A stretch of DNA of 64,000 bases. It comes from Hyphomonadaceae bacterium. GTDB lineage: Bacteria > Pseudomonadota > Alphaproteobacteria > Caulobacterales > Hyphomonadaceae. This document shows, piece after piece, positions 1 to 64,000 of the stretch. The stretch lies in the NCBI GenBank assembly GCA_022844345.1, contig JALHLU010000004.1, positions 186,001-250,000 of the forward strand. The letters are read 5' to 3'. The position numbers were made by a program, and so were the translations under genes. Every line of letters starts with the position of its first letter. The stretch's first letter is position 1. Under the pieces are notes generated by a model. That model had not been told where the DNA came from. It saw only the letters and a program-made list of their open reading frames with translations, and did no database searches.

Positions 1-780
1 CGTAACGGGCGAGCCGGCGGCGCCGAGACGTTCGGCAAGTGTGGTTGAATCCGACATAAGGATCTCGGCCTCACCGGTCTGGATGTAGGCGGGTGGCAGG
101 CCGCGCATGTCGGCGTCGAGGATGGAGAGGTTTCCCTCGCCCAGATACTCTTGCGCGCGTGTCGCAAGGCCACTGGAGGTGAGGAAGGGATCGCGTTGCG
201 CTTTCGCGCCATGGCTCCAGCCACGATTGGCGAGATCGACCCACGGCGACAACAGCATCATGGCGGCGGGCTGGGCGACGCCCAGCTCTTTCAGCCTGAG
301 CGCGGTTGCAACGGCAAGTCCGCCGCCGGCGGAATCCCCGGCCAGGATGATGTGGTTCGGCGAGACGCCCTCGGCCAGAACGGCGCGATAGGCCGTTACG
401 CAGTCCTCCAGGGCGGCGGGATGGCGGTGTTCGGGGGCGAGGCGATAGTCGGGCAGGATGGTCGCCGTCTTCGCGCGCACGGCGACCTGCGAGGCAAGGC
501 CCTTGTGGCTGCGCGAGGAGCCCATGGCGAAGCCTCCGCCATGCACCCAGATGATGACATGATCGCCGCTTGCTCCCTTGGGCAGCAGGCCAAGGCAGGA
601 CACGCCGCCAAGATCGATCTCGGAATGGGTCGACATTTCCGGCATGGGATCGTTCTGCGCGAAGGCGTCGTAGGCGGCGCGCATGGCGGCGAAATTGGTC
701 GGGTCAACGCCGCGCAGACGGCCTGCAACGGCCTCGCGCGCCTGCGCAAGTTCACCAACCAGGGTTGCAACGGTACTCAA
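1..780 (-). CDS. alpha/beta hydrolase (HSL/acetyl-esterase type), C-terminus cut by window edge
   Basis: The minus strand is open from a TTG at 780 to the window edge (about 260 codons, no stop reached). The translation contains the oxyanion-hole motif HGGGF followed by AMGSS, the segment LPDYRLAPEHRHPAAL, and the nucleophile motif GDSAGGG, which are hallmarks of the hormone-sensitive-lipase-like alpha/beta hydrolases. The catalytic Asp/His near the C-terminus are outside or at the edge. No ATG fits the N-terminus; the TTG is preceded at a suitable distance by GGAGGGA, so I prefer it, with an internal ATG as the weaker alternative. It lies 97 bp downstream of lpdA on the same strand. The substrate, likely a short acyl ester, is inferred from the family only. 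Confidence 0.85.
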   Translation of the reverse strand, partial: MSTVATLVGELAQAREAVAGRLRGVDPTNFAAMRAAYDAFAQNDPMPEMSTHSEIDLGGVSCLGLLPKGASGDHVIIWVHGGGFAMGSSRSHKGLASQVAVRAKTATILPDYRLAPEHRHPAALEDCVTAYRAVLAEGVSPNHIILAGDSAGGGLAVATALRLKELGVAQPAAMMLLSPWVDLANRGWSHGAKAQRDPFLTSSGLATRAQEYLGEGNLSILDADMRGLPPAYIQTGEAEILMSDSTTLAERLGAAGSPVT

Positions 781-877
781 ACCGTTCCCTCCACACGACC
801 GCCCCGGCGAAAGCCAAGCACAAGCGCCCCGCAAAGGCCATGCCGTTTCACATAGGATAAGCCTGCGCCAGCGCAGG

Positions 878-2278
878 CTACATCTGTGTCGTCCAGCCTT
901 CGACGCCCATCGCGGCCTGACGAACGGCTTCCGTCATTGTCGGGTGGGCGTGGCAGGTGCGCGCGATGTCTTCCGAGGATGCGCCGAACTCCATCGCGAC
1001 GCAGATTTCGGCGATCATCTCGCCAACGCCGACGCCGATCATGTGCGCGCCCAGGACCTGGTCGGTCGTGGCGTCCGCCAGGATCTTCACGAAGCCGTCG
1101 GTCTCGTGGTTCGTCTTGGCGCGCGAGTTGGCGGAGAAGGGGAACTTGCCGGCCTTGTAGGCGATGCCTGCGGCCTTGAGTTCTTCCTCGGTCTTCCCGA
1201 CCCAGGCGATCTCCGGCTTGGTGTAAACCACGCCCGGTATGATGTCGTAGTTCACGTGGCCTGCCTTGCCCGCGATCAGCTCGGCGCAGGCAACGCCCTC
1301 GTCTTCCGCCTTGTGCGCCAGCATCGGGCCGGAGGTCACGTCGCCAACCACCCACACGCCGGGAGCTGAGGTCTGGTAGTGCTCATTGGCGATCATGCCG
1401 CGGCGGTCGGGCACGACGCCCACCGTCTCGAGGCCGAGACCCTGCGTGTAGGGGCGCCGGCCGATCGACAGCAGCACGATGTCCGCATCCAGCGTTTCCG
1501 CGTCGCCGCCGGCGGCTGGTTGCATGGACAGCTTGAGCTTGGACTTCAGCTTCTCGACGCCCGTGACCTTCATGCCGAGCTTAAACGCGATACCCTGCTT
1601 GGCGTAAATGCGCTGGGCCTGCTTTGCGACTTCGCCATCTGCGCCGGGAAGGATACGGTCGAGATACTCGACGACAGTTACTTCCGAGCCGAGGCGGCGC
1701 CAGACCGAGCCCAGCTCCAGGCCGATGATGCCCGCGCCGATCACGATCATGCGCTTGGGCACGGACTTGAGCGAGAGGGCGCCGGTAGAGGAGACGACGC
1801 GCTCCTCGTCGATGTCGACGCCGACCAGCGGGGTTGGCTCCGAACCCGTGGCGATGACGATGTTCTTCGTCTCGAGAACCTGGTCGCCAGCGGCGCCGGA
1901 GACCACGACGCGGCCCGGGCCATCGATGCGGCCCGTGCCATTGAAGACGGTGACCTTGTTCTTCTTCATGATGTAGGCGACGCCGGCGGTGAGGCCCGCG
2001 ACCGCATCGGCTTTCTGCTTCAGCATGGCGTCGAGGTTGAGCTTGAGGCCCGACACTTCGATGCCCATGGCCGGGAAGTCCTTGGTTGCGGCCTCGAAGT
2101 ATTCCGATGCGTGCAGCATGGCCTTGGAGGGGATGCAGCCGACATTCAGGCAGGTTCCGCCCAGCTTGTCGCGCTTCTCGATGAGGGCGACCTTGAGGCC
2201 GAGCTGGCCGCAGCGCGTGGCGCAGTTGTAGCCGCCGGGGCCGCCGCCGATGATGACGACGTCAAAGGTCTCGCTCAT
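878..2278 (-). CDS. lpdA: dihydrolipoyl dehydrogenase (E3)
   Basis: This is a 466-residue flavoprotein of normal family length that reoxidises dihydrolipoamide on E2 subunits of 2-oxoacid dehydrogenase complexes with NAD+. Visible features are the FAD-binding GGGPGG at residues 11-16, the redox disulfide in [13 protein letters not shown] (Cys43 and Cys48), an NAD-binding [10 protein letters not shown] segment in the middle, the second FAD motif VWVVGDV, and the C-terminal HAHPTMTE with catalytic His445 and Glu450. It follows odhB and two membrane-protein genes on the same strand, so it probably serves the 2-oxoglutarate dehydrogenase complex. It starts at ATG 2278. Confidence 0.97.
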
Positions 2279-2441
2279 GGGTCTTTTCTCGCGTCCGTTC
2301 GCTTGTGGCGGGAGCTATACGCGCATCGCCGAAGCGGTCAACAAAGGGCTGGGCAGACCGAATATGGGTATCGGGAATGCCAGCATCCATGGGCAGCGCC
2401 AAACGCGGGATCGAGACGCGTAGAGGACAAGCGACACTGCG

Positions 2442-2861
2442 CTAGAATATGCGCCGGCCGGAGGAATCCGGGGTATCATCCGCATTGGACGCGCGCGGGC
2501 TCACACGGGACGTGCTGCCGGCCATCGCCGCCAGCATCAGCATGACGACGCCCACGGCCAGCTGGTTGTCCCAGAAATGCGCGAGCTCCAGCGTCTGGTC
2601 GATGTTGAGGGCAAAGCCGGCGACGCTAACGCCGCCAAGGATCGCGATCATCGCGCCGCCCGGCCCGCCGAAGAATACGGTGAGCCCGCCGAGCAGGGCG
2701 AGCAGGCTACCCACCATGGGGAACATGAAGGCGGGTTCGTCGAGATAGCCGGCCGTGCTCGGGCCCAGCAGGTGATCGACACCGCCCAGCCATTCGTTGG
2801 CGGTGCGATACAGCAGCCAGCCAGACGTTGCGATCAGCATGAGGGCGAAAATTCGCCGCAT
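2442..2861 (-). CDS. small membrane protein between odhB and lpdA, unknown function
   Basis: This is a protein of about 139 residues with a hydrophobic N-terminal segment (IFALMLIATSGWLLY), two further hydrophobic stretches around residues 45-85 (FPMVGSLLALLGGLTVFFGG and AMIAILGGVSVAGFAL), and a fourth (LAVGVVMLMLAAMAG) before a polar Ser/Asp/Arg tail. Three to four membrane spans are expected. I do not recognise a family. The start could be GTG 2870 or ATG 2861; neither has a strong ribosome-binding site, and I give the ATG. It is transcribed in the same direction as odhB and lpdA, with gaps of 136 and 163 bp, so an independent promoter is possible. Confidence 0.65.
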   Translation of the reverse strand: MRRIFALMLIATSGWLLYRTANEWLGGVDHLLGPSTAGYLDEPAFMFPMVGSLLALLGGLTVFFGGPGGAMIAILGGVSVAGFALNIDQTLELAHFWDNQLAVGVVMLMLAAMAGSTSRVSPRASNADDTPDSSGRRIF

Positions 2862-3006
2862 CGTTCCCACGGACCTGAGGCCCGCCTCCAGTCAACCCTA
2901 CCGGACGATGCTAGAGCAGGTTGCTTTCTGCCGCCCTGCGCCAAACGATCGAATTTCATGCAGGGTCGTTAATGGCGGCTGGGCCGGCGTTAGGGTTGCG
3001 CCATCT

Positions 3007-3594
3007 TCACGTCAAAAGGCCCCTGAATGCAGCCGACCAGACCAGGGTGGCGATCACCAGCGAGAACCATGCGGCGTTGACGGTGGAGGCGGTCGGCCGG
3101 GCGTGGCTGGCGGCCTCGGCGCCCGGCGCATGGCGGGCCGTGTGCTCGCGCCAGATGAAGTAGACGCCTTGTCCCAGCACCAGCAGCGCCACCAGCCAGG
3201 CGGCGAAGGGATGCAGGAGGATCATGGCGATGGCTGTTGCGGCGAGCACCACGGCCTGTCCCGCGATCCAGCCGCGGCGGGCCGCATCGTCACGGTCGAT
3301 CCACGCGTCGGAAGCTTTCTCTTCTTCGGATTTCTCGCGTGGGCGGACGGGGGCGTCGATGTCGCCATAGGTATCTTCGAGGGTGTCTTCAGGCGCGCCC
3401 TGGTCTTCACCTTCCGGGGGAAGATCGGCGCGCATCTCGCGGGCCATCTCCTCGATGCGCGAGGTCATGCGATCAAGCGCCATTTCCATGCGGATCTGGC
3501 GATAGAGCATGAACGCGCCGATCAACCACAGCAGGCCGGCGATGCGGATGATCCAGGGCAGGAGTGCGTCGGAGACAGCCTCGAAGGGCGTCAC
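3007..3594 (-). CDS. membrane protein with acidic central region, downstream of odhB
   Basis: This is a 195-residue protein with one N-terminal membrane span (IIRIAGLLWLIGAFMLY), then a charged segment of about 80 residues rich in Glu/Asp/Arg (around residues 40-105, with probable short coiled coil in IEEMAREMRADL), then three hydrophobic segments (AGQAVVLAATAIAMILL, FAAWLVALLVLGQGVYFIW and FSLVIATLVWSAAF). The start is GTG 3594, preceded by AAGGAA at good spacing, only 12 bp after the odhB stop. That tight spacing makes co-transcription with odhB likely. I do not recognise the family and give no function. Confidence 0.75.
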   Translation of the reverse strand: MTPFEAVSDALLPWIIRIAGLLWLIGAFMLYRQIRMEMALDRMTSRIEEMAREMRADLPPEGEDQGAPEDTLEDTYGDIDAPVRPREKSEEEKASDAWIDRDDAARRGWIAGQAVVLAATAIAMILLHPFAAWLVALLVLGQGVYFIWREHTARHAPGAEAASHARPTASTVNAAWFSLVIATLVWSAAFRGLLT

Positions 3595-3606
3595 CTCGGC
3601 GCTTCC

Positions 3607-4818
3607 TTACAGGTCGAGCAGCAGACGCTCGGGATCTTCCAGCGCTTCCTTGACGCGGACGAGGAACGTCACCGCCTCTTTACCGTCGACGAGGCGGTGA
3701 TCGTAGCTCAGCGCGAGATACATCATCGGGCGCGCGATGATCTTGCCATCGACCACAACCGGACGCTCCTCGATGCGGTGCATGCCAAGCACGCCCGATT
3801 GCGGGGGGTTGAGGATCGGCGTCGACATCAGCGAGCCATAGACGCCGCCGTTCGTGATCGTGAACGTGCCGCCCTGCAGATCGTCCATAGCCAGCTTGCC
3901 GTCGCGGGCAAGCGCGCCGAGGCGGCCGATCTCGGCTTCGATGCCGGCGAGCGACAGCGTGTCGGCGTCGCGCACGACGGGAACCACGAGGCCCTTGTCG
4001 GTGCCGACCGCGACCGAGACGTTGTAGAAGTTCTTGTAGATGATGTCCGTGCCGTCGATCTCGGCGTTGACGGACGGGATCTCTTTCAGCGCGGCCACGA
4101 CGGCGCGCACGAAGAAGCCCATGAAGCCCAGCTTCACACCGTGCTTCTTCTCGAAAGCTTCCTTGTGGCGCTTCCGCAGCTCCATCACTTCAGACATGTC
4201 GACGTCGTTGAACGTCGTCAGCATGGCGGCGGTGTTCTGTGCCTCCTTGAGGCGGCGCGCGATGGTCTGGCGCAGGCGCGTCATCTTCACGCGCTCTTCA
4301 CGCGGGCCGAGTGCGCGCGGCACATGCGCAGGTTCGGGGGCGCGGGTCTGCGACGGAGCAGGCGAGGGCGTGGAGGCGACATAGGCAAGGGCATCGCCCT
4401 TGGTGGCGCGGCCGCCCTTGCCGGAGCCGGGGATGTCAGCAGGGTTGACGCCGTTCTCGGCGGCGATGCGGCCAACCGAAGGGGCGACCTTGTCGGTGGC
4501 GCGCGCAGTCGTGGGGGCCGGGGCAGCGGACGCGGAGGGCTTGGCGGCGGCGGCAGGCGCAGCGGCCGGAGCCGCAGCGGCAGTTCCGCCTTCGGTCATC
4601 TTCGCGATGATCTTGCCGATCTGCACGGTCTCGCCAGCCTGGACTAGCTGTTCGGTAATCACGCCGGCGGCGGGGGCCGGGACCTCGATGGCGACCTTGT
4701 CGGTTTCAATCTCGGCGATCGGATCGTCCTGTTTCACGGCCTGGCCCGGTTTCACGAGCCAGTTTGCGAGCGTGCCCTCAGTCACGCTCTCGCCCATGGC
4801 AGGCACCTTGATGTCCAT
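3607..4818 (-). CDS. odhB: dihydrolipoyllysine-residue succinyltransferase, E2 of 2-oxoglutarate dehydrogenase
   Basis: This is the 403-residue E2 core that transfers the succinyl group from lipoate to CoA. It has an N-terminal lipoyl domain with the ETDKV motif (lipoylated Lys41), an Ala/Pro-rich linker around residues 80-105, a peripheral subunit-binding domain ([20 protein letters not shown]), a second linker, and the catalytic acyltransferase domain ending in YDHRLVDG with catalytic His374 and Asp378. The motif [12 protein letters not shown] and the domain order separate it from the pyruvate E2 paralog. The sucA gene for E1 is not adjacent: the next upstream gene is a divergent transporter. 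The ATG start at 4818 follows a clean noncoding region likely to hold its promoter. Confidence 0.95.
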
Positions 4819-5130
4819 GACGTCTCCAGATCGGTCTTTTCGCCGCCCTTCGCTTATTGGGCGAGCAGGCTGTGGGGGCAGGGTTTAACCCCGTTGCGGG
4901 CGCTTGGGGAGGGTAAAATGTCGGGTTTCGGCAGGTAGTTTGACGCGGCCTTGAAGCCGCATGTGGGCAGGTGGGCTAACACCTCCGCCAGTGCAAGGTT
5001 GCGGGCGTTTATTGGGCAGGGCCGGCCCGCGAATCGCCGCCGGACGGGTCCGGCTTGCGCGTCCCCTGCATCGGGCCTACTCCCCGCCGCCGGTTCTCCG
5101 CATGGCGGGGCGGGTGAGCGGAGCGACGAG
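4819..5130. other. divergent intergenic region between odhB and the DMT transporter
   Basis: This stretch of 312 bases has no convincing gene. It separates two divergent starts and must hold the odhB promoter on the minus strand and that of the transporter on the plus strand. Short G+C-rich dyads such as the palindrome GGGCCGGCCC near 5020 are present, but I could not identify a named operator or terminator. Confidence 0.6.
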
Positions 5131-6078
5131 ATGAGACCCGCCGCCCTGCCGACCGAACCGGAAGCGCGCAATCGAGCCATTGGCGTCATCCTGGCTGTGC
5201 TGGGGGCCGGGCTGTTCTCGCTGAAGGGCGTGGTGATCAAGCTGGCCTTCGCCGAGGGTATCGGCGTCTCGCAACTCCTGACGCTGCGCATGGGCTTTGC
5301 CCTGCCGGTCTATCTCGTCATCGGCGTTGTTGCATTCATGCGCACGAAGCAGAAGCCGGCAGTGCGTTACTTCCTCGCGGCGGGCGGGCTGGGACTGATG
5401 AGCTATTATCTGTCATCGTGGATGAACTTCGAGGGCCTGAGATATGTCTCGGCCCAGCTCGAACGGCTGATCCTCTACATCTACCCGACCATCGTCGCCC
5501 TGCTGGCGTGGATTTTCCTCAAGGAGCGGATCACGGGGCGGCACATCGTGGCGTTGTTACTGGCCTATGCGGGCGTGGCGATCCTGTTCGGGGCGGAGAT
5601 CGGCCATCAAGGGCCGAATGCGTGGCTCGGCGGCGGGCTGATCTTCGCGGGAGCGTTCATCTACGCGATCTACGTAACGGCCTCGAAGCCGGTGATCACG
5701 CGCATGGGCGCAACGCTGTTCACGGCGTTCGGCATGTCGGTCGCCTCCATCGCCTTCCTGACGCAGAGCGGGATCGAAATGGCGCTGCACGCCCCGCCGC
5801 CGGTGACGGCCAATGGCTACTGGCTGGCGCTGACGCTCGCGATCCTCTGCACGGTGATTCCCTCGTTCATGATCGCAGCCGCCATCGGCCGGATCGGGCC
5901 GGGGCCGACGAGTGCGGTTGGCGGGGTTGGTCCAGTCGTGGCGGCGTGGGCGGCGGTGATGATCCTGCACGAGCCGTTCGGCTGGCCGCACCTTGCCGCG
6001 ATGGTGCTCACGATCGCCGGTGTGTGGCTGCTGGCGAAGCCGCGGATCACAAGGAGCGCGGGGACACGGACGTGGTAG
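5131..6078 (+). CDS. EamA/DMT-family inner-membrane transporter
   Basis: This is a 315-residue protein with about ten hydrophobic segments arranged as two EamA repeats. The first repeat begins with GVILAVLGAGLFSLKGVVIKLA and ends around EGLRYVSAQLERLILYIYPTIVALLAWIFLKERITG; the second ends with VILHEPFGWPHLAAMVLTIAGVWLL. These features are typical of drug/metabolite exporters. The open frame extends upstream, but ATG 5131 is the start that places the short cytoplasmic N-terminus directly before the first span. Substrate cannot be inferred. It is divergent from odhB and converges on the amidase gene. Confidence 0.88.
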   Translation: MRPAALPTEPEARNRAIGVILAVLGAGLFSLKGVVIKLAFAEGIGVSQLLTLRMGFALPVYLVIGVVAFMRTKQKPAVRYFLAAGGLGLMSYYLSSWMNFEGLRYVSAQLERLILYIYPTIVALLAWIFLKERITGRHIVALLLAYAGVAILFGAEIGHQGPNAWLGGGLIFAGAFIYAIYVTASKPVITRMGATLFTAFGMSVASIAFLTQSGIEMALHAPPPVTANGYWLALTLAILCTVIPSFMIAAAIGRIGPGPTSAVGGVGPVVAAWAAVMILHEPFGWPHLAAMVLTIAGVWLLAKPRITRSAGTRTW

Positions 6079-6079
6079 G

Positions 6080-7462
6080 TTAGCCTGCGATCTTCGGCGC
6101 CACCACTTCTCGACCTGCCAGCCCCGCAAACGCAATGCTGGTGTGATCTTCGAGGAAGGGTCCAATGGCCTGGCAGGCGAGGGGCAGACCTTGCGCATTC
6201 ACGCCGAGCGGGATGACGGTCGAGGGCAGGTTGGCTATGGTGGCGATGCCGGCCCAGCCGAGTTGCGCGCCGAAGTTTGACGGCTCGCCATTGATCAACA
6301 GTTCGCGCTTGCGCCAGTCGGGCTCGGCCGTGTGCGGGAAAGCCGGCGTGCCGAAAGCGGGACACAGCACGATATCGAAATGCCGGAAGAAATCGGCCCA
6401 TTGCCTGCGGATGCGCAGCTGCACGTCGAGAAGGGCGAGCCAGTCGTGCGCGGACATGGGCTGGCGCCCGCCAGCCTGCGACTGTCCGCGCGTCATGATG
6501 GTGTGGAGCAGGGGCTGGTAGGTGCGCCAGGACAGGTTCAGGTCCGGCAGGAGGCTCGACTTGCGCGAAACGCTGGCGCCTTCGCGCGCGATGTCGTCGA
6601 CAAGCCCTTCGATAGCGCCAAGGATTTCCTGATCGGCCTGCGCGGCGGGATGATGATCCAGCACGAAGACGCGGAAGCTCTTCAGGGCGCCATGCCGTGC
6701 GCGCGGGAGGACGAGGCCTGTATGGAAGTCTTCAGGATCGGGCGCGGCGACGACATCAAGCAGTAGGGCGAGGTCGGCCGCAGAGCGTGCGATTGGGCCG
6801 ATCACGCTGAGCAGTTCGGGGGCCAGCGTTGCGCCGCCCGGGCTGTGGCCAAGATGTGAGATGATGCGATAGCTGCTCTTGTGGCCGTAGACGCCGCAGA
6901 AGGCGGCGGGCACGCGCACCGAGCCGCCGATGTCGGAGCCCAGTTCCAGCGCTGAAAAGCCCATAGCAATGGCCGCGGCTGAGCCGCCGGACGATCCGCC
7001 GGCCGAGCGCGTGAGATCATGGGGATTGTGCGTGCGGCCATAGAGGGGATTCTCGGTCTGCCAGTCGGCGAGAGCGGGCGGGACATTGGTCTTGCCGAGC
7101 ACGACGGCGCCGGCCGCCTTGATGCGCTGGACCACGAAGGCGTCCTCGCGGGCGCGGTGGTCACGGTGCGTTTCGAAGCCCCACGTGGTTGGATGGCCGC
7201 GCAGGTCGAAGCTTTCCTTGACCGTCATGGGAAGGCCCGCGAGCGGTCCGGCGCGGTCCTTTGCGATGGCGTCATCCGCCATGCGGGCTTCCGTGCGTGC
7301 GCGCTCAAAATCCCGGACCACAACCGCGTTTATCCGGGAGTCGAGCGCCTCAATGCGTGCAATGGCCGCTTCGCAGAGTTCGCTGGCGCTGAAACTCTTT
7401 CGCTTGAGGCCGGCTGCGAGCTGGGCCGCCGTCATCAGGTGCAGGCTGGCGTCGAAGGTCAT
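6080..7462 (-). CDS. amidase-signature family hydrolase
   Basis: This protein of about 460 residues belongs to the amidase-signature serine hydrolases, which hydrolyse linear amides with a Ser-cisSer-Lys triad. The Lys is in LPMTVKESFDL, the Gly/Ser-rich core is AGGSSGGSAAA, and the nucleophile Ser lies in GSDIGGSVRVPA. There is no signal peptide, so a cytoplasmic enzyme is expected. The frame extends to an ATG at 7525, but ATG 7462 is preceded by AGGAT at reasonable spacing and begins with the family-like MTFDASLHLMTAAQLAAGL. The natural substrate is unknown; a GatA role is unlikely because gatB and gatC are not nearby and the C-terminus is unlike GatA. Confidence 0.9.
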   Translation of the reverse strand: MTFDASLHLMTAAQLAAGLKRKSFSASELCEAAIARIEALDSRINAVVVRDFERARTEARMADDAIAKDRAGPLAGLPMTVKESFDLRGHPTTWGFETHRDHRAREDAFVVQRIKAAGAVVLGKTNVPPALADWQTENPLYGRTHNPHDLTRSAGGSSGGSAAAIAMGFSALELGSDIGGSVRVPAAFCGVYGHKSSYRIISHLGHSPGGATLAPELLSVIGPIARSAADLALLLDVVAAPDPEDFHTGLVLPRARHGALKSFRVFVLDHHPAAQADQEILGAIEGLVDDIAREGASVSRKSSLLPDLNLSWRTYQPLLHTIMTRGQSQAGGRQPMSAHDWLALLDVQLRIRRQWADFFRHFDIVLCPAFGTPAFPHTAEPDWRKRELLINGEPSNFGAQLGWAGIATIANLPSTVIPLGVNAQGLPLACQAIGPFLEDHTSIAFAGLAGREVVAPKIAG

Positions 7463-7597
7463 GGACGGCGATCCTACGCTTCGCAGGCGGTTTCGCCAGT
7501 CCGGCGCCGGAACATTCCACGGCAAATTGGCGGGGGGTGATGGAAGCTGTTTCGCAGCGGCGCGCGGTGTTCTAGACTGCGGGCAAGGAGACTTCCC

Positions 7598-7996
7598 ATG
7601 CGCCTCACCTGCCTCGCCCCGGCGCTTGCCGCCGGAATCGCCGCCATCACGCTGGCGGCCTGCACGCCTGCCGACGCCGCGCTGGATGGCGACCTTGTGG
7701 TCAATGGCCTTGAGCCCGCCTTCTGGGCCGTGACGGTCTCGCGCGAGGAGAACAAGTCCGCCATTTCGATCATGGGCGAACCGGACTTCCAGGGAACCGC
7801 GCCGGTCAAGGCATCAAGCGGCGAGGGTGAGTTCACGCTGACATCGGCGACACCGCAGGGGCCCTTCATCATGCGTGTGCGGCAGGAGGCCTGCCTCGAT
7901 GGAATCGACAACAATGCGAAATATGACTGGTCGGTAAGCGTCGACTGGAACGGGGAAACGCTCACGGGCTGCGCGCGGCCGTCTGGCCGGAAGTGA
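7598..7996 (+). CDS. predicted lipoprotein of unknown function
   Basis: This is a 132-residue protein with a lipoprotein signal peptide: a hydrophobic stretch AALAAGIAAITLAAC in which LAAC is a good lipobox, giving a mature protein of roughly 110 residues. The mature part contains EPAFWAVTV, a central beta-rich region and a C-terminal pair of cysteines (EACLDG and TGCARP). The pattern resembles small uncharacterised alphaproteobacterial lipoproteins of the COG3650 type, which is an inference from appearance. AAGGAG precedes the ATG. The next gene downstream on this strand is a second small lipoprotein. Confidence 0.75.
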   Translation: MRLTCLAPALAAGIAAITLAACTPADAALDGDLVVNGLEPAFWAVTVSREENKSAISIMGEPDFQGTAPVKASSGEGEFTLTSATPQGPFIMRVRQEACLDGIDNNAKYDWSVSVDWNGETLTGCARPSGRK

Positions 7997-8078
7997 AGCG
8001 GGACGCCTGCTGTTGACCTCTAGGCCCGGCGACCGCAGGGTCATGCAGTCGATTGCAATTGGAGCGGGGAGGTTCTCG

Positions 8079-8255
8079 ATGCGTGTCGGTCGCTTTGGAC
8101 TAGCGGGCGTGCTTGTGGGCGTGGCCCTGCTGTTGGCGGCGTGCGGCTCGTCGGGGCCTGAGCCGGGCTCGAAGGAATGGTGCGATACGGTGCCGTTCGA
8201 AAAGCAGACCGAGGATCCCACGGCCCTGGCGAAGTGCCTCGACGCGGCAAGCTAG
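8079..8255 (+). CDS. small lipoprotein resembling the DUF3012 family
   Basis: This is a 58-residue protein with a signal peptide ending in the lipobox LAAC, followed by a very short mature part containing PGSKEWC and a second Cys in AKCLDAAS. The GS-x-x-WC pattern followed about 18 residues later by a Cys is what I recall of DUF3012 lipoproteins, so the two cysteines may form a disulfide. The frame is open further upstream to 8013, but ATG 8079 has GGGGAGG at good spacing and begins directly with the signal peptide. Function is unknown. Confidence 0.65.
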   Translation: MRVGRFGLAGVLVGVALLLAACGSSGPEPGSKEWCDTVPFEKQTEDPTALAKCLDAAS

Positions 8256-8301
8256 GCGCAAGCGGCAGGCTTGGGACTCGCGGTTGACCTCTGCGCCGCC
8301 G

Positions 8302-8616
8302 TCAGATCGGCATGCGCATGATTTCCTGGTAGGCCTTGATCACTTCGTCGCGGACGGCGATCACCGTTTCAAGTGTGGCTTCGGCGGCGGCGACGGCGGT
8401 AACGACGTCGACGAGATCGCCGCGGCCCATGGCGGCGTTGGTAACCGCCATCTCGGCCGCGTTGCCGGCCTGGGAGACGGAGCCGACCGCAGAATTGAGC
8501 ATGGAGCCGAAATCCGGCCCGCCAACGCCCTGTGTGTCCTTGCCGCCTGTGAGGTTGCCAAGCGTTTGCGCGACGCCGCCGTAGGCCTTGACGGCCGAGA
8601 GACCAAGATCAGACAT
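8302..8616 (-). CDS. fliE: flagellar hook-basal body protein FliE
   Basis: This is a 104-residue protein of family-typical length that joins the MS ring to the proximal rod. The C-terminal half carries the recognisable FliE segment, with DLVDVVTAVAAAEATLETVIAVRDEVIKAY followed by the terminal QEIMRMPI. It is the third gene of flgB-flgC-fliE, starting 11 bp after the flgC stop, so it is co-transcribed. Expression probably depends on the CtrA-type boxes upstream of flgB. Confidence 0.93.
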   Translation of the reverse strand: MSDLGLSAVKAYGGVAQTLGNLTGGKDTQGVGGPDFGSMLNSAVGSVSQAGNAAEMAVTNAAMGRGDLVDVVTAVAAAEATLETVIAVRDEVIKAYQEIMRMPI

Positions 8617-8627
8617 CTATCTCTCCC

Positions 8628-9044
8628 TCACGCTTTCAGCAGCGAGACGACGCCGAGCATCATCGCCCGGCTCGACTCGATGACGTTGAGATTGGCTTCG
8701 TACGCACGCTGCGCCTCGCGCAGGTCGGCCATCTCGATCAGGCTGGAGACGTTCGACAGCTTCACATAGCCATTGTCGTCGGCGCCTGGATGCGAGGGAT
8801 CGTATTTCAGCCGGAACTGCGAGGTGTCCTCACGCGCGCCCGTGACGCGCACCGTGTCCGCGCCGATCTCGCGGTCGTAATAGGTGCGGAACACCGGAGC
8901 CTTGCGCCGGTAGGGGTCGCCGCCGGGCGTGGTCGCCGTAGCGTCGGCGTTGGCGAGGTTCTCGGCCGAGATGCGGATGCGCACGGTCTGCGCGCGCAGC
9001 CCCGTAGCGGCCGCGCCCATGGCGGACATGAGGTCGGATGACAT
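8628..9044 (-). CDS. flgC: flagellar basal-body rod protein FlgC
   Basis: This is a 138-residue proximal rod protein. The N-terminus carries the rod/hook family motif AAATGLRAQTVRIRISAENLANADAT and the C-terminus the matching helix with SSLIEMADLREAQRAYEANLNVIESSRAMM, the two regions that coil together in axial flagellar proteins. The length is normal for FlgC. It sits between flgB (23 bp upstream) and fliE (11 bp downstream) in one operon. Confidence 0.95.
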   Translation of the reverse strand: MSSDLMSAMGAAATGLRAQTVRIRISAENLANADATATTPGGDPYRRKAPVFRTYYDREIGADTVRVTGAREDTSQFRLKYDPSHPGADDNGYVKLSNVSSLIEMADLREAQRAYEANLNVIESSRAMMLGVVSLLKA

Positions 9045-9067
9045 GGCTGTCTCCTAGAGGCGGGCGC

Positions 9068-9505
9068 TCACCTTCCCGGTGCGCGCGACGCCAGCCGCAG
9101 CAGGCCCAGACTCTTCTGGTACAGGCCCACCATGGTTTCGAAATCCATTCGGGTTTCGGCGATCTTGATCATCTGTTCCTCGACCACGACGGCGTTGCCA
9201 TCGAGCGTGGTTTCGGAGTCAGGGGTTTTGACAACGGAGACGCCTGGCACGGACGATCTGCCGGCGGGCTGCATGTGACCGGCCTGGGTGGCGACCATGG
9301 TGGTGCGTCCGGCAGCGGCAGCGCCGCCGCCGCGACCGGCCATGCGCTGCAGGGTCGCAGCGAAGGCGTCCTGGTTGATGTCGCCCGGAACATATCCCGG
9401 GGTCGAAACGTTCGCGACGTTCTCGGCGATGACCTTCTGGCGCTCGCCCAGCATCTGCATGCGGGCTTTCATGAGCGAGAAGACCGAAATCTGGTTCGGG
9501 TCCAT
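9068..9505 (-). CDS. flgB: flagellar basal-body rod protein FlgB
   Basis: This is a 145-residue proximal rod protein. The N-terminal helix has RMQMLGERQKVIAENVANVSTPGY, the classic axial-protein signature, and the C-terminal helix has EEQMIKIAETRMDFETMVGLYQKSLGLLRLA. The middle has a Gly/Ala-rich loop (GRGGGAAAAG), somewhat longer than usual. It is the first gene of the flgB-flgC-fliE operon. The 174-bp region before its start holds one full TTAA-N7-TTAA box and other CtrA-like sites shared with the divergent fliO-fliP operon. Confidence 0.94.
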   Translation of the reverse strand: MDPNQISVFSLMKARMQMLGERQKVIAENVANVSTPGYVPGDINQDAFAATLQRMAGRGGGAAAAGRTTMVATQAGHMQPAGRSSVPGVSVVKTPDSETTLDGNAVVVEEQMIKIAETRMDFETMVGLYQKSLGLLRLASRAPGR

Positions 9506-9571
9506 GGCGATGTCCCTGGGGGCGAACCAACGTGGTTCGAGCCCATCACCCGGCAGTTTTGACCTGTTTGC

Positions 9572-9586
9572 TTAAGGCCCTCTTAA
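9572..9586. promoter_or_regulatory. CtrA-type box TTAA-N7-TTAA between flgB and fliO
   Basis: TTAA at 9572-9575 and TTAA at 9583-9586 are separated by exactly seven bases (GGCCCTC). This matches the full CtrA recognition site known from Caulobacter and relatives. It lies 67 bp before the flgB start and 94 bp before the fliO start. Because TTAA is self-complementary, the box reads the same on both strands and could serve either operon. Confidence 0.75.
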
Positions 9587-9602
9587 GATCGCCGCCGATC
9601 CG

Positions 9603-9642
9603 TTAACCAGTCGTTTACCGGTGTTTCCCATGGATTAACCAT
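9603..9642. promoter_or_regulatory. additional CtrA-like sites upstream of fliO
   Basis: TTAA at 9603-9606 is followed after seven bases by TTTA at 9614-9617, a near-consensus CtrA box. TTAACCAT at 9635-9642 is a good half site. Both lie within 80 bp of the fliO start. Together with the full box at 9572 they make a cluster expected of a CtrA-controlled early flagellar promoter. Confidence 0.6.
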
Positions 9643-9679
9643 ACCCGGCCCGAATGGCCGCAACTGGCGCTGGTCCAAC

Positions 9680-10015
9680 ATGGACATCTTTTCCGCCCTG
9701 CAGGCCCTTGCGGCGCTGGCCTTCGTGCTCGGCCTGCTGCTCGGCGGCGCGTGGCTGCTGCGCAAGTATGGCAGCCGCATCGGCCTCAAGACAGGGCAGG
9801 TTAGCCAGGATCTCAAGGTTCTCGAATGGCGCTCGCTCGACATGCGGCGGAAGCTGGCCGTGGTGCGCTGGGGCGAGAAGGAACATCTGCTGTGCCTGGC
9901 GCCCACGGGCGACATGCTGATCGCCTCGCGCGACGCGCCGCCGGCGTTCAAGCCGATTGCGCCTGAGGATGTCATCAAGACTGGCGGCAAATCCAGCGGC
10001 GGGTCCGCAGCATGA
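9680..10015 (+). CDS. fliO: flagellar biosynthesis protein FliO
   Basis: This is a 111-residue protein with one N-terminal membrane span (ALAALAFVLGLLLGGAWLL) followed by a small cytoplasmic domain whose pattern, LKVLEWRSLDMRRKLAVVRWGEKEHLLCLAPTGDMLI, fits the FliO family (SHARED: RRKL-VVR-G-EHLL). FliO helps assemble the FliPQR core of the flagellar export gate. The stop overlaps the fliP start by four bases (ATGA), so translation is coupled. Confidence 0.9.
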   Translation: MDIFSALQALAALAFVLGLLLGGAWLLRKYGSRIGLKTGQVSQDLKVLEWRSLDMRRKLAVVRWGEKEHLLCLAPTGDMLIASRDAPPAFKPIAPEDVIKTGGKSSGGSAA

Positions 10016-10761
10016 TCGCGCGTATTCTCCGCCTTGCTCCCGCACTCCTGATTGCGGTGGTCGTCGCGCCCGAGGCGCTGCCGCAGACAATTTCGGTGGA
10101 TCTTGGCACCGGACAGGGGATGACGTCCGGCATCGTGCAGATGATCGCCGCGCTGACAGTCCTGTCGCTTGCGCCGTCGATCCTGATAATGACGACCAGC
10201 TTCGTGCGGATCGTGGTGGTGCTGTCGCTTCTGCGCACGGCGATCGGCCTGCAGAACGCGCCGCCGAACTCGGTGGTGATTTCCCTGTCGCTGTTCCTAA
10301 CCGGTTATGTGATGGCGCCGACCTTCATGGCGTCCTACGAGGCCGGCATCCAGCCCTACATGGCCGAGGCGATCACGCTGGAAGAAGCGATCCCGCGCGC
10401 ACTGGGGCCGGTGCAGCAGTTCATGGGCATGCACGCCAATCCGGAGGACGTCGAACTGTTTGCCGGCATGGCGAACATCGACAACCTGCAGAGCGCAGCG
10501 GATGCGCCGTTCCACGTTCTTGCGCCCGCCTTCATGATCTCGGAACTGAAGCGCGCCTTCGAGATCGGCTTCATGGTATTCCTGCCATTCCTTGTGATCG
10601 ATCTTGTCGTGTCCTCGATCCTGATGGCGATGGGCATGATGATGCTGCCGCCGGTTACCATCTCGCTGCCGTTCAAGCTGATCTTCTTCGTGCTGGTGGA
10701 CGGGTGGCGGCTGCTGTCGGGCTCTCTCGTGGAGAGCTTCATGGTGGTTCCACCAAGTTGA
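10012..10761 (+). CDS. fliP: flagellar type III export gate protein FliP
   Basis: This is a 249-residue protein with a cleavable signal peptide and four membrane spans. Strong family motifs are SLAPSILIMTTSFVRIVVVLSLLR, GLQNAPPNSVVISLSLFLTGYVM, ISELKRAFEIGFMVFLPFLVIDLVVSSILMAMGMMMLPP and the C-terminal PFKLIFFVLVDGWRLL. FliP forms the pentameric core of the export gate with FliQ and FliR. It overlaps fliO by four bases. fliQ and fliR do not follow; the operon ends in a hairpin directly after the stop. Confidence 0.96.
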   Translation: MIARILRLAPALLIAVVVAPEALPQTISVDLGTGQGMTSGIVQMIAALTVLSLAPSILIMTTSFVRIVVVLSLLRTAIGLQNAPPNSVVISLSLFLTGYVMAPTFMASYEAGIQPYMAEAITLEEAIPRALGPVQQFMGMHANPEDVELFAGMANIDNLQSAADAPFHVLAPAFMISELKRAFEIGFMVFLPFLVIDLVVSSILMAMGMMMLPPVTISLPFKLIFFVLVDGWRLLSGSLVESFMVVPPS

Positions 10762-10793
10762 TGCGGCGCGGCGCGCGCGGGTCGGCAAGAACG

Positions 10794-10829
10794 AAGGGCG
10801 GAAGCTGCGGCTCCCGCCCTTTCCTGTTT
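10794..10829 (+). terminator. terminator after fliP
   Basis: Bases 10794-10805 (AAGGGCGGAAGC) pair with 10810-10821 with one A-C mismatch around a TGCG loop, followed by TTTCCTGTTTC. This is a plausible intrinsic terminator for fliO-fliP, and it abuts the stop codon of the convergent outer-membrane protein gene. Confidence 0.6.
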
Positions 10830-12214
10830 CAACCGATCTTCAGCCGCACGAACGCCATCGCCCCCATGGGGTCGCCGTCATAGAGCGGGGAGAGGGCCCC
10901 CGAGGTCCAGTTCTGGGTGAGCGAGGCGCCAAGCGCCATGACCACCGAGTCCGACAGGCGAAAGTCCCGCGAGGCGCCGAGGCTGGCGCGCCAGACATTC
11001 TCGACGGGGCCATGATGGCCGTGGGCGGCGTGGGCGCCGAGTTCGTCCGTCTCGATGGCTTCGATGCGGGAGAAGATGGTCCAGTCGGCGTTGGGCTGGA
11101 AGGCGGCTTCGCCGAGCCAGGCATCAAGCGTGACGTCTTCGCTCGATTTCTTGCGGGCGAAGGCGCCGGTAAGCGACAGCGTGCCGAAGTCGAACGTCTC
11201 GGTGTAGAGCGCGCTGGCGGAATACTTGGTCACGTCCACGCCGGGTTCGAGCTGTTCGGGCGAGGTGACGTCGGCCCAGCTTGCCTGCAGCGACCAGTTG
11301 CGCGTGGGGTTCCACGAGAGGCGCACGGCGGTTGAATCAAGCTCGCCGGTTTCGATGTCCCAACGGTCCTGGTCCGGCTCGCGGCCCCGGAAACGAGAAG
11401 CTTCGACTTTCAAGTTTTCGTGCACCCAGCCCGCTGTGAGGACGCCGAAAGTGATGTGGGTGGAATCGAGCCAGTGGTGCGTGATCGGCGCTTCGGGGCT
11501 CGCCATGGCGGCGGGGCGGTGCATGAAAGCGGGCGGACCGAAAGCGGGTTCGCCGGGGAGGCCGGCATAGACGAAGACCGAATCCGTGTTCGACAGGGCA
11601 AGCGAATAGCTGGCCGACAACTCCATCACGAAATCATGTGGATGCTGCCGGTCGACCAGGGTCTCGACGCCATCGGCGGTTTCACCTGCCGCAAGAAGAA
11701 GCGGATAGCCGCTCTTGCCCATCAGCGGATCGGGGCTGAGCATGGCGCGGAGCTGCAGCGTGCCGGGGCCGGCGGGACCGCGCAGGGAGCCCATGACCAT
11801 CCCGGCGCCGAAGAATTTCTCGTCACCACGCGGGCCGTCCTGCCACGAATAGACGGCGTCGATGTTGGCGTGGAACATGGCGGACCAGTCCGATCCGGGC
11901 AGGGCGTAGTGTAGCCCGCCATGGGATGCGGCATCAGGCTGCCACCCGGTGCCGGATGCGTCGCGCGACATGCCGTACGAGCCGAGGGCGCTCGGCATTG
12001 CGGTGTGATCCGTGGCGGCGCCGTGCCCGGCGTGGTCCATCGTCGCGTGGTCCATGCCGCGGTGGCCGCTATGGTCCTGGCCGTGCTGCGAATGATCCTC
12101 CGCTGGCGGTTGTTCGGCGGCGGGCGTGTGGCCTGCGTGGTTCGTATGGTCCTGCTGCGCCAGCGCGTACGGCGCGGCGAGGATCGCCGTGGCGATCAAA
12201 GCGAAGTGTCTCAT
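10829..12214 (-). CDS. outer-membrane protein with His/Met-rich N-terminus, probable copper-resistance associated
   Basis: This is a 461-residue protein with a signal peptide (MRHFALIATAILAAPYALA) followed by a metal-ligand-rich region at roughly residues 20-85 with repeats such as DHTNHAGH, DHSGHRGMDH and MDHAGHG. The rest has alternating aromatic/polar segments (for example WSLQASWADV, SLTGAFARKK, MGAMAFVRLKIG) typical of an outer-membrane beta barrel, ending in a hydrophobic residue pattern. The His/Met tracts suggest Cu or Ag binding. The next gene on the strand encodes a small Cys/His protein like those found in copper operons. Exact family is not certain; it is a metal-related barrel by inference. 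Confidence 0.7.
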   Translation of the reverse strand: MRHFALIATAILAAPYALAQQDHTNHAGHTPAAEQPPAEDHSQHGQDHSGHRGMDHATMDHAGHGAATDHTAMPSALGSYGMSRDASGTGWQPDAASHGGLHYALPGSDWSAMFHANIDAVYSWQDGPRGDEKFFGAGMVMGSLRGPAGPGTLQLRAMLSPDPLMGKSGYPLLLAAGETADGVETLVDRQHPHDFVMELSASYSLALSNTDSVFVYAGLPGEPAFGPPAFMHRPAAMASPEAPITHHWLDSTHITFGVLTAGWVHENLKVEASRFRGREPDQDRWDIETGELDSTAVRLSWNPTRNWSLQASWADVTSPEQLEPGVDVTKYSASALYTETFDFGTLSLTGAFARKKSSEDVTLDAWLGEAAFQPNADWTIFSRIEAIETDELGAHAAHGHHGPVENVWRASLGASRDFRLSDSVVMALGASLTQNWTSGALSPLYDGDPMGAMAFVRLKIG

Positions 12215-12283
12215 GGGGATGGGAGTCCTGATCTGAATCCGGTTCGTGGCCCTGTCGGGGCCGTGCGCGAAGCTAGGTTCAGG

Positions 12284-12646
12284 TCAGGCGCGTGGTGGAC
12301 GCAGTCCGGGGGCCGGATCGATCGATGCGAATTGCGCGTCCGCGACCGTCAGCCAGGCATAGGGCGCGATGCGGGTCGAACCAGGCAGCGCTGCGGGCGC
12401 ACCGAAGACTTTCAGCGCGGCGATGCACTCGCAGTGATCAGGCGCGGGCGTGTCAGGTTGGTGCGGAGCTGGGTGGTAGGCGGGGGCTTCGGCGTTTGCC
12501 ATGCCGTGGCAGTCCGGCTGTTCAAGAGCCGCGGCGGCATCGGCCTGCGCCAGCTGGGCGCAGTGTGCGGCTGCAGCCTCCATCTGGCTGGCGAAGGTGA
12601 ACGCCATGGCCAGCGCCAGCATGATGCGGGTGAGCGCAGGTATCAT
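12284..12646 (-). CDS. small Cys/His-rich secreted protein, DUF2946-like
   Basis: This is a protein of about 120 residues with an N-terminal hydrophobic signal (RIMLALAMAFTFASQ) and then scattered Cys/His: AHCAQL, DCHGM, YHPAPHQP and a DHCECIAAL motif. Small copper-operon proteins of the DUF2946 type have comparable Cys/His pairs before a hydrophobic tail, so this is a plausible relative. It lies 69 bp upstream of the His/Met-rich barrel and is probably co-transcribed. The long open frame continues upstream to 12856 through a repeat-like segment, and I chose ATG 12646 because the signal peptide starts there. Confidence 0.55.
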   Translation of the reverse strand: MIPALTRIMLALAMAFTFASQMEAAAAHCAQLAQADAAAALEQPDCHGMANAEAPAYHPAPHQPDTPAPDHCECIAALKVFGAPAALPGSTRIAPYAWLTVADAQFASIDPAPGLRPPRA

Positions 12647-12780
12647 GGAAGCAAGATCGGCGCGGAGGCATGCAGTGTCAATGCGGCGGCTGGTGTACGG
12701 GTCTCGCGCCGCCGACAAATATCGCTCCGGAAGCGCCACGGGTACGTGCGGGAGCCCGGTGGCGGCACAGACCGGTGCTT

Positions 12781-12836
12781 GCGGCCCCCGGGTTCCCGCT
12801 CTCAGCGCAAGCGCTTCGGCGGGAATGACGTCGTCA
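12781..12836. repeat. degenerate half copy of an alphaproteobacterial intergenic palindromic repeat
   Basis: The stretch contains GGGTTCCCGCTCTC, then after about 20 bases CGGCGGGAATGACG. The same words in the same order (GGGTTCCGGCTCTC then GGCCGGAATGACA) form the right half of the 105-bp palindromic element at 37713-37817. The left arm is not preserved here, so this seems a decayed copy in the intergenic space. Confidence 0.5.
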
Positions 12837-12852
12837 GGAAGATGGCCCGCGT

Positions 12853-14061
12853 TCACCCCCCATTCGCTGCCTTGCGGATCGCTTGCGTGAGGGCCTGGGT
12901 TTTCTGGCCTTGCACGCGATCGCTGGCTTTCGGCATGGCCGAGTTGACGACGATGATGAGGTTCTCTTCGGGATAGATCTCGATGCCCTGCCCGAAGATG
13001 CCGCGTGCTGCGTAGCCTTCACCATCGGTGCGGGGCCACCAGAAATAGCCGTAGCTCTGGCCCTGGTCGCGCGCTGATTTCGGCAGCTGGTTGGTGGTGG
13101 CGTCGGCGACGAAGCCGTCGGCCAGCACCTGTCTGCCGTCGATCTCGCCATTGCCGAGCAGGAACAGGCCGATGCGCGCATAGTCGCGCAGGGTCGCGCT
13201 CATGCAGCAGCCGCCGCGCTCAATACCGGCCTTGTCGAGCATCCAGATCGCGTCCTGCTCCATGCCGAACGGCTTCCAGAGCTTCTCCGACGCATATTGC
13301 GACAGCGGCTTGCCCGCGAGCGCGCGATAGAGAACCAGGCCGGCAAGGTCGGTCTCGCCCGTCTTGTAGACCCATTTGGAGCCGGGCTCGGCCTCGCGCT
13401 TGAGGCCGGTCATGTATTTGAGAAGCGGGTTGTTGGTGATCGGATGGCCCCCCGGGAAGGCCGCCGTGCTGGCCAGCGCCACGTCTGATTTCGGGTTGGC
13501 GTAGTCCTCGTTCCACTTGACGCCGGTGGTCATGGTCATCAGACGGCGGAGGCTGACGTCTTCGTATGCCGTGCCGTTCAGCTCGGGCAGGTATTTGGTG
13601 ATGGGATCGTAGACGCTGTCGATCCAGCCATCCTTGATGGCGGCGCCGATCAGGATCGACGTGAGTGACTTGGCGACGGAGAAGGTGGTCCAGCGATCTT
13701 CAGGCTTGCGGCCGAGGGCGTATTTCTCGAGCACGACCTCGCCATCCTTCACGGCGATGACGCCGGAGATGCGGTTGTCGGCCATGAACCTCTCGATGCC
13801 GTAGTTGCGCCCGTTGTGCGTGATCTTCGGATCGATCTGCGTGGCGGCGGCGGGCAGGGGCCTGACATTGGCTCCCTTGGCGATGGTTCCGACCTGGTAG
13901 GTCTTCTCGATCGCCGGATAGCGTTCGAGCTGCTGCTTCTGCGTCCATGTGAGGATAGAGGCGACGGGGCCTGGTCCGACCGCCTTCTGCGCGATGGCGG
14001 GCGAGGCTGCGAGCAGGAGCCCGCCTGCAGCGGCGGCAATACGGATGGCGATGGACGGCAT
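12853..14061 (-). CDS. secreted serine hydrolase of the beta-lactamase/penicillin-binding class C fold
   Basis: This is a 402-residue protein with a signal peptide (IAAAAGGLLLAASPAIA). The nucleophile motif SxxK is present as SVAK in WTTFSVAKSLTSIL, followed by the family pattern DPITKYLPEL, LRRLMTMTTGV, a WVYKTGETDLAGLVL segment at the second motif, and ARIGLFLLGNGE. Enzymes of this group are esterases, peptidases or amide hydrolases acting in the periplasm rather than true beta-lactamases. The start ATG 14061 is followed directly by the signal peptide and preceded by GGAGGAT. A paralog with the same fold lies at 32051-33367. Confidence 0.85.
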   Translation of the reverse strand: MPSIAIRIAAAAGGLLLAASPAIAQKAVGPGPVASILTWTQKQQLERYPAIEKTYQVGTIAKGANVRPLPAAATQIDPKITHNGRNYGIERFMADNRISGVIAVKDGEVVLEKYALGRKPEDRWTTFSVAKSLTSILIGAAIKDGWIDSVYDPITKYLPELNGTAYEDVSLRRLMTMTTGVKWNEDYANPKSDVALASTAAFPGGHPITNNPLLKYMTGLKREAEPGSKWVYKTGETDLAGLVLYRALAGKPLSQYASEKLWKPFGMEQDAIWMLDKAGIERGGCCMSATLRDYARIGLFLLGNGEIDGRQVLADGFVADATTNQLPKSARDQGQSYGYFWWPRTDGEGYAARGIFGQGIEIYPEENLIIVVNSAMPKASDRVQGQKTQALTQAIRKAANGG

Positions 14062-14199
14062 GGCCGGTATCCTCCCTCATTCAGGCTGTTTCGCGTGAAG
14101 AGAAAGGAGCGGAAGCCGCTTTCGTCAAGGATGACGGCGGGAAGCTGAGTGGGTCCCTCACGGGGACGTTACGGCAGGACGCAGCCGCTGTGCTGCATC

Positions 14200-16680
14200 T
14201 TAGCGCGGCGCCACGGCAGACGGCCCAAGCTCCAGTTCCGCGCGGGCGGATTTGGGGTGGGTCATTTCCGGTATCTGGCAGATGACCGATGTGCCCGAAC
14301 CCGGCGCCGACTTGATTTTCACGTCGCCGCCGTGGAGTTCGACGAAGGAACGGACCAGCGCAAGGCCGAGGCCCGCGCCGCGCGTGTCGCCGGTCGTGAA
14401 GCTGTCGAACACGCTGGACTGACGCTCGGGCGCGATACCCTTGCCATTGTCCGACACGGCGAGGCGGATGATGCCCTCGCTGGGGACCGGCTTGGACGCC
14501 TCGATCTTGATGTGGCCGCCGGCGCCGGTGAAGCGCAACGCATTGGTGAGCAGGTTGAACAGCACCTGCTTGATGCGGCGCTCGTCGGCGCGGACATTGC
14601 CGATGCGATCATCGCAGAGGATTTCGACGCGCACCTTGGTGTTCTCGGCGGTGGTGACCACGAGATCAACCGCGTCCTCTATGGCGCCGCGCAGGGAGAA
14701 TTCGGACAGTTCGAGTTCCATCTTGCCGGCGTCGATCATGGCGAGGTCCAGGATGTTGGAGATCACCTTGGAGAGGTGATCGGCCGCGTCGAGAATGTGG
14801 TCGACCTGTTCGCGCTGCTTGTCCGTAAGTGCGCCGGGGCGCCCGCTTTCGAGCAGTTCGGCATAGCCGAGAATCGTCGTGAGCGGCGAGCGCAGCTGGT
14901 AGGAGACGTTCTGCACGAACTCGTTCTTCAGCTTGTCGGCGGCCTGCAGCGCCTCGTTCTTGTCCTTGAGGGCGGTTTCCACCTTGCGGGCGGCGGTGAC
15001 GTCCATGAAGGCGATCAGCGTCGCGCCGTTGGGCAGAGGCTGGGTGATCCAGGTGATGGTGAGGTCGTTGGACGTGCGCATCACGCCCTGATCCTGCTGG
15101 CGGTATTCCGGCGAGGGGTTGGTGACGCGGCTCTTGATCGTCTGCCACACGCCGCGATCATGATAGAGGCGGGCGCACTGGCCCACCACCTGATCGAAGT
15201 CCGGGCTGTCGGCGAGGCTTTCCTTCTTGAGGCCCCACAGTTCGGCGAAGGCGTCGTTGTGCAGGCGCAGGCGGCCATCGGCGCTGAACACCACAACGGC
15301 CTCGCGCAGATTGTCGAGCGTGGCCTTCTGCACGTTGATGAGGCGGTTGAATTCCGACTTGAGCGTGAGTTCGTCGGTGATGTTCTTGAACAGCAGCAGC
15401 ACGCCGCCCAGCGGGTGGCGCTGGCGCGTGACGCGCAGGATGCGGCCGTCGGGCAGGTTCCAGAGATCCTCGACGATGTCGACCTTCTCGCCCTGGTAGT
15501 ATTTCAGCTCCTGCCCCCGCCATTCGGCGAAGTTGGCGCGCGACTGCAGCTTGCGGCGCTCGCGCAGCCGGTCGAGCAGCGAGCCATGGTCGGGCCGGTC
15601 GAGCAGGTAGGCGGGATCGAGCTCCCACATTTCCTGGAAGGCGCGGTTGTTGAAGATCAGCTTGCGGTCCGGTCCGAAGATGGCAACGCCGTCTGTGATG
15701 TGGTTCAGCGTGTCGTCGTGGGCTTTTGAGTTCTTCTCCAGGGTCTCGCGCGCAGTTTCCTGGTCGGTGATGTCGAAGGCCATGCCGCCGAGGCCGCCCG
15801 AGAGCGGGAACATCTTCACGCGCATGGCGCGGCGTTCGCCGGAGACAACGATGTGCCGCATCTCGTCGGTTTCGCCATTGGTGTTGATGGTCTTCTGGGC
15901 CTGGCCGGTGACGTGCTGGTCGAGCATGATCTGGCGGTCCAGGACATGGTCCATGTTCGGCGCGCCGACGGCCTTCATGTAGGCGCGGTTGACCCATTGC
16001 AGCTTGCCGGCGCCGGACATGCGCCACGCCGGGAAGGGCGCCTTGCCCAGCATTTCGAGGAAGGCCATGGGATCGCGCGCGATGGCGGCGCGGGCTTCCT
16101 CGAAGCGGGCGCGGGCGCCGGACTCTTCAAGACCCTTGATCGTGGTGTCGGTGATCCACAGCACGGCGCGGGCGCCGGCCGTGCGGCCATCGGCTTCAAG
16201 GAAGCGGCCCGATGGCCCGATGATTGTGAGCGAGAAATGCGAGCCGTCCTGGCGAAGTTGTTTCAGACGTTCGCGCAGGGTCGCGTCCTGGCCCGAGCCA
16301 TCGCGCGCTTCGAGATCGGCGAGACCTTCTAGGATGCGGACGCCGGGATCTTCGGACGTGCCGTCGTCGGCGAAGCGCAACATGGCCATCAGGGCGACGG
16401 GCGAACCATAGAGGTTGGGCATGCCCCATTCCGCGTCGTGCCTTGTCTCGCTTGCCGACGGCTCGGCGTCTTCCCACACCATGATGACGCCGGGGTGGGC
16501 CCCGAACACGCTTTCGGCGCGCGCCAGTTTCTCGCGCGCCTTCTGTTCGGCTTCCCGGTATTTTTTCGACGCGCCGCGCGCGCCATCCGAAATCCGCAGC
16601 GCCCAGAGGAGAGCCGCCAATCCGAAAGCCGCAGCGCCTGCAACGAGCAGGACCAGCGGCTGGGTGAGGTTCATGTCCAT
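14200..16680 (-). CDS. divL: DivL-type PAS-domain pseudo-histidine kinase with Tyr at the phospho-acceptor position
   Basis: This 826-residue protein has one N-terminal membrane span (PLVLLVAGAAAFGLAALLWAL), about four PAS-like segments between residues 60 and 560 (for example PFPAWRMSGAGKLQWVNRAY, DGVAIFGPDRKLIFNNRAF and EAVVVFSADGRLRLHNDAFAELWG), then a HisKA-like helix and an HATPase_c domain with NLLTNALRF, SDNGKGI and GLGLALVRS. The dimerisation-helix motif reads NVSYQLRSPL: Tyr594 (codon TAC) stands where kinases have His. This substitution, with this domain order, is the hallmark of Caulobacter DivL, which acts with CckA and DivK upstream of CtrA. A CtrA-type box lies in its promoter region. 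The ATP-binding boxes look intact. Confidence 0.92.
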   Translation of the reverse strand: MDMNLTQPLVLLVAGAAAFGLAALLWALRISDGARGASKKYREAEQKAREKLARAESVFGAHPGVIMVWEDAEPSASETRHDAEWGMPNLYGSPVALMAMLRFADDGTSEDPGVRILEGLADLEARDGSGQDATLRERLKQLRQDGSHFSLTIIGPSGRFLEADGRTAGARAVLWITDTTIKGLEESGARARFEEARAAIARDPMAFLEMLGKAPFPAWRMSGAGKLQWVNRAYMKAVGAPNMDHVLDRQIMLDQHVTGQAQKTINTNGETDEMRHIVVSGERRAMRVKMFPLSGGLGGMAFDITDQETARETLEKNSKAHDDTLNHITDGVAIFGPDRKLIFNNRAFQEMWELDPAYLLDRPDHGSLLDRLRERRKLQSRANFAEWRGQELKYYQGEKVDIVEDLWNLPDGRILRVTRQRHPLGGVLLLFKNITDELTLKSEFNRLINVQKATLDNLREAVVVFSADGRLRLHNDAFAELWGLKKESLADSPDFDQVVGQCARLYHDRGVWQTIKSRVTNPSPEYRQQDQGVMRTSNDLTITWITQPLPNGATLIAFMDVTAARKVETALKDKNEALQAADKLKNEFVQNVSYQLRSPLTTILGYAELLESGRPGALTDKQREQVDHILDAADHLSKVISNILDLAMIDAGKMELELSEFSLRGAIEDAVDLVVTTAENTKVRVEILCDDRIGNVRADERRIKQVLFNLLTNALRFTGAGGHIKIEASKPVPSEGIIRLAVSDNGKGIAPERQSSVFDSFTTGDTRGAGLGLALVRSFVELHGGDVKIKSAPGSGTSVICQIPEMTHPKSARAELELGPSAVAPR

Positions 16681-16770
16681 CGTCGTCCTAGCCCCGGCCC
16701 GGCCGAATCACTTGCACTGGGGCATCCTACAGGCGGACGCCCTCAGTTAACCAAATGGAAGGAAAGCCGG

Positions 16771-16785
16771 TTAATGGCCGGTTAA
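16771..16785 (-). promoter_or_regulatory. CtrA-type box TTAA-N7-TTAA upstream of divL
   Basis: TTAA at 16771-16774 and TTAA at 16782-16785 are separated by seven bases (TGGCCGG). A half site TTAACCA lies at 16747-16753. They sit 67-105 bp upstream of the divL start in the only intergenic region between divL and the zinc-ribbon gene. The match to the full CtrA consensus is exact. Confidence 0.7.
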
Positions 16786-16857
16786 ACGCACTGCCAAACC
16801 CGGCAAGAATTGCCGGTGCAGGGTATGGAACGAGGCGTTCCGTTGGCCGCCAAAGGC

Positions 16858-17985
16858 TTATTGCGCAGGCTGCTTCATCTGGTCGGACGTCCAGGATGCG
16901 CTGAGGGCGGGGGGATAACCGGCGATCAGCGTCCAGTGGGCGACGTAGATCGCGCACTGTTCGTCCGGCGGCAGCCGCCCCATCGCGTTGGCTCGGTAGG
17001 CCTGCCACTGATGTTCATACAGCAGGTTGCGCAGCCCAGCCTGGAACGCGGCGGACTGGGCCGGCGTCGGCGGCGCGCGGGCGACCTGATGCTTGCGGCC
17101 CGAGGCGATGGCCCGGACGATAGAGGTGTTGATCGCGGCGGCCAGGCGGCGGGTTTCGACGTTCGCGGGGTCGAGGCCGCCGCTGCTGGGGTTTATGGCG
17201 GCCTGACAGTATTCCGGAGCCCGCATGGCGCGCAGCATGTTGTCCGCCAGTTCGTCGAGCACGCTGTCCTGTGCGCCGGCGACGTCCTGTGCGTTGGCGA
17301 AGCGCAGCACGCCGAGCCGCTCGCCCAGCAGCTGATCGAAGCGGCGCATGTCGCGCGCGGGATCAGGGACCTGGACGAGGAGGTAGCCCATCACGGCCGC
17401 GTAGTCGCCGGGCAGCAGATCGCGGAATTCCTGGAGGAAGGGGCCATCGATCGGATCGGCGAGCAGTGTCGCCTCTGCGCCGGTGGCGGCGCCGGGTTGT
17501 GATATCGAAGGGGCCTGGACTGTGCCCGGCTGCAGGAAGGTAACGGCGATGGCCAGCACGACTGCACTGCCGAGGACGCCGCCGATGATGAGGTTCTGGC
17601 GGGTGTGATTGACCGGGCCTTCGGGCTGGGGCGGACGCGGCGGCCTGGGGACCTTGGGCGGCTTTGGGGGTCTGGGCTCGCGTGCGGATTGTGGCGGCTG
17701 ATCGGAAACCGCTGCCAGCCGCGCCTGGCTGGGCGGGCTGGGCGGCGCGTCAGCCGGTTGAGGGGCGGTTGTGGCTTGCTCGGGCGCGATGGGGGCGCCG
17801 AAGGCAATCTTGTCAGCCGCGAGATTGCAGCCGGGGCACCAGCGCGCGCCCTGCATCAGCCTGTATTGGCAGCGTGGACAGACGCCCGGGGCTCCCGGCG
17901 TCTCACCACGCGGCGCGCCACACGCAAAGCAGCCATAGGCCGCCTGTGGCACGTCCGAGCCGCAGCATGCGCATGTGTTGGACAT
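16858..17985 (-). CDS. zinc-ribbon, proline-rich single-span membrane protein of unknown function
   Basis: This protein of about 375 residues has two N-terminal zinc ribbons made of four CxxC knuckles (CACC, CFAC, CPRC, CPGC within the first 55 residues), then a Pro-rich linker of about 60 residues (runs such as RPPKPPKVPRPPRPP), one membrane span (LIIGGVLGSAVVLAIAVTFL, near residue 140), and a C-terminal domain of about 220 residues with helices (EFRDLLPGDYAAVMGYLLV, DMRRFDQLLGERLGVL) and two cysteines. The domain lies in the periplasm if the ribbons are cytoplasmic. I recognise no family for the C-terminal part. The start may be GTG 17994 or ATG 17985; GGGAG fits the ATG. It lies upstream of divL. 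Confidence 0.7.
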   Translation of the reverse strand: MSNTCACCGSDVPQAAYGCFACGAPRGETPGAPGVCPRCQYRLMQGARWCPGCNLAADKIAFGAPIAPEQATTAPQPADAPPSPPSQARLAAVSDQPPQSAREPRPPKPPKVPRPPRPPQPEGPVNHTRQNLIIGGVLGSAVVLAIAVTFLQPGTVQAPSISQPGAATGAEATLLADPIDGPFLQEFRDLLPGDYAAVMGYLLVQVPDPARDMRRFDQLLGERLGVLRFANAQDVAGAQDSVLDELADNMLRAMRAPEYCQAAINPSSGGLDPANVETRRLAAAINTSIVRAIASGRKHQVARAPPTPAQSAAFQAGLRNLLYEHQWQAYRANAMGRLPPDEQCAIYVAHWTLIAGYPPALSASWTSDQMKQPAQ

Positions 17986-18080
17986 CCCACCCACTCCCGG
18001 TACCCCGCACTATAGCCAGCGGCAGCACGGATTTACAGGGCATGAACGCAAGCCTGCGTCAGGCAGGCTGGCTGGGGGGC

Positions 18081-19601
18081 TCAGATTTCCTGGTTGTAGT
18101 GGCCGACCTCGGCGAACTTCCCGAGGCGGGGCTTCACTTCTTCGCGGAAAAGGGCGCGCATGTCGTCTTCGCCCTGCATCGACTCCACGACCACGACCAG
18201 TTCGGGCTTGTTCGAGGAGGCGCGGACGAGGACCCAGGAGCCGTCGTCCAGCGTGACGCGCGCGCCGTTGACGGTGTTCACGTCGATGATCTTGCGGCCA
18301 AGGATTTCGCCGCCCGATTTGCCCAGAGCCGTGTAGTCGGCGACGACCTGGTCGACAATGCCGTACTTCTTCTCGTCGTCGCAGTGCGGCGACATGGTGA
18401 GCGAGGTCCACGCATCGCCAAGGTCGGACTTGAGATCCGACAGCGAGCGGCCGGGGTTGCGGTCCAGCATCTGCAGCACGGCTGCGGCGGCTACGAGCGC
18501 GTCGTCATAGCCATAGCCGTAAGGCTTGCGGAAGAACATGTGGCCCGACTTCTCGAAGCCGGCGATGGCGTTGAGTTCGGTCGTGCGGCGTTTGATGTAG
18601 GAGTGGCCTGTCTTGTAGTAGTCGACCGTGACGCCGTTTTCTTTCAACACCGGGTCGGTCTTGTAGAGGCCAGTCGATTTCACATCGACCACGAAGGTCG
18701 CGTTCTTGTGCAGCTTGGAGAGGTCGCGCGCGAGCAGGAGGCCGATCTTGTCGGCGAAGATTTCCTCGCCCTTGTCGTCGACGACACCGCAACGGTCGCC
18801 ATCGCCGTCGAACCCGACGCAAAGGTCAGCGCCATGCTCGATGACGGCCTTGCCCATCGAGACCAGCATCTCATGGTCTTCGGGGTTCGGGTTATATTTG
18901 GGGAAGTTGTAATCGAGGTTGGTGTCCATTTCGATCACTTCAGCGCCCATCGCGCGCAGCGCATCGGGAGCAAACGCGCCGGCCGCGCCGTTGCCGCAGG
19001 CGCAGACCACTTTCAGCTTGCGCGACAGCTTGATGCCTTTGGTGACGTCGGCGATGTAGCGCTCGCGCATGCCATCGACGCGGATCAGCCTGCCGCCCGG
19101 TTGCGGATTGAACTTGCCGCCCAGCACGATGTCCTTGAGGCGGCCCATCTCTTCGGGGCCGAAAGTGAGCGGCTTGTTCGCGCCCATCTTAACGCCGGTC
19201 CAGCCATTCTCGTTGTGGCTGGCGGTGACCATGGCGACGCAGGGCACGTCGAGATCGAACTGGGCGAAGTAGGCGATGGGCGACAGGGCAAGGCCGATGT
19301 CATGGACTTCAAGGCCGGCTTCGAGAAGGCCGAGGGTAAGCGCCTGCTTGATCGAGAGCGAATAGGACCGGTAGTCGTGGCCCGTCACGATGCGGGGGGC
19401 GACGCCCATTTCCCGGATCAGGGTTCCAAGGCCCAGGCCCAGCGCCTGGACGCCGAGGAAGTTCAGTTCAGGCGCCTTGGGATATTGCGGGCCGCCAAAC
19501 CACCAGCGCGCGTCGTACTCGCGGAAGCCCGTGGCTTTCACCAGCGGAATGTTCTCGAAATCGTAGGTGTTGGCCTGGAGGTCTGTGCGGGGCGTTTTCA
19601 T
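18081..19601 (-). CDS. phosphomannomutase/phosphoglucomutase (alpha-D-phosphohexomutase)
   Basis: This is a 506-residue phosphohexomutase interconverting hexose 1- and 6-phosphates for surface polysaccharide and sugar-nucleotide synthesis. The active-site serine loop is TASHNENGW, the metal-binding loop is GFDGDGDRCGV, the sugar-binding loop is GFEKSGHMFF, and the C-terminal phosphate-binding loop is VRASSNKPELVV. There is no signal peptide, so it is cytoplasmic. It is a PMM/PGM-like enzyme; which sugar it prefers (symbols manB, algC or pgm) cannot be read from sequence alone. It is preceded by a 201-bp intergenic region after kup, so it probably has its own promoter. Confidence 0.92.
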   Translation of the reverse strand: MKTPRTDLQANTYDFENIPLVKATGFREYDARWWFGGPQYPKAPELNFLGVQALGLGLGTLIREMGVAPRIVTGHDYRSYSLSIKQALTLGLLEAGLEVHDIGLALSPIAYFAQFDLDVPCVAMVTASHNENGWTGVKMGANKPLTFGPEEMGRLKDIVLGGKFNPQPGGRLIRVDGMRERYIADVTKGIKLSRKLKVVCACGNGAAGAFAPDALRAMGAEVIEMDTNLDYNFPKYNPNPEDHEMLVSMGKAVIEHGADLCVGFDGDGDRCGVVDDKGEEIFADKIGLLLARDLSKLHKNATFVVDVKSTGLYKTDPVLKENGVTVDYYKTGHSYIKRRTTELNAIAGFEKSGHMFFRKPYGYGYDDALVAAAAVLQMLDRNPGRSLSDLKSDLGDAWTSLTMSPHCDDEKKYGIVDQVVADYTALGKSGGEILGRKIIDVNTVNGARVTLDDGSWVLVRASSNKPELVVVVESMQGEDDMRALFREEVKPRLGKFAEVGHYNQEI

Positions 19602-19802
19602 GATCGATACCGAAGCGTCCTGTGCCGAATAATTCCAGGGAGTCGCGGGAGGGAGCCCGGACCTGCCAGTCCCCGACCTGGGAGCAAGGTCAGGGCCAGC
19701 TTATGTTAATTCGCCTGTTAGGCGAGTAGTAGAATCAAAACGCGACCAGAGCGCGAACATCCCGCGCCATGATGTCGGGACTGCAATCAACCTTGCCCGG
19801 CC

Positions 19803-21731
19803 CTAGATTGTCAGCTGCGTTCCCAGCTCCACCACGCGCGAATACGGAATGCGGAAGAACTCCGTAGCGTTGGTGGCGTTGCGGTTGAGGAAGATGAAGA
19901 GGTGGTCCTGCCACAGCGGCATGCCGTGCTTGCCATCGGCGAGCAGCGTGCGGCGGCTGAGGAAGAAGGACGTGGACATGATGTCGAACGCCAGCCCGAT
20001 TTTCTTTTTCGCAAGCGTGAGGCCGTGGGTGACGTTGGGCGTTTCCATGAAGCCGAACGTCATGGTCACCTTCTCGAAACTTGGCGCGATTTCCTCGAAT
20101 GTCACCTTCTTTTCGTCTGGCACGTAAGGGACCTGCGCCGTCTTTACGGTAAGCACGACATTGCGTTCGTGGAGCACCTTGTTGTGCTTGAGATTGTGCA
20201 GCAGGGCCGTGGGCGCGGTATCGGGCTCGGCAGTGAGAAAGATGGCCGTGCCCTTCACGACGTGGGGAGGCTTTACCTGCAGTCCCTTGATCACATCTTC
20301 AAGCGACACGTCGTTGCGTGTCCGCTCCATGAGGATGCGCGAGCCGCGCACCCAGGTCCAAACGGCAAGGCCGACGACCGCCGCGATCAGCAGGGGAACG
20401 TGCCCGCCCTGCGGAATCTTGAGAAGGTTTGACGCGAGGAAGACGCTTTCGACCAGGAGGAAAGGTGCAGCGATCAGGGTCGCCAGCCAGATCGGCTTGT
20501 TCCAGACGCGGCGTACCGCGATAAAGGTCAGGATCGAAGCTGTGATCATGGCGCCGATGACGGAAACGCCGTAGGCAGCCGCCAGCGCCGAGGCTGACTT
20601 GAAACCGAGAACCAGTATGATGACGCCGGCCATCAGGATGTAGTTGATCTGCGGCATGTAGATCTGGCCGTGTTCCTTGGCCGAGGTGTTCACGATCTGC
20701 AGGCGCGGCAGGAGGCCAAGCTGCACAGCCTGTTGCGCCAGCGAGAATGCGCCGGTGATCACAGCCTGACTTGCGATAATGGTAGCCATTGTGGCGAGGA
20801 TCACCAGCGGGGCTTGGAAGCCGTTCGGCGCCATCAGAAAAAACGGGTTGGAGAGCGTCTCAGGATGCGCCAGAACCATGGCGCCCTGGCCGAAATAGTT
20901 GAGCGATAGACACGGCAGCACAAGCCAAAGCCACGTCACCGCGATCGGTTTGCGACCGAAGTGACCCATATCCGCGTAGAGAGCTTCGGCGCCGGTGACC
21001 GCCAGAAAGACCGAGCCAAGTACGATGAAGCCCAGCAGCTGGTGGGTTATTAGGAACATCACGGCGTAGTGCGGGCTGAGCGCGACGAAGATCGCCGCAC
21101 CGTCCTGCACGATATGATAGATGCCGAGTCCGCCCAGCGTGAGAAACCAGAGCGTGCAGATGGGCCCGAACAGGGCGCCGACCAATGCCGTGCCGCGCTT
21201 CTGAATGAGGAACAGACCGGTCAGCAGTAGAAGCGCAATCGGAATGATGAAGGGGTCGATCCAGCCTGACAGTTCCGGAATGATGGCGAGGCCTTCGACA
21301 GCCGACAGCACGGACACGGCCGGTGTGAGCAGAATGTCGCCAAAGAAAAGTCCCGCGCCGCAGACCGCGACGATAAACAGAAGAGGCGTACGTTTGCCGA
21401 TCGTGCGCTGGATCAGCGCCATCAGCGAGAGCGTTCCGCCCTCTCCGCGGTTGTCGAGACGGGTGAGGATAAGGACGTACTTTACGGTCACGATGATAAT
21501 CAGCGACCACAGCATCAGCGAGATGACGCCAAGGACGTCTTCTCTGAGGACGGTCCCATCGGCCGCGCTGCGCATATGGCGGATGGACTCGCGGAACGCA
21601 TAGAGCGGGCTGGTACCGATGTCGCCGAACACGACGCCGACGGAGGCCAGAGCCAACGTCCAGAAGCGTCCAGATCCCGTGGGATTTGCGCTCGACGGAG
21701 CCGGACGGCCCTTGGCGGAAGCGTCCCTCAT
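19803..21731 (-). CDS. kup: KUP-family potassium uptake transporter
   Basis: This is a 642-residue inner-membrane K+ transporter (K+/H+ symport type). The family signature GVVFGDIGTSPLYAFRES is at the first span, and about twelve hydrophobic segments follow, including GGTLSLMALIQRT, GDILLTPAVSVLSAVEGL and a conserved TGAEALYADMGHFGR segment. The C-terminal ~180 residues form the hydrophilic domain typical of Kup, ending VVELGTQLTI. The ATG at 21731 follows a Ser/Pro-rich cytosolic tail start. A 293-bp region separates it from the ahcY terminator, with no gene I can support. Confidence 0.96.
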   Translation of the reverse strand: MRDASAKGRPAPSSANPTGSGRFWTLALASVGVVFGDIGTSPLYAFRESIRHMRSAADGTVLREDVLGVISLMLWSLIIIVTVKYVLILTRLDNRGEGGTLSLMALIQRTIGKRTPLLFIVAVCGAGLFFGDILLTPAVSVLSAVEGLAIIPELSGWIDPFIIPIALLLLTGLFLIQKRGTALVGALFGPICTLWFLTLGGLGIYHIVQDGAAIFVALSPHYAVMFLITHQLLGFIVLGSVFLAVTGAEALYADMGHFGRKPIAVTWLWLVLPCLSLNYFGQGAMVLAHPETLSNPFFLMAPNGFQAPLVILATMATIIASQAVITGAFSLAQQAVQLGLLPRLQIVNTSAKEHGQIYMPQINYILMAGVIILVLGFKSASALAAAYGVSVIGAMITASILTFIAVRRVWNKPIWLATLIAAPFLLVESVFLASNLLKIPQGGHVPLLIAAVVGLAVWTWVRGSRILMERTRNDVSLEDVIKGLQVKPPHVVKGTAIFLTAEPDTAPTALLHNLKHNKVLHERNVVLTVKTAQVPYVPDEKKVTFEEIAPSFEKVTMTFGFMETPNVTHGLTLAKKKIGLAFDIMSTSFFLSRRTLLADGKHGMPLWQDHLFIFLNRNATNATEFFRIPYSRVVELGTQLTI

Positions 21732-22024
21732 CGTATGCGTAGCCTCTGCCGCGAACCGCTCTGCGGCCCCGAACGGGCGCGGTCCTAGTCCTGTCGTGAG
21801 CTAGGCGAAAGGGGTAAAATTTCGAGTCTCTGGACTGGACAATCTGAAACAAGGGGAGAACAGCGCGGTGGCTTGAGAGGATAGATCGCTGCCAAACAAG
21901 GGTTTTCGGGCGCGGCCCTCAATTGTGACAAGCGGACCTGCGACGATTGGGCGATGCCGCCAGCCTCCAGATCGGGCGCGTGCAGCGGGGCGGGCCGCCC
22001 GGTAAGTGACCACGCAGATCAATG

Positions 22025-22054
22025 AAAAAGGGCCCGGCGGTGAGCCGGGCCCTT
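22025..22054 (-). terminator. intrinsic terminator of ahcY
   Basis: On the plus strand AAGGGCCCGGC (22028-22038) pairs perfectly with GCCGGGCCCTT (22044-22054) around a GGTGA loop. Read on the minus strand the stem is followed by a TTTTT run (22029-22025). It starts 25 bp downstream of the ahcY stop and is a strong rho-independent terminator. Confidence 0.9.
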
Positions 22055-22078
22055 CCATGTTCGTGGCTTCCGCCAAGC

Positions 22079-23479
22079 CTAGTAGCGGTAGTGTTCCGGC
22101 TTGTAGGGGCCTTCCGGCGCGACGCCGATGTAGGACGCCTGGTCGGGCGTGAGTTTCGTGAGGTTGGCGCCCAGCTTGTTGAGGTGAAGCATGGCGACCT
22201 TCTCGTCGAGCTTCTTGGGCAGGGTGTAGACCTTGTTCTCGTAGGCGGCGCCGTTGGTCCAGAGTTCGATCTGCGCCAGAGTCTGGTTGGTGAACGAGGC
22301 CGACATCACGAAGCTCGGGTGGCCTGTCGCGTTGCCGAGGTTGAGCAGGCGGCCCTCGGACAGCAGGATCATGCGCTTCCCGTCCGGGAAGTTGATCATG
22401 TCGACCTGCGGCTTGATGTTGTCCCACTGATAGTTCTTCAGCGCGGCGACCTGGATCTCGTTGTCGAAGTGGCCGATGTTGCCGACGATGGCCATGTCCT
22501 TCATCTCGCGCATGTGCTCGAGGCGGATGATGTCCTTGTTGCCGGTCGTGGTGATGAAGATGTCGGCTGTCTTCACGACGTCTTCCAGCGTGACGACTTC
22601 AAAGCCGTCCATGCAGGCCTGCAGTGCGCAGATGGGATCGACTTCCGTCACTTTCACGCGTGCGCCCGCGCCCTGCAGCGAAGCCGCCGAGCCCTTGCCT
22701 ACATCGCCATAGCCGCACACGACCGCGACCTTGCCTGCCATCATAGTGTCGGTGGCGCGGCGGATGCCGTCGACCAGCGACTCCTTGCAACCGTACTTGT
22801 TGTCGAACTTCGACTTGGTCACCGAGTCATTCACGTTGATCGCCGGGAAGGGCAGGTGGCCCTTTTCCATCAGGCGATAGAGACGGTTCACGCCCGTGGT
22901 GGTTTCTTCTGTCACGCCCTTGATGGCGTGGCGCTGCTTGGTGAACCAGCCGGGCGACTGCGCCAGGCGCTTCTTGATCTGCTTGTAGAAGTAGATCTCT
23001 TCTTCCGACTCCGGCGTCTCGATCAGCGACGTCTCGCCCTCTTCGACGCGCGCGCCGATGAGGATGTACATGGTGGCGTCGCCGCCATCGTCGAGGATCA
23101 TGTTGGTGAGGCCGCCATCGGGCCACTGGAAGATCTTGTCGGTGTAGTCCCAGTATTCTTCCAGGCTCTCGCCCTTCACGGCGAACACCGGGATGCCGGC
23201 TTTCGCGATGGCGGCGGCGGCGTGGTCCTGCGTCGAGAAGATGTTGCACGAGGCCCAGCGCACTTCGGCGCCGAGGGCTTTCAGCGTCTCGATCAGCACG
23301 CCGGTCTGGATCGTCATGTGCAGCGAGCCGGTGATGCGCGCGCCTTTCAGCGGCTGCGCCTTGCCGTATTCCGCGCGGGTGGACATGAGGCCCGGCATCT
23401 CGGTTTCGGCGATGGTCAGTTCCTTGCGGCCCCAGTCGGCCAGCGACAGGTCAGCCACCTTGAAATCGTCAAACGCCAT
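22079..23479 (-). CDS. ahcY: S-adenosyl-L-homocysteine hydrolase
   Basis: This is a 466-residue enzyme that hydrolyses S-adenosylhomocysteine to adenosine and homocysteine, keeping the methyl cycle running. Landmarks are [19 protein letters not shown] near the N-terminus, [21 protein letters not shown], the NAD-binding [12 protein letters not shown], the [12 protein letters not shown] loop and the C-terminal ...[10 protein letters not shown] ending that is invariant in the family. The 41-residue insertion typical of the longer bacterial form is present. It is transcribed alone and ends in a strong terminator. A 28-bp perfect palindrome lies 96-123 bp upstream and is probably its operator. Confidence 0.97.
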
Positions 23480-23574
23480 AGCCGCACTCCATCGGGCAGT
23501 GATTTTACGCGGCCCATTACAGGTTCCGGAGGCCGCTCATGACGCGCATCTAGCAGACCCGGCCGCGCCGGGCA

Positions 23575-23602
23575 AATCATATAAAGATATCTTTATATGA
23601 TT
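23575..23602. promoter_or_regulatory. 28-bp perfect palindrome upstream of ahcY, candidate SahR-like (ArsR-family) operator
   Basis: The half-site AATCATATAAAGAT (23575-23588) is followed at once by its exact reverse complement (23589-23602). The core AAAGATATCTTT with flanking TATA is strikingly A+T-rich in this G+C-rich region. Homocysteine-responsive SahR regulators of the ArsR family control ahcY and methionine genes in many Proteobacteria through similar palindromes, so I propose such a site. No regulator gene is nearby, and the assignment of the protein is inference. Confidence 0.6.
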
Positions 23603-23823
23603 CTCTGTAGCTTCTCCACGACGGCCCGCAGGGCTCGCGATTGCCCAACCGGAGCGAAGTTCCCTGTTACAATTTGAGAAGAGGTTTCGTTTCAGGCGCC
23701 CTCACTTCGCCCTGTTCGGCCACCCATCTCTCTGCGTCAGGGAGTTGCGCGATCTGTTGCCGGATGGCCACATGGTCTCAAGACATGAGGCCACGGGCAG
23801 GCAACCGGCTTCGAGAGGGCCGG

Positions 23824-24423
23824 ATGACAACTGCGAAGGATAGCTGGATGCGAGTAGCGGGATTTCTTTTCGGCTTTGCAGGCCTCGCCCTGCTTGTGGG
23901 AGCTGGCGCTGCGCCGGCCCTTGCCCAGGATATCGACCGCGTCGACCGGATCACCGGCACGACCGGGCCCGGCGGCAGCTTTCGTCCGCCCGAGGATGTG
24001 AAGGTGGTGACGCCGGGTGCGCTGGTGTTCGCCAGTTTCGATGCGAACCTTGACGGCATCATCTCCAACGCGGAGATCGCTTCCGGTGCGGCCCGCGCCT
24101 TCATGATCGCAGACCGCAATGGCGATGGCGCCATCACCGGCTTCGAGCAGGCCGACTGGGCGGCCGCGATGGGCGACGCCACGGGGGTCCTCGCCAACGC
24201 CATGACATTCGACGTCGATCTGGACCGGTCGGTGACGCCATCGGAGTTCGCTTCCGGCATGCAGCGCATCGCCGGACAGATCGCAGACGATGAGGGCGTG
24301 CTGAAATACACGGACCTGATCCAGCCGCTGAATCGCCAGAACCAGCAGGTGGATCAGAGCTCCGGGCCAGGCTGGGGCACGATTACAGGGCGCGGAACGC
24401 CGCCGCGGGACCGTGGGGGCTGA
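23824..24423 (+). CDS. exported EF-hand protein
   Basis: This is a protein of about 199 residues with an N-terminal signal (FLFGFAGLALLVGAGAAPALAQ) and three EF-hand-like loops: DANLDGIISNAEI, DRNGDGAITGFEQ and DVDLDRSVTPSEF. The second loop matches the calcium-binding consensus best; the third is also plausible, while the first has Asn/Asp spacing that fits. The start ATG 23824 has GAGAGGG upstream; the frame is open back to 23641 but that extension looks noncoding. It is probably a periplasmic or exported Ca2+-binding protein. Its partner is unknown. Confidence 0.8.
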   Translation: MTTAKDSWMRVAGFLFGFAGLALLVGAGAAPALAQDIDRVDRITGTTGPGGSFRPPEDVKVVTPGALVFASFDANLDGIISNAEIASGAARAFMIADRNGDGAITGFEQADWAAAMGDATGVLANAMTFDVDLDRSVTPSEFASGMQRIAGQIADDEGVLKYTDLIQPLNRQNQQVDQSSGPGWGTITGRGTPPRDRGG

Positions 24424-24431
24424 GCCGAGGC

Positions 24432-24710
24432 TCAGTCCTTTTCGTCGAACCTGCGCTCCACGAGGTGGCAGACGGCCTCAAGAGCTTCCTTTGCCTGGGG
24501 ACCTTCGGCTTCAATCTCGATCACCTGTCCGACGCGTGCGCCGAGCATCAGCAGGTCCATGATCGAGGCCGCGCTGGCGACCATGCCGTCATGCTTCACG
24601 GAGATGCGGGCGTCGAACTTCGCCGCCTCGCGCGCAAAGGCGGCGGAGGCGCGGGCGTGAAGGCCGCGCTGGTTCACAAGCTCTGCACTGCGCGACCACT
24701 TGTCGGACAT
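24432..24710 (-). CDS. ptsH: HPr-family phosphocarrier (PTS-Ntr/ChvG-linked type)
   Basis: This is a 92-residue phosphocarrier. GLHARASAAF contains the phosphorylated His18, and ASAASIMDLLMLGA preserves Ser49, the site that HPr kinase modifies in other bacteria. Alphaproteobacterial HPr of this type relays phosphate to EIIA proteins for regulation rather than sugar uptake. The frame continues upstream but ATG 24710 begins with the family N-terminus. It is the last gene of chvI-chvG-EIIA-HPr, 22 bp after the EIIA stop. Confidence 0.9.
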   Translation of the reverse strand: MSDKWSRSAELVNQRGLHARASAAFAREAAKFDARISVKHDGMVASAASIMDLLMLGARVGQVIEIEAEGPQAKEALEAVCHLVERRFDEKD

Positions 24711-24732
24711 CGTTCCCCGCGCCCCGGCCGTG

Positions 24733-25134
24733 TCAGGCGCGCTGCAGAAGCGCGGAGGCGACGGAGATGTATTTGCGGCCCGCATCCTGCGCGGCGAGCG
24801 CGGCTTCGGCCACGGGCAGCTTGGCGCGCACTTCAGCCAGCTTGATCAGCATGGGCAGGTTCACGCCGGCGATCACCTCGATCTTGCCGCCGCCCATCAC
24901 GGAGATGGCGAGGTTGGAGGGCGTGCCGCCGAACATGTCAGTGAGAATGACGACGCCTGCGCCAGTATCGCACGCCTTCGCAGCGGCAATGATCTCCTTG
25001 CGGCGCATGTCCATGTCATCATCAGGGCCAATGCAGACGGCCTGCACGTTCTCCAGATGACCGACAACGTGCTGTGCGGCTGAGATGAATTCCTCGGCCA
25101 GACGGCCATGCGTGACCACGACCAGACCGATCAT
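24733..25134 (-). CDS. PTS EIIA component of the mannose/fructose family
   Basis: This is a 133-residue protein that begins MIGLVVVTHG, in which His9 is the phosphorylated residue, and has the family core VVILTDMFGGTPSNLA and IEVIAGVNLPMLIKLAE. In alphaproteobacteria this EIIA (ptsM or EIIA-Man) is encoded between hprK and ptsH downstream of the ChvG kinase and has regulatory functions. It follows chvG with a 67-bp gap here and has no permease partner near it. Confidence 0.9.
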   Translation of the reverse strand: MIGLVVVTHGRLAEEFISAAQHVVGHLENVQAVCIGPDDDMDMRRKEIIAAAKACDTGAGVVILTDMFGGTPSNLAISVMGGGKIEVIAGVNLPMLIKLAEVRAKLPVAEAALAAQDAGRKYISVASALLQRA

Positions 25135-25201
25135 TGGAGGCGCTCCCGCTTATCCCAGCATCCCATGGTGAGGACTCGTTTGTTCCGGGGTCAATCCCGA
25201 T

Positions 25202-26929
25202 TCAGATATCCAGCTGCGCAGCTGGCAGTTCCACGATGAACCTAGCGCCGACGATCTTTTCGTCGATCATCCGGTTCTCCGCCCACACAGTTCCCCGGTG
25301 CGTTTCCGTGATCTGCCGCACGATGGAAAGGCCCAAACCTGAATTATTTCCGAACTTCGCGCCTGCCGGCCGATCCGTATAGAAGCGCTGGAAGATCTTT
25401 TCCAGCTTGTCTGGCGGAATGCCGGGGCCTTCATCCTCGACTATCATGCGGATGACAGGTCCTCGCGCGGTCGTGACCCGCGACAGTGTGACAGTTACCT
25501 GACCGCGCGGCGGGGAAAAGGACCGGGCGTTCTCGACCAGGTTGCGGATCACCTGGCCAAGCGGCCCCTCGCGGCCCTTCACTTCAAGCGCGCCGCCTCC
25601 CTGATTGACCAGGACGACACGCGGATCCGTCTCGCGCGCCGTGTCGCGATAGATCGACACGATGTCTTCCAGCAGGCGTCCGAAGTCGACGCGCACCAGC
25701 TTCTCGCGAACGATCTCGGCCTCAAGGCGCGACAGGTTGGAGATGTCGGTGATCAGGCGATCGAGGCGCACCACGTCGCGCGCGATGACGTTCGCCATCT
25801 TCTCCTTCATGGCGGGATCGTGAAGCGTCTGTTGCGTCTCAACCGCGGAGCGGATGGAAGTGAGGGGATTCTTGAGTTCGTGCGCGACATCGGCGGCGAA
25901 GCGCTCGTTCTCCTGGATGCGATCGTAGAGGGATGTGGTCATCTCCTCCATGGCGCGCGACAGGTCGCCGATCTCGTCCTTGCGGTCATGCAGCGCGCCG
26001 AGATTGAGACGCTCGGCTGCTCCTGCAGCGACGCGGTCCGACGCAATCGCCAGCTTTCTCAGCGGCCGCGCGATGCCCAGAGTCAGCAGGGCGGCGGTGA
26101 GCAGGGACACCAGCACGGCGAAGATGATCAGAGGCACGAGCGCCGCGCGCTCGGCTGCGATGATCTGGGAAATATCGTTGGTCTCAATGGTGAGCCCGCC
26201 GACCACCCGCGCCACCTTCCGGATCGGCACGGTGACAGACAGCACGCGATCGGCCTGTTCGTTGAAACGCTCGGAGAAGCCGTCCTTGTCCTCCAGCGCC
26301 ATAGCGATTTCCTGCTCGAGCGAGCGGGCCTCGGCGATGCCCTGCCGACCCGTGGCGCTTTCGAAGGTGCGGTTGGCGGTGCGCACAAGGTCGAGCCAGG
26401 TCTGCTCGATCCAGTTGGGTTCGCGGATCTCCGGCAGGTCCTTGCGGTCGATCTTGTCCTTCAGGAGCCGGGTGTCGGCGACAATTTCGCCCTGTGCGTC
26501 GTGCACGCGGATGCGGGTCGCGTCTGAAAGCGGGATCGCGGTCAGCTGTTCGATGACGGCGGTGAGGTCCAGCCCCGGAGGGTCGTCGATCGTGGCGCCG
26601 TCGGTGATGTAGGACGAAATCAGCCTGCTCAGTTCCGAGAGGCTGTCCTTGCGCGCGTTGACAAGACTCGAGCGTACCTCGTTCAGCACCAGCGCGCCCG
26701 TGATCAGGATCACCAGGCCGGCGAGGTTCGAAGCGAGGATCAGTCTCGCGATCGGAGACCAGAGCAGGGAGCGCGGCTTGCGGCCGGGCCCCCGGCTTGC
26801 TTTCTCAGGCTTCCTTATAGCGATACCCCACGCCGTACAGCGTTTCGATGCCGTCGAAATTGTCGTCGAGGTCGCGGAACTTCTTGCGCAGCCGCTTGAT
26901 GTGGCTGTCGATGGTCCGGTCGTCGACAT
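25202..26929 (-). CDS. chvG: ChvG-type sensor histidine kinase; start codon unresolved
   Basis: The kinase has an N-terminal span ([20 protein letters not shown]), a periplasmic region of about 190 residues, a second span ([23 protein letters not shown]), a HAMP domain, the H-box [15 protein letters not shown] and an ATPase domain ending in [12 protein letters not shown], the order known for ChvG/ExoS. It probably phosphorylates ChvI in response to envelope or acid stress. The only ATG in frame (26929) lies 125 bp inside the chvI coding sequence; no ATG, GTG or TTG occurs between it and the first span. The listed start is therefore the maximal frame, and the true start could be a rare codon soon after the chvI stop at 26805. 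Confidence 0.85.
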
Positions 26930-27500
26930 AGACCTGATCGTCGTAGGCGGCGTCCATCAGCTGGTCGCGGCTCTTCACATAGCCGGGGCGCGTCGCCAGA
27001 GCCTGCAGGATCAGGAATTCAGTGACGGTGAGGCGCACGATCTTGCCATCCCACTGGCAGGCATGGCGGTTCGGGTCGAGGGTCAGGCGGCCGCGCACGA
27101 TGGGTTTCTTGTCGCCTTCCTCGGTTCCCGCAGCAGCGCCGCGCGAGCGGCGCAGGATGGCCTTCACGCGCTCAGCCAGCAGCCGGGTGGAGCAGGGCTT
27201 GCGGATGAAATCGTCGGCTCCGATGTTGAAGCCGACCACTTCGTCGATCTCGTCGTCCTTGGAGGTAAGAAAGATCGCCGGCAGGTTGGACGTCTGGCGC
27301 AGCTTCCGCAGCAGCTCCATGCCGTCCATCTTCGGCATCTTCACATCGAGGATGGCGATGTCCGGCGGGTTTTCCGAGAGGCCCGCGAAGGCAGCCGCCC
27401 CGTCGTGATAGGCGCGGACCTGATAGCCCTCCTGCTCGAAGAACAATTTCAGCGACTCAACGATATTCTCGTCGTCGTCCACGAGGGCGATGGTAGCCAT
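26805..27500 (-). CDS. chvI: ChvI-type response regulator
   Basis: This is a 231-residue OmpR-family regulator. The receiver domain has the acidic cluster VDDDE at residues 7-11, the phosphorylation site Asp52 ([11 protein letters not shown]) and Lys at TSKDDE; the C-terminal winged helix has [21 protein letters not shown] and [13 protein letters not shown]. It matches ChvI, the acid- and envelope-stress regulator of alphaproteobacteria. ATG 27500 has GGAG 13 bases upstream; the frame is open further to 27944 but that part is noncoding. It is followed by chvG and then the two PTS genes, and is divergent from a MipZ-like ATPase gene. Confidence 0.93.
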
Positions 27501-27704
27501 ATCCTGGAATCTCCTGCCGGGCGTCCCGGCGTATATCACACGACCATAATCGGGGTGTGCGGGCGCGAGGGCAAGTGCCCGGAATCGCCTGTCACTGCTT
27601 GATTTTCGCCGCCGGGGGCTCGTCTGGCACGCGAATTGAACCACCCGCCACAGGCGAACCGGCCCGCAAGGCCGGTTTGATGACCGGACGCAGCGGAGGT
27701 TTCC

Positions 27705-28493
27705 ATGCAGGTCGTAACAGTCGGCGGCTTCAAGGGTGGAACGGGAAAGACAACGATTGCGGCCCTTCTGGGCGTCGCAGCGGTGAAGGACGGCCTCCGG
27801 GTCGCCTGCCTCGACCTCGACCGGAATACCCGAAATTTGTCCAGTTTTGTTACACTCCGCAGGGCCTCGCGCCTCGAAAGTCCCGACCATGTCATGCTGA
27901 TGGACATGGACGAGGATGTGCGCACCAACGCCCGGCCGCGCCACACCGGGCGGCTCGACCCCCTGGTCCGCATGGCCCGGATGGACGGCTATGACCTGCT
28001 GATCATCGACACCTCGTCAGGCAACCTGGCTGACGTCTACGAGGCGCACCTGCTGGCCGACGTCATCCTGACGCCAATGAATGAAAGCCCGGCCGACATG
28101 CACGGGCTGTTTGCTCCGCTGGGATCGGCGGCTGCGCCGAAGATCAACTATCGCGAGATGATCGACACCGTACGTTTCGACCGCCGTCGCGCCGGGCTGC
28201 CGGAACAGCGCTGGCAGGTCGTGATGAATCGCATTTCCGCCCTGCCGTCCAAGATCGGCAACACGATCAATGATCGCGTCGCCGTGCTGGCCCGTGAGGC
28301 CGGGTTCGAGGCGGTATGGCGCCTGCGTGACCGCGTGGTTCACCGCGCCATTGCGCTCGAAGGCCGCACCGTGTTCGACGCGCCGGCCGAGGGCAAGCTG
28401 TCGATGAGCGAGCTTTCGGGGCGCCAGGAAGTCCGCGCCCTGCTGGCGATGATCGACCGTGCGCCGGCCGGAATGCTCGCCAGAGCGGCCTGA
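27705..28493 (+). CDS. MipZ-like ParA/MinD-family ATPase
   Basis: This is a 262-residue cytoplasmic ATPase. It begins with the deviant Walker A loop KGGTGKTT (residues 10-17, with the signature Lys10), then CLDLDRNT, the Walker B-like [10 protein letters not shown] (Thr-Ser-Ser where MipZ has Thr-Pro-Gly-Gly), and [17 protein letters not shown]. The middle and C-terminal part, [24 protein letters not shown] and [12 protein letters not shown], follow MipZ organisation (LRDRV-R...GLTVLD...ARQELRALM). MipZ places the division septum in Caulobacter. This could be MipZ itself or a paralog with a new cargo; ordinary ParA is excluded by the lack of parB. It is divergent from chvI. Confidence 0.75.
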
Positions 28494-28576
28494 AGTCGCG
28501 GGGCAAAAAGAGACTCGGAACTGTCGCATCACTGGACTAGCTTCCCGCGCAAACGGATTTGCCCGGGAGACTTGGT

Positions 28577-30103
28577 ATGCGGTTCATTCTGGCGGCTTCG
28601 GCTGCAGTTCTGGCTGTTTCGGCCTGTGTGACCAGCGTCCCCCAGCACTCCGCGGTTGATCCAGCGCAGGCGGCTGACAGCTACTATGTGAAGGCAAGCC
28701 AGGCCGTCGGCGCGAAAATCGCCGGGCGCGGCCAACCGCGCGCCAGGAACGTGATCCTGTTCATCGGCGACGGCATGGGCATCTCCACCATCACGGCAGC
28801 GCGGATCTATGTCGGCCAGGTAAAGGGCGTGGATGGTGAAAGCTACCAGCTGGCCATGGACAAGCTGCCCTATTCGGCGTTCTCGAAAACCTACACGCAC
28901 GATTCCCAGGTCGCCGACTCGGCGCCGACTGCGGTTGCGATGACGGCGGGGGTCAAATCCTACAACGGTTCGATCGGCGTGACACAGGCGGCCAACCTCA
29001 AGGACTGCACGAGCGCAAAGACAGCCGGGACAACGACGCTCTGGGAGATGGCCGAAGCCGCCGGCATGGCGACGGGCGTGATCTCGACTGCGACGATCAC
29101 GCACGCAACGCCCGCCGCCACCTATGCTGAGACCGTTGAGCGCGACTGGGAAAGCGACGCTGCCATGTCGGCGGAAGGCAAGGCCGCTGGCTGCAAGGAC
29201 ATCGCCACGCAGCTGTTCGACTGGACGAAGGCCAATGGCGACGGGTTCGAGGTGATCCTCGGCGGCGGCCGCGCGAACTTCCTGCCGAACACGGCTGCCG
29301 ACCCCGAATATCCGAACCAGAAAGGCCGCCGCGCAGACGGACGCAATCTGGCCGCCGAATGGCAAGCCGGCGCCGCGAACCGCACACTGGTGACCGACGC
29401 CGCTGGCTTCAAGGGCTTCGACTGGAATGGCGACGGACAGGTGTTCGGCCTCTTCGAGCCTGGCCACATGCAGTATGAGCTCGACCGCTCGAAGGCGGCG
29501 GCGGGCGAGCCCTCGATCGCGGAAATGACCACGGCTGCCATCACCCGGCTGTCGCGCAATACCAACGGCTATGTGCTGATGGTGGAAGGCGGCCGGGTCG
29601 ACCATGCGCTGCACGCGGGCGATGCGCAGCGCGCGCTGGGCGATGCCGCGGCGCTGGATGAAGCGGTTGCGGCGGCGGTTGCTATGACCAACTCCGAAGA
29701 TACCCTGATCATCGTGACGGCGGACCATTCCCACACGCTCACCATGGCGGGTTATCCGGCGCGGGGAAATCCGATTCTTGGCCTCGTGCGCGAGGGCGGC
29801 AAACTGGCGCTGGCGCGCGATGGCAAGCCCTACACGACGCTGGGCTTCGCCAACGGCCCAGGCTCCATCTGCAAGCCGCAGGCGGACGGCAAGTGGTTGT
29901 GCGAGCGGCCGGACCTCACCAATGTCGACACGACTGCGCTGGGCTTCCAGCAACAATCGCTGGTGCCGCTCGGGTCTGAAACCCATGGCGGGGAAGATGT
30001 CGCCATCTTCGCGGGCGGGCCCGGCGCAAACCTGTTCTCCGGCACGATGGAGCAGAACGAGATTTTCCACGTGATGGCGCGCAGCCTCGGCATGACGAAG
30101 TAG
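28577..30103 (+). CDS. alkaline phosphatase family lipoprotein
   Basis: This is a 508-residue enzyme of PhoA type. The N-terminus is a lipoprotein signal with lipobox VSAC. The metal and nucleophile motifs are visible: VILFIGDGMG, then DSAPTAVAMTAG with the catalytic Ser, VEGGRVDHALHAGD, and TADHSHTL near the C-terminus. It hydrolyses phosphomonoesters in the periplasm or on the membrane surface. GGGAGA precedes ATG 28577; the frame starts upstream at a TTG, which I do not use. An alpha/beta hydrolase lipoprotein follows 23 bp downstream, suggesting co-transcription. Confidence 0.93.
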   Translation: MRFILAASAAVLAVSACVTSVPQHSAVDPAQAADSYYVKASQAVGAKIAGRGQPRARNVILFIGDGMGISTITAARIYVGQVKGVDGESYQLAMDKLPYSAFSKTYTHDSQVADSAPTAVAMTAGVKSYNGSIGVTQAANLKDCTSAKTAGTTTLWEMAEAAGMATGVISTATITHATPAATYAETVERDWESDAAMSAEGKAAGCKDIATQLFDWTKANGDGFEVILGGGRANFLPNTAADPEYPNQKGRRADGRNLAAEWQAGAANRTLVTDAAGFKGFDWNGDGQVFGLFEPGHMQYELDRSKAAAGEPSIAEMTTAAITRLSRNTNGYVLMVEGGRVDHALHAGDAQRALGDAAALDEAVAAAVAMTNSEDTLIIVTADHSHTLTMAGYPARGNPILGLVREGGKLALARDGKPYTTLGFANGPGSICKPQADGKWLCERPDLTNVDTTALGFQQQSLVPLGSETHGGEDVAIFAGGPGANLFSGTMEQNEIFHVMARSLGMTK

Positions 30104-30126
30104 GGACACCAGCGAGGAGATCGACG

Positions 30127-31032
30127 ATGCGGGCATGGTTCATGTCTGCGGCAGTGGCGGCCATGCTGCTGCCGGCGTGTTCGCCAACGGCCGAAGCGCC
30201 TGCCGCTCCGGCCACGCCTGCAGCCGCGGCGGGGCCTGCATTCGATGCCGCGTATCCGCCGGCGTTGGTCGAGACGCACTTCGAGATCGCTGGCGATCGC
30301 GTCAACGGCGTCGTCTATCTCGCCAACGGACCGGGGCCGCATCCCACAGTCGTGCTGCTGCACGGATTCCCGGGCAATGAACGCAATCTCGACCTCGCGC
30401 AGGATCTACGGCGCGAGGGCTTCAACGTGCTGTTCTTCCACTATCGCGGCGCGTGGGGCAGCGAGGGCGAATACTCGCTTCCGCATGTGATCGAGGATGT
30501 CGCGGGCGCCACCGCCTACCTGCGCGCCAATGCGGCAGCGCTGCGCGTCGATACTTCGCGTATCCTTCTGGTCGGGCATTCCATGGGCGGCTTTGCAGCG
30601 CTGCAGGGCGCAGCGCGCGACCCGGTGATCACGTGCGTGGCGGGGATCGCCCCGGCCGAGATGGGCGCGATAGCTGCTCAGCTGGAGCAGAGCCCTGAAG
30701 CTGCGGCTGGCTTTGCCGCCTATGCGGACCAGCTCGACATGCTGGAAGGTCTCGATGGCAAGGAATTCGTCGCCGATATTCTCGCAAACCGCGCCACGTA
30801 TGATCTGGCAAAGCTGGCGCCGCAGATGGTCGGCAAGTCGATCCTGATCGTTCTTGGCGACAAGGACACCGATATCCCCAGGCCGATGGCGATGACGGCC
30901 GCGTTCAAGGCGACCAAGGGCGTCAAGGTTTCGGGCGTTGAGCTCTCGGGCGATCACTCGTTCTCGTGGTCGCGGCGGGAACTGTCGGACACCGTCATCG
31001 ATTGGGCCAAGGGATGCGCCGGTTCGCCATAA
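30127..31032 (+). CDS. alpha/beta hydrolase, predicted lipoprotein
   Basis: This is a 301-residue protein with a lipoprotein signal (lipobox LPAC near residue 18) followed by an Ala/Pro linker. The core has HGFPGNER (oxyanion side), the nucleophile motif GHSMGG (Ser in LLVGHSMGGFAALQG), an acidic residue in LIVLGDKDTDIP, and a His in LSGDHSFSW. The layout is that of serine aminopeptidase or acyl-hydrolase enzymes on the membrane surface. AGGAG stands seven bases before the ATG. It is likely co-transcribed with the preceding phosphatase. The substrate is unknown. Confidence 0.88.
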   Translation: MRAWFMSAAVAAMLLPACSPTAEAPAAPATPAAAAGPAFDAAYPPALVETHFEIAGDRVNGVVYLANGPGPHPTVVLLHGFPGNERNLDLAQDLRREGFNVLFFHYRGAWGSEGEYSLPHVIEDVAGATAYLRANAAALRVDTSRILLVGHSMGGFAALQGAARDPVITCVAGIAPAEMGAIAAQLEQSPEAAAGFAAYADQLDMLEGLDGKEFVADILANRATYDLAKLAPQMVGKSILIVLGDKDTDIPRPMAMTAAFKATKGVKVSGVELSGDHSFSWSRRELSDTVIDWAKGCAGSP

Positions 31033-31097
31033 TCGGCGCCGCAGCCGCCTTCCTGCCGCCGCAGAAGATGGCTAGGCAGGCGGGAATGGAGGGCCCC

Positions 31098-31430
31098 ATG
31101 CGCCTTGTTTCACTTGTCATTGTGGCCTTGGCAGGTTGCGGGGCTGCGTTCGCACAGCCGGCGCCGTCCGTGACCATCGAGGATGACGTGGCGCCAGCAA
31201 CGGCGGTGAAATGCGCCGCGCTGCGCATGGCGCAGGTGGAGGCGGTAAAGCGCGCAGGCGGCGCGCCCGATGCGCTGGTCACAGCAAGTTTGGACGCCTG
31301 GCTGAAGGCGGGCGTGGATGCGGCCGGGGCGAAAGCCGAAGCAGCCAAGGTTACGCTTGCGACGGCGGCGTCCCTGGCCGATACCTGCGCAACATTCGAA
31401 ATCAGGTCGGCGGGGCCTGCAGGAGGCTGA
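31098..31430 (+). CDS. small secreted protein of unknown function
   Basis: This is a protein of about 110 residues with a signal peptide (VSLVIVALAGCGAAFAQ), then an Ala-rich helical region with two cysteines (VKCAALRM and ADTCATFE) about 60 residues apart. The AGC-G stretch could alternatively be a lipobox. The start ATG 31098 has GGAGGG upstream. The frame extends upstream over the previous gene's stop region, which I ignore. I do not recognise a family. The following gene begins two bases after its stop. Confidence 0.65.
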   Translation: MRLVSLVIVALAGCGAAFAQPAPSVTIEDDVAPATAVKCAALRMAQVEAVKRAGGAPDALVTASLDAWLKAGVDAAGAKAEAAKVTLATAASLADTCATFEIRSAGPAGG

Positions 31431-31432
31431 GT

Positions 31433-32047
31433 TTGAAATCGACGATGACGGCGGCGCTGCTGGGCGCGTTCCTGATCACCGCATGTGGCGGGCCGACTGC
31501 GCCTGCCGAACCGACCGCCGAAGAGATGGGTCAGGACGAGGTGGGCGCCCCGATGGAGCCTGCTCCGGATCCACGTCCGATGGTGTTCGAGGCGATGTCG
31601 AAGACGGCCGAGGCGTTCACCGGCGCGATCACGCTGACGGCAGAACCGCGCTCCGGCCTCAACTCGCCGCCGTCGATGAAGCTCGTCGGCGCCAACGGGC
31701 TGACCTATGTCACCGAACTGCTTCCGGGCGCGGCCGAGCAGGCGACGGTGATCGACTGGAAGGCGCTGTTCGGCGCCGATGTTGCGGTGACAGGCGATGC
31801 GGCGCCGGGCGCGCCGTCGATCGACATTCACAGCATCGCCCGCGAGGAAATCCCGGCCGGGGCCGTGAATGGCGGTTTCTGCGGCAAGGATGCGGCGGCC
31901 TCGTTTATCGCCATGGCGACGGGACTGGACTCGGGCGGACAGCCCTTCATCTCGATCGCGGCGTTCAAGGGCAATGTGTGGCCGCCCGCCGCCGAGACAG
32001 ACCTGTGCGGAACGTTCAACTACATCCCGCCTGCGCCGCCGCTGTAG
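31433..32047 (+). CDS. lipoprotein of unknown function, TTG start
   Basis: This is a protein of about 204 residues with a signal peptide ending in lipobox ITAC (ALLGAFLITACGG), then a Pro/Glu-rich linker and a beta-rich domain with two cysteines (GGFCGKDAA and TDLCGTFNY). The start is taken as TTG 31433 because a perfect AGGAGG (31421-31426) stands six bases before it; the ATG at 31445 would be too far from that site. The gene begins two bases after the stop of the previous small gene, so translation is likely coupled. Family not recognised. Confidence 0.65.
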   Translation: MKSTMTAALLGAFLITACGGPTAPAEPTAEEMGQDEVGAPMEPAPDPRPMVFEAMSKTAEAFTGAITLTAEPRSGLNSPPSMKLVGANGLTYVTELLPGAAEQATVIDWKALFGADVAVTGDAAPGAPSIDIHSIAREEIPAGAVNGGFCGKDAAASFIAMATGLDSGGQPFISIAAFKGNVWPPAAETDLCGTFNYIPPAPPL

Positions 32048-32050
32048 CGT

Positions 32051-33367
32051 TTACTCAAGCGCCGAATAGATCAGCGCGCGCAGCTTGGTCTGCGTGTCGA
32101 GGCCGCCTGCGGGGATGAGCTGCGTCATGAAGGTGACGGTGAGCCCTTCGGCGGGGTCGACCCAGTAGGTCGAGTGGTAGGCGCCGCCCCATCCGTAATC
32201 GCCCACCGAGCCCAGATTGCCCATCTTGCCCGGCGCCTGCGTGACGCGGAAGCCGAGGCCGAAGCCCTGTCCCGGCTGGAACGTCGCCGTCACCAGCGCG
32301 TCCTGGCTCATCTGTTCGACGCTCTTGCGCGAGAGGTAACGCTTGCCATCCAGCGTGCCCCCCTGGCGCAGCATCTCGAGGAAGCGCGAGTAATCGCCCG
32401 CGGTGGAGAGCAGTCCCGCGCCGCCCGCGAAGGCCTTGCACGGGCCGTTCTCGTAATGGCCCTGGCCGATATGTCCCGAACCCATCCAGGCGCCCGGCGC
32501 GGCGGCGCGTTCGCTCTTCCCGTCCTTGGCCGAATAGACGACGGCAAGGCGCGATGATTTTTCCGGCGGCAGGCAGAAGCTGGTGTCGCTCATGCCAAGC
32601 GGATCGATCAGCCGCTCCTTGAAGAACACATCCAGCGGCTGGCCGGAGAGTTTCTCGACCACCACGCCAAGAATGTCCGTGTTGTAGCCATAGACCCATT
32701 GCTCGCCCGGCTGGGCGGCCATGGGCAGCGCGGCCATGCGCTTCACCACGTCGGCCACGGTTTCGGTCTTGTCCGCGAAGTACCAGCCAAAGATCCCCGC
32801 ATCGCGCCACGCCTTCTCCCCGGGGCCCGTGCCGTAGGAAATGCCTGCGCTGTGGCTCAAGAGGTCGCGAATGGTGATCGCGCGCCTGGCGGGCACGACG
32901 TCATAGCCGCCGCCGTCCTTTGCGACGGCCACGCTGGTCTTCGACCATTCCGGCAGGAACTTGCCGAGCGGATCGTCCAGCACCAGCTTGCCTTCCTCCA
33001 TCAGCATCATGATGGCGACGCTGGTCAGCGCCTTGGTCTGCGAAGCGATGCGGAAGATGTCGTTTTCCTCCATGCGATCACCCGCCTCGCGATCACGCCA
33101 GCCATAGGCCTCGGAGAAAACCTCGCGGCCATCCTGATGGATCATCACCACCGCGCCGGCGAGTTTCCCTTCCTCGACATAACGCTTCATCGTGGTGTCC
33201 AGCACGCCGAGGCGCGACTGCGAGATGCCATGCGGCGCATCATTGTGGATCGGCCCATGCGCAAGCGGCGGCGTCGGCGCGAAGCGGTGCGTTTCATCGA
33301 CCGCGATCATGCAACCAGAAAGCGCGGTTGCGCACAGGGCCGCAAGAAGCATGGAACGCAGGGCCAT
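32051..33367 (-). CDS. lipoprotein serine hydrolase of the beta-lactamase class C fold
   Basis: This is a 438-residue protein with lipobox LSGC near residue 19. The nucleophile motif is SQTK in RIASQTKALTSVAIMML, the second motif YNT lies in WVYGYNTDILGVVVEKL, and the class C/esterase features LIDPLGMSDTSF and GDYGWGGAYHSTYWVDP are present. It most resembles serine hydrolases of the EstB/D-aminopeptidase type that act in the envelope, not a drug-inactivating beta-lactamase. It converges on the lipoprotein gene before it and is a paralog of the hydrolase at 12853-14061. Confidence 0.87.
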   Translation of the reverse strand: MALRSMLLAALCATALSGCMIAVDETHRFAPTPPLAHGPIHNDAPHGISQSRLGVLDTTMKRYVEEGKLAGAVVMIHQDGREVFSEAYGWRDREAGDRMEENDIFRIASQTKALTSVAIMMLMEEGKLVLDDPLGKFLPEWSKTSVAVAKDGGGYDVVPARRAITIRDLLSHSAGISYGTGPGEKAWRDAGIFGWYFADKTETVADVVKRMAALPMAAQPGEQWVYGYNTDILGVVVEKLSGQPLDVFFKERLIDPLGMSDTSFCLPPEKSSRLAVVYSAKDGKSERAAAPGAWMGSGHIGQGHYENGPCKAFAGGAGLLSTAGDYSRFLEMLRQGGTLDGKRYLSRKSVEQMSQDALVTATFQPGQGFGLGFRVTQAPGKMGNLGSVGDYGWGGAYHSTYWVDPAEGLTVTFMTQLIPAGGLDTQTKLRALIYSALE

Positions 33368-33486
33368 TCAGTCCTCCCGATATTTTTGGGGACGATGGCA
33401 GGCCAGGCACGGATTGGGAATAGGGAGTAGGGGTTGGGTCCCACTCCCTATTCCCTTGGCTCGAAACCCAACCTATCCAGCCTGCC

Positions 33487-35097
33487 ATGACGGATCGCTT
33501 CGACTACATCATCGCGGGCGCGGGGACGGCGGGGTGCCTGCTGGCCAATCGGCTGTCCGCTGATCCGCGCAACCGTGTGCTGTTGCTGGAAGCGGGCGGT
33601 AACGACGACTGGATCTGGTTTCACATCCCGGTCGGTTATCTCTTCGCCATCGGCAATCCGCGCGCCGACTGGATGTTTCGCACCGAGGAAGTGCCGGGCC
33701 TGAATGGCCGCGCGCTGAACTATCCCAGAGGGAAAGTCATCGGCGGCTGCTCGGCCATCAACGCGATGATCTACATGCGCGGGCAGGCGGCCGATTATGA
33801 TGGCTGGCGCCAGCTGGGTCTTGCCGGCTGGGGCTGGGACGATGTGCTGCCGCATTTCCTCAAGCACGAAGACCATGTCGATGGCGGGCCATTGCACAAC
33901 CAGGGCGGGGAATGGCGGATCGAACATCCGCGCATGCGCTGGAAGGTTCTCGATGCGTTTGCGGACGCAGCCGAAAGCGTAGGCATTAAGCGGGTCGGTG
34001 ATTTCAACACAGGCGACAATTCCGGCGTCGGGTATTTCCAGGTGAACCAGAAGGCAGGCATGCGCTGGTCGTCGGCGCGTGGATTCCTGAAGCCCATCCT
34101 GCGCCGGCAGAATCTCAAGATGGTCACCGGCGCGCTGGTCGAGCGCGTCATCATCGAGGATGGGCAGGCCAGGGGCGTTGCCTGGTCACGCAATGGCGGG
34201 GCCGAGCGGCATATTTCCAGGGCCGATGGATGCGTTGTGCTGGCCGCGGGCGCTGTGCAGACGCCGAAACTGCTTGAGCTGTCGGGCGTCGGCGATGGCG
34301 AACGCCTGAAGGCGCTGGGCATCGACGTGGCGCATCACAGCCCCGGCGTGGGCGAGAATCTGCAGGACCATCTGCAATTGCGTCCGATCTACAAGGTCTC
34401 CGGCGTGCCGACGCTGAATGAGCAATACGCCAACGTGCTGCGCCGTCCCCTGATGGCGCTGGACTATGCGATGCGCCGTCGCGGCCCGATGACGATGGCG
34501 CCCTCGCAGATGGGCGCCTTCGCGAAATCGAACGAGCGGCACGCAACGCCCAACGTCCAGTTCCACGTGCAGCCGCTTGCCCTGCCGAAATTCGGCGAGG
34601 CGATGTATTCGTTCCCGGCCATCACAATCAGCGTGTGCAACCTGCGGCCTGACAGCCGGGGGGCCGTGCATGCAGCCTCGCCAAAAGCCGAAGCGGCGCC
34701 GTTGATCCAGCCGAATTATCTGGCGGCAGAGACCGACCGGATGACGGCGGTGGAATCGCTGCGCCTCGTGCGGCGCATCGTGGATCAGCCCGCGCTCAAG
34801 CGCTTCTCGCCACAGGAACATGCACCGGGCGATCACCTGCAGTCAGACGGCGAGCTGGCAAAGGCCGCAGGCGACATCGGCACGACGATCTTCCACCCGG
34901 TTGGCACGGCAAAGATGGGCGCGGCTGCCGATCCGGCGGCGGTGGCGGACGAGAGGCTGCGTGTGCGCGGGGTTGACCACCTGCGCGTGATGGACGCCTC
35001 CGTGATGCCGCGCATAACATCGGGGAACACAAACTCGCCCACGCTGATGATCGCGGAAAAGGGCGCCGGGATGTTGCTGCAGGATATGCGCGGCTAG
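33487..35097 (+). CDS. GMC-family FAD-dependent alcohol/choline dehydrogenase
   Basis: This is a 536-residue cytoplasmic flavoenzyme. The FAD-binding loop is GAGTAGCLLANRLS near the N-terminus, followed by LLLEAGG, the family signature YPRGKVIGGCSAINAM, SPGVGENLQDHL in the middle, and a C-terminal active-site stretch HPVGTAKMG with its catalytic His, then NTNSPTLMIAEKGA. It oxidises an alcohol, possibly choline or a polyol. No betB or betI neighbour is present, so betA is not assigned. The start ATG 33487 fits the family N-terminus. Confidence 0.92.
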   Translation: MTDRFDYIIAGAGTAGCLLANRLSADPRNRVLLLEAGGNDDWIWFHIPVGYLFAIGNPRADWMFRTEEVPGLNGRALNYPRGKVIGGCSAINAMIYMRGQAADYDGWRQLGLAGWGWDDVLPHFLKHEDHVDGGPLHNQGGEWRIEHPRMRWKVLDAFADAAESVGIKRVGDFNTGDNSGVGYFQVNQKAGMRWSSARGFLKPILRRQNLKMVTGALVERVIIEDGQARGVAWSRNGGAERHISRADGCVVLAAGAVQTPKLLELSGVGDGERLKALGIDVAHHSPGVGENLQDHLQLRPIYKVSGVPTLNEQYANVLRRPLMALDYAMRRRGPMTMAPSQMGAFAKSNERHATPNVQFHVQPLALPKFGEAMYSFPAITISVCNLRPDSRGAVHAASPKAEAAPLIQPNYLAAETDRMTAVESLRLVRRIVDQPALKRFSPQEHAPGDHLQSDGELAKAAGDIGTTIFHPVGTAKMGAAADPAAVADERLRVRGVDHLRVMDASVMPRITSGNTNSPTLMIAEKGAGMLLQDMRG

Positions 35098-35182
35098 CTG
35101 TCGCGGTGGCGGGAACCTCGCGCCCCACGGGCCGTTATTTCCCCGAACGTAGGGGGCACCAACGGTTACGAAGGAGCGCGTT

Positions 35183-35362
35183 ATGAACAAGGACACGATC
35201 AAGGGTTCCATGAAGGAAACCGCCGGCAAGGTGCAGAAGGAGTTCGGCAAGGCTGTCAATTCGCCGAAGCACCAGATCGAAGGCGGCGCCAAGGAAACCG
35301 AAGGCAAGATGCAAAAAGGCGTCGGCCATCTCAAGGACGCGGCGAAGTCAGTCACCAGGTAG
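35183..35362 (+). CDS. CsbD-like general-stress protein
   Basis: This is a short gene of 59 codons. The product begins MNKDTIKGSMKETAGKVQKE and is rich in Lys, Glu, Gly and Lys-containing helices, exactly the CsbD/YjbJ type: small, hydrophilic, stress-induced proteins of unknown biochemical role. AAGGAG stands eight bases before the ATG. It is followed within 25 bp by a strong terminator, so it is probably a monocistronic stress gene. Confidence 0.88.
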   Translation: MNKDTIKGSMKETAGKVQKEFGKAVNSPKHQIEGGAKETEGKMQKGVGHLKDAAKSVTR

Positions 35363-35385
35363 CCTGACCGGCATTGTCGCAGCAG

Positions 35386-35412
35386 AGGCCCGGAGCTTGC
35401 TCCGGGCCTTTT
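35386..35412 (+). terminator. intrinsic terminator after the CsbD-like gene
   Basis: AGGCCCGGAG (35386-35395) pairs perfectly with CTCCGGGCCT (35400-35409) around a CTTG tetraloop, followed by TTTG TTG TTTG. It starts 24 bp after the CsbD-like stop codon. Confidence 0.85.
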
Positions 35413-35493
35413 GTTGTTTGTTACTCACCATTGCCAAGCCGTGGCTTTGCCGTGAACGCGGATTTGCTCTAGCAGGGCGGCCTCATCAGCGAG

Positions 35494-36456
35494 GTGCGTG
35501 GCGTGGAATCCGAGGCGGGGAAGGCAGGGGCATCGGCCCGCACGGCGCCGCGCCTGAGCGGCAACGCCCTGAGCTGGGCGGCGCTCTTGCTGCTGGTGGT
35601 GATCTGGGGGTCCACGTTTGCGGGGATCAGCCTCGGCGTCGAAACGATCACGCCGGCCTGGCTGGTGGCCGGGCGGTTGACCAGCGGCGCTTTCTTCCTT
35701 GCTGTCTGGATGCTTGGCGCGGGCTTGCTGCGCCCCCGGCCGCGGCAGACCCTTGCTTCGCGTCTCACTTTGCGGGCCATCGCGTGGTTCGCCCTCATCG
35801 GCATCGCGGCCACGATGGCGCCCTTCGTTCTCTATGCCCACGCAGCAGAGTCGGTCGGCACCGCCGTCATGGCGATCTGCAACGGCGGCACGCCATTCGC
35901 AACCGTCCTGATGGCGCACTTCCTTGTCGGAGACCGCCTCACCGCGCGCCGCGTGATTGGCGTCATGCTCGGCTTCCTGGGGCTTGTCGTGCTGGTGATC
36001 CCGGAGTTCAGCGATGGCGCCTATGCAAGCCTGATCGGCATCCTGCTGGCGATCATCGGCGCGTGGCTCTATGCGGTGGGAAATATTGCAACGCGACTTG
36101 CCCCGGCCATCGAGCCTGTGCTGGCGAGCTTCATCATCATCGCGATGGGCGCGGCTGCCGCGCTTGCCTATGCCGCTGTGATGGAGCCATTTCCGGTCAG
36201 TCCGAGCGCGGCGTCCATCACGGCCATGATCCTGCTTGGCCTGTTGCCCACTGCCTTCGCCATGTTCGTCTATGTATGGCTCATCCGCAGATCAGGCCCT
36301 GTCTTCGTCTCGTTCACCACCTACATGTCGCCGCTGTGGGCCACCGGCCTCGGCGTCCTGTTCCTTGGCGAGGAACTGCACTGGTCGATGGTCGGCGCAC
36401 TGGCGCTGATCCTCGCGGGTGTAGCTGTGGCGAACACACGTCGCAGAACGAGTTAA
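35494..36456 (+). CDS. EamA/DMT-family transporter (second copy)
   Basis: This is a 320-residue inner-membrane protein with about ten spans and two EamA repeats. The first starts LSWAALLLLVVIWGSTFAGISLG; the second ends GVLFLGEELHWSMVGALALILAGVAVANTRRR. The TPFATVLMAHFLVGDRLTARRV segment is typical. The frame opens at GTG 35494 with GAGG just before; a second GTG at 35503 is possible. The sequence is not closely like the DMT protein at 5131-6078 beyond fold features. It precedes the serC leader. The substrate is unknown. Confidence 0.85.
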   Translation: MRGVESEAGKAGASARTAPRLSGNALSWAALLLLVVIWGSTFAGISLGVETITPAWLVAGRLTSGAFFLAVWMLGAGLLRPRPRQTLASRLTLRAIAWFALIGIAATMAPFVLYAHAAESVGTAVMAICNGGTPFATVLMAHFLVGDRLTARRVIGVMLGFLGLVVLVIPEFSDGAYASLIGILLAIIGAWLYAVGNIATRLAPAIEPVLASFIIIAMGAAAALAYAAVMEPFPVSPSAASITAMILLGLLPTAFAMFVYVWLIRRSGPVFVSFTTYMSPLWATGLGVLFLGEELHWSMVGALALILAGVAVANTRRRTS

Positions 36457-36473
36457 TTGACGAAGCACGCGTT

Positions 36474-36537
36474 CGGGAGCATATCCCGCGCCGGGCCAGT
36501 CGCCCCCAACGGCGACCAGCCCATCTGTAAGGATGGG
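36474..36537 (+). promoter_or_regulatory. candidate serC leader RNA element (three hairpins)
   Basis: Three hairpins are stacked directly before serC: CGGGA/TCCCG (36474-36478 with 36484-36488), GTCGCC/GGCGAC (36499-36504 with 36511-36516), and CCCATC/GATGGG (36520-36525 with 36532-36537). The third stem includes the GGG of the GGGAG ribosome-binding site (36535-36539) of serC, so folding could block translation. A serC RNA motif upstream of serC is known in alphaproteobacteria; this element has the right position, but I have not compared it with the Rfam covariance model. Confidence 0.55.
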
Positions 36538-36547
36538 AGAAAAACAG

Positions 36548-37711
36548 ATGACGACTGCCGCCAAACCGGCGTTGCGCCCTGATCGTGCGCACTTTTCCTC
36601 GGGCCCGTGCGCCAAGCGCCCCGGCTGGAGCCCCGACAATCTCAAGCTGGAATCGCTGGGCCGGTCGCACCGGTCGAAGCTCGGCAAGTCGCGCCTGAAG
36701 CTGGCGATCGACAAGACCCGGGCAATTCTCAAAATCCCCGCCGACTACCGCATCGGCATCATGCCGGGCTCGGACACAGGCGCCATTGAGGCGGCCTTCT
36801 GGTCCATGCTTGGCGCGCGTCCGGTGGATGTGTTTGCGTTTGAAAGCTTCGGCGAAGACTGGGTCACCGACATCACCAAGCAGCTCAAGGTCGACGCCGC
36901 CACGCACAAGGCCGGCTACGGCCAGCTGCCGGATATGTCGAAGGCCCGCAAGGACGCAGACATCGTCTTCACCTGGAACGGCACCACCTCCGGCGTGAAG
37001 GTCCCCAATGGCGACTGGATCGCGGATGACCGCGAAGGCCTCACCTTCTGCGATGCCACCTCCGCCGTCTTCGCCATGGATATCCCGTGGTCCAAGATCG
37101 ATGTGCTGACCTATTCCTGGCAGAAAGTGCTGGGCGGCGAGGGCGCGCACGGCATCCTCATTTTGTCGCCCCGCGCGATCGAGCGCCTCAAGACCTACAC
37201 GCCAAAATGGCCGATGCCGAAACTGTTCCGCATGGCCAAGGGCGGTGAAGTCACCGAAGGCATTTTCGAGGGCGAGACGATCAACACCCCCTCCATGCTC
37301 GCCACCGAAGACTACCTCGACGCGCTCGGCTGGGTCGAAGGTCTCGGCGGCGTCGACGCCACCATCGCCCGCTCCAACGCAAACCTTGCCGTGCTCGAAG
37401 CGTGGGTCGCGAAAACGCCGTGGGTTGCATTCCTCGCGGCTGACAAATCCATCCGCTCGAACACCTCAGTCACGCTCTCGATCACCGATCCGCGCGTGGC
37501 CAAGCTGGACGATAAGGGCCAGCAGGACTTCGTGAAGAAGTTCGTCGCGGCGCTGGAAAAGGAAAACGCAGCCTACGACATCGGCGGCTACAAGGCGGCC
37601 CCCCCGGGCCTGCGCATCTGGTGCGGCGCGACGGTGGAAGCGGCTGATCTCGAAAAGCTCACGCCGTGGCTCGACTGGGCGTTTGAAACGACGGTGGCGG
37701 AACTCTCCTAA
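36548..37711 (+). CDS. serC: phosphoserine aminotransferase
   Basis: This is a 387-residue PLP enzyme of the alphaproteobacterial SerC type, converting 3-phosphohydroxypyruvate and glutamate to phosphoserine. Landmarks are [12 protein letters not shown], the PLP-binding Lys in [25 protein letters not shown], and [15 protein letters not shown] 36548 has GGGAG eight bases upstream inside hairpin 3 of the leader. The cognate serA lies 2.3 kb downstream, separated by three unrelated genes that share its direction, so serC and serA may not form a simple operon here. Confidence 0.95.
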
Positions 37712-37712
37712 C

Positions 37713-37817
37713 TGTCATTCCGGGCGAAGGCGCGTAGCGCCGCAGACCCGGACCCCAGGGGCGACGTTCACGCTCGCAGCTCCTGGGTTCCGGCTCTCCG
37801 CTCCGGCCGGAATGACA
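37713..37817. repeat. 105-bp intergenic palindromic element
   Basis: The ends are perfect inverted repeats: TGTCATTCCGG (37713-37723) and CCGGAATGACA (37807-37817). Inside them CCGGACCCCAGGG and CCTGGGTTCCGG are again nearly complementary, so the element can fold into one long hairpin. This resembles the dispersed intergenic repeats common in alphaproteobacteria (start TGTCATTCC). A partial copy is at 12781-12836. Confidence 0.75.
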
Positions 37818-37831
37818 CCGAGGTGAAAGCT

Positions 37832-38128
37832 ATGGCTCAGGAAACCTCCCACACCATCCGCGAATGGGGCGACGCCACCTTCGGCGAGGCGCGCGATCTC
37901 ACCGCGCTCGTCGCCCGCGCGCGCGGCGAGATGGACGAACTCGAACAGGCTCTCCGCACAGGTGACATGTCCGAAGCGGGCAGGGAGGCTGCCGATGTCG
38001 TCATCCTGCTGCATCGCCTTGTCGGTCTTCTCGGAATGGACCTCAACGAACAGGTCGACGCCAAGATGGCGGTCAACCGCGCCCGCAAATGGAAAGCGGC
38101 GGGAGACGGGACGGGCGGCCATGTCTGA
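37832..38128 (+). CDS. MazG-like nucleotide pyrophosphohydrolase-type protein
   Basis: This is a 98-residue all-helical protein. The pattern EMDELEQAL, followed after about 15 residues by EAGREAADVVILLHRL, reproduces the E-x-x-E ... E-x-x-D metal-binding spacing of MazG and dUTPase-like NTP pyrophosphohydrolases. It is a single MazG domain and so smaller than full MazG. ATG 37832 with GAGGTG upstream is preferred; the GTG at 37823 is an alternative. Its stop overlaps the start of the GNAT gene by eight bases, so the two are probably translated together. The nucleotide substrate is unknown. Confidence 0.7.
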   Translation: MAQETSHTIREWGDATFGEARDLTALVARARGEMDELEQALRTGDMSEAGREAADVVILLHRLVGLLGMDLNEQVDAKMAVNRARKWKAAGDGTGGHV

Positions 38129-38717
38129 AGCGGAAAAGGCGCCGCGCCACATCACACTGGAGATCGCGGGCAAGCACACGTTGACGCTGCGCGCCGCGAC
38201 GCACGACGACATCCCTGTGCTCGAACGCTGGGACCGCGACCCCACCGTGATCGCGATGACCAGCGATGACCCTGACGAAACCGTCGCCTTTGGCGACGAC
38301 AATGACTGGGCCGAGAACATCGATCTCTACGAGCGCGACGTCTGGGAATACTGGATCGCGGAAATTGACGGCCGCCCCATCGGCGCCATGCAGCTGTGCG
38401 ATCCGCACAAGGAGCCGACGCACTACTGGGGCGAGATCGAACCCAACCTCCGTGCGCTCGACATCTGGATTGGCGAACCGGGCGCGCGCGGCCGCGGCTA
38501 TGGCGAGAGCATGATGCGTCTTGGCCTGGTCTGCGCGTTCGAGGACCCGGCCGTTACCGCTGTGCTGGTCGATCCGCTCGCGTCGAATCCTCGCGCTCAC
38601 AAATTCTATCAGCGCATCGGCTTCGCGCCGGCTGAACGCCGCATGTTCGGCGAGGACGACACGCTGGTACACAAGCTCACTCGCGATGACTGGGAGGCCC
38701 AGCATGAGCAGGGTTGA
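38121..38717 (+). CDS. GNAT-family N-acetyltransferase
   Basis: This is a 198-residue acetyltransferase. The acetyl-CoA-binding region has the GNAT motif A pattern in IGEPGARGRGYGESMMRLGLV (Gly-x-Gly-x-Gly type), and the motif B loop NPRAHKFYQRIGF is characteristic. The overall layout resembles AAC(6')-like enzymes, but acceptor identity cannot be deduced from sequence. It begins within the last codons of the MazG-like gene (eight-base overlap), and the two may be an operon. The frame extends upstream in the wrong context, so ATG 38121 is used. Confidence 0.87.
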   Translation: MSEAEKAPRHITLEIAGKHTLTLRAATHDDIPVLERWDRDPTVIAMTSDDPDETVAFGDDNDWAENIDLYERDVWEYWIAEIDGRPIGAMQLCDPHKEPTHYWGEIEPNLRALDIWIGEPGARGRGYGESMMRLGLVCAFEDPAVTAVLVDPLASNPRAHKFYQRIGFAPAERRMFGEDDTLVHKLTRDDWEAQHEQG

Positions 38718-38787
38718 ATGCGCGATCGCTGTCACGCGCCTGTCGGCGTGCGGCGCGAAGGTGGCTTTTCCCGAAGGAGGAAACGCC

Positions 38788-39972
38788 ATGACCCGTACTG
38801 CCCTTGCCTCAGCGTCCCTGCTGGTCCTTGCCGCCTGTAACGAGGCGCCTGCCGATACCGCTGCTTCCTGCCGCCTCGATGTGGCCACTGCCGCTGAAGC
38901 CGGGGAAGGCTGTGCGCGCGGCTGGATAGACGCAAACCTGCGCATGAACGACATCCAGACCCTCGGCACGCACAACAGTTACAAGGACTGGATCGCACCC
39001 GAAGAGTTCGCAATATTCATGGCGACCGCGCCAAAATCCGCTCCCGCGCTGGAATATGGGCACGAGCCCCTCGCGGCGCAGCTGGACTGGGGCATTCGCC
39101 AGTTTGAGATCGACATTCTGCACGACCCGCAAGGCGGCATGTTCCTCGATCCCCTGCTGCGCCGGCAGGCGATAGCCGCAGGCAAGGAGACGCCGGAGCT
39201 TGCCTTCAAGGACGCGCTCGCAAAGCCCGGCTTCAAGGTGATGCACGTTCCCGATCTCGATTATCGCACGACCTGCCCGACGCTGGTGGCGTGCCTGACC
39301 CAGATTCGTGACTGGTCCGCCGCGCATCCTGACCACACGCCGATGTTTATCATGTTGAACACCAAGGAGACGCCGGCCTCGTGGGACGGAGCCACGCCCG
39401 TGCTCGCGTTCGACGCAGCGGCCTATGACGCGCTGGACGCAGAAGTGCTCAGCGTCTTCCCGCGCGAGGCGCTGATCACGCCGGCCGACATCAAGGGTGA
39501 CAACGCCACCGTGCGCGAAGGCGTGCTCGCCAACAACTGGCCGGTGCTGGGCGAGGCGCGCGGCCGCGTGATGATCGGCATCCTCGCCAGCCGGGAATCG
39601 ACAGAACCCTATCGCAACGGGCCTGGCGGAATCGCGGCCCGGCCCATGTTCGTACGCGCGGTTTCGACCGATCCGGACGCAGCCTGGCTGATGTGGGACG
39701 ATCCCATCGCCAACCAGGAAGCCATCCGGCAGGCCGTGCGCGACGGTTTCATCGTGCGCACGCGCACCGAGCAGAACACGGTTGAGCCTCGCGCCAATAC
39801 GACGGAGAAGCGCGAGGCGGCGTTTGCGTCGAGCGGCCAGTTCGTCTCAACCGACTACTACAAGCCCAACCCGAAGTTCAGCGATTTCTCTGTCGCCTTG
39901 CCGGGCGGCGGCGTTGTGCGCTGCAACCCGCTTCGCGTGCCCACCGCCTGCGGCGAGCACACAGTCGAATGA
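38788..39972 (+). CDS. phosphoinositide-specific phospholipase C-type lipoprotein
   Basis: This is a 394-residue protein with a lipoprotein signal (lipobox LAAC near residue 16). The catalytic core has LGTHNSYKDW (first catalytic His), QLDWGIRQFEIDIL, and a second conserved His in FKVMHVPDLDYRT, with FIMLNTKET downstream; this is the Ca2+-dependent PI-PLC-C1-like TIM-barrel pattern. Such enzymes in proteobacteria are secreted or surface-bound phosphodiesterases; the natural lipid substrate is unknown. GGAGG stands seven bases before ATG 38788. It is located between serC and serA. Confidence 0.82.
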   Translation: MTRTALASASLLVLAACNEAPADTAASCRLDVATAAEAGEGCARGWIDANLRMNDIQTLGTHNSYKDWIAPEEFAIFMATAPKSAPALEYGHEPLAAQLDWGIRQFEIDILHDPQGGMFLDPLLRRQAIAAGKETPELAFKDALAKPGFKVMHVPDLDYRTTCPTLVACLTQIRDWSAAHPDHTPMFIMLNTKETPASWDGATPVLAFDAAAYDALDAEVLSVFPREALITPADIKGDNATVREGVLANNWPVLGEARGRVMIGILASRESTEPYRNGPGGIAARPMFVRAVSTDPDAAWLMWDDPIANQEAIRQAVRDGFIVRTRTEQNTVEPRANTTEKREAAFASSGQFVSTDYYKPNPKFSDFSVALPGGGVVRCNPLRVPTACGEHTVE

Positions 39973-40010
39973 CAACCGCGTCTCAAAGACAGACTAACCA
40001 GGAGTTCTGA

Positions 40011-41585
40011 ATGCCTAAAGTTCTCATCGCCGACGATCTTGCCCCCGGCGCCGCCGACATTTTCCGCAATCGCGGCATCGAGGTGGACTTCAAGGTCGGC
40101 CTCAAGAAGGACGAGCTGATCAGGATCATCGGCGAGTATGATGGCCTCGCCGTCCGCTCCGCCTGCAAGCCCGACAAGGACGTGATCGCCGCCGGAACCA
40201 AGCTGAAGGTCATCGGCCGCGCCGGCATCGGCGTCGACAATGTCGATGTGAAAGCCGCAACCGCCAAGGGCGTCATCGTGATGAACACGCCGTTCGGCAA
40301 CGCCATCACCACGGCCGAGCACGCCATCGCCATGATGTTCTCCGCCGCCCGCCAGATCCCGTCCGCCAGCCAGCGCACCATCGCCGGCGAATGGCCGAAA
40401 AAGGACTATATCGGCATCGAGCTCTACGCGAAGACGCTGGGCCTCATCGGCGCCGGCAATATCGGCTCCATCGTTGCGGATCGCGCGCTGGGCCTCAAGA
40501 TGAAAGTCGTCGCCTACGACCCCTTCCTCACGGCCGAACGCGCCACGCAACTCGGCGTCGAGAAAGTGGAGCTCGACGAGCTGCTCGCCCGCGCCGACGT
40601 CATCACGCTGCATACGCCGCTCACCGATCAGACGCGCAACATCCTCTCCGCCGAGAACCTCGCAAAGACGAAGAAGGGCGTGATCCTCATCAACTGCGCC
40701 CGTGGCGGTCTTGCTGACGAAGCCGCGGTTCGCGCTGGTCTTGAGAGCGGACACATCGGCGCGGCCGCTTTCGACGTGTTTCTTGAGGAACCGGCTAAAA
40801 CCAACGTGCTGTTCGGCGCCCCGAACTTTATCGCCACGCCCCACCTTGGCGCCTCGACCGTCGAAGCGCAGGACAATGTCGCCTTCCAGGTCGCCGAACA
40901 GATGGCGGACTACCTGCTGACCGGCGCTGTCTCCAACGCGCTCAACACGCCGTCAGTCACCGCCGAAGAAGCGCCGAAGCTGAAACCTTTCGTCGCGCTT
41001 GCCGAAAAGCTCGGCCAGTTCGCCGGCCAGGTCGCCGATGGCGGCCTGTCGGAAGTCGAAATCGAATACGAAGGCGCCGTAACGCAACTCAACCGCAAGC
41101 CGCTCACCTCCGCGGCGCTCGCCGGCCTGCTGCGTCCCTTCCTCGCCGAAGTAAACATGGTCTCGGCCCCCGCCATCCTGCAGGAGCGCGGTGGTTCGCT
41201 GAAGGAGTCCACGAACGACGCCAGCGCGGTCTACGACTCGCTGATCCGCGTCAAGGTGAAGGTCGAAGGCAAGTGGCGCTCGGTCGCAGGCGCTATCGTG
41301 GGCGGTCGTCCGCGTATCGTGGAAGTGAAGGGCATGCAGCTCGAAGCCGACTTCCAGCCCTTCATGCTGTTCGTCAACAACTCGGACAAGCCGGGCTTCA
41401 TCGGCGCCATGGCCGGTCTGTTGGGCGACGCCAAGGTCAACATCGCGACCTTCAACCTCGGCCGCGAAGCGAGCGGCGGCGACGCCATCGCCATTGTCGG
41501 CGTGGACCAGGATGTACCCGAAGCGACGCTGGAAGCCATCAAGGCGCTGCCGCAGGTACGCTATGTGAAGGTGCTGAAGTTCTAG
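40011..41585 (+). CDS. serA: D-3-phosphoglycerate dehydrogenase
   Basis: This is a 524-residue enzyme for the first step of serine synthesis, oxidising 3-phosphoglycerate with NAD+. The NAD-binding loop is GLIGAGNIGS near residue 145, the substrate Arg lies in NCARGGLADE, the catalytic His in ATPHLGAST, an intervening ASB-like domain follows, and a C-terminal ACT domain (VNNSDKPGFIGAMAGLLGDAKVNIATF) suggests serine feedback. AGGAG precedes the start. It is separated from serC by MazG, GNAT and PLC genes, all in the same orientation. Confidence 0.96.
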   Translation: MPKVLIADDLAPGAADIFRNRGIEVDFKVGLKKDELIRIIGEYDGLAVRSACKPDKDVIAAGTKLKVIGRAGIGVDNVDVKAATAKGVIVMNTPFGNAITTAEHAIAMMFSAARQIPSASQRTIAGEWPKKDYIGIELYAKTLGLIGAGNIGSIVADRALGLKMKVVAYDPFLTAERATQLGVEKVELDELLARADVITLHTPLTDQTRNILSAENLAKTKKGVILINCARGGLADEAAVRAGLESGHIGAAAFDVFLEEPAKTNVLFGAPNFIATPHLGASTVEAQDNVAFQVAEQMADYLLTGAVSNALNTPSVTAEEAPKLKPFVALAEKLGQFAGQVADGGLSEVEIEYEGAVTQLNRKPLTSAALAGLLRPFLAEVNMVSAPAILQERGGSLKESTNDASAVYDSLIRVKVKVEGKWRSVAGAIVGGRPRIVEVKGMQLEADFQPFMLFVNNSDKPGFIGAMAGLLGDAKVNIATFNLGREASGGDAIAIVGVDQDVPEATLEAIKALPQVRYVKVLKF

Positions 41586-41635
41586 GTCTGCAAGGACAGT
41601 TGGAATTGCGCGGCGGTGCGGCTAGCCTCGGCTGG

Positions 41636-42358
41636 ATGAACCGCCGCGCTTTCATTGCCGCACTTGGAGCGTCCGCCGCAGCCCCCGCGCTCGCGCAGAC
41701 AGCGCCAGCTGCGCCTGCGCCGCTGTTCTACTATGCGGGACAGGCCGGCCGCCTCACCAGCGATCGCGACAGGCAGGGCGGCAACCCGTTCGCCTCGGCG
41801 TTGTGCGAGGTGTTGCCCGAGCTGCCGCTGACGCTTGAAGCCTTCGGCGGCCGGATGGCGCTGGCCAATTCGCTGCATAGCCGCGGCTGGCAGAACATCC
41901 AGATGCCGCGCAAGCTACCTGATCCCAAATTGAAACTGGGCCGGGCAGACCAAAGCCGCCGCGCGCTGGTGCTGATCAATGCCGACTATTCGAAGTCGGA
42001 CGCCTATTCGCTGCCGGGCGCGCGGTTCGATGCGCGGCGCGTACCCGATGCGTTGCAGGCGGCGGGCTTCGAGACAACGCTGGCGCTCGACGCTGGCGTT
42101 GAAGGCGCGCGCGCGGCGATGGCGGCGTTTGCTGCGCAATCGGCTGATGCCGATGTCTCACTGGTCTATGTTGGCGGCCATGGTCTGCAGCGCAAGCGCA
42201 CTGTCTACTGGATGATGGGCGATTATCCCGGGCGCGACTCGAAATGGCTGGCGACTCACGCCATCTCGCTGGACGAGATCGGAACAGCGGGCAGGGCGCG
42301 GCAGGCGAACCTGGTGCTCTATGCGTCCTGCCGCGATGATCCCTTCCTGGGAAAGTGA
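41636..42358 (+). CDS. exported caspase-like (peptidase C14) protein with apparently permuted segments
   Basis: This is a 240-residue protein with a twin-arginine-like signal (MNRRAFIAALGASAAAPALA). Residues 105-185 look like the first half of a caspase-type p20 domain: ALVLINADY, LPGARFDARRVPDALQAAGFE, VSLVYVGGHG (His182). The last residues, VLYASCRDDPFLGK, hold the expected Cys232, and then the protein stops. The N-terminal part, FYYAGQAGRLTSDRDRQGGNPFASALCEVL (about residues 31-60), resembles the segment that normally follows the catalytic Cys in such enzymes (APGQ...GRNSPF..AL). The order is thus reversed compared with usual caspases. It could be a real permutation or only a pattern coincidence. 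Confidence 0.7.
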   Translation: MNRRAFIAALGASAAAPALAQTAPAAPAPLFYYAGQAGRLTSDRDRQGGNPFASALCEVLPELPLTLEAFGGRMALANSLHSRGWQNIQMPRKLPDPKLKLGRADQSRRALVLINADYSKSDAYSLPGARFDARRVPDALQAAGFETTLALDAGVEGARAAMAAFAAQSADADVSLVYVGGHGLQRKRTVYWMMGDYPGRDSKWLATHAISLDEIGTAGRARQANLVLYASCRDDPFLGK

Positions 42359-42364
42359 AGAACG

Positions 42365-42718
42365 ATGGACGCCGACAGCGCACAGCAATTCGCCCGCGAA
42401 TGGGTGAAGGCGTGGAATGACCATGACCTGGCTGCCATCCTCGCCCACTACGCCGAGGACGTCGTCTTCCATTCGCCCCGCATTCGCATGGTGACGGGCC
42501 GCGACATTGATTTCGTAACCGGCAAGGACGCCCTGCGCAGCTATTGGGCCGCCGCGCTGGAGCGGGCCCGCGATCTCTATTTCGAGGTCGATCACGTGCT
42601 GGCCGGTTCGGGCGCGCTCACCATCGTCTACACCAACCATCGCCAGCAGACGGTCGCCGAGACATTCGTGTTCAACGCCGCCGGCAAGGTTGAGCGTTCA
42701 ATCGCGGCGTATGGCTGA
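42365..42718 (+). CDS. NTF2/SnoaL-like protein
   Basis: This is a 117-residue small cytoplasmic protein with the NTF2-like cone-fold pattern: a helical N-terminus FAREWVKAWNDHDLAAILAHYAEDVVFHSP, then DFVTGKDALRSYW, DLYFEVDHVLAGSGALTIVYTNHRQQTVAETFVFNAAGKV. Such proteins are enzymes or binding proteins of varied function. It begins six bases after the caspase-like gene stop and is probably co-transcribed, although the two products are likely in different compartments. Substrate unknown. Confidence 0.8.
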   Translation: MDADSAQQFAREWVKAWNDHDLAAILAHYAEDVVFHSPRIRMVTGRDIDFVTGKDALRSYWAAALERARDLYFEVDHVLAGSGALTIVYTNHRQQTVAETFVFNAAGKVERSIAAYG

Positions 42719-42725
42719 GCGGTCT

Positions 42726-43451
42726 TCAGCGCGCGCGCTTTGGCGGCCGGCGGCGCGCGGCGGCTGCCACCTTCAACCTGACAACGGCCTTGGGCGGCGC
42801 CTTCTTCGGCTTGGCCTTCTTTGCAGAGCCAGGCTTTGCGGTCACGGTTCTCGCCGCCTTTGCCTTCGCCACGGGCCAGCGGCCGGTCTCTTCCTCCCAG
42901 TGGCGGCGGCATAGCGAGACGTACATCGACTTCTCGATGCCGACCTGCTCGCCGCTGGTCACGGCGCGGCCATCGGGGCTGTGGCGCACCACCATCGTCG
43001 CCTTGTGGCCGCAGTGGCAGATGGTGCGAATCTCGCGCAGGTTGTCCGCGATGGCGAGGAGTTCTGACGATCCCTCGAACAGCTGGCCGCGAAAGTCCGT
43101 GCGCAGGCCAAAGCACATCACTGGAATATCCAGCCGGTCGGCCACGCGCGCCAGCTGCCACACCTGTTCGCGGCTGAGGAACTGCGCCTCGTCGACGAAT
43201 ACGCAGTCGAGCCGCTTGCGCTTGTGCTCCTTCGCAATCCACGCATAGAGGTCGTCCGCCGCCGAATAGAGGTGTGCGTCCGCATGGATGCCGATGCGCG
43301 AGCTGATGCGGCCCGCATCCGCCTTGGCATAGAGGGCGGAGGTGAACAGCATCGTCCGCATGCCGCGTTCATTGTAGTTCCACGACGCCTGCAGCAGCAG
43401 GGTCGACTTGCCCGCATTCATCGCGGCGTAGGAGAAATACAGCTTGGACAT
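42726..43451 (-). CDS. tdk: thymidine kinase with basic Ala/Lys/Pro tail
   Basis: This is a 241-residue type II thymidine kinase, which phosphorylates thymidine in the salvage pathway. The Walker A motif is in FSYAAMNAGKSTLLLQ, the DEAQFLS motif holds the catalytic Glu, and two zinc Cys pairs (TICHCGHKA and SLCRRHW) are recognisable. After about residue 190 a tail of roughly 45 residues is rich in Ala, Lys, Pro and Arg (AKAARTVTAKPGSAKKAKPKK... ending PPKRAR), absent from ordinary bacterial Tdk (about 190-200 residues). The start ATG 43451 fits the family; the upstream frame is spurious. Confidence 0.92.
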   Translation of the reverse strand: MSKLYFSYAAMNAGKSTLLLQASWNYNERGMRTMLFTSALYAKADAGRISSRIGIHADAHLYSAADDLYAWIAKEHKRKRLDCVFVDEAQFLSREQVWQLARVADRLDIPVMCFGLRTDFRGQLFEGSSELLAIADNLREIRTICHCGHKATMVVRHSPDGRAVTSGEQVGIEKSMYVSLCRRHWEEETGRWPVAKAKAARTVTAKPGSAKKAKPKKAPPKAVVRLKVAAAARRRPPKRAR

Positions 43452-43621
43452 GGCAGGCGCTTTTTGCATCGCCGGCAGGCCCAAGGCCAGCCCCGACTGT
43501 GCGAAACACGGGGGAAACCTGCGGGCGTCACGTTTGCGGCCCTGCGGCTCACCCGCCATGCTGACAACATGCGCGGCGCTGGTGGTCCTGACGACACGCT
43601 GCCAGTCAGCAGCCGGGCGTC

Positions 43622-43918
43622 TTACGCCCCCGCCATCAGTGTCGTCCGCACCCTGTCGCGATAGCGGATGCACTGGGCGATATAGCGGCGGTACATCTCG
43701 ACATCCACTTCCTCGCTCTCGGTGCAGGGCAGCAGCATGTCGCCATCCGACTTGAAGTTGCCGTCCCATGCCATGAGCGCCTCATCGCTCATGGTCGGGT
43801 CGAACGTCTTCAGCTTCGCATCCGGCATACCGTCGAAATAGGCGCAGAGATTTATGCCCGCTTCCGTGCGCGGCTCGAACGGCGGCTCGCTCTCGAAGTT
43901 CCAGGTGGGTTCGGTCAT
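43622..43918 (-). CDS. hypothetical protein, unrecognised family
   Basis: This is a 98-residue hydrophilic protein beginning MTEPTWNFESEPP. It has no signal peptide or membrane span, two cysteines (INLCAYFDG and LLPCTESEE), and an acidic middle followed by a helical basic end (YRRYIAQCIRYRDRVRTTL). Its start lies four bases downstream of the amidohydrolase stop at 43923, so it probably shares that transcript. The ATG at 43945 would overlap the amidohydrolase; I use ATG 43918. Function unknown. Confidence 0.65.
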   Translation of the reverse strand: MTEPTWNFESEPPFEPRTEAGINLCAYFDGMPDAKLKTFDPTMSDEALMAWDGNFKSDGDMLLPCTESEEVDVEMYRRYIAQCIRYRDRVRTTLMAGA

Positions 43919-43922
43919 GGGC

Positions 43923-45446
43923 TTACCCTTGCTGGACCCAGCCATGATAGTCGTTGTCGCGCAGGCCGCCGCGCTCGAGATAGGCCTGCTTCACGCGCGT
44001 GAGCGCGTCGGCCGGCAGAGCATTGCGCTGGGCGTTCACGTCGATGCCATACAGCTTTGCGGCGTTGAGCCCGAAAATCCTGGCGCGGTCCTCGTCGGTG
44101 ATCTTCTTGTAACCGTGCTTCTCGCATAGCTCGTCAGAGATCTGGAAACGCTTGAACGCGTCGATGCCCCACTGCGGCGATCCCCACCACAGGCAGTCCG
44201 TTCCCCACACGACGTGGTCCGCGCCATAGGTTTTGATGTTGAGGCCCATGCCATGCATGCACATGACCGGGTCCTGGATCGCCAGCGTGTTGAAGAAGGA
44301 GCCGACCTCCGGATAGACGTTGTTGATCTGCGGATTGTTCCGTTTGATGTCCATCAGGATCTTGTGCCACAGGAAGTCGCCCGTCTCCGGGTTGTATTCG
44401 TTCATCGCCTTCCAGTCCGCGCCATCTGTCGCGCCGTGTTTCAGCGCCGAGTGATAGACGACGAAATTGAAATCCGGATTGCGTAGCGCCGCCTTCTCGA
44501 TGTCCTTCGGATTGGCAAGGTGGCCCAGCGTGCGTGACTGGTAGGAATATCCCTTGTGCACTGAGATCAGCTTCATCCCGCGCTTGCGCGATTCATCCAT
44601 GAACCACTGCGCGTTGTCGTCATCGAGCTGGAAGCCATTGCCCGTGCGCGCTGGGTCGGTATGGCAATACCACTTCCACGAGTTGATCTTGTACTGGTTC
44701 AGCTCGCGTTCCATCTGTTCGATCGTCGCGGCCTTGTCGATCGAATTGGTCGTCGTGTTCCAGTAATGGTTGGGCGCGAGGTTGCCCTGGCACATGGCGC
44801 GCTGCGAGCCCGCCATCGCGTTCAGCTCATTGCGTGACTGCGCCATCAGCCAGCTCGGCAGGATCGCGCCGCGCGGCGTGCGCTCCGCGCCTTCCAGCAC
44901 GCGGCCGTCGGCGCCACGCTGCTCCTCTTTCCCGGGCACGCCGGAGATGACGACCATCGCGGTTTCCGAATCGAGGAACATCTCCTTAGTGAAGGTGCGG
45001 AAGGAGTATGACTCCACATCGTCCTTCAGGCTGAAGCCCATGTTCCGCGCCGTCTCCGAATTGCGGAAGTTCAGCGCGATGCCGTTGGAGTAGTGCGCCT
45101 GCACGTCGATGATGAAGAACTTGCCCTTCTGGCCGTTGGCCTTCACCACTTCGGTTTCGCGCGGCTCGAACGCTTCGTCCTCGCCAACCTCGAAGGCGTC
45201 CTGGCCGTAGACGCAGTTGGAGGCAAGAAAGGCTGTCGCAAGGCCCATGGACGAAGCCATGTAGGCCCGCCGGTTCATGTTGAGCTTCTTCGCGTTGGCC
45301 GTGCCCCATTCCATGATGAGGTCTTCGACCTGCTTCTGCTTCTTCGTCTGCGGGCGGGGGATGAACTCCTCGTTGGAGACAACCTGTGTCGGGATGGGCG
45401 AGTCGACGCCCAGCATACGGTCACGCTCGCCCTTGCGAATCCACAT
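43923..45446 (-). CDS. amidohydrolase-2 family metal-dependent hydrolase with Tat-like segment
   Basis: This is a 507-residue TIM-barrel hydrolase. The metal-site landmarks are [13 protein letters not shown] (HxH-like region), [10 protein letters not shown], a His in [20 protein letters not shown] with an Asp, and the C-terminal [12 protein letters not shown], typical of the amidohydrolase_2 family (decarboxylases and lactonases). Residues 57-77 ([21 protein letters not shown]) form a twin-arginine-like signal that is preceded by 56 hydrophilic residues. Either the true start is the internal Met57, or this family keeps an N-terminal extension. The gene begins at ATG 45446. Substrate unknown. 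Confidence 0.83.
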
Positions 45447-45697
45447 GTTCGTCTCCCTCGTTCCCGAGCCTCGTTTGATGCGGGCCCTGATCTGTCTTTA
45501 CGTGGCGGCTAGTCTGCATACTTTCGGTCGCAAGGGAATTGCTACGGCGCCAGGTTCGCAGGCTCCCCGCGCGCCGCCCATTCCTGAATTGGGTACGGCC
45601 ACAGCTGTCAGACGTTGCAAAAGTCGTGCGGCTCCCTCTATGCCTCGCAGGTCATCACGCGGGCGATGGTACGCGCCCTGATCGGAGCGCGAACTGC

Positions 45698-46360
45698 ATG
45701 TTACGAATGGTTCTGGCCCTTCTCACCATCGTTGCCGTGGCCTTGCCGGCTGCCGCACAGGGATACTCAGCGGAGGAAGCTGGCCGGCTTCGCGCCGCCA
45801 TGGCGCAGTTCATTGTCATAGCTCCGGTCGACGCCCGGACCGGCGCCAGCCTCACCCAGACGTTACCGGCTTCAAGCGGCGGCAAGACACTGCCGGTCTT
45901 CTACCTCGATCCAGACAAGTGCGCGGATGACATTCGCGCGGCAGGCGCAGCCGAGATCATGGCAGGCATTCCCGGCAGTGGCGCGGAGGCCCTGATCGGT
46001 TCAGCGGGAGAGGTCGCATGGCTCTCGGGAGAGGCTGACGTCTTCGGTGCGAAGGTCTTTTTTCTTGTCAACGGCAAGGGGCAGGAACTGACGATCGATG
46101 TGAACGGTCGAGCTGTCATTCCTTACTATGTCAGCGCGGACGAAGCCGCCGCAACCCAGGAGCTGGCGCAGAAGGCGCTGGGATCGTCCGAAGCGATCAC
46201 CGTCGAGCCATATGCGCTTGGGGCGGTCATCCAGCAGATCGCGTCGGGCGCAACGCCAAATGCCTATCTCGTTTCTCCCGCCTCGATGTATGCTTGGGCC
46301 GAAGCGTATGGGCGCGGAGCGCGTCTCATAGCAAAGGAATGGCAGGGCGCCGGCAACTGA
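45698..46360 (+). CDS. secreted protein, possibly Tic22-like, unknown function
   Basis: This is a 220-residue protein with a signal peptide ([17 protein letters not shown]). The C-terminal part, [39 protein letters not shown], has a repeat-like pattern somewhat like Tic22/YCF-related proteins, with VPVFYLD in the middle. This resemblance is weak. GGAG stands nine bases before ATG 45698. Upp starts 17 bp after its stop, so the two may be co-transcribed. No enzymatic motif is evident. Confidence 0.6.
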
Positions 46361-46377
46361 GCGCTCGGGAGACTCAC

Positions 46378-47007
46378 ATGCAGGGCGTCACGGTCGTCAG
46401 CCACCCGCTTGTGCAGCACAAGCTGACGCTGATGCGGGACAAGACCACATCCACGGCCGGCTTCCGCATGCTGCTGCGCGAGATCGCGACGCTGCTCTGT
46501 TATGAGGTGACGCGGGACATCGAGCTTGAAACCGTCGCCATCGAAACGCCGATGGGCCCGATGGACGCGCCTGTCATCAAAGGCAAGAAGCTGGTTTTCG
46601 CGTCGATCCTGCGCGCCGGCAACGGCCTCCTGGATGGAATGCTCGACCTGGTGCCCGCCGCGCGCGTCGCCCACATCGGCATGTACCGCGACCACGATAC
46701 GCTTGAGCCCGTCGAGTATTATTTCAAGGCTCCGGGCGAGTTGGGCAACCGCCTCGTGATCGTGGTCGATCCCATGCTGGCCACGGGCAATTCCGCCATT
46801 GCCGCCATCGATCGCCTGAAGCGCCGCGGGGCCGCCAATCTGCGCTATCTCTGCCTGCTGGCGGCGCCGGAAGGAATCGCCAAGTTCACCGCCGCCCATC
46901 CCGACGTGCCTGTCTTCACCGCGGCGATCGACAGCCATCTCAACGAGAAGGGCTATATCGTCCCGGGGCTTGGAGACGCAGGCGACAGGATGTTCGGAAC
47001 GAAATAG
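46378..47007 (+). CDS. upp: uracil phosphoribosyltransferase
   Basis: This is a 209-residue enzyme making UMP from uracil and PRPP in pyrimidine salvage. Landmarks are [24 protein letters not shown] at the N-terminus, [15 protein letters not shown], the PRPP loop [12 protein letters not shown], and [24 protein letters not shown] at the C-terminus, all highly conserved. The start ATG 46378 has GGGAGA upstream. It converges neither with the thymidine kinase nor a permease, so uracil uptake genes are elsewhere. Confidence 0.96.
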
Positions 47008-47421
47008 CGACGGGCTGAGCAGAGAGCCCGAGGAAGACAAGCCCGGCTTGCGCGCACTTCGGCTGGATGAAATGTGGCGGCTGAAGAATCTTCGCCAGCA
47101 CTTTCAACGCCCTGGGCTGAAACCTGCTGTAGGAAACGCGCAACCAAATCCCACCCCCTCCGGAGTGGGCGCATAATGCTCTCATCGCTCAGCAAGGAGG
47201 GCAGCCGATCACTGCCGGCGCTGGGCGATGCGAACCGGGAAACCTGTTCGCGGGGACGCGGGCGATCCGCTCTTCGGACTATGAACCACGAACTACGGAC
47301 TAAACCCGCGGAGCAATCCGCGTCCCCGGCCCTCCATCTTCTCGGACAGGCCAGAATGACAGCCAACCTCCATGCCAACAGGGCAGTGGAGCTTTCCGCG
47401 TTTCTCCCTATAAACACGCCC
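47008..47421. other. intergenic region with an inverted repeat, no gene supported
   Basis: This is a 414-base stretch between upp and the YcgN-family gene. An open frame of about 115 codons joins the downstream gene, but its composition (ATKSHPLRSGRIMLSS...) looks noncoding and there is no ribosome-binding site. It contains the 11-bp inverted repeat listed separately and short direct repeats around ACTATGAACCACGAACTACGGACT. It is probably a mosaic of decayed repeats plus a promoter for the downstream gene. Confidence 0.55.
47251..47328. repeat. inverted repeat in the upp-YcgN intergenic region
   Basis: CGGGGACGCGG (47251-47261) and its exact complement CCGCGTCCCCG (47318-47328) flank 56 bases. 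The enclosed part has a near-repeat of CGGACTATGAACCACGAACTACGGACTAA type. I cannot assign it to a named repeat family. Confidence 0.5.
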
Positions 47422-47910
47422 ATGACCGACCTGCCGTTCTGGAAAACCAAGACCCTTCCCGAAATGTCCGACGCGGAGTGGGAATCCCTCTGCGACGGCT
47501 GCGGCAAGTGCTGTCTGGTGAAGCTGGAAGAGGAAGACACGCGCGAGCTGTTCGTCACGCGGCTTCATTGCAAGCTCTTCGATACGAAGACCTGCCAGTG
47601 CAAGGACTATCCCAACCGCAAGCAGTACGTGCCGATCTGCGTGAAGCTGACGCCGGAAATCGTCGCCACCGTCGACTGGCTGCCGCAGACCTGCGCCTAT
47701 CGCCTGGTCCACGAGGGCAAGGACCTGCACGACTGGCATCACCTGATCAGCGGCGACCGCGAGACGATCCATCGCGAAGGCTGGTCATGCCGCAACAAGA
47801 CGGTGACCGAGGAAGGCGTCGATGACGAAGATATCTTCGACTACGTCATCGACTGGTTCCACGGCCCGACGAAGCGGACCCGCAAACGCCAGCTATTGCC
47901 GCGGAAGTAG
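47422..47910 (+). CDS. YcgN/UPF0260-family cysteine-cluster protein
   Basis: This is a 162-residue cytoplasmic protein. The N-terminal CDGCGKCC cluster, a TKTCQCKDYPNR segment, the PICVKLTP motif and LPQTCAYRL match the UPF0260/YcgN family of putative metal-binding proteins, which are small proteins of unknown function. ATG 47422 begins MTDLPFWKTKTLPEMSD, the family-typical start; an upstream open frame is not used. A 122-bp repeat element lies just after its stop. Confidence 0.88.
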   Translation: MTDLPFWKTKTLPEMSDAEWESLCDGCGKCCLVKLEEEDTRELFVTRLHCKLFDTKTCQCKDYPNRKQYVPICVKLTPEIVATVDWLPQTCAYRLVHEGKDLHDWHHLISGDRETIHREGWSCRNKTVTEEGVDDEDIFDYVIDWFHGPTKRTRKRQLLPRK

Positions 47911-47921
47911 CGCCACATTCA

Positions 47922-48043
47922 CCGCTCATCCCGACGAAAGTCGGGATCCAGGAACGGTGGCGACACTCTAACGGAACTGAAGCTTCAAGCTCGAACAAGC
48001 CTCACCGCTAGCCCTGGATCCCGACTTTCGTCGGGATAAGCGG
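47922..48043. repeat. 122-bp palindromic intergenic repeat, copy 1
   Basis: The outer arms are 47922-47952 and 48013-48043, 31-base inverted repeats (CCGCTCATCCCGACGAAAGTCGGGATCC and its near complement) with one mismatch. A second copy of the same length at 50393-50514 matches the whole element with substitutions. The two copies flank the M3 peptidase gene. A hairpin of this size would be a strong structural barrier to transcription. Confidence 0.85.
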
Positions 48044-48069
48044 GGCTGGCAGTTGTGCTCGATCAAGGT

Positions 48070-50253
48070 CTACTGTCCGCCAGCCGCTTTCTCCGGAACC
48101 GGGAAGCCGCGGTCGCGCAGCAGGGCGTCGATCGTCGCATCGCGCCCACGGAAGGCGCGATAGGCCTCGCTTGGATCGACGGCGTTGCGCACGGTGAAAA
48201 GGTTCGCGACCATGCTCGTGGCCAGCGCCTTGTCGTAGAAGCCGCCCGGCGCTTCGGCAAAGGATTCGCCAGCGTCGGCTGTCAGCACTTCAGCCCACAG
48301 ATAGCCGTAATACCCGGCTGCATAGCCCTCGCTCGAGAAGATGTGGCCGAACTGCGGGGAGCGGTGCCGCATCGGGATTTCCTTCGGCATGCCCAGCTTG
48401 GCAAGCTCCTCCTTCTCGAACGCGCGCGGATCGATATTGGCCGGATCGACCGTGTGATAGCGCATGTCCATGATGGCCGAGCCGAGAAACTCCACGGTCT
48501 GGAAGCCCTGGTTGAACGTCGCTGCCTTGTTGATCTTCTCGATCAACTCTTTCGGCATGGGCTCGCCCGTCTGGTAGTGGCGGAAATACTTGTCCACCAC
48601 CTGGTCGGTCAGCAGCCAGCGCTCCAGCAATTGAGAGTGGAACTCGGTGTAGTCACGCACGCCGCCATTCAGCGTCGGATACTCCACCGTCGATGACAGC
48701 GCATGCAGGGCGTGGCCGAATTCATGGAAGAAGGTGTCGGCATCGTCGTGTGAGATCAGCAGCGGCTCGCCCGGCGCTGGCTTCACGAAGTTCGAATTGT
48801 TCGACGACAGCGTCGTCTCCGGACCATCGAAGGTCGAATGTGAGCGATAGCTGGACGCCCACGCGCCCGAACGCTTGCCCTGCCGCGCATAGGGGTCGAG
48901 ATACCAGTAGCCGATGTGTTCGCCCGAAGTCCTGTCAGTCACTTCCCACACGCCGACATCGGGGTGGAAGACCGGGATCGTTCCTTCAGCAACGGCCGTG
49001 AAGTTGAAGCCGAACAGTTCACCCGCCACGAAGAACATCGCCTCACGCAGCTTGTCGAGCTGCAGGTAGGGCTTCACCTCTTCGCTATCGAGCGCGTACT
49101 TCGCCTTGCGGACTTTCTCCGCGTAGAAGCGATAGTCCCACGGCTCGATGGTGATCCGGGCGCCCTCGGAATTTGCCAGCGCCTGCATGTCGGCGACTTC
49201 TTCCTTCGCCCGCGCGACGGCCGGCGCCCAGACGGCTTCCATCAGGGCCGTGGCGGCGGCTGGATCGGGCGCCATGTTGTCCTGCAGCTGCCAGTCGGCG
49301 TAGGTCGCAAAGCCCAGGAGCTGCACGCGCTCGTGCCGCAGTTTCAGAATCTGGGCGATGACGGCGTTGTTGTCGTGTTCATCGCCATTGTCGCCGCGCG
49401 AATAATAGTTGCGCCACACCTGCTCCCGCAGCTTGCGCTCGGTGGAGTAGGTGAGGAACGGGTCCATCGACGACCGCGTATTGGTGACGGCGTATTCCCC
49501 CGGCTTGCCCATCCCCTCGGCAGTCGCCTTGGCCGAAGCGACATAGCTTGCGGGCAGGCCGCCCAGCTGGTTCGGCTTCAGGTAAGTTACCCAGCCTTCC
49601 TCGTCGGCCAGCAGGTTGTTCGAGAATTTCGTGTGCAGCTCGGCCAGCTCCTTGTTGATCGCGGCATAGCGTTCGCGCTTCTCGCCGGTCAGCTCCGCGC
49701 CCTGCAGCTGGAAACGGTCATAGATCAGGTCCAGCAACCGCTTCTGGTGCGGCGTGAGCTCCAGCCCCTTGTCCTCGTGCAGCGCCTTGATGCGCGCGAA
49801 GAGTTTTTCGTTCTGGATGATCTTGCTCGAATACTCGGCCAGCATCGGCGAAATCTCGCCCTGCAGCGTACGGAACTCCGGCGTCGAAAGGTTCGAGCCC
49901 CAGATGCTGTAATACGTCATGGCGCGATCCAGCGCCTCGCCCGCGCGCTCCATCGCCTCGATCGTGTTGGCGAACGAGGCCTTGGCCGGATTGTTCGCGA
50001 TGGCGTCGATCTCCGCGAGGTGCGCTGCGATGCCAGCCTCTACGGCGGGCTTCAGTTGCGCGAGGTCCATCTTGTCGAAGGCAGGCTGGCCGCCATTCGG
50101 CCCGGTCCATTCCGCCAGCAGGGGATTGGACGTCAGCTGCGCCGTCGTCGCTTCATCGAACACGGCGGCCGGAACGCTTGTCAGATCCTCAGCCGGCCCG
50201 CAGGCGGCTAGAAGCGCAATGGCGCTCAACGAAGCAAGAAGAACACGGCGCAT
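48070..50253 (-). CDS. M3-family metallopeptidase, Dcp-type oligopeptidase lipoprotein
   Basis: This is a 727-residue zinc metallopeptidase with lipobox LAAC near residue 17 (lipoprotein). The zinc motif is DTFFHEFGHALHALSS, and the downstream acidic ligand region includes YTEFHSQLLERW; the upstream half is the helical funnel typical of thimet/oligopeptidase A and Dcp. It cleaves dipeptides or short peptides from oligopeptides, probably in the periplasm. GGAGG lies seven bases before ATG 50253. Copies of a 122-bp repeat lie on both sides. Confidence 0.94.
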   Translation of the reverse strand: MRRVLLASLSAIALLAACGPAEDLTSVPAAVFDEATTAQLTSNPLLAEWTGPNGGQPAFDKMDLAQLKPAVEAGIAAHLAEIDAIANNPAKASFANTIEAMERAGEALDRAMTYYSIWGSNLSTPEFRTLQGEISPMLAEYSSKIIQNEKLFARIKALHEDKGLELTPHQKRLLDLIYDRFQLQGAELTGEKRERYAAINKELAELHTKFSNNLLADEEGWVTYLKPNQLGGLPASYVASAKATAEGMGKPGEYAVTNTRSSMDPFLTYSTERKLREQVWRNYYSRGDNGDEHDNNAVIAQILKLRHERVQLLGFATYADWQLQDNMAPDPAAATALMEAVWAPAVARAKEEVADMQALANSEGARITIEPWDYRFYAEKVRKAKYALDSEEVKPYLQLDKLREAMFFVAGELFGFNFTAVAEGTIPVFHPDVGVWEVTDRTSGEHIGYWYLDPYARQGKRSGAWASSYRSHSTFDGPETTLSSNNSNFVKPAPGEPLLISHDDADTFFHEFGHALHALSSTVEYPTLNGGVRDYTEFHSQLLERWLLTDQVVDKYFRHYQTGEPMPKELIEKINKAATFNQGFQTVEFLGSAIMDMRYHTVDPANIDPRAFEKEELAKLGMPKEIPMRHRSPQFGHIFSSEGYAAGYYGYLWAEVLTADAGESFAEAPGGFYDKALATSMVANLFTVRNAVDPSEAYRAFRGRDATIDALLRDRGFPVPEKAAGGQ

Positions 50254-50392
50254 GGGGACCTCCGGAATCTGGAGGGCAGACCTTAGCGATGATCGATAAG
50301 CTGGCTAGAGCGTCTTGCCCGAAAATCCGGCCCTTCAGGTGCGACCGTTGCACCAGAGCTCATTTTGTTGAGTGCAAGCGATCCACCTTGTT

Positions 50393-50514
50393 CCGCTCAT
50401 GCCGGCGAAAGTCGGAATCCAGGAATGGTGGCGCTCCCTGAACGGGATTGAAGCTGCAACTCGGAACAAGCCTCGTCGTCAGCCCAGGATACTGAATGTC
50501 GTCAGGATGAGCGG
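50393..50514. repeat. 122-bp palindromic intergenic repeat, copy 2
   Basis: This copy runs from CCGCTCATGCCGGCGAAAGTCGG to the final GTCAGGATGAGCGG, in the same orientation and of exactly the same length as copy 1 at 47922-48043. The central GGTGGCG...GAACAAGCCTC words are shared. Its right arm is more degenerate (ACTGAATGTCGTCAGGAT instead of CCCGACTTTCGTCGGGAT), so its hairpin is weaker. Confidence 0.8.
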
Positions 50515-50546
50515 TGGAAGGCGAAGCGTCGTTTCAATCGATCTCA

Positions 50547-51209
50547 CTAATCCGAGATCGACCGCTGGCTGTCGTAGGCCGACCGCGCCAGATCCTGCAG
50601 GCCCTGTTCAAGGCCCTGTGCCAGCTTGACGAGCGTCTCCCGTTCCGGGTTGCGTCCGCCATCGAACAGGTTGAGCGGATCGCGCGGGGGGGCATCCGCA
50701 CTGGCTGAGGCAATCGACGGTCCACCTTCCACGTCCAGCAGGTGCGCCTCGCCAATGGCGCGGCCATCTTTGTCGAATGTATCGGCCATCGTCGCGAAGA
50801 GGTCGTTCCACCACGCGCCATCGGTTGTGTAGACGTTCTGGCCATCGTGCGTGGCGTAGAGGATGACATGGCCAAAACCCCAGCGCGCCGCCGCCTGCCG
50901 CGCCACCATCGCGCAATTGGGTCCGCCTTCAACCTGCGTGAGGTTCGAGCCCATCATGTCTGAGGGCTGAACAGGCGACAGGCGTTCGATCAGTCCGCCA
51001 AGCCGCGCCTGCATCTGTGACCAGTAGGCCTGCTCGTCATGCCTGATCTGCACGAAGCCCGCCGGGCCAACGCGCATGCAGGCAATCCGCAGCGGAAAGC
51101 GGATGCCCGGCGCTGCAAACGCCTGCGGCGCCAGCGCCAGCCCGCCTAATCCCAGCATTCCGAGGCGCAGAGCCGTGCGGCGCGTCAAAAGGGTGCGGGA
51201 AGGTTTCAT
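50547..51209 (-). CDS. Tat-exported protein of unknown function
   Basis: This is a 220-residue protein with a twin-arginine signal (TRRTALRLGMLGLGGLALAPQAFA). The mature part, with LRIACMRVGPAGFVQI, ERLSPVQPSDMMG, GFGHVILYATHDGQNVYTT, DGAWWNDLFATMADTFDKDGRAIG, is not a family I recognise. It contains a GHVILYATHDGQ beta strand and loop suggesting a small alpha/beta domain. Tat export implies folding or a cofactor before secretion. It is divergent from ruvC across an SOS-box region. Confidence 0.7.
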   Translation of the reverse strand: MKPSRTLLTRRTALRLGMLGLGGLALAPQAFAAPGIRFPLRIACMRVGPAGFVQIRHDEQAYWSQMQARLGGLIERLSPVQPSDMMGSNLTQVEGGPNCAMVARQAAARWGFGHVILYATHDGQNVYTTDGAWWNDLFATMADTFDKDGRAIGEAHLLDVEGGPSIASASADAPPRDPLNLFDGGRNPERETLVKLAQGLEQGLQDLARSAYDSQRSISD

Positions 51210-51258
51210 GACTTTGCAGGGTCGGGCGGGTTGGTTTCCGGGGTGTTAACTTCCACCT

Positions 51259-51273
51259 GTTCTCAATCCGTTC
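51259..51273 (+). promoter_or_regulatory. SOS box (GTTC-N7-GTTC) upstream of ruvC-ruvA
   Basis: GTTC at 51259-51262 and GTTC at 51270-51273 are separated by seven bases (TCAATCC). This is the alphaproteobacterial LexA recognition pattern. It lies 28 bp before the ruvC start and suggests DNA-damage induction of ruvC-ruvA. Confidence 0.8.
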
Positions 51274-51301
51274 GAGGTGCGATTCTGGCGGAATGAGTCA
51301 C

Positions 51302-51796
51302 ATGATTCGAATCCTGGGCGTCGACCCCGGCCTGCGTCACACCGGCTGGGGCATCATTGATGTCGACGGCCCCCGCCTGTCCTGGGTAGCGCACGGCGTC
51401 ATCAATCCCGACCCCTCCGCCGACATGGCTGACCGTCTGGGCATGCTGTGTGAGGGCCTGCGCGCCGTGATCCACGAGCATGATCCCGCCGAGGCCGCCG
51501 TCGAGGAGACCTTCGTCAACATCAACCCGAAGTCCACGCTGCTTCTGGGCCAGGCGCGTGGGGCCGCGCTTGCCACGCTGGCGGCGGCGCGGCTCAAGGT
51601 CCACGAATTCGCCACCCGCAAGGTGAAGCTCGCCGTCGTGGGCACGGGTGGAGCGGACAAGACTCAGGTCGCCTTCATGGTGCGCCGCCTCCTCCCGCGC
51701 GCAGGCGAGGTGTCGGCCGATGCGGCCGATGCGCTCGCCGTCGCCATCTGCGGCGCCCACCATCGCCCATCACACGCCCTGCGGCGCCCCGCATGA
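51302..51796 (+). CDS. ruvC: Holliday junction resolvase RuvC
   Basis: This is a 164-residue endonuclease that cuts Holliday junctions. The first catalytic Asp is in ILGVDPGLRHTGWG, the next acidic residue is in AAVEETFVNINPKS, and the third acidic pair is near ADAADALAVAICGAHH. The ATG at 51302 gives the family N-terminus; ATG 51293 is three codons upstream and less well placed relative to GGA. Its stop overlaps the ruvA start by four bases. Confidence 0.96.
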   Translation: MIRILGVDPGLRHTGWGIIDVDGPRLSWVAHGVINPDPSADMADRLGMLCEGLRAVIHEHDPAEAAVEETFVNINPKSTLLLGQARGAALATLAAARLKVHEFATRKVKLAVVGTGGADKTQVAFMVRRLLPRAGEVSADAADALAVAICGAHHRPSHALRRPA

Positions 51797-52410
51797 TCGG
51801 CAGGCTTCGTGGAACAATCGCCGCCGTTGGAGAAGGGCAGGCCCTGATCGACGTGAATGGCGTCGGCTACCTCGTGCACGCCGGCTCGCGCACGCTTGGC
51901 AAGTTGACGATTGGCGAGGCTGCAGAACTTTTCGTCGAAACGCAGATGTCGGAAAGCGCGATCCGCCTGTTCGCCTTCGTCACTGGCGAGGAGCGCGCCT
52001 GGTTTGCACGCCTGCAGGACGCGCCCGGCGTCGGCGCCAGGATCGCGCTCGCGCTGCTCGACACGCTGACTCTGCCCCAGTTGATGGACGCCATCGCCCT
52101 CAACGACACCGGCGCAATCAGCCGCGCCAATGGCGTCGGCAAGAAACTGGCCGAACGCATCGTCACCGAGTTCAAGGGCAAGCCGCCGCCGATGGGGCTG
52201 TTTGCATCGGCCTTCACGGCAGCAGCGACGCCCGCGGCCACCGCGCTGTCCGGCGCGCGCGCTGCAGCCGCCTCGGCGCTCGTCAATCTCGGCTACACAC
52301 AGGTGGACGCTTCACGCGCCGTCGCCAAAGCCGCGCGCGATGTAGGCGACGACGCGACCGAGTCGACGCTGATCCGCGCCGCCCTCAAGGCGCTGGCCCC
52401 AGCCGCCTAG
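51793..52410 (+). CDS. ruvA: Holliday junction branch-migration protein RuvA
   Basis: This is a 205-residue protein that binds Holliday junctions and recruits the RuvB motor. The N-terminal OB-fold has MIGRLRGTIAAVGEGQALIDVNGVGYLV; the middle helix-hairpin-helix segments include ARLQDAPGVGARIALALLD and GVGKKLAERIVTEF; the C-terminal RuvB-binding domain is ASALVNLGYTQVDASRAVAKA. The gene overlaps ruvC by four bases (ATGA). It converges with a DUF445 gene whose stop overlaps its own. Confidence 0.96.
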   Translation: MIGRLRGTIAAVGEGQALIDVNGVGYLVHAGSRTLGKLTIGEAAELFVETQMSESAIRLFAFVTGEERAWFARLQDAPGVGARIALALLDTLTLPQLMDAIALNDTGAISRANGVGKKLAERIVTEFKGKPPPMGLFASAFTAAATPAATALSGARAAAASALVNLGYTQVDASRAVAKAARDVGDDATESTLIRAALKALAPAA

Positions 52411-53726
52411 AGCACCTCCGCCCCAACGTGCAGCACGAGGCCAACCAGGCCGCCGATGATCGTGCCGTTGAGGCGGATATACTGCAGGTCGCGGCCCACA
52501 TTCAGTTCCAGCTTGTCAACGATGGTCTGCGAGTCCCATTTGCGGATCGTCTCTGAAACCAGCTTGGCGACGTCCTCGCCATGCCGCGCCGCCAACTCCA
52601 CCAGAAGGGCTTTGAGGCGCGCATTCAGCGCCGCGCGCACTTTCGGCTCACGCATCAACCCTTCGCCCAGATTGGTCAGCGCCGTCTGCAGCCAGTTGCG
52701 CACGCGCCCGTTCGGGCTGGTGCAGTCGCGCCGCAGCGCCGCCTTGAACTCGACCCAACCGGCCTCGACCGCGCTGGTGACCGAAGGATGCGCGGCCGCC
52801 TCCTGGATCCAGGTTCCAACCCGTTCCTGAAGCTCCGGATCGCGGCGCAGATTGTCGGCAAATTCGCCCACCATCTCGTTCAGCCGCTGGCGCAATGGAT
52901 GTTCGCGCTGCGTGGCGATCTCATAGAGCAGGTCATTCACCGCATTGATGACAGCGTCCGCCACCTTCCGGTCGGCGCTCACGAACCGCATCAGCCAGCC
53001 AGACCGGTTGCGCACGCGGTCGCGGATCAGCTCCTGGTTCTCCTCCAGCAGGCGATAGCCCCGCGTCAGCAGCGCATCGAGTACGGCCTGGTGCCGCCCC
53101 TGTTCGGCCAGCGCTTCCAGCACCGACCCGAAGGCTGGCGCAACGCTGGCGCCCTGCACGGCGGAGGACGCCTGCTGGCGCAGGAAGTCAGCGACGGTTT
53201 CATCATCCAGCGCATCGAGCAGGGCAGGGATCGCAGAGACCAGGCCGCCGGCCAGCGCGGTTGACTGCACAGGTTCGGCCAGCCATTTGCCCAGCGCCTC
53301 GGACAGGTCCTTGTCCTTGACGCGCTCGGCGACAAGGCTCGGCTTCAGGAAGTTGTCGGCGATAAAGCGGCCCACGGCGTCGGCAATGCGATCCTGGTTT
53401 TTCGGGATCACCGCCGTGTGCGGGATCGGTATGCCAAGCGGATGACGGAAGATCGCCGTCACAGCGAACCAGTCCGCCAACCCGCCCACCATCGCGGCCT
53501 CGGCAAAGGCGCGCAGGAAGCGCCAGTGGATGTCCCAGTCCTGGCCCGGCGGTTCCCACATGTGCGAGAACACGAACAGCACCATGATGGCCAGCAGCAA
53601 GCCGTTGGCGAGCCGCCGCATCCGGACCAGGCGAGAATAGCCGCCATCGGCTGGAGCGGGCTTTTTGCTTGTCTTGCCGGTCATCGTGTCGCGGTCGTCG
53701 AGCGGGGCGTCGGATTCATAAGGCAT
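52407..53726 (-). CDS. DUF445-family membrane protein
   Basis: This is a 439-residue protein with an N-terminal span (LANGLLLAIMVLFVFSHMW), the DUF445 signature FAEAAMVGGLADWFAVTAIFRHPLGIPIPHTAVIPKNQDRIA, a long helical middle, and a C-terminal span (YIRLNGTIIGGLVGLVLHVGAEVL). Members (YjiN type) are of unknown function. The frame runs far upstream to 55082 through ruvB's antisense; the ATG at 53726 is the likely start because the family begins soon after it. It converges on ruvA with a four-base overlap. Confidence 0.88.
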   Translation of the reverse strand: MPYESDAPLDDRDTMTGKTSKKPAPADGGYSRLVRMRRLANGLLLAIMVLFVFSHMWEPPGQDWDIHWRFLRAFAEAAMVGGLADWFAVTAIFRHPLGIPIPHTAVIPKNQDRIADAVGRFIADNFLKPSLVAERVKDKDLSEALGKWLAEPVQSTALAGGLVSAIPALLDALDDETVADFLRQQASSAVQGASVAPAFGSVLEALAEQGRHQAVLDALLTRGYRLLEENQELIRDRVRNRSGWLMRFVSADRKVADAVINAVNDLLYEIATQREHPLRQRLNEMVGEFADNLRRDPELQERVGTWIQEAAAHPSVTSAVEAGWVEFKAALRRDCTSPNGRVRNWLQTALTNLGEGLMREPKVRAALNARLKALLVELAARHGEDVAKLVSETIRKWDSQTIVDKLELNVGRDLQYIRLNGTIIGGLVGLVLHVGAEVL

Positions 53727-53816
53727 GATATAGCGCTGCTGGCGGCGATGGGGATATGCCGCATTGTCGAGGCGCCAAGGGCCCCTGGATCGTGGCCGGA
53801 ATGGGGAGGGATTGCG

Positions 53817-54110
53817 ATGCCGACTGAGGAAGTGATCGGCGCAATTGCCGCTGTCCTGACGACATCGTCCTTCCTGCCGCAGGCCATCAAGGTCCTGCGC
53901 ACACGCGACACGGAAGCGATTTCGCTGACCATGTATGTGCTGTTCACGGCCGGCGTGACGCTGTGGGGCATCTACGGCCTCATGACGTGGCAATGGTCGA
54001 TCATCATCGCCAATGGCGTCACGATTGTCCTGGCCGCGACGATCCTGACGATGAAAGTGGCGGCGAAGCTTGCTGCTGGCCGGAAGCCGCGCGGGGCGGG
54101 CGGGAATTAA
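53817..54110 (+). CDS. SemiSWEET-type PQ-loop sugar transporter
   Basis: This is a 97-residue protein with three hydrophobic segments and one PQ-loop, in AAVLTTSSFLPQAIKVLRTRDTEAISLTMY. This half-transporter of the MtN3/SWEET family dimerises to move sugars. GGGGAGGG precedes ATG 53817, and the N-terminus MPTEEVIGAIAAVLTTSSF is typical. It is placed 58 bp upstream of ruvB; the SOS box between them suggests ruvB has its own promoter. Link to DNA repair is not implied. Confidence 0.85.
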   Translation: MPTEEVIGAIAAVLTTSSFLPQAIKVLRTRDTEAISLTMYVLFTAGVTLWGIYGLMTWQWSIIIANGVTIVLAATILTMKVAAKLAAGRKPRGAGGN

Positions 54111-54119
54111 CGCGCCATT

Positions 54120-54134
54120 GTTCTTCAACTGTTC
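54120..54134 (+). promoter_or_regulatory. SOS box (GTTC-N7-GTTC) upstream of ruvB
   Basis: GTTC at 54120-54123 and GTTC at 54131-54134 are separated by seven bases (TTCAACT). It lies 33 bp before the ruvB start, just after the SemiSWEET stop codon. Two such boxes at the ruv genes make LexA control likely for all three ruv genes. Confidence 0.8.
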
Positions 54135-54167
54135 CTTTCGTCCGCGAACGGCGCCAAAAGCAGGACC

Positions 54168-55202
54168 ATGACGCGAGACGGAGACATCACCGACCCCGAG
54201 CGCCTGCCCGGCGAGGCGATGGACCGCGCCCTGCGCCCCACGGCGTTCGATGATTTCACGGGCCAGGCCGCCGCCAAGGCAAACCTCAAGATTTTCGTTT
54301 CCGCCGCCCGCAAGCGCGGCGATGCGCTCGATCACGTGCTGCTGTCGGGTCCGCCGGGTCTTGGCAAGACGACGCTGGCGCAGATTCTCAGCCGCGAGAT
54401 GGGTGTGGGGTTCCGCTCCACATCGGGTCCGGTCATCGCAAAGGCGGGCGACCTTGCGGCCCTGCTCACCAATCTCGAACCACGCGATGTGTTGTTCATC
54501 GACGAGATCCATCGCCTGCCTTCGCACGTGGAGGAGATCCTCTATCCTGCGATGGAGGATCACACGCTTGATCTGATCATCGGCGAGGGCCCATCGGCAC
54601 GCTCGGTGAAGATCGACCTGCCGCCTTTCACGCTGGTGGGGGCCACCACACGCGCGGGCCTGCTGTCGACGCCGCTTCGCGATCGCTTCGGCATCCCGAT
54701 CCGGCTCGAATTCTACACGCGCGAGGAACTCGGCTCCATCCTCCGCCGCGCGGGAACCAAGCTCGGCGCGAACATCACGCAGGATGGCGCCGAAGAAATT
54801 GCCGGCCGCTCGCGCGGCACGCCGCGTATCGCCGTCCGCCTGCTCAGGCGCGTGCGCGATTTCTGCGAGTCCGACGGCGTCAGGATCGACCGCCAGGGCG
54901 CCGCCATGTCGCTCGCCCGGCTGGAGGTGGACGAAGATGGCCTCGACGCGCTCGACCGGCGCTATCTCCAGGCGCTGGTGAAGACCTATTCCGGCGGTCC
55001 CGTCGGCGCCGACACTCTGGCCGCAGCGCTGTCCGAAGCGCGCGATGCAATCGAGGAAGTGATCGAGCCTTATCTGATGCAACAGGGCTTTGTCGCGCGC
55101 ACCCCGCGCGGCCGCGTCGCCACGCCCAAGGCCTGGGAACGCGTCGGCCTCAAGCCGCCCGCCAGCTTCCAGACGCCGCTGTTCGAGGAAGAAGACGAGT
55201 AG
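54168..55202 (+). CDS. ruvB: Holliday junction branch-migration ATPase RuvB
   Basis: This is a 344-residue AAA+ motor that drives branch migration with RuvA. The Walker A loop is [12 protein letters not shown], Walker B is [11 protein letters not shown], and sensor motifs include [18 protein letters not shown]. The C-terminal winged helix DNA-binding part has [22 protein letters not shown]. It is separated from ruvC-ruvA by 1.76 kb holding DUF445 and SemiSWEET genes and has its own SOS box. Confidence 0.97.
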
Positions 55203-55214
55203 GCTAGGCCGAGG

Positions 55215-55490
55215 CTAGGGCCTGCCTTGCGTCTCGCCCTTCTTCCAGGCTTCCTTCGATCCCTCCTCGGTCAGCGTCTTGCGCATCTTGTCGACCGCAT
55301 CGATATGCTCGCCGTCCGCGTCCTTTCCGGCCCGCTCGAAATTGTTGTCGGGCGTGGATGTCGCCTCATCGTCCTGCGGCGTGCCCACCACCTTGGTCTT
55401 GCTGGGCGCCGGATAGGGAGCGACGCCTTCTTCGGTGTGAATGTCCTTGTCTTCCGGATCGTGCATCTGCGGCTTGTCCTGCTTCGGCAT
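55215..55490 (-). CDS. hydrophilic small protein of unknown function
   Basis: This is a 91-residue protein that is very hydrophilic and rich in Asp, Glu, Lys and Pro (MPKQDKPQMHDPEDKDIHTEEGVAPYPAPSKTKV...) with a helical Lys/Glu end (AVDKMRKTLTEEGSKEAWKKGE). It has no signal, span or Cys and is likely disordered in part. ATG 55490 is the sensible start. I do not recognise a family. It is divergent from the SRPBCC lipoprotein gene. Confidence 0.6.
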   Translation of the reverse strand: MPKQDKPQMHDPEDKDIHTEEGVAPYPAPSKTKVVGTPQDDEATSTPDNNFERAGKDADGEHIDAVDKMRKTLTEEGSKEAWKKGETQGRP

Positions 55491-55617
55491 GGCGGGTTTC
55501 CTGTTGTCGTGAACAGGAACGAACGCCCGCCGGGGCGGGGAGTTGCCGCGCCTGTGCTTGACGGCGCAGGCGCGCCGTCTATGGCTGAAGGCAACAAGAA
55601 ACGACCGGGAGGACGAG

Positions 55618-56280
55618 ATGATCACTGCACGCGCGATTGGCGCCCTGATGCTGGCTGGCCTGCTGCCGGGTTGTGTCCTGGTGCATGCACGTGAAGTCGT
55701 CGAAGCGCCTCCGGCCGCAAACATTGCTCCTGCGGCCCCCGTTGCCGCTGTTGCTTCCGTTGCGCCACCTGCGCCGACAGCCGCCGCCGCTCCCGCTGGA
55801 CCGCCGCCCCTGCAGGTGCCCGGTTTCAGCTATGTCACCATCCCGATGGAGATCACGGTCAACAAGCCGGTGAAGGATGTCTGGGCGCGCATCGGCAAGT
55901 ATTGCGACATCGCCGAATGGTTCCAGATCGCTTCCGGCTGCACGATCACCTCGGGCGTCGACAATGAGGTCGGCGCCGTGCGCTCGGTCGGCGCCGAAAT
56001 CCTGGTCGCGAAGACGGAGTATTCTTACGCCTACACCCAGCCGGTGCGCGAAGGCCGCCTGTACAATCTCTATCACGGCAATCTCGAAGCGCGCGCCATC
56101 GACGCCAACACCACGAAGCTTCTCTACACGCTGGTGTATGATCTCTCGCTCGTGCCGGGTGATGATGCTGCGAAAGCGGCCGATGTCGAACGCCGCCGCG
56201 TGGCCTTCACGCGTGCGCTCGGCAATATGAAGATCCTCGCCGAGGGCGGAACCCTGCCGCCGCCCGCGCCGCGCAACTAA
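55618..56280 (+). CDS. lipoprotein with SRPBCC (START/Bet v1-like) domain
   Basis: This is a 220-residue protein with lipobox LPGC near residue 19, an Ala/Pro-rich linker (roughly residues 28-65, mainly PAAPVAAVASVAPPAP type) and a ligand-binding SRPBCC fold with VNKPVKDVWARIGKYCDIAEWFQIASGCTI and GAVRSVGAEILV. The family binds hydrophobic ligands. GGAGG lies nine bases before ATG 55618. It overlaps the convergent stop of the following secreted-protein gene by four bases. Ligand unknown. Confidence 0.82.
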   Translation: MITARAIGALMLAGLLPGCVLVHAREVVEAPPAANIAPAAPVAAVASVAPPAPTAAAAPAGPPPLQVPGFSYVTIPMEITVNKPVKDVWARIGKYCDIAEWFQIASGCTITSGVDNEVGAVRSVGAEILVAKTEYSYAYTQPVREGRLYNLYHGNLEARAIDANTTKLLYTLVYDLSLVPGDDAAKAADVERRRVAFTRALGNMKILAEGGTLPPPAPRN

Positions 56281-56798
56281 TCTGCCGCCAGGTCCATCGT
56301 GGCGCACAGGCGCAGGTGCACGCGGCCCGGCGCGAACGTCTCCTCGAAGACGTACACGCGCACGGCTGCCTTTGCGTCGAACCCCTTGGCGAGGATCGAG
56401 CGCCCGGCATTCTCGATGCCGACAAAGGGAATGCCGCGAAGCCCGCCGCACGCCGCCGTCATGGTCGCGCTGTAGTCGAAGCCTTCGCGCGGCATCAGCT
56501 GGAAAACGGCCACCGGCTGCGTCGCGCCGGGTACGAGGCTCGCGCGCGGATTGCCGAGGAATACCTTGTCGTCCAGCGCAATCTCGTCCGTGAAGTTCAG
56601 CACCGACGCAGGCTCCGCGCCAAAGCGCAGCGCGTGCGGGAATGGGCCCTTCCGCCCGGCCAGCGTTTCGACTTCCACCTTCAGGCCATCCGGCCCCGCA
56701 TAGCGATGCGTCAGGGCGGGCTCCCTGGCCGCAGGCGTCTGCGCGATAGCGGCCTCCGCGCCCAGCGCGGAGATGGCGGCAAGCAGCAGCCGTCTCAT
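56277..56798 (-). CDS. secreted protein of unknown function coupled to the B3-type hydrolase
   Basis: This is a 173-residue protein with a signal peptide (LLLAAISALGAEAAIAQ). The mature part, with LRFGAEPASVLNFTDEIALDDKVFLGNPRASLV, QLMPREGFDYSATMTAACGGLRG, and VYVFEETFAPGRVHLRLCATMD, has two cysteines and looks beta-rich. I do not recognise a family. Its start lies four bases into the stop codon of the metallo-beta-lactamase-fold gene, so translation of the pair is coupled, and the two products may act together in the periplasm. Confidence 0.65.
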   Translation of the reverse strand: MRRLLLAAISALGAEAAIAQTPAAREPALTHRYAGPDGLKVEVETLAGRKGPFPHALRFGAEPASVLNFTDEIALDDKVFLGNPRASLVPGATQPVAVFQLMPREGFDYSATMTAACGGLRGIPFVGIENAGRSILAKGFDAKAAVRVYVFEETFAPGRVHLRLCATMDLAAD

Positions 56799-57664
56799 TG
56801 TGCGCCGGCCTTCGCCGCGTCTGTGCGCTGCTTCAGCGTCGTTTCGAACGCGTCTTCCAGCTTCGCGATATAGGGCTGGAAGGCGGCTGGATCGATGAAG
56901 GGATTCTGCGACGTGTCCGTCTTCGCCTTCGCGGCTTTCTGCAGCAGTCCGAAGAATTCGGGGTGCGGGGCGAGGGGAATGTCGACGCGCATCGACTTCG
57001 CCTTGGCGAAGGTCGAGCGATAGTCCTCCACAATGCCGTCATACTGCAGCGGCGGCGTGATGCGGTTGGCGGCCACCGTCGCCGAGCAGAACACCAGCAC
57101 CTCGTAATTGTCGCCACCGGCGCTCGCCGTCGCGCCCCATGATGTGCAGCCGCGCGAATGGCCCGGCGTCAGGTGCGCGATCAGGTCGATGCCGCCCAGC
57201 GTCACATGCTCGCCGTCCTTCAGCACGCGATCCACTTTCACGGGCGGCGCGCCCATCGCCTTCACGCTCTCGCTGCCCAGATAGAACCCGCCCTCCAGCG
57301 CCGAGACATCGCCCTCCATCGCATAGAGAACAGCGCCGGATTTCCGCTTCAGCTCGGCAAGGCCGCCCGAATGATCGTAGTGCGCATGGCTGTTCAGCAA
57401 CACTTTCACATCCGTCAGCTTGAACCCCAGCTTCGCGATGTTGGCCTCGATCACGTCCGCGCCCTCGGGCGTCGCCCCGTCGAGCAGCACATGACCCTCC
57501 GGCCCCGTGAACAGGTAGGCGCCGAGGCCTTCCGTGCCGACATAATGGATATTGTCGATCACATGGAATGGCTCCGTCGCCTTGTTCCAGTTGGCCTGTG
57601 CAAGGGCCGGCGAGGCAAACAGGCCCAGCCCGGCGGCAAGTGCGGCGGCGCGTTTCGCGTTCAT
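56795..57664 (-). CDS. subclass B3-type metallo-beta-lactamase-fold hydrolase
   Basis: This is a 289-residue exported enzyme. The signal peptide is AALAAGLGLFASPALA. The zinc motif HAHYDHSGG supplies the three first-site ligands (His-x-His-x-Asp-His), TPGHSRGCTSW supplies the next His, and APHPEFF the distal His; these are exactly the B3 landmarks. Subclass B3 enzymes include true carbapenemases and environmental hydrolases. Resistance activity cannot be read from the sequence. It is followed with a four-base overlap by the gene for a small secreted protein. The start ATG 57664 fits; the frame also opens at 57724. Confidence 0.9.
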   Translation of the reverse strand: MNAKRAAALAAGLGLFASPALAQANWNKATEPFHVIDNIHYVGTEGLGAYLFTGPEGHVLLDGATPEGADVIEANIAKLGFKLTDVKVLLNSHAHYDHSGGLAELKRKSGAVLYAMEGDVSALEGGFYLGSESVKAMGAPPVKVDRVLKDGEHVTLGGIDLIAHLTPGHSRGCTSWGATASAGGDNYEVLVFCSATVAANRITPPLQYDGIVEDYRSTFAKAKSMRVDIPLAPHPEFFGLLQKAAKAKTDTSQNPFIDPAAFQPYIAKLEDAFETTLKQRTDAAKAGAQ

Positions 57665-57812
57665 GTCAGCCTTTCGCGATTCCTGAAGGGTATGCGACCG
57701 GGACGTTATCAGGCCTGCGCGCAACTTGGCGAGACCATGCGACAGTTCTGCTCACAAACACAAACGGCGGCCCGATGAGGCCGCCGTTCGCGCATTGAGT
57801 TTCGAAAGGCGG

Positions 57813-59723
57813 TCAGCCCGGCTGCGGCTCAGGCTCTGCGCCGCCAAAGCCCTCGTCAGACTTAGGCTTTTTCTTGATGACCGGCACGGCCGAGGTCGGG
57901 CCGGTGGGCGTATCGTCCGGACGATCCGGGCGCTTGCCATTCACCAGCGCGGTGATCTCTTCGCCCGACAGCGTCTCGTATTCGAGCAGCCCTTCAGCGA
58001 GGATGACCCAGTCGGCGCGTTTCTCGGTCAGCACGCGGCGGGCGTCGTCGATGCCGCCAACCACCAGCTTGCGAACCTCTTCCTCGATCTTGCGCGACGT
58101 CTCTTCCGAGACGTGGCTCGACTTCACCAGCTGGTTGCCAAGGAACACTTCGCCCTGGTCTTCAGCGTAGTCGATCGGGCCGACGCTATCGGAAAAGCCC
58201 CAGCGCGTGATCATCGCGCGTGCAAGACGCGTCGCCTGCTGAATGTCGGAAGCAGCGCCGGCCGTGACGTTTTCCGCGCCGAACTTCAGTTCTTCCGCCA
58301 CGCGGCCGCCCATCAGGATGGCGAGGCGCGAGATCATCTCGGTCTTGTTCATCGACAGCTTGTCGTCGGTCGGCAGCTGCATGACCATGCCAAGCGCCCG
58401 CCCACGCGGAATGATCGTCGCCTTGTGAACCGGGTCGGCCGAGGGCACGTTCATAGCCACGATGGCGTGACCCGCCTCGTGCCAGGCCGTCAGTTCTTTC
58501 TCTTTCAGAGACATCACCATCGACTTGCGCTCAGGACCCATCAGGACCTTGTCCTTAGCGTCCTCGAACTCGCGCATCGAAACCGAGCGCTTGCCGCGCC
58601 GGGCGGCAAGCAGCGCCGCCTCGTTGACGAGGTTGGCGAGGTCCGCGCCGGAGAAGCCGGGCGTGCCGCGCGCGATTGTTTTCGGCTCGACGTCCTTCGA
58701 CAGCGGCACATTGCGCATGTGCACTTTGAGAATCTTCTCACGGCCAATGATGTCCGGATTGCCGACGGTCACCTGACGGTCGAAACGGCCGGGGCGCAGC
58801 AGGGCAGGGTCCAGCACGTCGGGGCGGTTGGTCGCCGCGATGATGATGATGCCCTCGTTGGCTTCAAAGCCGTCCATCTCGACCAGCAGCTGGTTGAGCG
58901 TCTGTTCGCGTTCGTCATTGCCGCCGCCGAGCCCGGCGCCGCGATGACGGCCGACAGCGTCGATCTCGTCGATGAAGATGATGCAGGGCGCGTTCTTCTT
59001 CGCCTGCTCGAACATGTCGCGCACGCGGCTTGCGCCGACGCCCACGAACATCTCGACGAAGTCGGAGCCCGAGATGGTGAAGAACGGCACGTTGGCTTCA
59101 CCCGCGACCGCACGTGCGATCAGCGTCTTGCCGGTGCCCGGCGGGCCGACCAGCAGCGCGCCTTTCGGAATCTTGCCGCCGAGGCGCTGGAACTTGGAGG
59201 GGTCCTTCAGGAAGTCGACGATCTCTTCGAGTTCTTCCTTGGCCTCGTCCACGCCGGCGACATCGTCAAACGTCACGCGGCCATGGCGCTCGGTGAGCAG
59301 CCGCGCCTTGGATTTGCCGAAGCTCATCGCGCGTCCGCCGCCGCCCTGCATCTGGCGCATCAGGAAGAACCACAGGCCGATGATGAAGATCAGGGGCAGG
59401 GCCGAGAGGATGTAGCTCAGGATGGTGCCGCCGGACTCCGCGTCCTCGACGGTGACGTTGACGCCCTTGGCCTGGAGGCGGCTGGCGAAATCGAGTTCCA
59501 TTTCACGGAAAACGGCGAAGGAGCGCTGGCCGTCCACCGTGGTGGTGACCTTGTTGCCCTTGATGGTCGCTTCCTTGATGCGGCCGGAATCAACCTGCGT
59601 CTGGAATTCGGAATACGACATCTCCCGCGCGCCGCCCGAGCCGGACGACGTGGTCATCACGGTGACCAACGCGATAAGGAGGAAGAGCACGACGCCGAGC
59701 AGGGCGAGGTTGCGCATATTCAT
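57813..59723 (-). CDS. ftsH: ATP-dependent zinc metalloprotease FtsH
   Basis: This is a 636-residue membrane AAA+ protease that degrades membrane and soluble proteins. Two N-terminal spans ([18 protein letters not shown] and [16 protein letters not shown]) frame a small periplasmic domain; then Walker [15 protein letters not shown], Walker [16 protein letters not shown], the SRH region [19 protein letters not shown], and the zinc motif [11 protein letters not shown]. The C-terminus ends with a Pro/Asp tail and PEPQPG. tilS is immediately upstream on the same strand (gap 116 bp), the usual tilS-ftsH order. Confidence 0.97.
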
Positions 59724-59839
59724 GCACGCGGCCTTTCAGTGGGCTTTGACCCTCGAAGATAGGACCGATACTCCACGAAAACGAGTGCTGAACCGTTAAG
59801 CGGCTGTCACTTTCCTGCGTCTTTTCGCCTGCGGGACGG

Positions 59840-60964
59840 TCAAATCGCCAGCATGGCGAGGTCAGCCGGGGCGAGCAGCCTGCCAGCCCGGCTCCAGCCG
59901 GTGACGCCAGGCGCTGGCTCGCCCCGCCGGGGAGGGGCGCATTCAAAGGCCAGCAAGGCCCCATCGCGCACACGGATTCGGGCCCCCGCCAGGGTTGTAC
60001 CCTTGGCGAGCGTTGCGTCGCCTGCCTCGATCCGCGCGACCAACCGGGCCAGCGCATCCGATCTTGGCGGTGTCTCGCTGCGGCCGGCCGTCATCACCAT
60101 CGCCTCGATGAAGCGCCGCCAGGCTTCGGCGCCCACCTGACTTCGCGCGGCAAGCGAGATTTCGCGCCGCATCCCATCGCCCGGCGACAACTCGGACAGC
60201 AGACCATATGCCTGCGCCTGCACCGCGCCGCGCAGGGTGGCGAGCCTGTCCATGATGACCGCGATCTGCTCGCGGCGCACCGGGTCGATGGCTGCAAGCA
60301 AAGTCCGTGTACGCACGCGCTCGAACCGCGTGTTTGTGTTCGACGGATCCTCGATCCACCCGATTCCGCGCGCGCGAAGGTCTTCGCGCAACGCGTCGCG
60401 GCCGAACGCCAGCAGCGGCCGCACGAGCGTGAGCCCTTCGCCCTCGGGCCACGCCGGAGAGGGCGCCGACGGCATCAGACCGGCAAGGCCATACCAGCCA
60501 GACCCTTGCCGCGCGCGCATCAGGAAGGTTTCGAGCCGGTCATCCCGCGTGTGGCCGAGCGCAACGTGCGCGATCCCGTGTCTGTGCGCCCAACCCGCCA
60601 GAAGCGCATGACGCGCGCGCCGCGCCCGCTCCTGCCCGACCGGACCTTTGTCCATGTCCGGCGCCCAGGTCAGGATATCGTGCGCAATGCCCATGGCGTC
60701 GCAAGCGCGGCGAACGCTGAGCGCCTCATCGGCGGCCTCGGGGCGCAGGCCGTGATCGACGGTTGCGGCGACAACCCCGGCATAGCCCGCCGTGCGGGCA
60801 TGATCGGCGGCCAGCGCCAGAAGCGCCATCGAATCCGAGCCGCCTGATACGGCAAGCCCCAGCGCACGCCCTTCGCAACCTGCGTTCGCCAGGGCGAACG
60901 CCAGCTCCGCACGCCGGGAAAGCTGTGTCTGTGCGGCGGGCCTATCTGGCGCCGAGAACTTCAC
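59840..60964 (-). CDS. tilS: tRNA(Ile)-lysidine synthase
   Basis: This is a protein of about 374 residues that converts the wobble C34 of tRNA-Ile(CAU) to lysidine with ATP. The PP-loop motif is LAVSGGSDSMALLALA, with VDHGLRPEA and LGHTRDDRLETFLMR downstream, typical of TilS. The start is uncertain: the ATG-initiated frame (61036) overlaps the YbjN-domain gene heavily, so I use GTG 60964, which still overlaps that gene by 23 bases. ftsH follows downstream. Confidence 0.93.
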   Translation of the reverse strand: MKFSAPDRPAAQTQLSRRAELAFALANAGCEGRALGLAVSGGSDSMALLALAADHARTAGYAGVVAATVDHGLRPEAADEALSVRRACDAMGIAHDILTWAPDMDKGPVGQERARRARHALLAGWAHRHGIAHVALGHTRDDRLETFLMRARQGSGWYGLAGLMPSAPSPAWPEGEGLTLVRPLLAFGRDALREDLRARGIGWIEDPSNTNTRFERVRTRTLLAAIDPVRREQIAVIMDRLATLRGAVQAQAYGLLSELSPGDGMRREISLAARSQVGAEAWRRFIEAMVMTAGRSETPPRSDALARLVARIEAGDATLAKGTTLAGARIRVRDGALLAFECAPPRRGEPAPGVTGWSRAGRLLAPADLAMLAI

Positions 60965-61460
60965 GTTCGAAGATTTCGACCAGCTGCCGCCAGATGTCGA
61001 GCGTATCCTCGAGATTGTCGGCCGTGACGCCGGCATCGAGGTTGACGTCCATCTGCAGTTTCACCTGCGCCTGATCGTAGGTGATGCGCACATAGCGCCA
61101 GCGCGCGTTGAAGGCATTGGCCGAATCGCCAGTAAGGGCTGCCGGGCGGGGCGCCTGGACGATCAGCTGGACCGAATTGCAGAACGTTCCGCCTTCGCAT
61201 TCGTAGAACTGCATCAGGTAATCGCTGCGGGAAATCCGGCCGGCGATCACCGGATCGCCCTTGCCGTCGACCCGGAGTTCGACGCGATAGCCGGTGCGTT
61301 CCATGAAGCGGGCGATGCCGGCCGGGTCGGATGCATCGAACATCCCGCCGCGAACGCGTTCAGCCGATGGCGGTTGAGCCAGCACAGCCGGAGCCGCAAA
61401 CGCGGCCGATCCGGCGAGAAGGCAGGCGGCTAGGCCGAAAGTGCGGTTCTGGAGCGACAC
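60942..61460 (-). CDS. exported YbjN-domain protein
   Basis: This is a 172-residue protein with a signal peptide (LAACLLAGSAAFAAPAVLAQ), followed by a YbjN-like domain: IARFMERTGYRVELRVDGKGDPVIAGR near the front, a Cys pair in FYECEGGTFCNS, then FNARWRYVRITYDQAQVKLQMDVNLDAGVT and a C-terminal helix. YbjN proteins are related to type III secretion chaperones; exported versions in alphaproteobacteria are of unknown function. It overlaps tilS by 23 bases with the chosen start. Confidence 0.83.
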   Translation of the reverse strand: MSLQNRTFGLAACLLAGSAAFAAPAVLAQPPSAERVRGGMFDASDPAGIARFMERTGYRVELRVDGKGDPVIAGRISRSDYLMQFYECEGGTFCNSVQLIVQAPRPAALTGDSANAFNARWRYVRITYDQAQVKLQMDVNLDAGVTADNLEDTLDIWRQLVEIFEREVLGAR

Positions 61461-61558
61461 GAATCAACCCGTCTGTTTCTGGCGGATGCCCGACCCTGTA
61501 GCTCCCAAATTCGCGTTGGCGAGTCCTGAACGGCGCAAAGTCTTCGCGCAGCTGTGGC

Positions 61559-62461
61559 TCAGGAACACTTCGCCTGCTGGCGTTCCTGGTCGGCAAGCTG
61601 TTTGGCCAGCGCCGGCGCCTTGGGAAAATTCTGCGACATCAGCGACAGCGTCCGGCAGGCCTGGGTCGTATTGCCCATGAGACGCAGCGACCGCGCCAGC
61701 TTCACCAGCCCGGTCGGCGCATGGGTGGACTTGGGGTAGTCCTTGATCAGCAAGCCATAGGCGGCGGCCGCATCGGCGTAATTGTCCTGATAAAGCAGGG
61801 CCTCGCCGAGATAATACTGGGCGTCGCCTGCGTTCTTGCTCTTGGGAAACTTGGTCAGGAATACCCCGAAAGCCGCCTCGGCCCCCGGAAAGTCGCCTGC
61901 CTCTGTCAGCAGCGACTTGGCCTGGTCGAAAAGGCCCGTCTCGTCCGCTGCCAGGCTGGCGACATCGAAGGCTGGCGCAGCCGCCGGTCCGGCCGGGGTC
62001 AGCGAAATCGCTCCGGCGGCGTTGGCGTCCTGGCCCCCGGCGGCGGCATCGGTCACCCGGTCTTCCAGCGCCTGAACGCGGTCCATCAGCTTTTGCAGGT
62101 CCGATTCCGCGCGGCGCCGGCCAGCGTCCGCTTCATCGGCAACCCGGCGGGCATCGCCCAGAGCGGCGCCCAGCGCTTCTGACTTGGAAATGGCGGTCTT
62201 GAGGTCGGCCTCCAGCGCTTCGACGCGCTGACGCAGCTGTTCCACCGCCGGATCGGGTGCTGCAACATAGGGCTGGGAGGAGAAAACCTGCGCGCTGGCG
62301 CGGGGCGCGAGCACAAGGCAAGCCGCAGCCAAAGCCAGCAAAATCAGGGTGATAGTTGAAAAATCAAGGCCTCGGCTCGGGGTCGCGGCGATGGCGCGCG
62401 ACCGGCGCTGACGCGCCTGGAGAACAAGGGCCTGAATCAGGTGGGGCTGCGAGCGTTTCAT
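61559..62461 (-). CDS. ybgF: Tol-Pal system protein YbgF (CpoB-like)
   Basis: This is a 300-residue periplasmic protein. A hydrophobic signal-like stretch (TITLILLALAAACLVLAPRASAQ) comes after about 34 basic residues, then a coiled coil (VEQLRQRVEALEADLKTAI ... LMDRVQALEDRVTDA) and a C-terminal TPR region (FDQAKSLLTEAGDFPGAEAAFGVFLTKFPKSKNAGDAQYYLGEALL). It links peptidoglycan synthesis with Tol-Pal constriction. The N-terminus is long for a signal, and there is no good ribosome-binding site for ATG 62461, so the true start may be further inside. It follows pal after a terminator-like hairpin. Confidence 0.92.
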   Translation of the reverse strand: MKRSQPHLIQALVLQARQRRSRAIAATPSRGLDFSTITLILLALAAACLVLAPRASAQVFSSQPYVAAPDPAVEQLRQRVEALEADLKTAISKSEALGAALGDARRVADEADAGRRRAESDLQKLMDRVQALEDRVTDAAAGGQDANAAGAISLTPAGPAAAPAFDVASLAADETGLFDQAKSLLTEAGDFPGAEAAFGVFLTKFPKSKNAGDAQYYLGEALLYQDNYADAAAAYGLLIKDYPKSTHAPTGLVKLARSLRLMGNTTQACRTLSLMSQNFPKAPALAKQLADQERQQAKCS

Positions 62462-62466
62462 GTCCG

Positions 62467-62514
62467 AAAAACTATCCGCCGCCCGTGCCGGAATTGTGGC
62501 GGCACGGGCGGCGG
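62467..62514 (-). terminator. hairpin between pal and ybgF with T run on the minus strand
   Basis: CCGCCGCCCGTGCCG (62476-62490) pairs perfectly with its complement at 62500-62514, leaving a nine-base loop. Read on the minus strand it is followed after five bases by TTTTT (62471-62467). It is 17 bp after the pal stop and just before the ybgF start, so it could reduce read-through from pal to ybgF. Confidence 0.7.
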
Positions 62515-62530
62515 ACTGCAGTGTTGCAGC

Positions 62531-63091
62531 TTAGCTGATCGCTTCGACGATGATGTTCGTGAAGGAGTTGCGGTTGCGAGCCCAGGCAGCTTCGTCATGT
62601 CCCGGGTCCAGCGGCTTGTCCTTGCCGAAGGAGATCGTGCCGATGCGGTCGGCGGCGATGCCTTGCGCTTTCAGATACGACGCAACCGATTCAGCGCGGC
62701 GGGCGCCGAGGGCGATGTTGTAGTCCTTGGTGCCACGCTCGTCGGCGTGTCCCTGAACTTCAACGCGCGTGGTCGGATACTGCTTCAGCCAGGCGACCTG
62801 AGCGTTCAGGGCGCGACGGTCAGCGTCGTCCAGGTTGTACTGGTCGTAGTCGAAATAGACGCGGTCGGTGGCTTTTGCCGAGAAGTCGGCGCGCGAACCG
62901 GCGGCGGGGCCCGGAGGCGGCGTCGCCGCTGGCGGGGGCGACGGCGGCGGGGAGACGCGCGGAGGCGTCACAACCGCAGTTTCCGTTGGTGCGGGAGCGG
63001 GCTCCGGCTCCGGAGGCGGATTGGAAGCGCAAGCCGAAACGGTGAAAGCCACCGCGGCGGCGAGAGCTGAGAGGCTGATAGACCGCGTCAT
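62531..63091 (-). CDS. pal: peptidoglycan-associated lipoprotein Pal
   Basis: This is a 186-residue lipoprotein with lipobox VSAC near residue 20 and a proline-rich linker (PPPEPEPAPAPTE and following). The OmpA-like domain binds peptidoglycan; landmarks are VYFDYDQYNLDD, VEVQGHADERGTKDYNIALGARRAESVASYL and a C-terminal RNRNSF segment. It anchors the outer membrane during constriction. GGAG lies eight bases before ATG 63091. tolB is upstream at 294 bp distance. Confidence 0.96.
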   Translation of the reverse strand: MTRSISLSALAAAVAFTVSACASNPPPEPEPAPAPTETAVVTPPRVSPPPSPPPAATPPPGPAAGSRADFSAKATDRVYFDYDQYNLDDADRRALNAQVAWLKQYPTTRVEVQGHADERGTKDYNIALGARRAESVASYLKAQGIAADRIGTISFGKDKPLDPGHDEAAWARNRNSFTNIIVEAIS

Positions 63092-63385
63092 TGTAGTCTC
63101 CTTGTTCCCTGCGCGCCCCCCAAGAAGGCGCGTAAACCGATCCCCGACACTACCGGTGAATTGCAATAGAATTGCAAGGCCGGAGGGCGTTAAGCGTCCC
63201 TGAAGTAGCAATATACTTCGAGTTTTTTGTGGCAAAGAAGCGAAATGATTGCAATCGAGTAATGAGATTGCCCTCTCGATTCCCAATACTTTGCCAGTCT
63301 CTGGACGGCTTGTTGCAAAACAGACGCGCTCGCCTGCTGAGCTCAGCCGCTGACTCGCGCGTCAACGGCTGATCAGTACACGTCA

Positions 63386-64000
63386 CTATTTGAGCAGCGG
63401 TCCCCATGTGGGGTTGGTGGCGTCGCGCGGCGTCGGGATGCGGCGTGTGTTACGCGCGGTCAGATCGACACTGTAGAGTTTCGGGCCTGCGCCTTTCGAA
63501 GCCGTGCGCTGGAAAACCACCACCCGGCCGTTGGGCGACCAGCTTGGCGCCTCGTCCTGATAGCCGTCTGTCAGAATCCGGAAGCCCCTGCCGCTCGGCT
63601 CGATGACGCCGATCGCGAACTGGCCGCGCCGCTGAACGGAGAAGGCGATCCAGTCGCCGCGTGGCGACCAGACCGGGTCGCCAAAGCGCGCCCCCTCTTC
63701 GAAGGTGATCCGGCAGGCGGCCTGCTGCGCCTTTGAGCCGGGGCACTCCATCGGCTTGCCATTCTCGTTCATGACGTAGAGCTGCTGGCCAAGGCCGCGG
63801 TCGGATTCGAACACGATCGTCTTTCCGTCCGGCGAGTAGGACGGGGATGTATCGACGCCGCTGTCGCGCGTCAGGCGGCGTTCCGTGCCGCGCGCGAGGT
63901 CAAGCACGAAGATGTCAGCATTGCCGTCGACCACCCGGCTGAAGGCGATCGATTTACCATCCGGCGAGAAGCGCGCCGAGTACTCCATCGCGCCGGGGTT
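63386..64000 (-). CDS. tolB: Tol-Pal system beta-propeller protein TolB, N-terminus cut by window edge
   Basis: This is the C-terminal part of TolB, running in from beyond the window edge. WD-like propeller repeats are clear: YSARFSPDGKSIAFSRVVDGNADIFVLDL, TSPSYSPDGKTIVFESDRG, DPVWSPRGDWIAFSVQRRGQFAIGVI, and APSWSPNGRVVVFQRT. TolB shuttles between Pal and TolA in the periplasm. The stop is at 63386 and the start is outside the window. A 294-bp low-G+C gap follows before pal. Confidence 0.95.
   Translation of the reverse strand, partial: NPGAMEYSARFSPDGKSIAFSRVVDGNADIFVLDLARGTERRLTRDSGVDTSPSYSPDGKTIVFESDRGLGQQLYVMNENGKPMECPGSKAQQAACRITFEEGARFGDPVWSPRGDWIAFSVQRRGQFAIGVIEPSGRGFRILTDGYQDEAPSWSPNGRVVVFQRTASKGAGPKLYSVDLTARNTRRIPTPRDATNPTWGPLLK

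Follow-up and report, generated by a model that had tools for sequence, protein, structure and literature searches.

A conserved bacterial caspase-like protein with p10 before p20, predicted to be an exported, circularly permuted C14 protease

Choi and Berges are said to have dealt in 2013 with the type III metacaspases of algae. In these algal proteins the order is naturally reversed, with p10 standing before p20 (PMC6426788, PMC5756287), and the activity of GtMC2 follows calcium-dependent removal of an N-terminal domain, according to the accessible part of that report (PMC5756287). A 2019 survey of archaea and bacteria detected type III (p10-before-p20) proteins in neither, as the accessible part of its text states (PMC6426788). 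Effector caspases become active only once the loop joining strand 4 to strand 5 has been cut, and in MALT1 the pocket for a P1 arginine owes its shape to Asp365, Asp462 and Glu500, both according to excerpts of one article (PMC4357240). In the cpCasp2 design, as an excerpt of its description has it, the subunits trade places, so that the chain folds into its active form and the cut is dispensed with (PMC7760212). Here we describe a bacterial gene whose product is almost certainly a naturally circularly permuted C14 fold.

The gene occupies positions 41636–42358 (plus strand, as for its parts and its two immediate neighbours below) of the window, the whole 64,000-nucleotide stretch of DNA analysed, and its open reading frame encodes 240 amino acids. 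A signal-like N-terminus (residues 1–21; 41636–41698), recognised in the sequence by an RR pair, a hydrophobic run and ALA-Q, with the cleavage site placed by eye, is followed by a p10-like segment (residues 28–102; 41717–41941) delimited from profiles and the AlphaFold model. The p20-like catalytic segment comes next (residues 104–237; 41945–42346; PF00656 positions 2–128 and the AlphaFold model), whereas in ordinary caspases the p10 equivalent sits after the catalytic Cys. PF00656 matched residues 108–233 with model positions 2–128 of 233 (E 8.2e-12), the score of 45.7 bits lying above the gathering score of 21.4, and the protein is the sole PF00656 match at E ≤ 0.001 in its own genome. Among NCBIfam models just one caspase model matched it, below threshold (27.7 bits, the cut-off being 140). 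The predicted catalytic residues are His182 in GGHG (42179–42181) and Cys232 in SCRDDPF (42329–42331), a motif after which three more residues complete the chain. The initial annotation, made from the letters alone, had given the same coordinates and frame, the His182 in VGGHG and the Cys232 in YASCRDDPF with eight residues to the stop, and the sequence agrees with it throughout; the p10 resemblance that it had seen at residues 31–60 is real, but the stretch is longer and reaches to about residue 100.

Both immediate neighbours, assigned by domain matches and from relative loci, are conserved. A serA-like phosphoglycerate dehydrogenase gene (40011–41585) lies upstream, and a SnoaL/NTF2-like gene (42365–42718) starts downstream, 6 bases past the stop codon as annotated initially. 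At the 14 contig loci compared, the serA match was found upstream in 12 and the SnoaL gene immediately downstream in 12, with one more carrying it about 950 bases away; one locus (L043) has neither neighbour, and at another (L039) the contig end is too near to show serA. Farther out, the window encodes a GNAT acetyltransferase (37962–38717; PF13523), a match to which lies upstream of serA in 10/14 relative loci, and a Ca2+-dependent phosphoinositide phospholipase C-like gene (38521–39972; PF16670, E 4e-107) whose true start is probably inside the open reading frame. On the minus strand lie a thymidine kinase gene (42726–43769; PF00265) and an amidohydrolase gene (43923–45446; PF04909) with an RR-containing N-terminal region.

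A full-length homologue was present in 14 of the 61 genomes searched, the window's own counted, and the other 13 proteins are 48–88% identical to the window protein. A scan of public genome contigs with two peptide patterns, the reach of which is limited to close relatives, gave 14 loci, including one new member (L045) beyond the 61-genome search. The most divergent member, L095, was found when 299 genomes of the order were searched; it belongs to another taxonomic family and shares 33% identity with the window protein. In total the analysis covers 16 distinct members, the window protein included, with 33–88% identity to it and from two or more families within a single order. His182, Cys232, Arg233, Pro236 and Phe237 are invariant in the alignment of all 16, Gly181 and Gly183 are kept in all 16, and the chains end 1–4 residues past Phe237. 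Every member matched PF00656 at E ≤ 1, and 2/16 matched CHAT too. Among 10 comparisons, 6 were computable and gave dN/dS values of 0.03–0.16; for p10 the values were 0.029 and 0.060 (two comparisons) and for p20 0.080–0.157 (four comparisons).

Outside the order, permuted C14 proteins were recognised neither among the matches listed for 385 genomes of the class (E ≤ 1e-10) nor among those listed for 398 genomes of the phylum (E ≤ 1e-15); the two sets overlap and at most seven candidates per genome were scored, so neither demonstrates absence. In the search within the order, one match (L100, query positions 22–236) proved on inspection to be an ordinary p20-p10 protein. In one pattern scan of viral contigs 8 stretches matched, none of which encodes a relative, and PADLOC anti-phage defence models gave no family at E ≤ 1 for either of the two proteins scanned (the window protein and L095). 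A 240-aa open reading frame at L123 (G611) encodes a C14 protein whose p20 lies close to the start and in which no p10 was detected; it may be a truncated or p20-only orthocaspase.

The p10 segment precedes p20 in 16/16 members. In 92 other C14 proteins, a non-random set chosen as those that matched the family profile best, p10 follows p20 in 90 and precedes it in none, two being without a p10 match; this count took distinct open reading frames whose p20 match had E < 1e-10 and extended to model position 130, and degenerate tandem proteins were excluded. Because 14 of the 16 members, together with 24 ordinary tails, had served to train the profiles behind this count, the weight falls on independent tests. 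First, a p10 profile was built from ordinary proteins only (36 C14 tails, 34 of them distinct, thinned to 24), and 11/14 family proteins outscored the best of 14,000 shuffles (10.9 bits), the other three being L014 (10.4 bits), L015 (9.0 bits) and L012 (0.2 bits). Reversed sequences reached at best 1.8 bits with this profile, far less than the 11. Second, a profile–profile alignment (hhalign) of the N-terminal part of the family with ordinary p10 gave P 2.3e-8 and a probability of 95.3 over 68 columns. Third, the p10 half of L095 alone matched ordinary C14 proteins at the p10 position (best E 1.2e-5). Against PDB sequences, the family profile aligned caspase-4 as two pieces in swapped order, the second of them weak (6.7 bits, i-Evalue 46) and not significant alone, and it matched the p10 end of CED-3 with a whole-sequence E of 0.002, no single stretch of which passes.

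AlphaFold models of the window protein (pLDDT 86.7, pTM 0.84) and of L095 (pLDDT 84.1, pTM 0.83) have their main elements in the same order. In the window model the p10 part comprises a strand (30–35), two helices (51–62 and 67–82) and a further strand (87–89), after which the p20 strands follow; pLDDT is under 50 at residues 1–6 and 8–17. In a Foldseek search of the PDB, the top four matches of each model were all chains of JF1cpCasp2, a caspase-2 that was circularly permuted by design, with alignments of 242–260 columns (242–257 columns for the window model, E 3.7e-8 to 4.7e-7), with TM-scores of 0.64–0.66, rmsd values of 4.4–6.0 and 12–14% identity. Ranks 5–50 covered 126–145 columns for the window model and 125–158 for L095. 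As many of these other ordinary-caspase rows are lone p20 chains that are unable to align further, the ordinary-order control is carried by MALT1, whose single chain contains both parts and which aligned over 126–140 columns (window) and 125–138 (L095). The initial annotation had called for a permutation-aware structural alignment and for a look at the order in close homologues. Foldseek, with the permuted cpCasp2 as positive control, stood in for the former, and both models match the caspase fold of peptidase C14, as predicted models; the latter gave the reversed order throughout. Neither of the outcomes that the annotation had named as refuting, a model lacking the C14 fold or the normal order in close homologues, was thus observed. 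The sequence profiles, the two models and the order in all members thus bear out the permuted p10-p20 architecture. Our preferred reading, which we hold as a whole to be quite probable, is that of a natural permuted C14 cysteine protease of single origin, exported, needing no internal cut and acting by hydrolysis at His182/Cys232.

A quick tree was computed from 105 p20 segments (137 columns), all bacterial, to which 141 domain rows had been thinned and which included 14 of the 16 permuted ones. These 14 clustered together (SH-aLRT 96), with ordinary C14 proteins around them. The neighbours of the clade, both weak, were L028, the long-branched first domain of a tandem protein (support 86), and then L096 (support 80), a single-domain protein from another family of the window's order. 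As part of the preferred reading, and with the same likelihood, we place a single permutation event in an alphaproteobacterial order that is also rich in ordinary C14 proteins. Tandem C14 proteins with two p20-like domains were seen at 18 loci of the window's taxonomic family (L030, L031, L075–L079, L081, L083–L089, L091, L093 and L028), in regions picked partly for tandem content; inspected by eye, those at L030 and L031 have an RR signal-like start, and their second domain seems to be without the catalytic His and Cys.

An alternative that concerns the origin only, and is compatible with the preferred reading, is that a tandem p20-p10-p20-p10 gene lost its outer halves and left p10-p20. In five tandem proteins the match to the permuted profile is continuous from the p10 of domain 1 to the p20 of domain 2 (query ranges 33–200, 33–218, 38–217, 33–218 and 34–226), which shows a way in which excision from a tandem gene could yield a permuted one. 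A quick tree in which the permuted clade and the tandem second domains were constrained together was not rejected (p-AU 0.396), although it was not the best tree; for this test 17 rows that were long, odd or near-duplicate had been dropped, which left 88. The free tree, in contrast, sets the permuted clade among ordinary C14 proteins and far from nearly all tandem second domains, its basis being 137 columns only, and since the second domain of L030 and L031 seems dead by eye, the living tandem genes would be cousins at most. A tandem origin is thus neither shown nor rejected, and we offer it tentatively.

In the computed arrangement the p10 half comes first, a short linker leads into the first p20 strand and little follows the catalytic Cys before the chain stops, which puts the new termini within loop L4, the very loop whose cleavage activates effector caspases. 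Because the termini lie at the strand 4–5 loop as in cpCasp2, internal processing should not be needed. On the preferred reading, the protein would be exported to the periplasm, its single chain would fold into the sheet of a processed caspase with no cut between the halves, and the His182/Cys232 dyad would hydrolyse peptides. The gene product is likely to be, by prediction, a periplasmic cysteine protease made in an 'already cleaved' state. Export of the window protein is likely, judging by the signal-like N-termini. The initial annotation had named a twin-arginine signal; the RR-containing signal-like start is there, but Pfam TAT_signal matched 3/16 members at E ≤ 1 (best 0.0035), and export may be by either Tat or Sec. 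A further reading, which we consider unlikely, is that a bacterial lineage arrived at a 'pre-cleaved' caspase on its own, with no link to the algal or the engineered cases, and tied the maturation of the enzyme to its export. In that event the place of the ordinary activation linker would be taken by the signal peptide, so that signal peptidase would make the maturation cut, and the enzyme would be locked in the cytoplasm as long as the signal peptide is on and become active only once exported.

The S1 residues were equated with those of MALT1 by hand, with alignments and the spacing of motifs as the guide. By alignment, with hand-counted MALT1 numbering, Asp132 (42029–42031; 16/16 members) corresponds to MALT1 Asp365, and Asp43 (41762–41764; D in 15/16) was hand-aligned with Glu500. 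The residue at Cys-2 is A, G or S in 16/16 members; in ordinary C14 domains it is D in all 68 that have the CR[ND] motif, of 71 examined, three being without the motif. The three acidic S1 residues of an Arg/Lys-specific C14B (MALT1-like) pocket are hence not all in place: two are kept and the acid at Cys-2 is replaced, which makes for a P1 pocket that is partly acidic but changed. As predicted from these residues, the P1 preference is probably basic still, but relaxed or shifted, and the loss of the Cys-2 Asp in the permuted clade could mean weak or altered activity. The same replacement, complete in the family, speaks for a permuted pseudo-protease in which the caspase fold was kept to bind a periplasmic ligand and the pocket function was lost. 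Set against this are His182, Cys232, Gly181, Gly183, Arg233 and Asp132, each in 16/16 members, and Asp43 in 15/16; conservation of such catalytic and pocket residues is unusual without catalysis. We regard a pseudo-protease as improbable and predict, with good confidence, that the window protein is proteolytically active.

Pfam detects the p20 half only and L012 reaches just 0.2 bits with the ordinary p10 profile, as would suit a p20 fragment joined to an unrelated N-terminal domain with a chance likeness to p10; this is largely refuted, and very improbable, given the hhalign P of 2.3e-8, the shuffle comparison, the match of the L095 p10 to ordinary C14 proteins at the right place and the agreement of two models with cpCasp2 over their full length. 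An assembly or frameshift artefact, or a decayed remnant of a tandem caspase gene, might be suspected from the metagenome-assembled state of all 14 pattern-scan contig records and from the tandem C14 genes of the same taxonomic family (18 loci, regions partly picked for them), but is refuted by an order kept in 16/16 members from different assemblies, with L041 on a 3.4-Mb contig, by conserved neighbour genes and by purifying selection in the computable comparisons.

What appears to be new is the reversed order in bacteria, not the reversed order itself. The architecture, initially annotated as novel, is apparently new for bacteria, but p10 before p20 was already known from algal type III metacaspases (PMC6426788, PMC5756287), and in the open-access literature the titles and abstract starts among the matches listed held no bacterial permuted case. 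The clade described here is thus a conserved bacterial one of a type that the 2019 survey, in the accessible part of its text, reported absent (PMC6426788). The 30-bit p10 cut-off given there exceeds every family score on our ordinary p10 profile (maximum 22.0 bits), the two profiles being different ones, and our guess is that the survey could have overlooked such proteins through its cut-off. A search that relies on p20 by itself, or that accepts p10 only behind p20, will miss their two-part nature. As a natural counterpart to cpCasp2, the family makes it possible to ask whether permutation served evolution as a way out of zymogen control, and, as the protein is small and its S1 pocket altered, it may be useful as a scaffold for tag removal.

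Compared with known systems, the family shares with type III metacaspases a p10 that ends before p20 starts, the definition in the accessible part of the survey (PMC6426788), applied here with profiles other than its own p10 model and 30-bit cut-off. It also has an Asp near the p10 N-terminus, Asp43 in 15/16 members, matched by hand to the calcium-binding Asp described there. This likeness is one of domain order and description, the tree having compared bacterial rows only, and type III metacaspases are eukaryotic, whereas the window clade is bacterial and probably exported, its protein is of 240 aa and its Cys-2 Asp is lost. Ordinary-order C14 proteins, such as metacaspases of types I and II, carry p20 before p10, the reverse of what all 16 members do. 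The ordinary bacterial C14 proteins of the same order (orthocaspase/type I-like) share PF00656, the His/Cys dyad and the kind of p10 with the window protein, and are unlike it in their p20-p10 order and the Asp at Cys-2. MALT1 is among the best ordinary-order matches by both profile and fold, with two of the three S1 acids matched, but it has the ordinary order, and an equivalent of its Asp462 is absent from the window protein. The best structural match is JF1cpCasp2 (PDB 8vp4/9c2y), which shares with the window protein a small subunit placed before the large one and termini between them, and which, at 12–14% identity to the bacterial models, is man-made from a human Asp-specific enzyme.
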